Source: Catenulispora sp. (GTDB lineage: Bacteria > Actinomycetota > Actinomycetes > Streptomycetales > Catenulisporaceae). Taken from it: a stretch of DNA of 37,117 nt. Numbering within the stretch: the stretch's first letter is position 1; every line of letters starts with the position of its first letter. The stretch is from positions 1-37,117 of the forward strand of contig JABFXP010000845.1 of NCBI GenBank assembly GCA_013361685.1, written 5' to 3'. Under the pieces are notes generated by a model, which saw nothing but the letters and a program-made list of their open reading frames with translations, searched no databases and was not told the DNA's origin. Made by a program: the position numbers and the translations under genes. This document shows, piece after piece, positions 1-37,117 of this stretch.

Positions 1-1
1 C

Positions 2-1147
2 CCGATTCCGGCACAGCAGTCTGCGGAGTCTGAGGCCGAGCCTGAGGTAGCGGCTGAAGACGCCGAGGAAGCCGTCGCGGACGAGCCGACCGAAGAACTC
101 CCGGTGGTCGCCGAGCAGAGTCCCGAGGAGTACGCGGCGGCGATCGTGTCCGAGGCGATCGACAGTGAGCTCGCGGAGGTGCTGAACGCGGGCGGGGTCC
201 TGGACCAGGCGATCGATGAGGCGACGACCTTCGTGGTCGCCGAATACGGGACGCGGGACACCGAGGCCTTGTTCGGTATGGCGCGGGCGATCCTCGAGGC
301 GGCTGCCGAGGGGGTGCGGCGTGACCTCGCCGCCGAGGTGATCGTCGGGGGGCGGGAGGCGGGTCCGCCGCTCGCGGCCGAGATCGCCGAAGCCGCGTCG
401 GAGTTCCGTGACGAGCAGGCGCTGGAGCTCGCGGCGCAGGCCGTGGCCGCGGCCGAGGCCGGCGACGACTCCACCGCCTTGGCCGCCGCCAACGAGGCCG
501 CCGCCGCTGAGGAGGCCGCGCTGCTGGCCGAGATGGTCGCTGAGGCCAACCGCGCCGATGAGGCCGAGGCCGCAGCCCACCAAGCCCACAGCGCGCCGCC
601 GGTCGAGGCGGAGCACGCGGCTCAGCAGCCTCAGACGCCCGCCCCCGCGGCACCCGCATTCGGCGTTCCGGCCCCCGCGGCCCCCGCCGGCGAAACCGTC
701 GACACCATAGCGGCACGCGCCGCCGCCGAGCAGGACGCCGAACTCCAGGCCGTCGCCCGGACCATGGGCCTCACCGACGGGGAGAACTTCGTGGTGCGCG
801 GCCCCGACGGCGAAGTGGTGGCCGAGGGCGTGCTCCAGCCGGAGTCCGCCGCCGCGCTGGCCGCCGAGGAGCCGGTGGCGGTCGTGGACGAACCGACGCT
901 GGTCTTCCAGCCGGTGCCGGACCAGCCGACCGTGGTGTACGACGAGTCGGCCGCCGTGGTGGACGAGGAAGTGGTCGAGGTCGTCGAGAGCCCCGACGCC
1001 TTCACCCCCGCCCCGCGCCGCCCCGGCGCCTTCGAAGAACGCACCTGGCAGCCCACCGACTCCGACGCCGACAGCACCCACTTCGGCGCGCCCCCCGGCT
1101 ACGGCCCGCCTCCCGCGCCGTCGCAGCCGTGGCGGAGCGGCAGCTGA
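2..1147 (+). CDS. Ala/Glu-rich protein of unknown function, 5'-truncated
   Basis: The frame is open from the window edge to a TGA at 1145-1147, so this is the C-terminal 381 residues of a longer protein whose start lies outside. A GTG at 104 has no convincing ribosome binding site and is probably internal. The visible part has an acidic beginning, then a helical Ala/Glu-rich stretch likely to form coiled coil (about bases 110-600), a Pro/Ala linker (about 600-700), a short section containing GLTDGENFVVRGPDGEVV, and an acidic then Pro-rich end. There is no signal peptide or membrane segment in the visible part. I do not recognise the family. It converges on the lipoprotein gene and is separated from it by 11-bp repeats and a hairpin. 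Confidence 0.75.
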   Translation, partial: PIPAQQSAESEAEPEVAAEDAEEAVADEPTEELPVVAEQSPEEYAAAIVSEAIDSELAEVLNAGGVLDQAIDEATTFVVAEYGTRDTEALFGMARAILEAAAEGVRRDLAAEVIVGGREAGPPLAAEIAEAASEFRDEQALELAAQAVAAAEAGDDSTALAAANEAAAAEEAALLAEMVAEANRADEAEAAAHQAHSAPPVEAEHAAQQPQTPAPAAPAFGVPAPAAPAGETVDTIAARAAAEQDAELQAVARTMGLTDGENFVVRGPDGEVVAEGVLQPESAAALAAEEPVAVVDEPTLVFQPVPDQPTVVYDESAAVVDEEVVEVVESPDAFTPAPRRPGAFEERTWQPTDSDADSTHFGAPPGYGPPPAPSQPWRSGS

Positions 1148-1170
1148 CACCAGCCGACGCCCAGCGGTCC

Positions 1171-1236
1171 TGAACCAGCCTTGAAGCAGCCCTGAAGCAG
1201 CCTTCCGGCAGCCCTCAAGCAGCTCTCAAGCGCTCC
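1171..1236. repeat. Six degenerate 11-bp tandem repeats
   Basis: Six consecutive 11-bp units start at 1171, 1182, 1193, 1204, 1215 and 1226. They read TGAACCAGCCT, TGAAGCAGCCC, TGAAGCAGCCT, TCCGGCAGCCC, TCAAGCAGCTC and TCAAGCGCTCC. They lie between two convergent genes and directly before the terminator hairpin. The function is unknown. Confidence 0.8.
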
Positions 1237-1237
1237 C

Positions 1238-1272
1238 GCCGCCCCGGTCCGGACTCCTCCGGCCGGGGCGGC
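1238..1272. terminator. Hairpin between convergent genes
   Basis: A perfect 10-bp stem is formed by GCCGCCCCGG (1238-1247) and CCGGGGCGGC (1263-1272) around a 15-nt loop. It sits between the stop of the upstream gene (1147) and that of the convergent lipoprotein (1287), so it could stop transcription from both sides. There is no T-tract, which is common for terminators in GC-rich actinomycetes. Confidence 0.65.
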
Positions 1273-1286
1273 TGGCGTTCATCCCC

Positions 1287-1967
1287 TCAACCCACCACGA
1301 TCGTGATCCGGATATCCGTCCAGTCCACAGGTGTGACACACCGCCGCGCTTCACCGCACATGTCCCGATGCGCCACGATCTGCGCCGTCCCGCGGGCGTG
1401 CGCCACGAAGGTCGTCGGCGGCTGCGTGCACGACGTCCCCGGCGGACGGCAGGCGATGTACATCGGCGAGACGCCCGGTTGCAGGACCGTCGGATCGGTC
1501 GACTTCGGCTGAGCCGGCCACGGGAACAGCTCCGCCTCGACTTCCTGCCCGAGCGCCACGTGGATCGTCGCGCCGTTCTGCGCGGGCGTCACGATCACCG
1601 TCCCGTGGGCCGTGCTCGGGGCGCTCGTCGGCGGCGCCGGCCGGGACGGCGGCTTCGTGCTCGGCGTCGGGTGGCTCGCCGTCGAGGAACCGCCGCCCGC
1701 TGGAGGCGCCGGGCTGCCGGAAGTGAACGCGGACGTGTTCGCCGTCGTTGTGCCGCCGGTGGTTCCCGCCGAGTCGCTCGGAGTCGGGGACGGGTTCGGG
1801 TCCGGTGCCGAGCCCTGCGTCGAACTGGCGGACACCGTGCCGGAGGCGGCCGTGGACGAAGCGGCGGCTTTCACCTGATCGGCCGTTGAAGAGCAGGAAA
1901 CCGTTGTGAAACCAACGAGAACGGCGCATACCGCCGCCGCGCTAACACAATGTCGGCGCGAGTGCAT
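1287..1967 (-). CDS. Putative secreted lipoprotein with Ser/Thr/Pro linker
   Basis: A 226-residue protein. The ATG at 1967 is chosen because GAGGAGG lies about 7 nt upstream and because it puts a classic lipoprotein signal at the N-terminus: MHSRR, a hydrophobic stretch, then TVSC with the lipidated Cys at residue 25. Frame continues upstream to 2060, but that only adds an Arg-rich leader. After the Cys comes a long Ser/Thr/Pro/Gly-rich linker, then a C-terminal domain of about 95 residues with four cysteines (IACRPPGTSC and DMCGEARRC) that could form two disulfides. That domain ends in a beta-strand-like ITIVVG and contains FVAHARGTAQIVAHR, reminiscent of Ig-like or chagasin-like beta domains. 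The fold is inference. It is expected on the outer face of the membrane; function unknown. Confidence 0.72.
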   Translation of the reverse strand: MHSRRHCVSAAAVCAVLVGFTTVSCSSTADQVKAAASSTAASGTVSASSTQGSAPDPNPSPTPSDSAGTTGGTTTANTSAFTSGSPAPPAGGGSSTASHPTPSTKPPSRPAPPTSAPSTAHGTVIVTPAQNGATIHVALGQEVEAELFPWPAQPKSTDPTVLQPGVSPMYIACRPPGTSCTQPPTTFVAHARGTAQIVAHRDMCGEARRCVTPVDWTDIRITIVVG

Positions 1968-2160
1968 CGCAGACCTCCTCGACGGGCGCGTGCGGCGTGT
2001 CCGTTCCTGACGGTACTCCCGCCGGGCGCGTCGTGAGTGGAGCCTGCGCAGATGGTGCAAGTCGATCCCGGAGAGCGGGCTGCGGCGCCCGTCTATATCA
2101 CATCACCTCCTGTTTTATCCGGTTGGATGATCTTCGTGGGGCGATGATCGTTGATCTTCC

Positions 2161-2176
2161 GGTGATCTCGATCACA
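2161..2176. promoter_or_regulatory. CRP/FNR-family-like operator
   Basis: GGTGATCTCGATCACA matches the CRP-family pattern TGTGA-N6-TCACA at 9 of 10 defined bases, and bases 2162-2175 are a perfect GTGATC/GATCAC inverted repeat. It lies about 195 bp upstream of the lipoprotein start and 255 bp upstream of nuoA, so it could act on either. Three further TGATC pentamers lie just before it (2128, 2145, 2152). The match to known family consensus is clear; function is inferred. Confidence 0.5.
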
Positions 2177-2238
2177 ATTGCCTGCCCCCCTGTGGCACAG
2201 CGCACACTCCACAGGCGTAGGATCAGCCCGAAAGATGG

Positions 2239-2337
2239 CACCGAGCGTCCGTGGCGATCATGGTCGCGCTTGTGAAACCGTTCACTGGCACCGTGGGTTC
2301 ACCAGCGGGACACCGAGCGTCGCGGAAGCTTGTGAAA
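2239..2337. repeat. Imperfect duplication in the nuoA leader
   Basis: CACCGAGCGTC occurs at 2239-2249 and again at 2311-2321 (72 bp apart). GCTTGTGAAA occurs at 2268-2277 and again at 2328-2337 (60 bp apart). The unequal distances suggest an old tandem duplication followed by a 12-bp indel. It carries both Rex-like operators. Confidence 0.65.
2270..2287. promoter_or_regulatory. Rex-like operator 1 upstream of nuoA
   Basis: TTGTGAAACCGTTCACTG matches the actinobacterial Rex operator TTGTGAA-N4-TTCACAA at 12 of 14 defined bases, with a perfect left half. Rex is the NADH/NAD+-sensing repressor known to control nuo in Streptomyces. The target and the regulation here are inferred. It lies about 145 bp before the nuoA ATG. 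Confidence 0.72.
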
Positions 2338-2347
2338 TCAGCCACAA
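2330..2347. promoter_or_regulatory. Rex-like operator 2 upstream of nuoA
   Basis: TTGTGAAATCAGCCACAA matches TTGTGAA-N4-TTCACAA at 12 of 14 defined bases. The left half is perfect and the right half ends in CACAA. It begins exactly 60 bp after operator 1, and its mismatches fall at different positions of the right half. It is 83 bp before nuoA. The sequence match is direct; Rex binding is inferred. Confidence 0.7.
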
Positions 2348-2378
2348 GTAGCGTGAGCAGGGCCCACCCGTCCTGAAA

Positions 2379-2408
2379 TTGACCCAGCCCTTCAAAATTT
2401 GGTACAGA
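2379..2408 (+). promoter_or_regulatory. Candidate nuoA promoter
   Basis: TTGACC (2379-2384) and TACAGA (2403-2408) are 18 bp apart. A start near 2415 would leave a leader of about 16 nt before the nuoA ATG at 2431. The -10 is imperfect. A second possible -10, TAGCGT at 2349-2354, lies immediately after the second Rex-like site and would be better placed for direct repression, so the real start is uncertain. Confidence 0.35.
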
Positions 2409-2430
2409 CCTGCCTGACAGGACGTCACCC

Positions 2431-2790
2431 ATGAACAGTTACGCGCCGATTCTGGTGCTCGGCGGTCTGGCCGCCGGGTTCGCCGTGTTCTCGGTCGTGT
2501 CCGGGATGCTCACCGGACCCAAGCGGTACAACCGCGCCAAGATGGAGGCCTACGAGTGCGGCATCGAGCCCACTCCGCAGCCGGTCGGTGGCGGCCGCTT
2601 CCCGGTGAAGTACTACCTGACCGCAATGCTCTTCATCATCTTCGACATCGAGATCGTCTTCCTGTACCCGTGGGCGGTGCGGTTCGACTCGCTGGGCTGG
2701 TTCGGCCTGGTCGAGATGGTGTTCTTCATCCTCACCGTCTTCGTCGCCTACGCCTACGTGTGGCGCCGCGGTGGATTGGAATGGGACTGA
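2431..2790 (+). CDS. nuoA: NADH-quinone oxidoreductase subunit A
   Basis: A 119-residue membrane subunit of complex I (NDH-1), first gene of a complete nuoA-N operon. It has three hydrophobic segments, at about residues 5-25, 60-80 and 88-110. Family signatures are present: YECGIEP in the first loop (the flexible loop near the quinone site), then VKYYLTAMLFIIFDIEIVFLYPWA. It helps anchor the hydrophilic arm and frames the quinone chamber. The ATG at 2431 is preceded by a weak GACAGGAC. nuoB follows after 3 bp. The long upstream region with Rex-like operators is the only sizeable gap before the operon, so it probably controls all 14 genes. Confidence 0.97.
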   Translation: MNSYAPILVLGGLAAGFAVFSVVSGMLTGPKRYNRAKMEAYECGIEPTPQPVGGGRFPVKYYLTAMLFIIFDIEIVFLYPWAVRFDSLGWFGLVEMVFFILTVFVAYAYVWRRGGLEWD

Positions 2791-2793
2791 CAC

Positions 2794-3348
2794 ATGGGCC
2801 TGGAAGAGAAACTCCCCGCGGGGTTCCTGCTCACCACCGTCGAGGGCCTGGCGGGCTACATGCGCAAGTCGTCGGTGTGGCCGGCGACCTTCGGTCTGGC
2901 CTGCTGCGCCATCGAGATGATGGCCACCGGCGCCGGCCGGTATGACCTGGCGCGCTTCGGCATGGAGCGGTTCTCCGCCACGCCCCGCCAGGCGGACCTG
3001 ATGATCGTGGCCGGCCGGGTGAGCCAGAAGATGGCCCCGGTGCTGCGCCAGGTCTACGACCAGATGGCGAACCCCAAGTGGGTCATCGCGATGGGCGTGT
3101 GCGCCTCCAGCGGCGGCATGTTCAACAACTACGCGATCGTGCAGGGCGTGGACCACATCGTCCCGGTCGACATCTACCTGCCCGGCTGCCCGCCGCGTCC
3201 GGAGATGCTCCTGGACGCGATCCTGAAGCTGCACGAGCAGATCCAGAACATGCCGCTGGGCGTGAACCGCAAGAAGGCGGCGGAGGAGGCCGAGAAGGCC
3301 GCCATGAACGCCAAGCCGACCATCCTGATGGAAGGGCTCCTCCGGTGA
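2794..3348 (+). CDS. nuoB: NADH-quinone oxidoreductase subunit B
   Basis: A 184-residue peripheral subunit that binds the terminal 4Fe-4S cluster N2, which reduces menaquinone. The four ligands are visible: tandem Cys37-Cys38 ([10 protein letters not shown]), Cys103 (GVCASSGG) and Cys132 (LPGCPPRPE). The region [22 protein letters not shown] is typical of the family and contributes to the quinone pocket with NuoD. The C-terminal tail of about 30 residues is charged and probably disordered. The gene starts 3 bp after nuoA and overlaps nuoC by 4 bp (GTGA). Confidence 0.97.
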
Positions 3349-4052
3349 CTGAGAACGTACCCGCGCTGCCGGAGCGGGGAGCCGAGCCGGCGGGCGGCGA
3401 GCTGATCGCCACCCGCAAGGGCATGTTCGGCGCCCGTGACGGCGGCGACACCTCCGGCTACGGCGGCCTGGTCCGCCGGGTCGAGCTGCCCGGCGCCAGC
3501 GAGCGGCCCTTCGGGGGCTACTTCGACGTCGTCGCCGACGAGCTCGAAGGCGCCTTGGAGGAGCAGGGCCTGCCGCTGGAGGCGATCAGCGCCTACGTGG
3601 TGTACCGCGGCCAGCTGACCATCCACGTGCCGCGCGAGCACCTGGTGCGGGTGGCCCGCACCCTGCGCGACGACCCGGCGCTGCGCTTCGAGCTGTGCCT
3701 GGGCGTCACCGGGATCCACTTCCCGGAGGAGGGCGGCCGCGAACTGCACAGCGTCGCCGGGCTGCTGAGCATCACGCACAACCGCCGGATCCGGCTGGAG
3801 ACCACGGCCCCCGACGTCGACCCGCACATCCCCTCGCTCTACGACGTCTACCCGACGGTGGACTGGCACGAGCGCGAGAGCTACGACATGTTCGGCATCG
3901 TCTACGACGGCCACCCCGGCCTGACCCGGATCCTGATGCCGGACGACTGGCTGGGCCATCCCCAGCGCAAGGACTACCCGCTCGGCGGCATCCCCGTCGA
4001 GTTCAAGGGCGCGCAGATCCCGGCTCCGGACCAGCGGAGGGCCTACTCATGA
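3345..4052 (+). CDS. nuoC: NADH-quinone oxidoreductase subunit C
   Basis: A 235-residue 30-kDa-type subunit of the connecting arm, with no cofactor. The GTG at 3345 is chosen because it overlaps the nuoB stop (GTGA) and starts the typical protein; the longer open frame is inside nuoB. The family signature [19 protein letters not shown] is followed by [23 protein letters not shown], which packs against NuoD. An N-terminal extension of about 45 residues, rich in Gly/Glu/Arg ([19 protein letters not shown]), is seen in actinobacterial homologues. nuoC is a separate gene, not fused to nuoD as in E. coli. It overlaps nuoD by 4 bp (ATGA). Confidence 0.95.
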
Positions 4053-5404
4053 CAGTCATCGACGGCAGTGCTCAGTCCGAGGCCGCGGACGAGACGCAGG
4101 AACCCACCGAAGGGCGGGTCTTCACCGTCTCCGGCGGCGACTGGGACGACATCCTGGCCGGCCTGCAGGAGAGCCCGGAAGAGCGCATCGTCGTCAACAT
4201 GGGCCCGCAGCACCCGTCCACGCACGGCGTGCTCCGGGTGATCCTGGAGATCGACGGCGAGACGGTGACCGAGGCCCGCTGCGGCATCGGCTACCTGCAC
4301 ACCGGCATCGAGAAGAACACCGAGTTCCGAAGCTGGGTGCAGGGCACCACCTTCGTGACCCGCATGGACTACCTCACGCCGCTGTTCAACGAGACGGCGT
4401 ACTGCCTGGCGGTGGAGAAGGCGCTGGACATCGAGGCGCAGATCCCGGAGCGGGCCAGCGTCATCCGGGTCCTGATGATGGAGCTGAACCGGATCTCCAG
4501 CCACCTGGTCTGCCTGGCCACCGGCGGCATGGAGATGGGCGCGCTGACCATGATGACCGCGGGCTTCCGCGAGCGCGAGGAGACGCTGGACCTCTTCGAG
4601 TTCATCACCGGTCTGCGGATGAACCACGCCTACGTGCGTCCCGGCGGCGTCGCGCAGGACCTGCCGCCCGGCGCGGTGGACAAGATCGGCAACTACGTCA
4701 AGCTGATGCGCAAGCGGTTCCCGGACTACGCCAAGCTGTGCAACGAGAACCCGATCTTCCGCGGCCGCACCGAGGGCGTGGGCTACCTGGACCTGGCCGG
4801 CTGCATGGCGCTGGGCATCACCGGCCCGGTGCTGCGCAGTGCCGGGCTCCCGCACGACCTGCGCAAGTCCGAGCCCTACTGCGGGTACGAGACCTACGAG
4901 TTCGACGTGCCCACCTGGGACACCGCCGACTCCTACGGGCGCTACCGGGTCCGGCTGGCCGAGATGTACGAGTCGCTGCGGATCGTCGAGCAGTGCCTGG
5001 ACCGGATCCAGCGCACCCAGGGCCAGCCGGTCATGGTCGAGGACCGCAAGATCGCCTGGCCCGCGCAGCTGGCCCTGGGCAGCGACGGCATGGGCAACAG
5101 CCTGGACCACATCCGGCACATCATGGGCGACTCCATGGAGGCCCTGATCCACCACTTCAAGCTGGTGACCGAGGGCTTCCACGTCCCGCCGGGGCAGGTC
5201 TACACGGCGGTGGAGTCCCCCAAGGGCGAGCTCGGCGTGCACGTGGTCTCCGACGGCGGCACGCGGCCGTACCGGGTCCACTTCCGGGACCCGTCCTTCA
5301 CGAACCTGCAGGCGACCGCGGCGATGTGCGAGGGCGGCCAGCTGGCCGACGTCATCGTCGCCATCGCCTCGCTCGACCCGGTCATGGGCGGAGTGGACCG
5401 TTGA
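4049..5404 (+). CDS. nuoD: NADH-quinone oxidoreductase subunit D
   Basis: A 451-residue 49-kDa subunit related to the large subunit of NiFe hydrogenases but without the metal-binding cysteines. It forms most of the quinone-binding cavity with NuoB. Signatures are [13 protein letters not shown] at residues 51-63 (the loop that holds the quinone headgroup), [10 protein letters not shown], and a C-terminal [11 protein letters not shown]. The ATG at 4049 overlaps the nuoC stop and has CGGAGGG about 8 nt upstream. The first 45 residues are acidic and variable. It overlaps nuoE by 3 bp (TTGA arrangement). Confidence 0.97.
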
Positions 5405-6087
5405 ACGATCAGAGTGCCTACGAACACCTCAGGAAGCTGGACGGCGACGCGGCCGAGATCATCTCCCGCTACCCGCAGTCCGGCTCGGCGCTCCTGCCGT
5501 TGCTGCACCTGGTGCAGAGCGAGGAGGGCTACGTCTCCCCGGCGGGCATCGAATACTGCGCCGACAAGCTGGGACTGTCCACCGCCGAGGTCTCGGCGGT
5601 GTCGACGTTCTACACCATGTACAAGCGGCGTCCGGTCGGCGACTACCACGTCGGCGTGTGCACCAACACCCTGTGCGCGGTGATGGGTGGCGACGCGATC
5701 TTCGCCCGGCTCAAGGACCACCTCGGCGTCGGCAACGACGAGACCACCGAGGACGGCCGGCTCACGCTGGAGCACATCGAGTGCAACGCCGCGTGCGACT
5801 TCGCGCCGGTGATGACCGTCAACTGGGAGTTCATGGACGACATGACCCCGGACAAGGCGGTGCTGCTGGTCGACGAGCTGCGCGCGGGCAAGGACGTGCA
5901 GTCCACCCGCGGCCCGGCGCTGTGCACGTTCAAGCAGGCCGAGCGGATCCTGGCCGGATTCGAGGACTCCCGGCCCGGGGCGGTGGCCGCCGGCGGCGCC
6001 GCCGGGCACGCCTCGCTGGCCGGTCTGCACGTCTCGCAGGGCCGGACCCCGACCGGACCGGTCGCAACCACGGAGGCGTCCGAATAA
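5401..6087 (+). CDS. nuoE: NADH-quinone oxidoreductase subunit E
   Basis: A 228-residue thioredoxin-fold subunit of the NADH dehydrogenase module that carries 2Fe-2S cluster N1a. The ligands are Cys87 and Cys92 (VCTNTLC) and Cys128 and Cys132 (ECNAAC). The start is a TTG at 5401 overlapping the nuoD stop, with GGAG about 7 nt upstream; no in-frame ATG or GTG fits. The C-terminal extension of about 60 residues beyond the core, rich in Gly/Ala, is longer than in E. coli and probably disordered. The stop overlaps the nuoF start by one base (TAATG). Confidence 0.95.
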
Positions 6088-7412
6088 TGGCACCCGAACT
6101 CACTCCCGTCCTGTCCCGGGGCTGGCTGGACTCCGAGCCCTGGACGCTCGCCGGCTACCAGCGGCGCGACGGCTACACCGCCGTCAAGCAGGCGCTGCGG
6201 ATGCACCCGGACGAGGTGATCCAGCTCGTCAAGGACTCCGGCCTGCGCGGCCGCGGCGGCGCGGGCTTCCCCACCGGCATGAAGTGGGGCTTCATCCCGC
6301 AGAACGACGGCAAGCCGCACTACCTGGTGGTGAACGCCGACGAGTCCGAGCCGGGCACCTGCAAGGACATCCCGTTCATCATGGCCAACCCGCACGAGCT
6401 GGTGGAGGGCGTGATCATCGCGTGCTACGCGATCCGCGCCAACCACGCGTTCATCTACGTGCGCGGCGAGGTGCTGCACGTGCTGCGCCGGTTGCAGGCC
6501 GCGGTGCGCGAGGCCTACGAGGCCGGCTTCCTCGGGAAGAACGTCCTGGGCACCGACTTCGACCTCGAACTCACCGTGCACGCCGGAGCCGGCGCCTACA
6601 TCTGCGGTGAGGAGACGGCGCTGCTGGACTCGCTGGAGGGTAAGCGCGGACAACCCCGTCTGCGTCCCCCCTTCCCGGCCATCGCGGGGCTCTACGCCAG
6701 CCCCACTGTGGTGAACAACGTCGAGTCCATCGGTTCGGTTCCCGCGATCGTGCGCAACGGCGTGGACTGGTTCAAGGGCATGGGCAGCGAGAAGTCCCCG
6801 GGCTTCACGCTGTACTCGCTGTCCGGCCACGTGAAGCACCCCGGCCAGTACGAGGCACCGCTCGGCATCACGCTGCGCGAGCTGCTGGACTACGCCGGCG
6901 GCGTGCGCCCCGGGCACCGGCTGAAGTTCTGGACCCCCGGCGGGTCCTCCACGCCGATGTTCACCGAGGAGCACCTCGACACCGTCCTGGACTACGAGGG
7001 CGTCGGCGCGGCGGGCTCCATGCTCGGCACCAAGGCCCTGCAGATCTTCGACGAGACCACCTGCGTGGTGCGCGCGGTACTGCGCTGGACCGAGTTCTAC
7101 GCGCACGAGTCCTGCGGCAAGTGCACACCGTGCCGTGAGGGCACCTACTGGCTCGTGCAGATCCTCAAGCGCCTGGAGAAGGGCGACGGCTCCGAGGACG
7201 ACCTCGGCAAGCTGCTGGACCTGTGCGACAACATCATGGGCAAGGCCTTCTGCGCCCTCGGCGACGGCGCCACCGCGCCGATCACGTCCTCGATCAAGTA
7301 CTTCCGGGACGAGTACCTGGAGCACTTCGAGCGTGGCGGGTGCCCCTTCGACCCGTCCCTGTCCACCGCGTGGGCCGACAGCCCGCTGTCATTCGCGAGG
7401 ACCAGCGCATGA
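6087..7412 (+). CDS. nuoF: NADH-quinone oxidoreductase subunit F (NADH-binding)
   Basis: A 441-residue subunit that binds NADH and FMN and carries 4Fe-4S cluster N3; it oxidises NADH. Visible motifs are [15 protein letters not shown] at residues 55-69 (nucleotide/FMN binding), [12 protein letters not shown] at 83-94, [19 protein letters not shown] at 167-185, and cluster ligands Cys343, Cys346, Cys349 (SCGKCTPC) with Cys389 (AFCALG). The ATG at 6087 follows CGGAGGC. With NuoE and NuoG it completes the NADH input module, so this is a true NADH-using complex I rather than the NuoEFG-less ferredoxin type. It overlaps nuoG by 4 bp. Confidence 0.97.
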
Positions 7413-9928
7413 CCGTGACTACGGAGAACTCTGCAGACAGCGGCAAGGAGGTGGCTGTGCCTTCGCCGCCCCCCGTCGAGCTCGTGACCATCACGATCGA
7501 CGGCGTCGAGCTGCAGGTGCCCAAGAACGAGCTGATCATCCGCTCCGCGGAGCGGATCGGGACCCAGGTCCCGCGGTTCTGCGACCACCCGCTGCTGGCG
7601 CCGGTCGGCGCCTGCCGGCAGTGCATCGTGGAGGTGGAGGGCCAGCGCAAGCCGGTGGCCTCCTGCACCACCACGGTCACCGACGGCATGGTGATCAAGA
7701 CCCAGCACAGCTCGCCGGTGGCCGAGAAGGCCCAGCGCGGGGTGATGGAGCTGCTGCTCATCAACCACCCGCTGGACTGCCCGATCTGCGACAAGGGCGG
7801 CGAGTGCCCGCTGCAGAACCAGGCGATGAGCAACGGCGCCGGGGAGTCCCGGTTCGAGGGTGTCAAGCGCACCTTCCCCAAGCCGATCAACATCTCCAGC
7901 CAGGTGCTGCTGGACCGGGAGCGCTGCGTGTCCTGCGCGCGCTGCACCCGGTTCGCCGACCAGATCGCCGGCGACCCGTTCATCACCCTGATCGAGCGCG
8001 GGGCGGAGCAGCAGGTCGGCATCTCGGTGGCCGAGGACCAGGACTTCGCGTCCTACTTCTCCGGCAACACCGTGCAGATCTGCCCGGTCGGCGCGCTCAC
8101 CGGCGCCGCCTACCGGTTCCGCTCGCGGCCCTTCGACCTGGTGTCCTCGCCCTCGGCGTGCGAGCACTGCGCCGCCGGCTGCGCGCTGCGGACCGACCAC
8201 CGGCGCGGCAAGGTCACCCGGCGGATGGCCGCCGCGGACCCGCAGGTGAACGAGGAGTGGAACTGCGACAAGGGGCGCTGGGCGTTCCAGTACGCGCAGG
8301 CCCCGGGCGCCAAGCGGATCACCACCCCGCTGATCCGGGACCGCGAGTCCGGGCAGCTGCGCCCGGCGTCCTGGCCGGAGGCGCTGGCCTTCGCCGCCGA
8401 CGGCCTGAACGCCGCCCGCGGCCGGGCCGCGGCGCTGGTGGGCGGGCGCCTCACGCTCGAGGACGCCTACGCCTACGCCAAGTTCACCCGGATCGCGCTG
8501 GAGACCAACGACATCGACTTCCGGGCCCGGCCGCACTCCGAGGAGGAGGCCGAGTTCCTGGCCGCGCACGTGGCCGGCACCGGGATGGCGACCACCTACG
8601 CCGATCTGGACGCCGCCCCGGCCGTGCTGCTGGTCGGCTTCGAGCCGGAGGAGGAGTCGCCGATCGTCTTCCTGCGGCTGCGCAAGAACGTGCTCGCGCG
8701 GCGGCTCGCGGTCTCGGCCATAGCGCCCTTCGCGACCCGCGGGCTGGACAAGCTCAAGGGCTCGCTGCTGAAGGCGGCGCCGCTGACCGAGCCGGCCTTC
8801 CTGGCCGCGCTGGCCGACGGCGGCGAGGACTCCGGGCTGGACGCGGCGGGGCTGCGCACCGCCCAGGCCCTGCGGGAGCCGGGCGCCGTGATCCTGGTCG
8901 GCGAGCGGCTGGCCGTGGTGCCCGGCGCGCTCACCGCCGCGGTGCAGCTGGCCCGGACCACCGGTGCCAAGCTGGCGTGGATCCCGCGCCGGGCCGGAGA
9001 GCGCGGCGCGCTGGAGGCCGGCGCGCTGCCGAACCTGTTGCCCGGCGGGCGCCCGATCACCGACTCCGACGCCCGCAACGAAGTGGCCGCGCAGTGGGGT
9101 GTCAGCACCCTGCCGGCCGGCTTCGGACGGGGCACCGGGGACATCGCGGACGCCGCGAACCTGGGCCGGCTGGCCGGCCTGGTGGTGGCCGGCGTCGACC
9201 CGTACGACCTGGCCGACCCCGAGGCGTTCCTCGAGGGACTGGAGCGGGTGCCGTGCGTGGTGTCGCTGGAGTTCCGGCACACCGCGGTGACCGAGCGGGC
9301 GCACGTGGTGTTCCCGGTCGCGCCGGTGGCCGAGAAGTCCGGCACCTTCGTGGACTGGGAGGGCCGCGCGCGGGCCTTCGAGACCGCCCTGGACGCCGAC
9401 GCGGTGCAGGCCGCCGGCCTCGGCGAGATGCCGGACCTGCGGGTGCTGGACCGGATCGCCGACGCCATGGACGTGCACCTGGGCCTGCCCACCGTCGGCG
9501 CCGCGCGGCACGAGCTCGCGCGGCTCGGATTGTGGGACGGCGACCGGATCTCGGCGCTGCACGGCGAGGCCGCCGAACTGCCCAAGCCGGCCGTCGGCGA
9601 GGCCGTGCTGGCCACCTGGCACCTGCTGCTGGACGAGGGCTCGCTGCAGTCCCACGAACCGTTCCTGGCCGGGACCCGCAAGCCCACGGTGGTCCTGCTG
9701 AGCAAGGAGACCGCCTCGGAGATCGAAGCCGCCGAGGGCGATCAAGTGACAGTCTCCACCGAGCACGGTTCCATCACCCTGCCGCTGCGGATCGCCGACC
9801 TGGCCGGCCGCGTGGTGTGGCTGCCGACGAACTCCCAGGGTTCGCAGGTCCGCCGCGCGCTGCGGGCGGACACCGGCTCGCTGGTCAAGATCGCGCGCGC
9901 CGCGACGGAAGTGGAGGCCACCGCATGA
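7409..9928 (+). CDS. nuoG: NADH-quinone oxidoreductase subunit G
   Basis: An 839-residue iron-sulfur subunit linking NuoF to the connecting arm. The N-terminal ferredoxin domain holds 2Fe-2S N1b (Cys58, 69, 72, 86). Next come the His-liganded 4Fe-4S N5 (His120, Cys124, 127, 133) and N4 (Cys173, 176, 179, 225). A fourth set, Cys251, Cys254, Cys258 and Cys286, matches the off-path cluster N7, kept in E. coli and Thermus but lost in mitochondria. The rest is a molybdopterin-oxidoreductase-like domain that is probably catalytically inactive, with a beta-rich C-terminal domain ([19 protein letters not shown]). The ATG at 7409 overlaps the nuoF stop. Confidence 0.96.
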
Positions 9929-11346
9929 GCGCCCTGACTGTGCTGGCGTCCCACGCGGTCGCCCCGCTGGCCGCGGACGCCACCAATCCGCCGAACTACG
10001 AGCACCTGCAGTACTTCGGCCGGGACCCGTGGTGGCTGATCCTGATCAAGGTGGTCGCGGTCTTCGCGTTCCTGGTCGTCACCGTGCTGATGGCGATCCT
10101 GTTCGAGCGCAAGATCGTCGGCTACATGCAGCAGCGCATCGGCCCGAACCGCACCGGCCCCTGGGGCCTGCTGCAGTCGCTGGCCGACGGTGTGAAGCTG
10201 ATGCTCAAGGAAGACATCATCCCCACCGCGGCGGACAAGATCGTCTTCATCATCGCGCCGCTGATCTCCACCATCCCGGCGTTCCTGGCGATCGCCGTGG
10301 TGCCCTTCGGCCCGGCGGACAACCAGGTGTCGATCTTCGGGCACCGCACCCCGCTGCAGCTGACCGACCTGCCGGTGTCCATCCTGTACGTGCTGGCCGC
10401 GACGTCGATCGGCATCTACGGGATCGTCCTGGCCGGCTGGGCCTCCGGCTCGACCTACCCGCTGCTGGGCGGCCTGCGCTCGACCGCGCAGATGATCTCC
10501 TACGAGATCGCGATGTCGCTGTCGTTCGTGGCGGTGTTCATGTACGCGGGCACGATGAGCACCTCGGGCATCGTGGCCAGCCAGCACAGCTGGTGGAACG
10601 CGCTGCCGCTGCTGCCCTCGTTCGTGATCTACATCGTGTCGATGGTCGGCGAGACCAACCGCGCGCCGTTCGACCTCCCGGAGGCCGAGGGCGAGCTGGT
10701 CGGCGGCTTCCACACCGAGTACTCCTCGATCAAGTTCGCGCTGTTCTTCCTCGCCGAGTACATCAACATGGTCACCGTCTCCTCGCTGGCGGTGCTGATG
10801 TTCCTCGGCGGCTGGCACGCCCCGTTCGGGCTGGTGTCGGTCTGGGCCGGCGCGAACAGCGGCTGGTGGCCGGTGCTGTGGTACGTCGGCAAGCTGGTGC
10901 TGTTCATGCTCTTCTTCTTCTGGCTGCGCGCCACGCTGCCCCGGCTGCGCTACGACCAGTTCATGAAGCTGGGCTGGAAGGTGCTGATCCCGGTCTCGCT
11001 GGTGTGGCTGCTGGCGGTGGCGACGGTGCGGACCATGAAGAACCAGGGCGACCTGGACCGCTCGCACCTGATCTACCTGCTGGGCCCGGTGATCGGGATC
11101 GTGGTGGTCGTCTGGGTGATCAGCGAGCTGCGGTACCGGCAGACCGACGCCCAGGAGAAGGCCGAGCAGGCCGCGGCCGCCGCCCGGCCGTTCGACCCGA
11201 TGGCCCAGGGCTTCCCGGTGCCGCCGCTGCCGGGCCAGGCGCTGCCGGCCTACACGCCGCGCCGGCCCCGGGCCGCCCTGGTGGGCGCCGTCGTGGACAC
11301 CGCGCAGAGCCCGGAACCGGAAACCGCAGGAGACTCCGATGGCTGA
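9925..11346 (+). CDS. nuoH: NADH-quinone oxidoreductase subunit H
   Basis: A 473-residue membrane subunit that joins the hydrophilic arm to the proton-pumping arm and forms the membrane side of the quinone channel. Signatures are [20 protein letters not shown] near residues 59-78, and the acidic loop [26 protein letters not shown], which carries the conserved acidic residues of the quinone/proton link. About eight hydrophobic helices. The C-terminal tail after the last helix (from about residue 405) is roughly 70 residues, Pro/Ala-rich and cytoplasmic, longer than in E. coli. GTGGAGG precedes the ATG, which overlaps nuoG by 4 bp; the end overlaps nuoI by 8 bp. Confidence 0.97.
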
Positions 11347-11965
11347 CCAGCAGAACCCCTACTCCGACCCGGAGAAGCCGAAGAACCCGCTGGCCCCGGT
11401 CGCCGGGTTCGGCGTCACCTTCTCGACGATGTTCAAGAAGCGGACGACCGAGCAGTACCCGGAGGAGCCGAAGCAGACCGCGCTGCGGTTCCACGGCCGG
11501 CACCAGCTCAACCGGCACCCCGACGGGCTGGAGAAGTGCGTCGGGTGCGAGCTGTGCGCCTGGGCGTGTCCGGCGGACGCGATCTACGTCGAGGGCGCGG
11601 ACAACACCGACGAGGAGCGCTACTCCCCGGGTGAGCGCTACGGCCGGGTCTACCAGATCAACTACCTGCGCTGCATCCTGTGCGGGCTGTGCATCGAGGC
11701 CTGCCCGACCCGGGCGCTGACCATGACGAACGAGTTCGAGCTCGCCGACGACTCGCGGGCCAAGCTCATCTACACCAAGGACGAGCTGCTGGTCGGCCTG
11801 TCCGAGGGCATGGTGGACGCGCCGCACTCGATCTTCCCGGGCATGACCGCGAAGGACTACTACGAGGGCAAGGTCACCGCGGCCGCGCCGGGCACCGTCC
11901 CGCAGCCGCGCGCCTCGCAGCACAAGGAAGACGCGCGGGCGTTCGCAGACAGGGAGGAGGCGTGA
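11339..11965 (+). CDS. nuoI: NADH-quinone oxidoreductase subunit I
   Basis: A 208-residue 8Fe ferredoxin-type subunit carrying 4Fe-4S clusters N6a and N6b, which pass electrons from NuoG to N2 in NuoB. The two motifs are Cys67-Cys70-Cys73-Cys77 ([12 protein letters not shown]) and Cys112-Cys115-Cys118-Cys122 ([12 protein letters not shown]). The N-terminal helix (residues 15-35, [12 protein letters not shown]) lies along the membrane arm. The C-terminal 40 residues are variable and charged. CAGGAGA precedes the ATG, which lies inside the last codons of nuoH. Confidence 0.97.
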
Positions 11966-12825
11966 TGCATCCGGCACTCGGCCAACCCCTGGCCGCCGCC
12001 GCGACCGCGGGGCTGACCAAGACCTCCACCGGTGAGGCGTTCCAGTTCTGGATCCTCGGCGCGGTGGCCGTACTCGGCGCGCTGGGCATGGTGCTGAGCA
12101 AGAAGGCCGTGCACTCGGCGCTGTCGCTGGCCACGACCATGGTCTGCCTGGCGGTCTTCTACCTGGCGCAGGGGGCGTACTTCCTCGGCGTGGTGCAGAT
12201 CGTGGTCTACACCGGCGCGATCATGATGCTGTTCCTGTTCGTGCTGATGCTGGTCGGCGTCTCCAGCGCCGACTCCCTGGTGGAGACCATCAAGGGCCAG
12301 CGCAAGCTGGCGGTGCTGGCCGGCGTCGGGTTCGCGGTGCTGATCATGGTCACCCTGGGCCACGCGCGGCTGGGCACGTTCAAGGGCGCGGGCGCGGCGA
12401 ACGCCGGCGGCGGCAACGTGAAGAACCTGGCGGACGTGATCTTCAGCAAGTACTTCTGGGCCTTCGAGGTCACCTCGGCGCTGCTGATCACCGCGGCGGT
12501 CGGGGCGATGGTGCTGACCCACCGGGAGCGCCTGGTGGCCCGCAAGTCGCAGAAGGAGCTGGTCGAGGAGCGGGTGCGCACCGGTCAGCGGATGACGCCG
12601 CTGCCGACGCCCGGCGTCTACGCGCGGCACAACGCGGTGGACATCCCCGCGCTGCTGCCGGACGGCTCGGTGGCCGAGGACTCGGTCAACGCCACGCTGG
12701 TGGCCCGCACCCCGGTGCGGGACGCGGTCGGGCTGACCGCGGTGACCAAGCAGGCCATGGCCGTGCCGCGGCAGGGCGACGCTCCGGAACTCGAGAACGC
12801 CTCGTCGAACGGAGCCGCCGAATGA
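11965..12825 (+). CDS. nuoJ: NADH-quinone oxidoreductase subunit J
   Basis: A 286-residue membrane subunit with five hydrophobic helices in its first 180 residues, including the family segment [24 protein letters not shown], which contains the pi-bulge helix thought to gate coupling between the two arms. The C-terminal 95 residues are hydrophilic, much longer than in E. coli, and of unknown role. The ATG at 11965 overlaps the nuoI stop (TGATG). An in-frame GTG lies one codon upstream at 11962, and GGGAGGAGG could serve either. It overlaps nuoK by 4 bp. Confidence 0.96.
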
Positions 12826-13121
12826 ACCCCGAGAACTACCTCTTCCTGTCCGCGCTGCTGTTCACCATCGGCGCCTTCGGGGTCCTGATCCGGCGCAACG
12901 CCATCGTGGTCTTCATGTGCGTGGAGCTCATGCTCAACGCGGTGAACCTGTCGCTGGTGACTTTCTCCCGGATGCACGGCGACCTCACCGGTCAGGTCAT
13001 CGCCTTCTTCACGATGGTGGTGGCGGCCGCGGAGGTCGTGGTCGGACTGGCCATCATCGTTTCTGTGTTCCGTACCCGCCGCTCGGCTTCGGTCGACGAC
13101 GCGAACCTGCTTAAGTACTGA
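12822..13121 (+). CDS. nuoK: NADH-quinone oxidoreductase subunit K
   Basis: A 99-residue membrane subunit with three hydrophobic helices, homologous to MrpC of cation/proton antiporters. The conserved membrane glutamates are present in [14 protein letters not shown] (E35-like) and [11 protein letters not shown] (E72-like), which are needed for proton transfer in E. coli. It has the usual family length. It overlaps nuoJ by 4 bp (ATGA), and 19 bp separate it from nuoL. Confidence 0.97.
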
Positions 13122-13140
13122 GAGGCGGGCCGACGAAAAC

Positions 13141-15057
13141 ATGCAAAGCTTTATCTGGCTTGTTCCCGGACTGCCGCTTTTCGGTGCGGCAGTCCTGCTC
13201 CTGGGGGGCAAGCGCACCAACGCCTGGGGGCACCTGCTGGGCTGCCTGACGGCACTCGGCAGTTTCGCGATCGGCGCGGGCCTGTTCTTCACGATGCTCG
13301 GCAAGCACGGCGCCGAGCGCAGCATGCACCAGCACCTGTACTCCTGGGTCCCGGTGCCGGGGACGGGGCAGAACCCGTTCCAGGCCGACGTGGCCTTCCA
13401 GCTGGACCAGCTCTCGATGGTCTTCGTGCTGCTGATCACCGGTGTCGGATCGCTGATCCACATCTACTCGATCGGCTACATGAGCCACGACAAGGAGCGC
13501 CGGAAGTTCTTCAGCTACCTGAACCTCTTCCTGGCGGCCATGCTGGTGCTGGTCCTGGCTGACAACTACCTGCTGCTGTACGTCGGCTGGGAGGGCGTCG
13601 GTCTGGCGTCCTACCTGCTGATCGGCTTCTGGCAGCACAAGCCGAGCGCGGCGGCCGCGGCGAAGAAGGCGTTCATCGTCAACCGGGTCGGCGACGTCGG
13701 CCTGTCGATCGCCGTGATGCTGATGTTCGTCACCTTCGGGTCGTTCAGCTTCGGCACCGTCTTCGGCGCCGCGAGGGGCGCGACCGGCGGCACGCTCACC
13801 GCGATCGGGATCATGCTGCTGCTGGCCGCCTGCGGCAAGTCGGCGCAGTTCCCGCTGCAGACCTGGCTCGGCGACGCGATGGAGGGCCCGACCCCGGTCA
13901 GCGCCCTGATCCACGCCGCGACCATGGTGACCGCGGGCGTCTACCTGATCGTCCGCTCGCACGCGATCTTCGACATGTCGCCGACCGCGCGCCTGCTGGT
14001 GACCATCGTCGGCGCGATCACGCTGCTGCTCGGTGCGATCATCGGTTGTGCCAAGGACGACATCAAGAAGGGCCTGGCCGGCTCCACGATGTCGCAGATC
14101 GGCTACATGATCCTGGCCGCGGGCCTGGGCCCGATCGGCTACGCCTTCGCGATCATGCACCTGGTCACCCACGGCTTCTTCAAAGCCGGGCTGTTCCTGG
14201 GCGCCGGGTCGGTCATGCACGGCATGAACGACGAGGTGGACATGCGCCGCTACGGCGGCCTGCGCAAGTACATGCCGGTCACCTTCGGCACCTTCTTCCT
14301 CGGCTACCTGGCGATCATCGGCTGCCCGCCGTTCTCGGGGTACTTCTCCAAGGACAAGATCATCGAGGCCGCGTTCAGCAAGGGCGGCACCTCGGGCTGG
14401 ATCCTGGGCGGCGCGGCCCTGCTGGGCGCGCTGATCACCGCGTTCTACATGACCCGCATGGTGATCATGACCTTCTTCGGCGAGAAGCGCTGGGCCCAGG
14501 ACGCCGAAGGCCACGAGCCGCACCCGCACGAGTCGCCGTCCAACATGGTGCTGCCGATGCTGGTGCTGGCGGTCGGCTCGGTCGGTGCCGGGTTCCTGTT
14601 CAACCTGAACGACGCGTTCGTCAACTGGCTGGAGCCGGTGACCGGGCCGCGCCCGGAGGGCAAGCTGCCCAGCGGTCTGAACTCCACCACGCTGTCGGCC
14701 GTCATCCTGGTGGCGGTGGCCGTGGGGGTCGGGATCGCGGTCCTGCAGTACGGCACCCGCAAGGTGCCCGCCGTCGCCCCGCGCGGCTCGATCATCACCG
14801 TGGCGGCCCGCAAGGACCTGTACGGCGACGCCTTCAACGAGGCGGCGCTGATGCGCCCCGGCCAGTACCTGACCCGGACTCTGGTCTACACCGACAACCG
14901 CGGCGTGGACGGGGCGATCAACGGCCTGGCGGCGCTGGTCGGCGGGACATCCGGGCGCCTGCGGCGGCTCCAGAACGGGTTCGTCCGCTCCTACGCCCTG
15001 TCCATGTTCGGGGGAGCGGCTGCGCTGGTCGCCGCGATCCTGTTCGCGAAGCTGTAG
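13141..15057 (+). CDS. nuoL: NADH-quinone oxidoreductase subunit L
   Basis: A 638-residue antiporter-like subunit at the far end of the membrane arm. About 16 hydrophobic helices are visible. Key charged residues of the Mrp-type channel are present: Glu151 ([10 protein letters not shown], equivalent to E. coli E144), Lys233 ([12 protein letters not shown], equivalent to K229) and a His in [13 protein letters not shown] near 258. The amphipathic lateral helix should lie in the last 130 residues. The ATG at 13141 is preceded by GAGAGGCGGG, somewhat far upstream. nuoM follows after 15 bp. Confidence 0.97.
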
Positions 15058-15072
15058 AGGGAGTTGAGATAA

Positions 15073-16650
15073 ATGAGCAGCTTCCCCTGGTTGACCACGC
15101 TGGGCGCGGTCCCGCTGGTCGGCGCGGCCGCCGTGGCCGCCGTGCCGAAGGAGAAGGCCGACCTGGCCAAGAAGGTCGCCCTGGCCTTCAGCACGGCCAC
15201 GCTCGGTGTCGCGGTCGCGATGGCCACGCAGTTCAAGAAGGGCGGGGACCGGTTCCAGTTCACCGAGACCCACTCCTGGATCAAGGCCTTCCACATCAAC
15301 TACGGACTCGGGGTCGACGGCATCGCGCTGGTGCTGATCCTGATGGCCGCGGTGCTGATGCCGGTCGTGCTGCTGGCGGCCTGGAACGACGCCGATGAGT
15401 CACAGGCCGCGGGCAAGCGCTCGGTGCGGGCCTACTTCTCGTTGTTCCTGCTGCTGGAGACCATGATGATCGGGGTCTTCGCGGCCACCGATCTGTTCCT
15501 GTTCTACGTGTTCTTCGAAGCCATGCTGATCCCGATGTACTTCCTCATCGGGTCCTTCGGCGGGGCGCAGCGGTCCTACGCCGCGGTGAAGTTCCTGCTG
15601 TACTCGCTGTTCGGCGGGCTGTTCATGCTGGCCGCGCTGATCGGCCTGTACGTGGCCTCCGGCCGGCACCTGAGCTCGGCGACGTTCGACTTCACCACCC
15701 TGTCCAACGCGGTGGCCGCCGGCCAGCTGGGGATCAGCCCGGGCCTGGCCAAGGCGCTGTTCCTCGGGTTCTTCGTGGCCTTCGCGGTGAAGGCGCCGCT
15801 GTTCCCGTTCCACACCTGGCTGCCGGACGCCGCGGCCGAGGCCACGCCGGGCTCGGCGGTGCTGCTGGTCGGCGTGCTGGACAAGGTCGGCACCTTCGGG
15901 ATGCTGCGGTACTGCCTGGAGCTGTTCCCGGGGGCGTCGAAGTTCTTCACGCCGCTGGTGATCGGGATGGCGATCGTCGGCACCCTGTACGGCGCGCTGC
16001 TGGCCATCGGGCAGACCGACATCAAGCGCCTGATCGCCTACACCTCGATCTCGCACTTCGGCCTGATCACGCTCGGCATCTTCGCGATGACCTCGCGCGG
16101 GCAGAGCGGCGCCTCGCTCTACATGGTGAACCACGGCCTGTCCACCGGCGCGCTGTTCATCGTCGCCGGCTTCCTGATCTCCCGCCGCGGCTCGCAGCTG
16201 ATCGACGACTACGGCGGCGTGAACAAGGTGGCGCCCAAGCTGGCCGGGGTGTTCCTGATCGCCGGGCTGTCCTCGCTGGCGCTGCCGGGTCTGTCCTCGT
16301 TCGTCTCGGAGTTCCTGGTCCTGGTCGGGACCTTCGAGCGCTACAAGGCGGTCTCGATCGTGGCCACCACCGCGATCATCCTGGCCGCGATCTACGTGCT
16401 CTGGCTCTACCAGCGGACCATGACCGGCCCGCTGAAGTCGGGGCTGGAGAAGATGACGGACCTGCGCCCGCGCGAGGTGGTGGCGGTCGCCCCGCTGATC
16501 GCGCTGATCATCGGCCTGGGCTTCTACCCCAAGCCGGTGCTCGACATCGTGAACCCGTCCGTCAACACCACCCTGTCGCACGTTCAGAAGCAGGACCCGG
16601 CTCCGGCCGTGAACGCGACGCAGACCCTGCCGAAGGCGGAACCGAAGTGA
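15073..16650 (+). CDS. nuoM: NADH-quinone oxidoreductase subunit M
   Basis: A 525-residue antiporter-like proton channel subunit with about 14 hydrophobic helices. Glu149 in FYVFFEAMLIPMY and Lys240 in FAVKAPLFPFHTWLPDAA match the essential E144 and K234 of E. coli NuoM. The C-terminal tail after the last helix is short and rich in Ala/Pro. GGGAG lies about 9 nt before the ATG. The end overlaps the nuoN start (GTGA). Confidence 0.97.
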   Translation: MSSFPWLTTLGAVPLVGAAAVAAVPKEKADLAKKVALAFSTATLGVAVAMATQFKKGGDRFQFTETHSWIKAFHINYGLGVDGIALVLILMAAVLMPVVLLAAWNDADESQAAGKRSVRAYFSLFLLLETMMIGVFAATDLFLFYVFFEAMLIPMYFLIGSFGGAQRSYAAVKFLLYSLFGGLFMLAALIGLYVASGRHLSSATFDFTTLSNAVAAGQLGISPGLAKALFLGFFVAFAVKAPLFPFHTWLPDAAAEATPGSAVLLVGVLDKVGTFGMLRYCLELFPGASKFFTPLVIGMAIVGTLYGALLAIGQTDIKRLIAYTSISHFGLITLGIFAMTSRGQSGASLYMVNHGLSTGALFIVAGFLISRRGSQLIDDYGGVNKVAPKLAGVFLIAGLSSLALPGLSSFVSEFLVLVGTFERYKAVSIVATTAIILAAIYVLWLYQRTMTGPLKSGLEKMTDLRPREVVAVAPLIALIIGLGFYPKPVLDIVNPSVNTTLSHVQKQDPAPAVNATQTLPKAEPK

Positions 16651-18287
16651 GCGTTCTGACTCTCCTCGCGGCGGCGCCGGGCGGTCCGGCCGACGCCCCG
16701 GCGAACACCTTCACCGCCCCGCACGTGGAGTACCGGGCGCTGATGCCGATGCTGGTGGTGTTCGGCGCGGCCGCCGCCGGGATCCTCATCGAGGCCTTCC
16801 TGCCCCGGACCCGCCGGTACTGGGCCCAGGTCGGGCTCTCGCTGGCCGGGGTCCTGGTGGCCCTGGGCTTCGTGATCTCCAACCACGGCATGGCCCAGAC
16901 CACCGCCGCCGACGCGGTGTCGGTGGACGGCGTGACGCTGTTCCTGCAGGGCACCATCCTGGCGCTGGCCGTGCTGGCGATCCTGCTGGTGGCCGAGCGC
17001 GGGACCGGCACGGCCGACCTGGACGCCTTCGCGGCCCAGGGCGCCTCCGCCCCGGGCTCCGGCGGCGAGCGGGCCGCCGAGGCCGCCGGGCTGCGCTCCA
17101 CCGAGGTGTTCCCGCTGATGCTGTTCTCGGTCGGCGGCATGCTGCTGTTCCCGGCCGCCAACGACCTGCTGACCTCGTTCGTGGCGCTGGAAGTGCTCTC
17201 GCTGCCGCTGTACCTGCTGTGCGGGCTGGCGCGCCGCCGCCGGCTGCTGTCGCAGGAAGCGGCGATGAAGTACTTCCTGCTGGGAGCGTTCTCCTCGGCG
17301 TTCTTCCTCTACGGCGTGGCGATGATCTACGGCTACTCCGGCTCGGTCCGGTTCTCCGACATCTCGGCCGCGATCTCCGCCGCGCCGCACTCCGACGTGC
17401 TGCTGCTGGCCGGGATCGCGCTGCTGGCGGTCGGCCTGCTGTTCAAGGTCGGCGCGGTGCCGTTCCACGCCTGGACCCCGGACGTCTACCAGGGCGCGCC
17501 GACCCCGATCACCGGGTTCATGGCGGCGGCCACCAAGGTGTCCGCGTTCGGCGCGCTGCTGCGCGTGGCCTACGTGGCGCTGCCGGGCATGCGCTGGGAC
17601 TGGCGGCCGGTGCTGTGGGGCGTGGCGATCCTGACCATGCTGGTCGGCGCGGTCCTGGCGATCACCCAGCGGGACATCAAGCGGATGCTGGCGTACTCGG
17701 CGATCCTCAACGCCGGGTACATCCTGCTCGGTGTGATCTCCACCACGTCCAAGGGCGTCAGCTCCACGCTGTTCTACCTGGCCGCCTACGGCTTCGCGAC
17801 GATCGGCGCCTTCGCCGTGGTCACCCTGGTGCGCGAGGGCGTTCCGGGCCGGCCGGGCGCGGACGGGTCGCGGACCCCGGACGAGGTCGGCGGCGAGGCC
17901 ACCGACCTGTCGGCGTGGGCCGGTCTGGGGAAGCGCTCCCCGCTGCTGGCGGCCTGCTTCACGGTGTTCCTGCTCGCCTTCGCGGGCATTCCGCTCACCT
18001 CGGGCTTCACCGGCAAGTTCGCGCTGTTCACCGCGGCCATCGACGGCGGCGCCTGGCCGCTGGTCATCGTCGGTGTCATCGCCTCGGCGGCGGCCGCGTT
18101 CTTCTACGTGCGGGTCATCGTGCTGATGTACTTCAGCGAGCCGCTGGCCGAAGGGCCGGTCGTGGTGGTGCCGTCGATGATGACCACGGTGGCCCTGGGC
18201 CTGACGGTGATCGTCACGATCGCCCTGGGCGTGCTGCCGCAGATGGCGCTGGACCTGGCGGACAAGGCGGCGTATTTCGTGCAGTGA
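16647..18287 (+). CDS. nuoN: NADH-quinone oxidoreductase subunit N
   Basis: A 546-residue antiporter-like subunit, last gene of the operon. About 14 hydrophobic helices. Glu182 (SFVALEVLSLPLYLL) and Lys267 (GLLFKVGAVPFHAWTPD) match E133 and K217 of E. coli NuoN. Two hydrophilic insertions, at about residues 118-150 and 397-430 (the latter containing PGRPGADGSRTPDEVGGEA), are larger than in E. coli. The GTG start at 16647 overlaps the nuoM stop. Three hairpins follow the stop. Confidence 0.96.
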   Translation: MSVLTLLAAAPGGPADAPANTFTAPHVEYRALMPMLVVFGAAAAGILIEAFLPRTRRYWAQVGLSLAGVLVALGFVISNHGMAQTTAADAVSVDGVTLFLQGTILALAVLAILLVAERGTGTADLDAFAAQGASAPGSGGERAAEAAGLRSTEVFPLMLFSVGGMLLFPAANDLLTSFVALEVLSLPLYLLCGLARRRRLLSQEAAMKYFLLGAFSSAFFLYGVAMIYGYSGSVRFSDISAAISAAPHSDVLLLAGIALLAVGLLFKVGAVPFHAWTPDVYQGAPTPITGFMAAATKVSAFGALLRVAYVALPGMRWDWRPVLWGVAILTMLVGAVLAITQRDIKRMLAYSAILNAGYILLGVISTTSKGVSSTLFYLAAYGFATIGAFAVVTLVREGVPGRPGADGSRTPDEVGGEATDLSAWAGLGKRSPLLAACFTVFLLAFAGIPLTSGFTGKFALFTAAIDGGAWPLVIVGVIASAAAAFFYVRVIVLMYFSEPLAEGPVVVVPSMMTTVALGLTVIVTIALGVLPQMALDLADKAAYFVQ

Positions 18288-18288
18288 C

Positions 18289-18319
18289 AGCGGTTCGCGC
18301 GCAATGCGCGCGAACCGCT
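18289..18319 (+). terminator. nuo operon terminator hairpin 1
   Basis: AGCGGTTCGCGCGCA (18289-18303) is the exact reverse complement of TGCGCGCGAACCGCT (18305-18319), giving a stem of about 14 bp with a tight loop. It begins 2 bp after the nuoN stop. There is no T-tract. Confidence 0.85.
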
Positions 18320-18331
18320 CAGCGAACCATC

Positions 18332-18363
18332 GAGCCCCGGGCCACGTTGCTGGCCTGGGGCTC
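18332..18363 (+). terminator. nuo operon terminator hairpin 2
   Basis: GAGCCCCGGGCCA (18332-18344) pairs with TGGCCTGGGGCTC (18351-18363) over 13 bp with one G-U wobble and a 6-nt loop. It is followed by GTTTC, so it has a minimal T-run. Confidence 0.82.
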
Positions 18364-18371
18364 GTTTCGGT

Positions 18372-18394
18372 CCGCCCGGACGTTGACCGGGCGG
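18372..18394. terminator. Third hairpin after nuoN
   Basis: CCGCCCGG (18372-18379) and CCGGGCGG (18387-18394) form a perfect 8-bp stem with a 7-nt loop. It may add to termination or may be an operator before the polyprenyl synthase gene; the sequence does not decide this. Confidence 0.45.
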
Positions 18395-18524
18395 GGTGCG
18401 TCGATGGCGAAAGTGCCGCCGGATAACCTAGGAACGAACATGTGAAGCACTCGTGAACCACCCAGCGACACCCCCGCACCGCCCCACGTCCGCCACCACC
18501 GCCTCGACCTGGAAGGCCGCCGCA

Positions 18525-19580
18525 GTGAGTACTCCCGGCACGCTGACCCCCGCCCCCCACGACACGCTGGGCCCGGGCATGGGCCCGTTCGGCATCGCCG
18601 TGCAGGACGAGGCCCTGGCCGTGGCCGTCAAGGACGGACTGCACCGGGTGGAGGAGCTGCTGCTGGCCTCGACCAGCAGCCAGTACCCCTACATCAGCGA
18701 GATCACCTCGCACCTGGCCCAGGCCGGCGGCAAGCGGTTCCGGCCGCTGCTGGTGCTGCTGGCCGCGCAGTTCGGCGACCACGAGGCGCCCGGCATCGTG
18801 GAGTCGGCGGTGGTGGTGGAGCTGACGCACCTGGCCACGCTGTACCACGACGACGTGATGGACGAGGCCGCGCTGCGCCGCGGGGTGACCTCGGCCAACC
18901 AGCGGTGGGACAACTCGCTGGCGATCCTGTCCGGCGACTTCCTGTTCGCGCGGGCCTCGACGCTGCTGGCGGATCTGGGGCCGGACGCGGTGCGGATCCA
19001 GGCCGAGACCTTCGAGCGGCTGGTGAGCGGCCAGATCTCGGAGTCGGTGGGCCCGGCCTCCGGGCAGCATCCGGTGACGCACCACCTGGACGTGCTGGCC
19101 GGCAAGACCGGGTCGCTGATCGCGACCTCGGCGCGGTTCGGGGCGATGTTCGCCGGCTGCGCGCCGCAGGACGTGCAGCTCGTGGCGGAGTTCGGCGAGC
19201 TGTTCGGGGTGGCCTTCCAGCTCTCGGACGACCTGCTGGACATCGAGTCGGAGTCGGAGCAGTCGGGCAAGACGCCGGGGACGGATCTGCGGGAGGGCGT
19301 GCACACCCTGCCGATGCTGATCGCGCTGGCGAAGGACCCCTCCGGGGACCCGGCCACCGCCCGGCTCCAGGAGCTGCTGCGGACCGACCTCGCGGCCGAC
19401 GACGCGGCCTTCGAAGAGGCGCTGGGGCTGCTGCGCGCGCACTCGAGCATGGAAGAGGCGCGAGACGTGGTGCGGGGTTACGCGCAGAAGGCCAAGTCGG
19501 TGCTGGAGCCGCTGCCCGACGTGCCGGCCAAGGAGGCGCTGCGGTCGCTGTGCGATGTGGTGATCTCGCGGATGGTGTGA
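18525..19580 (+). CDS. Long-chain polyprenyl diphosphate synthase (menaquinone side chain)
   Basis: A trans-prenyltransferase of 351 residues that condenses isopentenyl diphosphate with an allylic diphosphate to make the long prenyl tail, most likely for menaquinone. Motifs are GGKRFRPLL at residues 68-76 (IPP binding), the first Asp-rich motif DDVMD at 109-113, GDFLFARA, GKTGSL at 193-198, and the second Asp-rich motif DDLLD at 235-239. The GTG at 18525 is preferred because GGAAGG lies 8 nt upstream and the length fits the family. A GTG at 18453 would add 24 unconserved residues. It lies directly after nuo, as in related actinomycetes, which fits supplying the quinone that NDH-1 reduces. Product chain length cannot be read from sequence. 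Confidence 0.88.
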   Translation: MSTPGTLTPAPHDTLGPGMGPFGIAVQDEALAVAVKDGLHRVEELLLASTSSQYPYISEITSHLAQAGGKRFRPLLVLLAAQFGDHEAPGIVESAVVVELTHLATLYHDDVMDEAALRRGVTSANQRWDNSLAILSGDFLFARASTLLADLGPDAVRIQAETFERLVSGQISESVGPASGQHPVTHHLDVLAGKTGSLIATSARFGAMFAGCAPQDVQLVAEFGELFGVAFQLSDDLLDIESESEQSGKTPGTDLREGVHTLPMLIALAKDPSGDPATARLQELLRTDLAADDAAFEEALGLLRAHSSMEEARDVVRGYAQKAKSVLEPLPDVPAKEALRSLCDVVISRMV

Positions 19581-19606
19581 GGCCTGCGGCCTGCTCCAGG
19601 ACGTGC

Positions 19607-19648
19607 GCGGACGCGCCGGCGACCCCCCTCGGGCGCCGGCGCGTCCGC
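19607..19648 (+). terminator. Terminator after polyprenyl synthase
   Basis: A perfect 15-bp stem, GCGGACGCGCCGGCG (19607-19621) with its complement at 19634-19648, has a 12-nt loop and three more wobble-containing pairs possible outside. It lies between the synthase stop (19580) and the convergent hydrolase (19722), so it may act in both directions. Confidence 0.8.
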
Positions 19649-19649
19649 G

Positions 19650-19690
19650 TGTCCGCGGGCTGCCTGTCCGCGGGGCTGTATGTCCGCGGG
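19650..19690. repeat. Three copies of TGTCCGCGGG
   Basis: TGTCCGCGGG occurs at 19650-19659, 19665-19674 and 19681-19690, with unit spacings of 15 and 16 bp. Each copy contains the palindrome CCGCGG. It follows directly on the terminator stem. Function unknown. Confidence 0.7.
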
Positions 19691-19721
19691 TTCTAAGCAT
19701 CCGCACGGACGTGGTGGCCGT

Positions 19722-20531
19722 TCAGTTCAAGGCGTCCACGAACTCGCGGACGAGCGCGTCGAACTGCGCCGGGTGCTCCAGGTTCGGGTAGTGCGCGGCG
19801 TCGGCGATCGTGCTCCGGCGGCCGTCGGCGACGCTGTCGGCGAGCCGCGCGGCCTGGGCGCGGTGGTCGGGGGAGTCGGCGCCGCCGATGACGGCCAGGA
19901 CGGGGACCGTGAGCTTGGCGGCCCGGGCCCAGGTGTCCTCGGCGTGGCTGGACCAGTCGGGCTCGTCGGGGGAGTGCTTCATCAGGGTCTTGGTCGTCAT
20001 GGCGTCGATCAGGGCCGGCAGGGCGGGGTCCACGGCGGCGGCGTCGCGGTCCGGGCCCACCGCGAACCTCCGCCAGATCTCCAGCGCCCCGGGCAGGTCG
20101 CCGCCGCCCAGGACCTGCCAGAACGCCGCCAGGGTCGGCGCGGTCCAGCCGTCGACGAACTCCGGCTCGCTGGTGCCCGCGCCGCTCACGACGAGGCCGC
20201 GCACGAGCTCGGGGTACTCCAGGGCGGTGTCGGTGGCGGTCGCGGCGCCCATGGAGACGCCGACCAGCACCGCGGGGCCGGCGTCGAGGCCGCGGATCAG
20301 CGCGGCGGCGTCGTCGGTGTGGCGGAACGGCGCCGTGGCGTTGGAGCTGTCGCCGTGACCGCGGGCGTCGGGGGCGATGACGCGGTACCGGGCCGGGAGG
20401 GTGGCCAGCTGCGGTTCCCACTGGCGGTGGTCGAGCAGCCCGCCGTGCAGCAGCACCACCAGCGGGCCGCTGCCTTCGTCGCGGTAGGTGAGGTGGCCGT
20501 CTTCGAGAGGGAGCCGGTGCAGGACGTTCAT
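19722..20531 (-). CDS. Alpha/beta hydrolase
   Basis: A 269-residue alpha/beta-hydrolase-fold enzyme. The oxyanion-hole region is LLHGGLLDHRQW (residues 28-38). GHGDSS follows at 59-63. The nucleophile elbow GVSMGA gives Ser93. The acid is probably Asp219 (GGADSPDH) and the base His247 (AAHYPNLEHP). No signal peptide, so it is cytoplasmic; the substrate cannot be told. The ATG at 20531 is chosen because homology begins there. The frame stays open upstream, but that stretch runs through the divergent regulator. It is transcribed away from a MarR gene, with a matching operator at its start, so it is probably repressed by that protein. Confidence 0.85.
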   Translation of the reverse strand: MNVLHRLPLEDGHLTYRDEGSGPLVVLLHGGLLDHRQWEPQLATLPARYRVIAPDARGHGDSSNATAPFRHTDDAAALIRGLDAGPAVLVGVSMGAATATDTALEYPELVRGLVVSGAGTSEPEFVDGWTAPTLAAFWQVLGGGDLPGALEIWRRFAVGPDRDAAAVDPALPALIDAMTTKTLMKHSPDEPDWSSHAEDTWARAAKLTVPVLAVIGGADSPDHRAQAARLADSVADGRRSTIADAAHYPNLEHPAQFDALVREFVDALN

Positions 20532-20547
20532 GACACCTAAGGTGCCA
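20531..20547. promoter_or_regulatory. Putative MarR operator at hydrolase start
   Basis: TGACACCTAAGGTGCCA is an 8+1+8 inverted repeat with one mismatched pair. It touches the hydrolase ATG and abuts its likely -10, GATAAT (minus strand, 20552-20547). The same 17-bp layout recurs at 20562-20578. Binding by the neighbouring MarR protein is inferred. Confidence 0.6.
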
Positions 20548-20561
20548 TTATCGGCCGAGCT

Positions 20562-20578
20562 TGGCAACCCAGGTGTCA
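20562..20578. promoter_or_regulatory. Putative MarR operator at marR start
   Basis: TGGCAACCCAGGTGTCA has the same 8+1+8 geometry as the site 31 bp to its left; together they give TGRCAMCYMAGGTGYCA. It overlaps the likely -10 CATAAT (20577-20582) of the regulator gene, so binding would autorepress. Confidence 0.55.
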
Positions 20579-20582
20579 TAAT
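20577..20582 (+). promoter_or_regulatory. Candidate -10 of leaderless marR transcript
   Basis: CATAAT ends 5 bp before the GTG start at 20588 and there is no Shine-Dalgarno sequence at a useful distance. The mRNA probably begins at or next to the start codon. No good -35 is visible. Confidence 0.45.
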
Positions 20583-20587
20583 GAACT

Positions 20588-21055
20588 GTGTCCGATGAAC
20601 CGCTGCCCCCGGCTGAGCTCGCCGAGCGCCTGGCCGACGTGTATCTGCTGGTCGGCCCGCTCTACCGCAGAGTGCTGCGCAAGGTGGAGTCGGGCGAGGC
20701 GATCGAGGGGGTGGGCGCCGGGGTGCGCGCGGTGCTCGACCTGCTGCGGCTGAACGGTCCGATGACGGTGCCGCAGATGGGCCGGGCACAGGCGCTCAGC
20801 CGGCAGTTCGTGCAGCGGATGGTGAATGAGGCCGCGCAGCGCGGCTTGGTGGTGGCGGAGCCGAACCCGGCGCACCGCAGGTCGTCGCTGATCCGGTTGA
20901 CCGAGACCGGGGCGGCGGTGATCGGCGCGGTGATCGCCCGGGAGCACGCCCTGCTCGGCCAGGTCGGGGGAGACCTGACGAGGGCTGATGTCGACGCCTG
21001 CGTGAAGGTGCTGTCGAGGATGCTGGACGCGCTGGCGGACGTCGACGTGGACTAG
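20588..21055 (+). CDS. MarR-family transcriptional regulator
   Basis: A 155-residue winged-helix regulator. The N-terminal dimerisation helix (about 8-35) is followed by the DNA-binding domain: helix-turn-helix PMTVPQMGRAQALSRQFVQRMVNEA at about 58-82 and the wing with NPAHRRSSLIRLTETG at about 93-108. A C-terminal helix completes the dimer interface. The GTG at 20588 fits the domain start and appears leaderless. It is divergent from the hydrolase, with paired 17-bp operators in the 56-bp gap, so it most likely represses both genes and is released by an unknown ligand, perhaps a hydrolase substrate. It converges on the RarD-like gene with only 9 bp between the stops. Confidence 0.87.
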   Translation: MSDEPLPPAELAERLADVYLLVGPLYRRVLRKVESGEAIEGVGAGVRAVLDLLRLNGPMTVPQMGRAQALSRQFVQRMVNEAAQRGLVVAEPNPAHRRSSLIRLTETGAAVIGAVIAREHALLGQVGGDLTRADVDACVKVLSRMLDALADVDVD

Positions 21056-21064
21056 CGGCGGGGG

Positions 21065-22045
21065 CTAGGCGGCCGGCTGGGGCTGCGGTTCGACGGGGAT
21101 CTGAGGCGGAGCCTGAGCCCGCGTCGCGGCCTGCGCCCGCCGAGCACCCCGCAGCGCGTCCACCGTCAGCAGGATCAGGGCCGCCCAGACGATGAGGAAG
21201 CCGGCCAGCCGGGCGGCCGGCACCGGCTCGTGCTGGACGGTCACGCCGATGACGAACTGCAGGATCGGGGCCAGGAACTGCAGCAGGCCGACCACCGACA
21301 GCGGCAGGCGGTTGGCGGCGGCGGCGAAGCAGATCAGCGGGACCACCGTGACCGGCCCGGCGAGCATGAGCAGGCCGGTGTTGGCCGCGCCGTGGTGCGC
21401 GAAGTCCAGCGTGCCCCGCCCCTGGAGCCAGAGCAGATAGCCGACCGCCGGGAGGAACTGCATCGTGGCCTCCACGGCCATCGACTCGGCGGCCGGGACC
21501 GCGGCGAGCTTCTTGAGCAGGCCGTAGGTGCCGAAGCTGGCGGCCAGGACCAGGGCGATCCACGGCACCTTGCCGTACCCGACGGCCAGCACCAGGACCG
21601 CCACCGCGCCGATGCCGACCGCGGCCCATTGCGCGCGGCGCAGATGTTCGCGCAGGAGCAGGACCCCGAACAGGACGGTCACCAGCGGGTTGATGAAGTA
21701 CCCGAACGCGGTGTCGACGGTGTGGCCGTGGTTGACGGCCCAGATGTAGACGAACCAGTTCACCGAGATGACGGTCGCGGCCCCGGCGAGCAGCAGGAGC
21801 TTGCGCGGCTGGTGGAGCAGGTCGCGGACCCAGGCCCAGCGGGTGGTGCCCGCCGGGACGCGGCGCAGCGCGAGCAGGACCAGGACGGCCAGCAGGGACC
21901 AGGCCATGCGGTGGGCCAGGATCTCCCCGGCCTCCGCGGGCTTGAGCAGGGGCCAGTAGAGGGGGAACAAACCCCAGGCGCCGTACGCCGCTATACCGAA
22001 ACCCACCCCGAGACGCCGTTCAGCGGCGCTCCCGCCTTCTCCCAT
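21065..22045 (-). CDS. rarD: RarD-like EamA-family permease
   Basis: A 326-residue inner-membrane protein with about ten hydrophobic helices in two EamA-type halves. The first 45 residues, with GVGFGIAAYGAWGLFPLYWPLLKPAEAGEILAHRMAWS, are typical of the RarD subgroup (named after chloramphenicol-sensitivity phenotypes). NWFVYIWAVNHGHTVDTAFGYFINPLVTV is another strong family segment. The transported substrate is not known for most members. The Pro/Gln-rich tail of about 25 residues is cytoplasmic. The ATG at 22045 has no Shine-Dalgarno sequence but is placed exactly for leaderless translation from a good promoter. Confidence 0.87.
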   Translation of the reverse strand: MGEGGSAAERRLGVGFGIAAYGAWGLFPLYWPLLKPAEAGEILAHRMAWSLLAVLVLLALRRVPAGTTRWAWVRDLLHQPRKLLLLAGAATVISVNWFVYIWAVNHGHTVDTAFGYFINPLVTVLFGVLLLREHLRRAQWAAVGIGAVAVLVLAVGYGKVPWIALVLAASFGTYGLLKKLAAVPAAESMAVEATMQFLPAVGYLLWLQGRGTLDFAHHGAANTGLLMLAGPVTVVPLICFAAAANRLPLSVVGLLQFLAPILQFVIGVTVQHEPVPAARLAGFLIVWAALILLTVDALRGARRAQAATRAQAPPQIPVEPQPQPAA

Positions 22046-22051
22046 GAGATG

Positions 22052-22080
22052 AGGATAGGGGTGAGGGCGGGTTCTGTCAT
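22052..22080 (-). promoter_or_regulatory. Promoter of rarD, leaderless layout
   Basis: On the minus strand ATGACA (22080-22075) and TATCCT (22057-22052) are separated by 17 bp. The first matches -35 TTGACA at 5 of 6, the second fits TANNNT. Six bases then lead to the ATG at 22045, so transcription would begin at the A of the start codon. It lies in the 84-bp gap after the larger permease gene. Confidence 0.6.
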
Positions 22081-22129
22081 AACCGTCTCGCGGATGGGCC
22101 CCTTACGGTCGGGCTCGTGGCGCGGCGTC

Positions 22130-24550
22130 CTACTCCTCCTCGTCGTGCCCCTCCCGCGGGAGCAGCTTGTACGTGGGGTTCGCCATGGCCAGGTGGCCTT
22201 CCATCTCGCCGACCATCCCCTCGACCCGCATCTTGGCCCCCGGCTCGATGCCCGGGATCGAGCGCCGTCCGTAGAACACCAGCGTGATCCCGCCGGAGGC
22301 GTCGTAGAGCTCCGCCTCCAGCGCCGGGGAGCCCTTCACCGGGCTCACCGAGACCGAGCGGACCCGGCCCTGGACCGCGGCGCGCTCGCGCCAGCGCACC
22401 GAGCCGATCGCGCGGACCTCGACCGGGGCGCCGGTGTGGGTGTCGGGGACCGAGGCGCACTCGGCGTCCAGGAGCATCTTCTTGGTGCTGCGGGGCGTGG
22501 TGAGGACCTCGTCGCCTTCCTTGGGCTTGATCGTGCGGCCCTTCTCCGCCGCCTCCAGCTCCTCGATGGCCTCGACCACGTCGAAGGGCACGATGGTGGC
22601 GACCACGTGCGGCAGCGTGGACAGCACCTCGGCCAGGCGGTCGGCGGTGCGGTCGTGCAGCATGCGGCCGACGATCGGCGAGTAGGTGCGCCGCGGCAGC
22701 AGCACCGTGACCTCGAAACCCTCGGCCGCCTCGCGGGAGGCCAGCTCCATGGAGGCCCGGCGGATGCGGCGGTCGGGGACTTCGATGATCTCCAGCGGGA
22801 TGTCCGCGGCCTGGGAGCTGTCCCAGCGCTTGCGCAGCACCTCGGCGTAGACGTTGTCGACCATCAGGTGGACCGCGCGCATCTCGGTGGGCCGCAGCGA
22901 CCGGGCGTAGCGCAGGGTCTTGACCACCGCCAGGTCGACCGAGTCGACCAGGACCAGGATGGAGGTCTGGGTGCGGGTCGGCAGCGAGGCCGAGGCGGGG
23001 GTGTTCGCCAGCGCGTCGGCCTCGCGGCGGTAGCGGCGGTTGAGCTGGATCAGGCCCCAGACCGCCGGGGGGAAGACCACCACGACCAGCCAGGCGCCCT
23101 CGGTGAACTTGGTGACCGCGAAGATCAGGACGACCGCCAGGGAGCAGACCGTCGCCGAGCCGTTGACGAACAGCTTCCAGGTGCGGCCCGGTTCGTCGCG
23201 GATCCAGTGGTACTTGAACAGGCCCGCGGCGGCCATCACGAAGCCGGTGAAGACCCCGATGGCGTACAGCGAGACCAGTTTGGTCAGGTTGCCGCCCATG
23301 GCGACGATCAGGATCAGGGACAGGATGGTCAGGACGATGATGCCGTTGCTGAACGCCAGGCGGTGGCCCCGGGTCCGGAGCTGGCGGGGCAGGAAGGAGT
23401 CCTCGGCGACATAGGAGACCAGGAAGGGGAAGCCGCTGAAGGAGGTGTTGCCGCCGGTGTACAGGATCAGCGCGGTCGCGATCTGCACCACGGTGATCAT
23501 CACGGTGCCGAACACGTTGTTGCCCCACACCAGATGCGTGATCTGGGCCAGGACGGTCGGGGCGCCCTCGGAGTAGGGGTAGGTCTTCATCTGCCAGGCC
23601 ATGATCGACACGCCCAGGACCAGGCAGCCCAGGATCACCGACATGGTGGTCAGGGTGACGCGGGCGTTGCGGCCGGCCGGCTTCTTGAACACCGAGATGC
23701 CGTTCGACACCGCTTCCAGACCGGTCAGCGAGGAACCGCCGTTGGCGAAGCCGCGCAGCAGCCACAGCACGGCGCCGGCGGTCAGCGCCCACTGCGTGTG
23801 GGTGCCGATCTGCACCACGCCGCCGTAGTTGGTGTCGTGGGCGTTGGTGGCGTGGTTCAGGTTGCCGGTCAGCAGCTGGCCCATGCCGAGCAGCAGGGTG
23901 CCGCCGACCAGCAGGATGTAGACGTAGGCCGGCGCCGCGAACAGCCGCCCGGCCTCCTTCACACCGCGCAGGTTGCCGTAGCACAGCAGCAGCACGACGC
24001 CCACCGTGATCCACAGCTTCTCGCTGGTGATGTCGGCTTTGAAGGTGATCGCCAGGTAGGAGGCGATGGCGTCGGTGCCGGCCGAGACCTGGACCGCCAC
24101 GGTGACGATGTAGTCGATCATCAGCGCGACCGCGGCGATCTGGGCGATCCGCGGGCCGAAGTTGTCGCGGGCCACGACGTAGGAGCCGCCGGCCTTGGTG
24201 TAGACCGACACCACGTCGCGGTAGCAGAAGGTGAGCAGGATCAGCATGCCGAGGATCACGCCGGTGATCGGCATCAGCAGCATGAAGCCCAGCACGCCGA
24301 AGTACGGGATGAGCTGCGTCAGCATCTGCTCGGAGCCGTACGACGAGGAGGAGATCATGTCGATGCCCATGACCCCGAGCGCGGTCGGGTTGGACAGCTT
24401 CTCCCCGTGCAGCTCGTCGTTGACCAGCGGCTTGCCCAGGATCCGCTTCTTGACGCGGTAGCCCAGGGACTCCGGCAGGTTCACGTCGGCGGCCAGCGCG
24501 CCCGGAGCCGCGACCGGGGGTTTCGGTCGGGCCGTGCTGGTCTTGCTCAT
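22130..24550 (-). CDS. KimA-like APC permease with C-terminal OB-fold domain
   Basis: An 806-residue protein. Residues 55-505 form an APC-superfamily permease of about 12 helices, with GIDMISSSSYGSEQML near 62-77 and KAGGSYVVARDNFG near 119-132, closest in appearance to the KimA/YdaO potassium importers. Residues 525-665 form a soluble alpha/beta domain (SILVLVDSVDLAVVKTLRYAR), as in KimA. Residues 715-800 form an OB-fold-like domain with PALEAELYDASGGITLVFYGRRSIPGIEPG and ending NPTYKLLP. That domain is usually a separate small actinobacterial protein, so this looks like a gene fusion with an unbroken frame. The ATG at 24550 is chosen for GAGG 9 nt upstream; earlier starts to 24625 lack one. 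Potassium uptake is inferred from the family. Confidence 0.82.
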   Translation of the reverse strand: MSKTSTARPKPPVAAPGALAADVNLPESLGYRVKKRILGKPLVNDELHGEKLSNPTALGVMGIDMISSSSYGSEQMLTQLIPYFGVLGFMLLMPITGVILGMLILLTFCYRDVVSVYTKAGGSYVVARDNFGPRIAQIAAVALMIDYIVTVAVQVSAGTDAIASYLAITFKADITSEKLWITVGVVLLLCYGNLRGVKEAGRLFAAPAYVYILLVGGTLLLGMGQLLTGNLNHATNAHDTNYGGVVQIGTHTQWALTAGAVLWLLRGFANGGSSLTGLEAVSNGISVFKKPAGRNARVTLTTMSVILGCLVLGVSIMAWQMKTYPYSEGAPTVLAQITHLVWGNNVFGTVMITVVQIATALILYTGGNTSFSGFPFLVSYVAEDSFLPRQLRTRGHRLAFSNGIIVLTILSLILIVAMGGNLTKLVSLYAIGVFTGFVMAAAGLFKYHWIRDEPGRTWKLFVNGSATVCSLAVVLIFAVTKFTEGAWLVVVVFPPAVWGLIQLNRRYRREADALANTPASASLPTRTQTSILVLVDSVDLAVVKTLRYARSLRPTEMRAVHLMVDNVYAEVLRKRWDSSQAADIPLEIIEVPDRRIRRASMELASREAAEGFEVTVLLPRRTYSPIVGRMLHDRTADRLAEVLSTLPHVVATIVPFDVVEAIEELEAAEKGRTIKPKEGDEVLTTPRSTKKMLLDAECASVPDTHTGAPVEVRAIGSVRWRERAAVQGRVRSVSVSPVKGSPALEAELYDASGGITLVFYGRRSIPGIEPGAKMRVEGMVGEMEGHLAMANPTYKLLPREGHDEEE

Positions 24551-24620
24551 GGCGGTCTGCCTCATCTCGGCTGGAAGCGGGTCCAACATGGTCCCTATGC
24601 CCATGCCGAGTGTCTGTCCT

Positions 24621-24639
24621 ATCACCTCTGAGATGTGAT
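24621..24639. promoter_or_regulatory. 19-bp palindrome upstream of the KimA-like gene
   Basis: ATCACCTCTGAGATGTGAT agrees with its reverse complement at 16 of 19 positions. It is about 70 bp before the chosen permease start and beyond the korB terminators, so it probably belongs to the permease promoter. The regulator is unknown. I do not see a c-di-AMP riboswitch in this leader. Confidence 0.4.
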
Positions 24640-24679
24640 GAACGAACTCGCGGGCGTTTGCATTTCGTTTGCGTCAGGG

Positions 24680-24717
24680 GCGAACGCCCCGTCCCGAGCT
24701 GCGGGAGGGGCGTTCGC
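24680..24717 (-). terminator. Terminator after korB, distal hairpin
   Basis: GCGAACGCCCC (24680-24690, with first base G) pairs fully with GGGGCGTTCGC (24707-24717). After a one-base bulge, five more pairs (TCCCG with CGGGA) extend the stem around a 5-nt loop. It lies 90 bp beyond the korB stop on the minus strand. Confidence 0.75.
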
Positions 24718-24733
24718 GATCATGCGTTTCGCG

Positions 24734-24756
24734 GGTGCGACCTGGCCTGTCGCACC
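24734..24756 (-). terminator. Terminator after korB, proximal hairpin
   Basis: GGTGCGAC (24734-24741) and GTCGCACC (24749-24756) form a perfect 8-bp stem with a 7-nt loop, about 50 bp after the korB stop. With the next hairpin it forms a tandem terminator. Confidence 0.6.
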
Positions 24757-24808
24757 GTGGTCGGCCGGGTGCCCGGACTGCGCCGCCCGGGGGAGTGTCG
24801 CCGAACTC

Positions 24809-25828
24809 TCAGCCGATCGTCCAGGTGTCGGACCCGGTGAGCAGCTCGTCCAGCTTGCCCGAGCCGAGGCGGCGGGCGGCGTCGTCGAGCTGGTCGGACA
24901 TCAGCGTGTCGTAGGTGGGGCGGCGCACCGAGCGGAAGACGCCGATCGGGGTCGGGGACAGCGTGGCCGGGTCCGGCAGCCGGGACAGCGCGAAGGCCAG
25001 GTCCGGCTCGTCCGCGTGCGCGTCGTGGACCAGGACGCTGTCGCCGGCCTCGGCCAGCGGCATCGCCTTCAGCGTGGCGTCCGGCATCCGCACGATGCCG
25101 TACCGGTCCTCGCCGGCGCCGAAGGTGATCGGCTGCCCGTGCTCCAGCCGGATCAGGTGCCGGTCCCGGACGCTGCTGTCCTTCAGCTTCTCGAACGCGC
25201 CGTCGTTGAAGATGTTGCAGTTCTGGTAGATCTCGATCAGCGCGGTGCCCTCGTGCTCGGCCGCGGCCTGCAGCACCGAGGTGAGGTGCTTGCGGTCGGA
25301 GTCGATGGTGCGGGCCACGAAGGTGGCCTCGGCGCCCAGGGCCAGCGACACCGGGTTGAACGGGGCGTCCAGCGAGCCGTAGGGGGTGGACTTGGTGATC
25401 TTGCCCTGTTCGCTGGTCGGCGAGTACTGGCCCTTGGTCAGCCCGTAGATCCGGTTGTTGAACAGCAGGATCTTCAGGTTGACGTTCCGGCGCAGCGCGT
25501 GGATCAGGTGGTTGCCGCCGATGGACAGCGCGTCGCCGTCGCCGGTGACCACCCAGACCGACAGGTCCGGCCGGGAGGCGGCCAGGCCGGTGGCGATCGC
25601 CGGGGCGCGGCCGTGGATCGAGTGCATCCCGTAGGTGTTCATGTAGTACGGGAAGCGCGAGGAGCAGCCGATCCCGGAGACGAAGACGATGTCCTCGCGC
25701 TTGATCCCCAGCGACGGCATGAACCCCTGGACCGCGGCCAGGATCGCGTAGTCCCCGCAGCCGGGGCACCAGCGGACCTCCTGGTCGGTCTTGAAGTCCT
25801 TGGTCGTCAGCTTCAGCAGTTCAGGCAT
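24809..25828 (-). CDS. korB: 2-oxoglutarate:ferredoxin oxidoreductase, beta subunit
   Basis: A 339-residue thiamine diphosphate- and 4Fe-4S-binding subunit. With KorA it converts 2-oxoglutarate and CoA to succinyl-CoA while reducing ferredoxin. Cluster ligands are Cys21 and Cys24 (WCPGCGDY), Cys55 (GIGCSSR) and Cys204 (QNCNIF). The TPP/Mg motif is GDGDALSIGGNH at 97-108 followed by NNRIYGLTKGQ. The C-terminal part is as in the Mycobacterium/Streptomyces KorB group. It starts 3 bp after the korA stop, so they are co-transcribed. 2-oxoglutarate as substrate is by family; a pyruvate or other 2-oxoacid specificity cannot be excluded. Confidence 0.92.
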   Translation of the reverse strand: MPELLKLTTKDFKTDQEVRWCPGCGDYAILAAVQGFMPSLGIKREDIVFVSGIGCSSRFPYYMNTYGMHSIHGRAPAIATGLAASRPDLSVWVVTGDGDALSIGGNHLIHALRRNVNLKILLFNNRIYGLTKGQYSPTSEQGKITKSTPYGSLDAPFNPVSLALGAEATFVARTIDSDRKHLTSVLQAAAEHEGTALIEIYQNCNIFNDGAFEKLKDSSVRDRHLIRLEHGQPITFGAGEDRYGIVRMPDATLKAMPLAEAGDSVLVHDAHADEPDLAFALSRLPDPATLSPTPIGVFRSVRRPTYDTLMSDQLDDAARRLGSGKLDELLTGSDTWTIG

Positions 25829-25831
25829 ATC

Positions 25832-27712
25832 TCAGACCCCCACCCCTTCAACCGCGTCGGTCGTCCCGATCAGGTTCGTGATCACTCCGGCCAGCTCGGC
25901 CGCCTTGAAGGGCAGGCCGCGCACCTGGTTGTATCCCACCGCGTCCACGAGGTAGCGGGCGCGGACGAGCATCGAGAGCTGCCCGAGGTTCATCTCGGGC
26001 ACGAGCACTCTGTCGTACTCCTTCAGTATGCGCCCGAGATTGGCCGGGAACGGGTTCAGATGACGCAGATGCGCGTGCGCGACCTGATTCCCCTCCCGCC
26101 GCACGCGCCGGCAGGCCGCCTGGATCGGGCCGTAGGTCGAGCCCCAGCCCAGGACCAGCACCTTCGCCGCGCCGGAGGGGTCGTCGACCTCCAGGTCCGG
26201 CACGTCGATGCCGGCCACCTTGGCCGCCCGGGTCCGCACCATCAGGTCGTGGTTCGCCGGGTCGTAGGAGATGTTGCCGGTGCCGTCCTGCTTCTCGATG
26301 CCGCCGATCCGGTGCTCCAGGCCCGGGGTGCCGGGCACGGCCCAGGGCCGGGCCAGCGTCGCGGGGTCGCGCAGGAACGGCCAGAAGGCCTCGCTGCCGT
26401 CCTCGAGCACCTTGTTCGGGCCGGTGGCGAAGTCCGGGGCGATCACCGGCAGGTCGGCGACGTCCGGGATCCGCCACGGCTCCGAGCCGTTGGCCAGGTA
26501 ACCGTCGGAGAGCAGGAACACCGGCGTGCGGTAGGTGACCGCGATCCGCGCCGCCTCCAGCGCGGCGTCGAAGCAGTCGGCCGGAGAGCGGGGCGCCACG
26601 ATCGGCACCGGTGCCTCGCCGTTGCGGCCGAACATCGCCAGGAACAGGTCCGACTGCTCGGTCTTGGTCGGCAGCCCGGTGCTGGGCCCGCCGCGCTGGA
26701 TGTCGCAGATCACCAGGGGCAGCTCCAGGCTCACCGCCAGGCCGATGGTCTCGCCCTTCAGCGCGATGCCGGGCCCGGAGGTGGTGGTGACGCCCAGCGC
26801 GCCGCCGAAGCTGGCGCCCAGGGCCGCGCCGATGCCGGCGATCTCGTCCTCGGCCTGGAAGGTCCGCACGCCGTGGTTCTTGTGCTTGCTCAGCTCGTGC
26901 AGGATGTCCGAGGCCGGGGTGATCGGGTAGGCGCCGAGGAACATCGGCAGCCCGCTGGCGTGGCTGGCCGCGATCAGGCCGTAGGCCAGCGCCAGGTTGC
27001 CGTGGATGTTGCGGTAGGTGCCCTTCGGCATCGGCGCCGGGGCGATCTCGTAGGAGACGACGAAGTCCTCGGTCGTCTCCCCGTAGTTCCACCCGGCCCG
27101 GAAAGCCGCGACGTTCGCGGCCGCTATCTCCGGCTTCTTGGCGAACTTCTTCTCCAAGAACGCCACGGTGGAGTCGGTCGGCCGGTGGTAAAGCCAGGAC
27201 AACAGCCCGAGGGAATACATGTTCTTGGCACGCTCGGCGTCCTTGCGGGAGATGTCGAACTCCTCCAGCACCTTCACCGTCTGCGTGGTCAGCGCGACCT
27301 TGTGCACCTTGTAGCCGTCCAGCGAGCCGTCCTCCAGTGGGGAGGCGGTGTAGCCGACCTTGGTCAGCGCCCGGGAGGTGAACTCGTCGGTGTTGACGAT
27401 GATCGTGCCGCCGCGCGGGACGTCCTTCAGGTTCGCCTTCAGCGCCGCCGGGTTCATCGCCACCAGCACGTCCGGGGCGTCGCCGGGGGTGAGGATGTCG
27501 TGGTCGGCGAAGTGCAGCTGGAACGCGGACACGCCGGGCAGGGTCCCGGCCGGAGCCCGGATCTCGGCGGGGAAGTCGGGCAGCGTCGACAGGTCGTTGC
27601 CGAACGCCGCGGTCTCGGAGGTGAACCGGTCTCCGGTGAGCTGCATCCCGTCGCCGGAGTCCCCGGCGAATCGGATGATGACCCGGTCGACCTTCTCAAC
27701 CTGCTTGGTCAT
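25832..27712 (-). CDS. korA: 2-oxoglutarate:ferredoxin oxidoreductase, alpha subunit
   Basis: A 626-residue fused gamma-alpha subunit. Residues 8-190 are the gamma (CoA-associated) domain, with RFAGDSGDGMQLTG near 14-27. Residues 220-460 are the pyrimidine-binding alpha domain, with GAYPITPASDILHELSKH and FQAEDEIAGIGAALGASFGGA, where the Glu that activates TPP is expected. Residues 500-620 are the C-terminal transketolase-like domain (VLVLGWGSTYGPIQAA). It is an oxygen-tolerant-type KOR as found in aerobic actinobacteria. It provides succinyl-CoA without a dehydrogenase complex and makes reduced ferredoxin. The ATG at 27712 has a GC-rich purine stretch upstream rather than a clean Shine-Dalgarno sequence. 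Confidence 0.93.
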   Translation of the reverse strand: MTKQVEKVDRVIIRFAGDSGDGMQLTGDRFTSETAAFGNDLSTLPDFPAEIRAPAGTLPGVSAFQLHFADHDILTPGDAPDVLVAMNPAALKANLKDVPRGGTIIVNTDEFTSRALTKVGYTASPLEDGSLDGYKVHKVALTTQTVKVLEEFDISRKDAERAKNMYSLGLLSWLYHRPTDSTVAFLEKKFAKKPEIAAANVAAFRAGWNYGETTEDFVVSYEIAPAPMPKGTYRNIHGNLALAYGLIAASHASGLPMFLGAYPITPASDILHELSKHKNHGVRTFQAEDEIAGIGAALGASFGGALGVTTTSGPGIALKGETIGLAVSLELPLVICDIQRGGPSTGLPTKTEQSDLFLAMFGRNGEAPVPIVAPRSPADCFDAALEAARIAVTYRTPVFLLSDGYLANGSEPWRIPDVADLPVIAPDFATGPNKVLEDGSEAFWPFLRDPATLARPWAVPGTPGLEHRIGGIEKQDGTGNISYDPANHDLMVRTRAAKVAGIDVPDLEVDDPSGAAKVLVLGWGSTYGPIQAACRRVRREGNQVAHAHLRHLNPFPANLGRILKEYDRVLVPEMNLGQLSMLVRARYLVDAVGYNQVRGLPFKAAELAGVITNLIGTTDAVEGVGV

Positions 27713-27847
27713 AGAAAACCCGCCCTGCTAGTGAGAAGTCAGTTGCGCCCGCTGTTACAACTCTACGGCGAGTAAGTTTCTCAAGGCCGCCGAGGGAATG
27801 CTCGGATGTCTTACCCTCCGGAATCCTCGTGAAAGAGCTGTAAAGAA

Positions 27848-27874
27848 GGGCGGGCCGCCTACGGCGACCCGCCC
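27848..27874 (-). terminator. Terminator after UDP-glucose dehydrogenase
   Basis: GGGCGGG (27848-27854) pairs with CCCGCCC (27868-27874). After one mismatch, CGCC and GGCG extend the stem to a 3-nt loop. Read on the minus strand, TTCTTT follows directly, giving a rare T-rich tail for this window. It lies 31 bp after the dehydrogenase stop and before korA. Confidence 0.85.
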
Positions 27875-27904
27875 CCATCCGCTAGCTCCCCGCTCCGGTG
27901 CCGC

Positions 27905-29224
27905 CTACGGGCGTCCGAGCGCCCGGTAGGTCCAGCCGGCCTCCCGCCAGCGCGGCGCGTCCAGCGCGTTGCGGCTGTCGATCACCCGCGTGTCGCGGAC
28001 CCGGGTGGCGACCACGGCCGGGTCCAGGTCCCGGAACTCCTGCCACTCGGTCAGGTGCAGGATCACGTCGGCCTGGTGCGCCGCCTCCAGCGCCGAGTCG
28101 GCGTAGGACAGCGTCGGGTACATCTTGCGGGCGTTGTCGGTGGCCTTCGGGTCGTAGACCGTGACCTGCGCGCCCTGCAGGTGTATCGAGGCCGCGACGT
28201 TCAGCGCCGGGGAGTCGCGGATGTCGTCGGAGTTCGGCTTGAACGCCGCGCCCCAGACCGCCACCCGCTTGCCCAGCAGCGAGCCGTCGCACTGCTCGCG
28301 GGCCAGGTCCACGGTGCGCACCCGGCGCCGCATGTTGATGGCGTCGACCTCCTTCAGGAAGGCCAGCGCCTGGTCCACGCCGAGCTCGCCGGCCCGGGCC
28401 ATGAACGCCCGGATGTCCTTGGGCAGGCAGCCGCCGCCGAAGCCCAGCCCCGGCACCAGGTAGCGGCCGCCGATCCGCGGGTCGTGGGACAGCGCCTCGG
28501 CCAGCTGCATCACGTCGGCGCCGGCCGCCTCGCACACCTCGGCCATGGCGTTGATGAAGGACAGCTTCACCGCCAGGAAGGAGTTGGCCGAGACCTTCAC
28601 CAGCTCCGAGGTCGGGAAGTCGGTGACCACCAGCGGCACGTCGGCGGCCAGCAGCTCGGCGTAGACCGTCCGCAGCTGCCGCTCGGCCGCCTCGGAGCGG
28701 ACCCCGATCACCAGCCGGTCCGGGTGCAGCGTGTCCTTGACCGCGAAGCCCTCCCGCAGGAACTCCGGGTTCCACGCCAGCTCGGCCGCCGGCGCCAGCT
28801 CGGCGATCCGGGCCGCCAGCCGGTTCGCGGTGCCGACCGGCACCGTCGACTTGCCGATCAGCAGGCAGCCCGGCTGGCCGGCCACGGCGCGGGCCAGGCT
28901 GTCGAACGCGGAGTCGACGTAGCTGAGGTCGGCGGCGTACTCGCCCTTCTGCTGCGGGGTGCCGACGCAGACGAAGTGCGCCGCGCCGGGCCCGGCCCAG
29001 GCGGCCAGCTCGTCGTAGTCCGTGGTGAAGGACAGGCGCCCGGCCGTCAGCTGCTTGGTGAGCAGCTCCTCCAGCCCGGGCTCGTAGAACGGCACGCGGC
29101 CGGCCTTGAGCGTCTCGACCTTCTCCGCGTCGACGTCCAGGCCCATCACCTCGAAGCCGAGCTCGGCCATGCACGCGGCGTGGGTGACACCGAGGTAGCC
29201 GGTGCCGATCACCGTGATCCGCAC
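27905..29224 (-). CDS. UDP-glucose 6-dehydrogenase
   Basis: A 439-residue enzyme that oxidises UDP-glucose to UDP-glucuronate with two NAD+, feeding cell-surface polysaccharide or glycosylation pathways. The NAD motif GTGYLG is at residues 7-12, the acidic GLDVD at 28-32, CVGTPQQKGEYAADLSYV at 86-103, GKSTVPVGT at 124-132, and the catalytic Cys266 lies in GFGGGCLPKD. The C-terminal domain includes WGAAFKPNSDDIRDSPA. The GTG at 29224 is chosen because GGAGG sits 5 nt upstream and homology starts at VRITVIGTGYLG. An ATG at 29254, also with GAGG upstream, would add ten residues. It is a single gene with its own terminator. Confidence 0.92.
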   Translation of the reverse strand: MRITVIGTGYLGVTHAACMAELGFEVMGLDVDAEKVETLKAGRVPFYEPGLEELLTKQLTAGRLSFTTDYDELAAWAGPGAAHFVCVGTPQQKGEYAADLSYVDSAFDSLARAVAGQPGCLLIGKSTVPVGTANRLAARIAELAPAAELAWNPEFLREGFAVKDTLHPDRLVIGVRSEAAERQLRTVYAELLAADVPLVVTDFPTSELVKVSANSFLAVKLSFINAMAEVCEAAGADVMQLAEALSHDPRIGGRYLVPGLGFGGGCLPKDIRAFMARAGELGVDQALAFLKEVDAINMRRRVRTVDLAREQCDGSLLGKRVAVWGAAFKPNSDDIRDSPALNVAASIHLQGAQVTVYDPKATDNARKMYPTLSYADSALEAAHQADVILHLTEWQEFRDLDPAVVATRVRDTRVIDSRNALDAPRWREAGWTYRALGRP

Positions 29225-29309
29225 ATGCGCCTCCGATTCTTGCGGGATGTCCATTGGGTACCTCAGCCTAGACGCAAGGTCGCAGGGAACCCTCACATGA
29301 AAGGACGAG

Positions 29310-29327
29310 TTGGGACCGTCTTGGGAC
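29310..29327. repeat. Direct repeat TTGGGAC, 11-bp spacing
   Basis: TTGGGAC occurs at 29310-29316 and 29321-29327, one helical turn apart, about 90 bp upstream of the UDP-glucose dehydrogenase start. It could be a regulator site; no regulator is suggested by the sequence alone. Confidence 0.35.
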
Positions 29328-29434
29328 ATGAAGCTGCTTACTGTCCCCCTCTGGACGCGGCCGGTGACAGGACCGGTTCTGCGGCGGCGTCGAGGCGATC
29401 GGCATGAGCCGCCGTTCTTCCGGCCGCCGGCGTA

Positions 29435-30094
29435 TCAGGACGCGTCGAGCAGTCCGGCGTCCCGCCCGACCAGCGCGGCCTGCACCCGGTTGGCCACCCC
29501 GAGCTTGGCCATCACCCGGGAGACGTGCGCCTTCACCGTGGCCTCGCTGAGATACAGCTCGCGGCCTATCTGCGCGTTCGACGAGCCGCGCGCCACCTCG
29601 GCCAGCACCTCGCGCTCCCGCGGCGTCAGCTCGGCCAGCAGCTTCGCGGCCTGCTCGGCGCGGTCGGCCACGCGCAGCCCGGTGTAGTGGTCCAGCAGCC
29701 GCTTGGTCACCGGCGGGGACAGCATCGCCTCGCCGCGCGCCACCACCCGCATCGCCGAGATCAGGTCGCGCGGCGGGGTGTCCTTGAGCAGGAACCCGGT
29801 GGCGCCCAGGCGCAGCGCCTCGAAGATGTAGGCGTCCAGGTCGAAGGTGGTGAGCATGACCACCGGCGGCGGGGCCTGGCCGGCCATCACCCGGCGCAGC
29901 GCCTCCAGGCCGTCCACGCGCGGCATCCGGACGTCCATCAGCACCACGTCCGGCCGGTGCCGCAGCAGCGCGTCCGGCACCTGGGAGCCGTCCTCGGCCT
30001 CGGCCACCACCCGCAGGTCCTCGGCGGACTCCAGGATGGTGCGCAGGCCCGCGCGGACCAGGCTCTCGTCGTCGACGAGCAGGATGCGGATCAT
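29435..30094 (-). CDS. NarL/LuxR-family response regulator
   Basis: A 219-residue response regulator. The receiver domain (1-118) has the acidic pair Asp8-Asp9, the phospho-acceptor Asp54 (VLMDVRMPRVDG), the switch Thr in VVMLTTFD near 80, and Lys104 in FLLKDTPP. The LuxR-type DNA-binding domain at 150-212 contains LTPREREVLAEVARGSSNAQIGRELYLSEATVKAHV. The ATG at 30094 gives the family length. It follows the histidine kinase gene by 21 bp on the same strand and is its cognate partner. A candidate binding palindrome lies upstream of the pair at 31568-31581. Confidence 0.93.
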   Translation of the reverse strand: MIRILLVDDESLVRAGLRTILESAEDLRVVAEAEDGSQVPDALLRHRPDVVLMDVRMPRVDGLEALRRVMAGQAPPPVVMLTTFDLDAYIFEALRLGATGFLLKDTPPRDLISAMRVVARGEAMLSPPVTKRLLDHYTGLRVADRAEQAAKLLAELTPREREVLAEVARGSSNAQIGRELYLSEATVKAHVSRVMAKLGVANRVQAALVGRDAGLLDAS

Positions 30095-30115
30095 GGGTCG
30101 GGCTCCGGGTCGGCG

Positions 30116-31531
30116 TCAGGCGGCGGTGACGGTGGCGCGCGCGGCTTCGGGGGACGGGGCGTGCTGGGCGGGGTGGGGCGGCTGAGAGGCTTCGGGGACG
30201 GCGGTGCCGGTCTCATCATCCTCGCCGCGCGCGGCCGGCGTCGCGGCGAGCACCGGCAGCGCGGTGCCGAACCGCTCGGCGGCCTCTTCCTTCTCCTCCT
30301 TCTCGTCCTTCTCGCCGTGGGCCGGGTCCGACGTGTGCCGCGCCTCGTGCGCGTCCGCCTCGTGCGGCTCGTCCTCGACCGGCGCGTCCTTGGCCTCGGC
30401 CTCCGGCCACGGCAGCCAGGCCAGCACCAGGAACCCGCCGCGCGGCGTCGGCCCGGCCTCGAAGCTGCCGCCGGCCACTTCGACCCGCTCGCGCAGGCCG
30501 GCCAGGCCGGAGCCGGAGCCGGGCAGCGGCGTCACCGCCGTGCGCGGAGCCAGGTTCTCCACCCGCACCTCCAGGCCGATGCCCCGGGCCCCGGCCAGTC
30601 GCACGGTCGCCGTCGCCGTCGGCGCGTGCTTGTGGATGTTGGTCAGCGCCTCCTGCACCACCCGGTAGGCGGCCCGGCCCACGGTCACCGGCACGTCCGC
30701 GTCCAGGCCCAGGCTGCTGTTCGGCATCAGGACCACCGGCACCCCGGCGGTGGCTGAACGCTCGACCAGCCCGGCGATGTCGGCGAAGCGCGGCTGCGGC
30801 GCCAGCGGGGCCGAGGTGTCGTCGCTGGCCAGCACCCCGAGCACGTCCCGCAGGTCCTCCAGCGCCGAGCGCGCGGTCTCCCGGATCAGGCCGGCGGTCT
30901 GCCGGGCCATCTCCGGCCGCGGGTTCTCGGTGATCTCCAGGCCGCCGGCGTGCAGCGCGATCAGCGAGATGCGGTGCGCCAGCACGTCGTGCATCTCGCG
31001 GGCGATCCGGGTGCGCTCGGCCAGCCGGGCCGACTCGGCCCGGGCCTCCTGCTCGGCCTCGGCGCGCTCGGCCCGGTCCTGCAACGCGACCAGCCGGTCG
31101 TGCCGGGCGCCGACGTAGGCGCCGGACAGCGCGATCACGGCGATGAACAGCGAGCTCATCACCGAGTCGCCGATCGAGACGTCGCCGCGTTTGACGGTGT
31201 CCTCGGCCACGATCACCGCGCCGGAGACGGCGGTCATGCTCCACATGACCCGGTCCCGGCGGTGCACCGCCAGCGCGAAGATCATCATCGTCAGCGGGAC
31301 CTCGACCTGGCCGATCAGGCAGAGCACCATCGCCAGCACGATGACCCGCTCCGGATGGCTGCGGCGCCACCACAGGGCCACCGCCCCGACCAGGGCCAGC
31401 GAGGTCTGCCAGACGGCGGGGAAGACCTCGTTGCCGTCCAGGTGGTCGTACAGGTCGCCGCAGGCCTCGAGCAGTCCCAGCGAGATGACCGCGACATCGC
31501 GGGCGCGGGGGAGCCAGGCCGGGGATTTCAC
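30116..31531 (-). CDS. NarL-type sensor histidine kinase with acidic C-terminal tail
   Basis: A 471-residue sensor kinase. About four to five hydrophobic helices (residues 10-145) form the input domain with no large extracellular loop. A coiled coil (150-175) leads to the HisKA_3 dimerisation domain with phospho-acceptor His181 (RIAREMHDVLAHRISL). The ATPase domain has the N-box EALTNIHKHAP (Asn298) and the G-box GSGSGLAGLRERV. The last 95 residues are Glu/Asp/His/Ala-rich and follow the normal end of the catalytic domain, unusual for this family. The start is uncertain: GTG 31531 gives the cleanest N-terminus but a purine-rich stretch abuts it; GTG 31555 or ATG 31597 are alternatives, the last overlapping the divergent gene's start. 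Confidence 0.87.
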   Translation of the reverse strand: MKSPAWLPRARDVAVISLGLLEACGDLYDHLDGNEVFPAVWQTSLALVGAVALWWRRSHPERVIVLAMVLCLIGQVEVPLTMMIFALAVHRRDRVMWSMTAVSGAVIVAEDTVKRGDVSIGDSVMSSLFIAVIALSGAYVGARHDRLVALQDRAERAEAEQEARAESARLAERTRIAREMHDVLAHRISLIALHAGGLEITENPRPEMARQTAGLIRETARSALEDLRDVLGVLASDDTSAPLAPQPRFADIAGLVERSATAGVPVVLMPNSSLGLDADVPVTVGRAAYRVVQEALTNIHKHAPTATATVRLAGARGIGLEVRVENLAPRTAVTPLPGSGSGLAGLRERVEVAGGSFEAGPTPRGGFLVLAWLPWPEAEAKDAPVEDEPHEADAHEARHTSDPAHGEKDEKEEKEEAAERFGTALPVLAATPAARGEDDETGTAVPEASQPPHPAQHAPSPEAARATVTAA

Positions 31532-31567
31532 CCCTTCAGCGTAGGTCCGGCGCACAAGCGCGCACGT

Positions 31568-31581
31568 CCTACTTTCGTAGG
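31568..31581. promoter_or_regulatory. Palindrome between kinase and divergent gene
   Basis: CCTACTTTCGTAGG is an inverted repeat (CCTAC on one strand, GTAGG on the other, around TTTC). On the other strand it reads CCTACGAAAGTAGG. It overlaps a possible -10, TACTTT (31570-31575), for the divergent rightward gene. It is well placed to be the response-regulator site for autoregulation, which is inference. Confidence 0.5.
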
Positions 31582-31595
31582 GGAACGATGGGATC

Positions 31596-32048
31596 ATGAC
31601 CCGGGACCCGGCGGTGTGGCAGACCGGCGACTACCTCGGCGCCACCGCCGAGGAGCTGGGACACACCACGCCGCGGGAGATGGCCGCGGCCGGGGTCAGC
31701 CAGCACGCCCAGTTCCACCGGCACGGCGTGATCGTCCTCACCTCCGGCGAGCTGGTGCTGCACGGCTGGCACGGCCCGGACCGGGACGAGCCGCTGGTGC
31801 TGCGCCGCGCCGACCTGCTGGACGTCGGCACCCGCTACACCGGGCTGTACGGGCGCTTCGTCGGCGGCCTCCTGAACGCCGGCAAGCCGTTGATCCTCAG
31901 CACCCGTACGGTGGGACAGATCTATCTGCTGATCGACTGGAAAGAGTTCATGGAGACCACGCACGACCGGCAGTGGGCCGCGGCCGTCAAGGCCTGGCTG
32001 GCGTCGGGCCGCGCGGTCCCGGAAGGGGGAACCGACGATGGCCGGTGA
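31596..32048 (+). CDS. Conserved small protein of unknown function
   Basis: A 150-residue soluble protein, no signal peptide or membrane segment. It looks like an alpha/beta domain with alternating strands (HGVIVLTSGELVLHGWHG, PLVLRRADLLDVGTRYTGLYGRFVGGL, KPLILSTRTVGQIYLLIDWKEF) and a Trp-rich C-terminal helix. The strand pattern suggests a PH-like barrel, but I do not recognise the family firmly. The ATG at 31596 follows AGGGGA at about 12 nt. It overlaps the glutaminase start by 11 bp, so the two are translationally coupled. It is divergent from the sensor kinase and may be controlled by it. Confidence 0.75.
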   Translation: MTRDPAVWQTGDYLGATAEELGHTTPREMAAAGVSQHAQFHRHGVIVLTSGELVLHGWHGPDRDEPLVLRRADLLDVGTRYTGLYGRFVGGLLNAGKPLILSTRTVGQIYLLIDWKEFMETTHDRQWAAAVKAWLASGRAVPEGGTDDGR

Positions 32049-32988
32049 GGAGGGCGCCGCGGTCTCGGCCGACGACCTGGCGTACGACGCGCTGCTGGAG
32101 TGGATCGCCGACGAGGTCGCGCCGTACGTGGGCGAGGGCCGGGTGGCCGACTACATCCCGGCGCTGGCCCGGGTGTCCCCGGACCGGTTCGGGATGGCCC
32201 TGGCCACCGTCGACGGCCGGGTGTACGGGGTCGGCGACTACCGGGAGCGGTTCTCGCTGCAGAGCATCTCCAAGGTCTACAGCCTGGCGCTGGTGATGGC
32301 CCGGGACGCCGGCAGCCTGCGCGGCCGGGTGGGGGTGGAGCCGTCCGGCAACGCCTTCAACTCGCTGATCCAGCTGGAGTACGAGCGCGGCATCCCGCGC
32401 AACCCGTTCATCAACGCCGGCGCGCTGGTGGTCACCGACCTGCTGCACAGCCTGACCGGCGACGCCTCCGGGGCGGTGCTGGACTTCCTGCGCGCCGAGG
32501 CCGACGATCCCACCGTCACCATCGACGGCGCGGTGGCCGCCTCCGAGGCCGAGCACGGCGACCTGAACCTGGCCCTGGCGCACTTCATGGCCGCCTACGG
32601 CAACATCGAGAACCCGGTGGACGTGGCCGCCGACCACTACTTCCGGCACTGCTCGATCGCCATGTCCTGCGCCGAGGCCGCGCTGGCCACCCTGTTCCTG
32701 GCCCGGCACGGGGTGCGCGCCGACGGCTCCCGGCTGCTGCCGGTGCTGGGCGCCAAGCGGGTCAACGCGCTGATGATGACCTGCGGCGCCTACGACGCGG
32801 CCGGCGAGTTCGCCTTCCGGGTCGGGCTGCCGGCCAAGAGCGGCGTCGGCGGCGGGATCGTGGCCGTGGTGCCGGGCCGGGCCGCGCTGTGCGTGTGGTC
32901 GCCGGCGCTGGACCGGCACGGCAACTCGGTGGCGGGGGTCGAGGCGCTGGACCGGTTCACGACGGCGACGGGGTGGTCGGTGTTCTGA
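32038..32988 (+). CDS. glsA: Glutaminase, serine-dependent type
   Basis: A 316-residue glutaminase that hydrolyses L-glutamine to glutamate and ammonia, of the beta-lactamase-like fold. The catalytic Ser-x-x-Lys motif is Ser76-Ile-Ser-Lys79 in FSLQSISKVYSLAL. Other family segments are EPSGNAFNSLIQLE, NPFINAGALVV, GNIENPVDV with HYFRHCSIAM, and the C-terminal GLPAKSGVGGGIVAVVPG. Length fits the family. GGAAGGGGG lies about 9 nt before the ATG, inside the end of the upstream gene. It is cytoplasmic and may supply glutamate or ammonia for pH control; which is not shown. Confidence 0.94.
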   Translation: MAGEEGAAVSADDLAYDALLEWIADEVAPYVGEGRVADYIPALARVSPDRFGMALATVDGRVYGVGDYRERFSLQSISKVYSLALVMARDAGSLRGRVGVEPSGNAFNSLIQLEYERGIPRNPFINAGALVVTDLLHSLTGDASGAVLDFLRAEADDPTVTIDGAVAASEAEHGDLNLALAHFMAAYGNIENPVDVAADHYFRHCSIAMSCAEAALATLFLARHGVRADGSRLLPVLGAKRVNALMMTCGAYDAAGEFAFRVGLPAKSGVGGGIVAVVPGRAALCVWSPALDRHGNSVAGVEALDRFTTATGWSVF

Positions 32989-32994
32989 TCGCGG

Positions 32995-33017
32995 GTGCGG
33001 CGCCGGCTCGGCCGCGC
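32995..33017 (+). terminator. Weak hairpin after glsA
   Basis: GTGCGGC (32995-33001) and GCCGCGC (33011-33017) form a 7-bp stem with one wobble and a 9-nt loop, 7 bp after the glutaminase stop. No T-tract. Confidence 0.35.
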
Positions 33018-33082
33018 ATGTGATCAGCGCTTTCGCGCCGCCAGGTTCCCCGGAGCCCCCACCATGTGTCAGACAGTCCGGT

Positions 33083-33088
33083 TATGGT
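33083..33088 (+). promoter_or_regulatory. Candidate -10 of leaderless sigma-factor transcript
   Basis: TATGGT (fits TANNNT) ends 6 bp before the GTG at 33095, where no Shine-Dalgarno sequence is visible. This supports the 33095 start. No clear -35 is seen. Confidence 0.4.
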
Positions 33089-33094
33089 GATGGC

Positions 33095-34087
33095 GTGTCC
33101 ACGACCACAGACCACGACACCGTCGCCGACCAGCTCGAGCCCTTCCGTCGCGAGCTGACCGCCTACTGCTACCGCATGCTCGGCTCCGCGTTCGAAGCCG
33201 AGGACGCCGTGCAGGAGACGCTGCTGCGGGCCTGGTCCAAGTTCGAGGGCTTCCAGGGCCGCTCCCAGCTGCGGACCTGGCTGTACCGCATCGCCACCAA
33301 CGTGTGCCTGGACATGGCCCCGGCCGCCCAGCGCCGGGCGCGGCCGATGGACCTGTTCGGCCCCGGTTCGGCCGCCGCGCCGAACCTGGCCACGCTGGAG
33401 GAGAACATCTGGGTCGGGCCGATCCCGGACGAGCGGGTGCTCGCCGGCGACCCGGCCGAGCTCGCGGTCGGCCGCGAGACCGTCAAGCTGGCGTTCATCG
33501 CCGCGCTGCAGAAGCTCGCCCCGCGCCAGCGCGCGGTGCTGATCCTGCGCGAGGTGCTGGCCTGGTCGGCGGCCGAGACCGCCGAGCTGCTGGACAGCTC
33601 GGTGGCCTCGGTGAACAGCGCGCTGCAGCGGGCCCGCGCCACCCTGGCCGAGAGCGGCGGCGCCGAGGGCGAGGTCGCCAAGCCGCTGGACGAGGAGCAG
33701 CGCGCGTTCCTGGCCCGGTACGTCAAGGCGTTCGAGGCCTTCGACATCGAGGGCCTGACCGAGCTGCTGCGCGCCGACGTGGAGCTGAACATGCCCCCGT
33801 ACCAGCTCTGGCTGCGCGGCGTGGACGAGCTGCGCACCTGGTGGGCCGGCGCCGGCTGCGGCTGCCGCGGCTCGCGGCTGCTGGAGGTCGCGGCCAACGG
33901 CTCCCCGGCCTTCGCGCAGTACCGGCCGGCCGAGGACGGCGACGGCTGGACGCCGTGGGCGATCATGGTGCTGGAGATCCGCGACGACAAACTCGTCGGC
34001 ATCGGCAACTACCTGGACACCGACCGGCTGTTCCCGCTGTTCGGGGTGCCGATGCGGCTGGCGGCGGACGGATCCCCGGTGCGCTGA
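33095..34087 (+). CDS. ECF sigma factor with C-terminal SnoaL-like domain
   Basis: A 330-residue extracytoplasmic-function sigma factor. Region 2 (14-80) has AYCYRMLGSAFEAEDAVQETLLRAW and FQGRSQLRTWLYRIATNVCLD. Region 4 (130-185) has LAPRQRAVLILREVLAWSAAETAELLDSSVASVNSALQRAR. The long spacer PDERVLAGDP with a preceding NIWVGPIPDE is typical of the SigG/TIGR02960-like group. Residues 203-325 form a SnoaL-like (NTF2-fold) domain, which in such sigma factors replaces a separate anti-sigma protein and tunes activity. The GTG at 33095 is used because the domain starts there. The stop abuts that of the convergent STAS gene in the palindrome TGATCA. Regulon unknown. Confidence 0.92.
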   Translation: MSTTTDHDTVADQLEPFRRELTAYCYRMLGSAFEAEDAVQETLLRAWSKFEGFQGRSQLRTWLYRIATNVCLDMAPAAQRRARPMDLFGPGSAAAPNLATLEENIWVGPIPDERVLAGDPAELAVGRETVKLAFIAALQKLAPRQRAVLILREVLAWSAAETAELLDSSVASVNSALQRARATLAESGGAEGEVAKPLDEEQRAFLARYVKAFEAFDIEGLTELLRADVELNMPPYQLWLRGVDELRTWWAGAGCGCRGSRLLEVAANGSPAFAQYRPAEDGDGWTPWAIMVLEIRDDKLVGIGNYLDTDRLFPLFGVPMRLAADGSPVR

Positions 34088-34477
34088 TCAGCCGCCGGGC
34101 TCCGCGGCTCCGCGCTCGTCGGGTTCCGCGGCCTCAGCCTGCCCGCACGTCCCGCCGGGCTCGAGCGCTCCGCGTTCGCCGGGTTCCGCGGCGGCGCTGT
34201 CTGCGCACATCCCCCCAGACTCCGCTGTTCTCTGCTCGTCGGGCTCCGGGGGGTGGCTGTCCCGGCCCCCGTCCCCGCACATGCCGTCGGCCGAGATCGT
34301 GAACAGCTCGTCGAGCCCTGTCACCGCCAACAGCAGCCGCAGCCGCTGCCCGACGCCGGTCAGCACGAGGTCGCAACCGCCGCGCCGGGCCTCCAGCCGC
34401 AACCGCGCCAGCCGGTGCAGGTCCTCGCGGGTCGGCCGCTCGATGGCCGAGGCGTCGTACAGCACTATCCGCTTCAC
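34088..34477 (-). CDS. STAS-like protein with Cys-bearing C-terminal repeats
   Basis: A 129-residue protein, GTG start. Residues 1-60 resemble the core of a STAS (anti-sigma-factor antagonist-like) domain: LYDASAIERPTREDLHRLARLRLEARRGGCDLVLTGVGQRLRLLLAVTGLDELF. It lacks the first strands, so the start may be incomplete or the domain reduced. Residues 65-129 are low complexity, with two 20-residue units (78-97, 98-117) and a 12-residue partial unit (118-129), pattern EPxERxAxEPGGxC. Each full unit has one Cys. The gene converges on the ECF sigma gene, their stops sharing TGATCA. A role in sigma-factor control is attractive but not shown. No clear ribosome binding site, so the start is uncertain. 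Confidence 0.6.
   Translation of the reverse strand: MKRIVLYDASAIERPTREDLHRLARLRLEARRGGCDLVLTGVGQRLRLLLAVTGLDELFTISADGMCGDGGRDSHPPEPDEQRTAESGGMCADSAAAEPGERGALEPGGTCGQAEAAEPDERGAAEPGG
34091..34246 (-). repeat. 60-bp coding tandem repeats in STAS gene
   Basis: Two imperfect 60-bp units (34187-34246 and 34127-34186) and a 36-bp partial unit (34091-34126) encode the 20-residue repeats at the C-terminus of the STAS-like protein. The unit number could vary between strains. Confidence 0.7.
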
Positions 34478-34624
34478 ACCACTACAGACCGGCTGGGAGC
34501 CGCCGAATCATCGATCCGGCGAGAAATCCGCGCCGCCGGCGATGAGTTCGGCGCGGCCGGGCCGTCTGACCGTATGAAGCGACCAGATGGAGCTGAACGA
34601 CACGATTCGCAAGGAGCGAACATC

Positions 34625-35197
34625 ATGCGCAAGATCACCGCGGGTTTCTTCTCCGGCATCGACGGTGTGGTCGAGGAGCCGCAGACCTGGCACTTCCCCT
34701 ACTTCTGCGAGGAGTTGGGGGCCGCCGTGATGGAGCAGATCGGCGGGTCCGACACCGTGCTGTTCGGCCGCACGACGTACGAGGGTTTCGCCGGGGCGTG
34801 GCCGGCCCGGGAGGAAGCCGGCGGCGAGGACTACGAACTCGCCAAGTCGCTCGGCGACATGCGCAAGATCGTGGTCTCGCATTCGCCGCTGGAGTTCACG
34901 TGGCGCAACTCCGAGCAGGTGCAGGGCGACCTGATCGAATACGTCAAGGACCTCAAGCAGAGCGAGGGTGGCCCGATCGGCTTGTCCGGGTCGGTGTCAG
35001 TGGTGCGGCAGCTGCTGCACGCCGGGCTGCTGGACGAGTTGCACCTCTACATCCACCCGGTGGCCGTGGGCAAGGGCCTGCGGCTGTGGGAGGACGACCT
35101 GGACGAGCCGATCAAGCTCCGGCTGATCAAGTGCGACGTGTTCAAGTCCGGCACGCTGCACGCGGTCTACGGGCCGGCCGAGGCCGCGGGTGAGTGA
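34625..35197 (+). CDS. RibD C-terminal/dihydrofolate reductase-family protein
   Basis: A 190-residue protein of the RibD-C/DHFR-like fold, starting MRKITAGFFSGIDGVVEEPQTWHFPYF. The motif DTVLFGRTTYEGFAGAWP (44-61) is the nucleotide-binding region of this family. GLSGSVSVVRQLLHAGLLDELHLYIHPVAVGKGLRLW (120-156) is the C-terminal signature. It is probably an NADPH-dependent reductase; the substrate is unknown, and it is not a classical folA. The ATG at 34625 has AAGGAG 8 nt upstream. The frame is open far upstream but that part is the shadow of the STAS gene. It is divergent from that gene and converges on the membrane protein. Confidence 0.9.
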   Translation: MRKITAGFFSGIDGVVEEPQTWHFPYFCEELGAAVMEQIGGSDTVLFGRTTYEGFAGAWPAREEAGGEDYELAKSLGDMRKIVVSHSPLEFTWRNSEQVQGDLIEYVKDLKQSEGGPIGLSGSVSVVRQLLHAGLLDELHLYIHPVAVGKGLRLWEDDLDEPIKLRLIKCDVFKSGTLHAVYGPAEAAGE

Positions 35198-35227
35198 GCC
35201 CGGTATGTGGAACGTCGACTGGACTGA

Positions 35228-36061
35228 TCAGTAGGACCTGTTGCCGCCGTCGTAGGGGTCGTTCTCCTGCGTCGGCGGCACGATCTGCTGGGTCGGCGCC
35301 GAGGGCGAGGACTCGTACCCGCCGCGTTCGGAGGACGAGGAGGACGAGGCGGACGACGACGACTCGGGGGTCGAATACGGCGAGCCGGGGCTGAACGAGT
35401 AGTCCGCGCCCGAGCTGGGCGTCGCCGATCCGTAGTCGTAGCCCGACGACGGCCCCCACGAGCGGTCGGTGTCCGGACTCGTGGCGTCGGCACCCTCGGT
35501 GACCCCGTACACGATGACCGCGACGAGCCCGATCAGCCAGCCGGCGAACAGGGCGAACATCAGCCCGATGGCCAGCAGGCTGTAGTACGTGTCGCCGCGG
35601 CTCCAGGACAGGGATTCGGAACGGCCGCCCAGGTCAAGCGCGGTGCCAGCGATGGCGCTGCCGGCGGTCACGGCCAGGCCGGCGGCCGCCGCGGTGGCGA
35701 ACCAGCTCCCGGCGAACAGCGCCCAGCGGCCCCGCCCGGCGGCCACCCCGCGGCAGACCAGCGCCACCAGCAGGAACGTCAGCACGACGCTGAGCAGTGC
35801 CGAGGCCAGGAAGCCCCAGAAGATCCGGGCCGGCTCGCCGCTGTCGGGGGTCGCCCGCCAGTCGAACGCGCTGAGCGCCTGCACCGGGAGCGCGGTCCAG
35901 CTGTGCGCGGTGCCCTCCGCGCCCGTCGCGCTCGAACGCACCTGGTCCAGCCGCCACGATCGGGTGCCCTGGTTGTCGAACGCCGCGATCAGGATCAACA
36001 ACGCCAGTGCCGAGAATCCGGCTATCAGCATTCCGCGTCGGGCGGAAATGTTCTCTGTCAT
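35228..36061 (-). CDS. Four-helix membrane protein with Ser-rich tail
   Basis: A 277-residue membrane protein of unknown function. Four hydrophobic helices are visible: about 12-29 (GMLIAGFSALALLILIAAF minus the first residues), 80-103, 115-140 and 160-188. The first loop is long and likely outside, containing DNQGTRSWRLDQVRSS. The last 80 residues are rich in Ser, Pro, Gly and Tyr with a run of Ser and acidic residues, probably cytoplasmic and disordered. The ATG at 36061 is chosen for AGGGGG 8 nt upstream rather than the GTG at 36079. It stands alone, converging on the reductase gene with a 30-bp gap. Confidence 0.78.
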   Translation of the reverse strand: MTENISARRGMLIAGFSALALLILIAAFDNQGTRSWRLDQVRSSATGAEGTAHSWTALPVQALSAFDWRATPDSGEPARIFWGFLASALLSVVLTFLLVALVCRGVAAGRGRWALFAGSWFATAAAAGLAVTAGSAIAGTALDLGGRSESLSWSRGDTYYSLLAIGLMFALFAGWLIGLVAVIVYGVTEGADATSPDTDRSWGPSSGYDYGSATPSSGADYSFSPGSPYSTPESSSSASSSSSSERGGYESSPSAPTQQIVPPTQENDPYDGGNRSY

Positions 36062-36186
36062 TGGAACGCCCCCTGTCACTATCCGCTCCCTGACATTCTG
36101 TCCTCGGGATCTTGCCGTGGGTAGCCCCGCCGTTACCCCCGCGCGGGCGGTCCATGCCTCGGCGGGAAGCCGATCACCGGAAGATC

Positions 36187-36192
36187 TACGCT
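36187..36192 (+). promoter_or_regulatory. Candidate -10 of leaderless thioesterase transcript
   Basis: TACGCT (fits TANNNT) ends 6 bp before the GTG at 36199. The GGGGAG between them is too close to the start to act as a Shine-Dalgarno sequence, which supports leaderless translation. No good -35 is visible. Confidence 0.4.
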
Positions 36193-36198
36193 GGGGAG

Positions 36199-36789
36199 GT
36201 GACCGATGACGCCCGCAGCACCCCCGACCCCGCGCCGCGCACCACGGCGGCCTCGCGCACCATGCTGTCGCACATCATGGGGCCCACCGAGGTGAACCTC
36301 CTGGGCACCGTGCACGGCGGCGTGGTCATGAAGTTCGTCGACGACGTGGCCGGCGCGGTCGCCGGCCGGCACTCCGGAGGCCCGGCGGTGACCGCGGCGA
36401 TGGACGAGATGCAGTTCCTGAACCCGGTCCGGGTCGGCGACCTGGTCCACGCCTACGCGCAGGTCAACTGGGTGGGCGCGACCTCCATGGAGGTCGGCGT
36501 GCGGGTGATGGCCGAGCCCTGGAACGAGGCCGGCACCGCGCCCCGCCACGTCGCCAGCGCCTACCTGGTGTTCGTCGCGGTCGACGACAAGGGCCAGCCG
36601 CGCTGCGTCCCCCCGCTGATCCTGGAGACCGACCTCGACCGCCGCCGGCACGCCGAGGCCGAGATCCGCCGCAGCCACCGCCTGTCGCGCCGGACCGCGA
36701 TCCAGGCCGCGCGGGCCGGCGCCGAAGCCGAAGCCGCGGCCGTGGCCGAGGCCGAGGCTGTGGCCGAGACCACCGGGGCGCGGGCATGA
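36199..36789 (+). CDS. Hotdog-fold acyl-CoA thioesterase
   Basis: A 196-residue YciA/BFIT-type acyl-CoA thioesterase. The active-site helix region is NLLGTVHGGVVMKFVDDVAG at 33-52, with Asp in the DD pair the likely catalytic residue. MDEMQFLNPVRVGDLVHAYAQVNWVG (68-93) and SMEVGVRVMAEPW (96-108) are the core strands. The C-terminal 40 residues are Arg-rich then Ala/Glu-rich. It probably hydrolyses acyl-CoA in the cytoplasm; chain length preference is not clear. The GTG at 36199 fits where homologues start; ATGs at 36112 and 36154 add unconserved residues. It overlaps the next gene by 4 bp (ATGA). Confidence 0.88.
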   Translation: MTDDARSTPDPAPRTTAASRTMLSHIMGPTEVNLLGTVHGGVVMKFVDDVAGAVAGRHSGGPAVTAAMDEMQFLNPVRVGDLVHAYAQVNWVGATSMEVGVRVMAEPWNEAGTAPRHVASAYLVFVAVDDKGQPRCVPPLILETDLDRRRHAEAEIRRSHRLSRRTAIQAARAGAEAEAAAVAEAEAVAETTGARA

Positions 36790-37117
36790 CCGCGGCCGGC
36801 GACCGCGCCCAGCACCTGCGCCTGGTGCCGGGCTGCTTCACGGTCGAGCACCTGCCCGCCGCCGTCGCCCCGCCGAACGGCTGGATCGCGCAGGTCCGCG
36901 CCCCGGAGGGACTGACCGTCGTGCGCGAGGTCGTGGACCGCGCGTCGGCGCAGACCGACTTGTGGCGGGCCCTCTACGGCGGCGAGTCCGCGCACGGCCT
37001 GGACCTGCCCGGCATGCTCGCCGCCCTGCTCGAGCCGCTGGCCGAGGCGGCGGTGCCGGTGTTCGTGGCGTCGACGTTCCACGCGGACCTGGTGCTGGTG
37101 CCCGAGCAGGCGGTCAC
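36786..37117 (+). CDS. ACT-domain protein, 3'-truncated by window end
   Basis: The frame is open from the ATG at 36786 to the window edge, giving the first 110 residues. The ATG overlaps the thioesterase stop (ATGA), so they are one transcript. The visible part resembles the ACT-domain proteins related to CASTOR-type amino acid sensors: GLDLPGMLAALLEPLAEAAVPVFVASTFHADLVLVPE (residues 71-107) is the characteristic segment. Such proteins bind small ligands such as amino acids; the ligand here is unknown. Confidence 0.75.
   Translation, partial: MTAAGDRAQHLRLVPGCFTVEHLPAAVAPPNGWIAQVRAPEGLTVVREVVDRASAQTDLWRALYGGESAHGLDLPGMLAALLEPLAEAAVPVFVASTFHADLVLVPEQAV

Follow-up and report, generated by a model that had tools for sequence, protein, structure and literature searches.

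The nuoA leader and its neighborhood

The DNA that we analyzed, a stretch of 37,117 nucleotides referred to here as the window, belongs to the 9.5-Mb genome (G000) of a Catenulispora, a soil actinomycete. It carries nuoA, encoding NADH-quinone oxidoreductase subunit A, at 2431 to 2790 of the forward strand (NCBIfam NF005922, 2e-66), followed on the same strand by nuoB, the next gene of the nuo operon, at 2794 to 3348 (NF005012, 1.1e-73). The placement of two Rex-like sites in a nuoA leader, proposed in an earlier note on this sequence, is thereby confirmed, since NuoA and NuoB are encoded directly downstream of them. On its upstream side, the leader is bordered by a divergently oriented gene that is lipoprotein-like and has no Pfam match.

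A simple scan of the leader returned neither a sigma-70 promoter nor a terminator. There is, however, a conserved -10-like element, TAGGAT, at 2218 to 2223 of the forward strand, which in 77 of 80 named relatives, Streptomycetaceae with few exceptions, ends 14 to 16 nt before the nuoA Rex operator (ROP). If TAGGAT serves as the -10 element, transcription would start near position 2230. A TTGACC-N18-TACAGA pair located just upstream of nuoA (approximately 2380 to 2409) was considered and rejected: it is not kept, about 20 nt being absent in all members of the genus but G003.

Two Rex-type sites in the leader

Two 18-mers in the leader resemble the operator of Rex, an NADH-sensing repressor. Site 1, TTGTGAAACCGTTCACTG, occupies positions 2270 to 2287 and site 2, TTGTGAAATCAGCCACAA, positions 2330 to 2347, both given for the forward strand. 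Each agrees with the consensus TTGTGAA-N4-TTCACAA (TTGTGAANNNNTTCACAA) at 12 of the 14 defined bases, i.e., with two mismatches, and the starts of the two are separated by exactly 60 bp, just as the earlier note had described. Beyond these two candidate operators, no match to the consensus with three or fewer mismatches exists in the window. Two sites at this threshold were not obtained in any of 100 shuffles of the whole window. When the intergenic region alone (1972 to 2430) was shuffled with its dinucleotides preserved, 13 of 20,000 sequences contained one or more sites at up to two mismatches, and none of them contained a pair. The sites were also scored with a Rex matrix trained on the rex, atpI, wblE, and cydA sites, from which nuoA sites were left out to avoid circularity. 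They rank first and second across the window, site 1 at 19.9 bits and site 2 at 13.1 bits; the two common forms of the Streptomyces nuoA ROP reach 12.5 bits (TTGTGACCTGCTTCACAT) and 16.1 bits with the same matrix.

The imperfect duplication in which the earlier note had placed both sites proved weaker than claimed. An exact 11-mer, CACCGAGCGTC, is found on the forward strand at 2239 to 2249 and again at 2311 to 2321, but the offset between its copies is 72 bp versus 60 bp for the operators, so that a duplication would require an indel of 12 nt. Moreover, the likeness of the two halves outside the operators was equaled by 95 of 5000 shuffled pairs (about 2%).

Conservation differs between the two sites

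A lack of conservation of both sites in close relatives would, according to the earlier note, refute its proposal, and on this point the nuoA leaders speak in favor of the proposal. Site 2 is present in all ten Catenulispora genomes, the single variation being one spacer base in one genome, and 17 of its 18 columns are invariant versus 28 of the 42 columns between the sites. It lies 106 to 108 nt from TAGGAT throughout the genus. Its right arm reads GCCACAA in all ten genomes, and the departure of site 2 from the consensus is thus genus-wide. Leaders from the sister genus contain a ROP with one mismatch (13 of 14) that shares the GCTTGTGAA start with site 2, and in the sister-genus genomes G012 and G013 a single downstream ROP is located 106 to 107 nt after TAGGAT.

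Site 1, on the other hand, is not conserved across the genus. An intact palindrome occurs in three of the ten genomes, G000, G003, and G006, which the nuoAB tree groups as a single clade (support, 0.957) and which have the identical 60-bp spacing; the remaining seven keep GTGAAACCG, the left part of site 1, without the right half. The tandem pair reported in the earlier note is hence real in the window's genome but local, as site 1 is palindromic in a single three-genome clade. Among the 80 named relatives, 79 have a single site when up to three mismatches are allowed, and G011, another member of the family, has its ROP 42 nt after TAGGAT, near the place of site 1. These differing distances imply that the position of the operator has moved in evolution and that the pair is a feature at the level of a clade. 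Literature searches on several Rex sites in one promoter yielded nothing usable.

The persistence of the left half of site 1 where the palindrome has been lost may be accounted for by pairing in the transcript. Positions 2248 to 2327 of the forward strand form an imperfect inverted repeat with the potential for a long RNA hairpin, with the left half of site 1 in one arm and GGTTCAC (2296 to 2302) in the other. Conceivably, site 1 belongs to a structured RNA leader covering this stretch and is no operator, which would leave site 2 as the sole Rex site. Both arms, GTGAAACCG and GGTTCAC, are kept in 10 of 10 genomes, and variation is seen in the right half of site 1, which would fall in the loop. 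Across the ten genomes 98 to 99% of the cells are paired, although the structure was derived from the same ten sequences in which pairing was assessed. In three pairs both partners have changed, and 12 of 500 shuffles gave at least as many such pairs; one of the three, however, accounting for 3 cells, traces back to a single split in the tree. The folding z score of -4.8 for G003 is set against values between -1.3 and -2.6 for the nine remaining genomes and between -0.5 and -1.3 for sister-genus leaders, which thus show no excess structure. The nuoA leader has no match to an Rfam leader or riboswitch, and site 1 outscores site 2 on the Rex matrix. On balance, we regard an RNA-only role of site 1 as unlikely, while the hairpin is a suggestive explanation for the persistence of the left half. 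That the same stretch of leader acts both as a DNA operator and as a genus-specific RNA hairpin, tuning complex I at two levels, appears to us a decidedly improbable combination. Site 2 and its flanks (2328 to 2349, forward strand) could form a hairpin as well, through GCTTGTG and CACAAGT, but this structure is uninformative because its pairs never vary. Site 2 is followed by a short conserved frame (GTG AGC AGG GCC CAC...), for which inspection by eye revealed no clear ribosome site.

A rex gene and a Streptomyces-type set of Rex sites

The lack of a rex gene, which would have spoken against Rex control according to the earlier note, does not apply. The window's genome has a single copy of rex (NF003992, 8.9e-113), and the encoded protein carries, both over the cutoff, the Pfam domains PF06971 (N-terminal DNA binding) and PF02629 (Rossmann type, NAD(H)) and aligns to solved Rex structures (e.g., 3ikv at 2.5e-46). 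The gene immediately precedes hemA and is itself preceded by a ROP (G000:C310:1838). Of the relatives, 30 yielded a rex gene, and the rex promoter of each contains a ROP. Further ROPs in the window's genome, differing from the consensus at no more than two bases, are located before a wblE-like WhiB-family gene and before the ATP synthase operon (atpI); in S. avermitilis, wblE and atpI are Rex targets (PMC5355995). Hence, the Rex sites of this genome make up a Streptomyces-type set that includes nuoA. A further Rex target of S. avermitilis is cydA (PMC5355995), and at 12 cydA loci of the genus (L185 to L196) no Rex-like site with three or fewer mismatches occurs within the DNA fetched.

The ROP of S. 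avermitilis nuoA1-N1, TTGTGACCTGCTTCACAT, has been footprinted with Rex (PMC5355995). The window resembles this system in operon, regulator family, and consensus, and in the Streptomyces leaders analyzed here the site is likewise downstream of the same TAGGAT. Taken together, the rex gene, the ROPs at rex, wblE, and atpI, the footprinted Streptomyces nuoA ROP, and the retention of site 2 in ten of ten genomes speak for the Rex control of nuo that the earlier note had suggested, and we consider this predicted control of nuoA well supported at the level of sequence.

A possible Crp-type regulator and the upstream GTG-N8-CAC pair

It might be argued that sites 1 and 2 bind a regulator of the CRP/FNR type (TGTGA-N6-TCACA) instead of Rex. 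Each of them matches the CRP core at 9 of 10 positions, though the CRP consensus is nested inside that of Rex; a Crp-like gene is present, and two further motifs of the form GTG-N8-CAC are found upstream of TAGGAT. Yet the Rex-specific bases beyond the CRP core are mostly kept: both sites have the outer T and the inner A, site 2 has the outer A, and site 1 has the inner T. In addition, the counterpart site in Streptomyces is the one footprinted with Rex (PMC5355995), the sister-genus sites agree with the Rex consensus at 13 of 14 positions, and the upstream motifs score only 7.9 and -8.5 bits on the Rex matrix, indicating that the CRP-like and the Rex sites are separate classes. We therefore give little credence to CRP-type binding at sites 1 and 2 and continue to read them as candidate Rex operators.

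Of the upstream motifs, the proximal, CRP-like one (2192 to 2205, forward strand) starts 26 nt before TAGGAT, compared with 27 nt in Streptomyces, and the distal one, GTGATCTCGATCAC (2162 to 2175, forward strand), which has one mismatch to the CRP and four to the Rex consensus, starts 56 nt before it, compared with 60 nt in Streptomyces. Of 88 leaders of relatives, 83 have the proximal start at 27 nt and 77 the distal one at 60 nt (26 and 56 nt in Catenulispora). With these near-fixed distances the pair is better conserved than the Rex pair, and sister genera have an extra copy 103 nt before TAGGAT. In a search of five genomes with the proximal motif as it reads in Streptomyces, set at its distance from the -10-like element, every exact match (in three genomes) fell at nuo, and the matches with one mismatch comprised one in G012 at nuo and two elsewhere; the Catenulispora genome G004 has no match to this Streptomyces form. 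The Crp-like protein is a candidate for binding the pair, and literature searches on whether Crp is linked to the nuoA promoter of Streptomyces gave nothing usable. In the sister genus, the leaders L011, L013, L018, and L019 have a second site far upstream of the ROP, approximately 320 to 350 nt before nuoA (e.g., TTGTGACGGCCATCACAA). Such sites correspond perfectly or nearly so to the CRP consensus and have two mismatches to that of Rex.

A possible mode of repression

Considering the above, both 18-mers are probably Rex operators in the nuo leader, site 2 being genus-wide and site 1 an extra operator in a three-species clade. From sequence and analogy we infer the following course for binding, repression, start position, roadblock mode, and the effect of site 1. 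At a low NADH/NAD+ ratio, Rex dimers would occupy both sites downstream of the TAGGAT promoter, at about +41 (site 1) and +101 (site 2) if TAGGAT is the -10 element, and block RNA polymerase. Upon a rise in NADH, Rex would be released and nuo transcribed. Site 1 most likely would add repression or binding probability without looping.

Three Rex-controlled regions of S. avermitilis are instructive for this scheme. At wblE, the footprint extends from +108 to +135, and hindrance of the progress of RNA polymerase has been proposed by the authors (PMC5355995). As in the window, with its presumed start, the operator is located well downstream of the start, making it probable by analogy that Rex acts as a downstream roadblock on nuo as well, but wblE combines a full site with a half-site, whereas the window has two full sites 60 bp apart. 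The cydA1 region also consists of a full ROP and a half-site (PMC5355995) and resembles the window in having more than one Rex-contacting element per promoter, as predicted here; unlike the pair in the window, however, both elements are inside one 28-nt footprint with a single full palindrome. At nuoA, finally, the single site of Streptomyces follows TAGGAT at a distance of 15 nt in most leaders, whereas the window has two, at 46 and 106 nt. The footprint at S. avermitilis nuoA1 spans -42 to -16, i.e., the start is downstream of the ROP (PMC5355995), which disagrees with TAGGAT as the -10 element. If that start position holds here, the two sites would lie in the core promoter or upstream of it.

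The earlier note had also suggested that the pair allows cooperative binding or DNA looping by two Rex dimers and thereby a graded response to NADH, an idea for which we find no support. It is true that both sites are good and that their 60-bp spacing is exact in each genome that has site 1. At 10.5 bp per turn, however, 60 bp amounts to 5.7 helical turns, which is short for looping and puts the sites out of phase, on different faces of the helix, disfavoring both looping and same-face cooperativity. Furthermore, the known form of Rex is a dimer, and the pair is absent from the seven other members of the genus. Looping between sites 1 and 2 is thus unlikely, and a cooperative or looped arrangement with a graded response seems to us very improbable.

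Catenulispora nuoA is accordingly best read as a Rex target of the usual kind, the second operator being a minor peculiarity of one clade. By inference, Rex control of complex I, known from Streptomyces, would thus extend to Catenulispora. The leaders also point to operator turnover, in which nuoA would still be a Rex target while the ROP varies in position, being about 15 nt past the -10-like element in some leaders and about 106 nt past it in others. The second site in one clade and the shifted positions together offer a natural series in which the position and number of operators may be related to the strength of redox repression.

Other Rex-like sites

Outside the nuo leader, a Rex-like sequence with one mismatch, TTGTGAACGCCTTGACAA, is found in the window's genome just 5' of a TerC-family gene (G000:C334:18987; L081, 2488 to 2505), which is possibly a further Rex target. 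Another, ATGTGAAGCCGATCACAA, lies between divergent genes for an AFG1-like ATPase and a RibD_C protein (G000:C883:10719; L089, 2220 to 2237; also in L094) and is kept in G004. A Rex-like palindrome is also located before a TetR-like gene that, by eye, is divergent to an MMPL-like gene (L082, 1933 to 1950, and L090, 2181 to 2198; TTGTGCAAGCTTTCACAA in L090); this palindrome is more likely the own operator of the TetR-like regulator.
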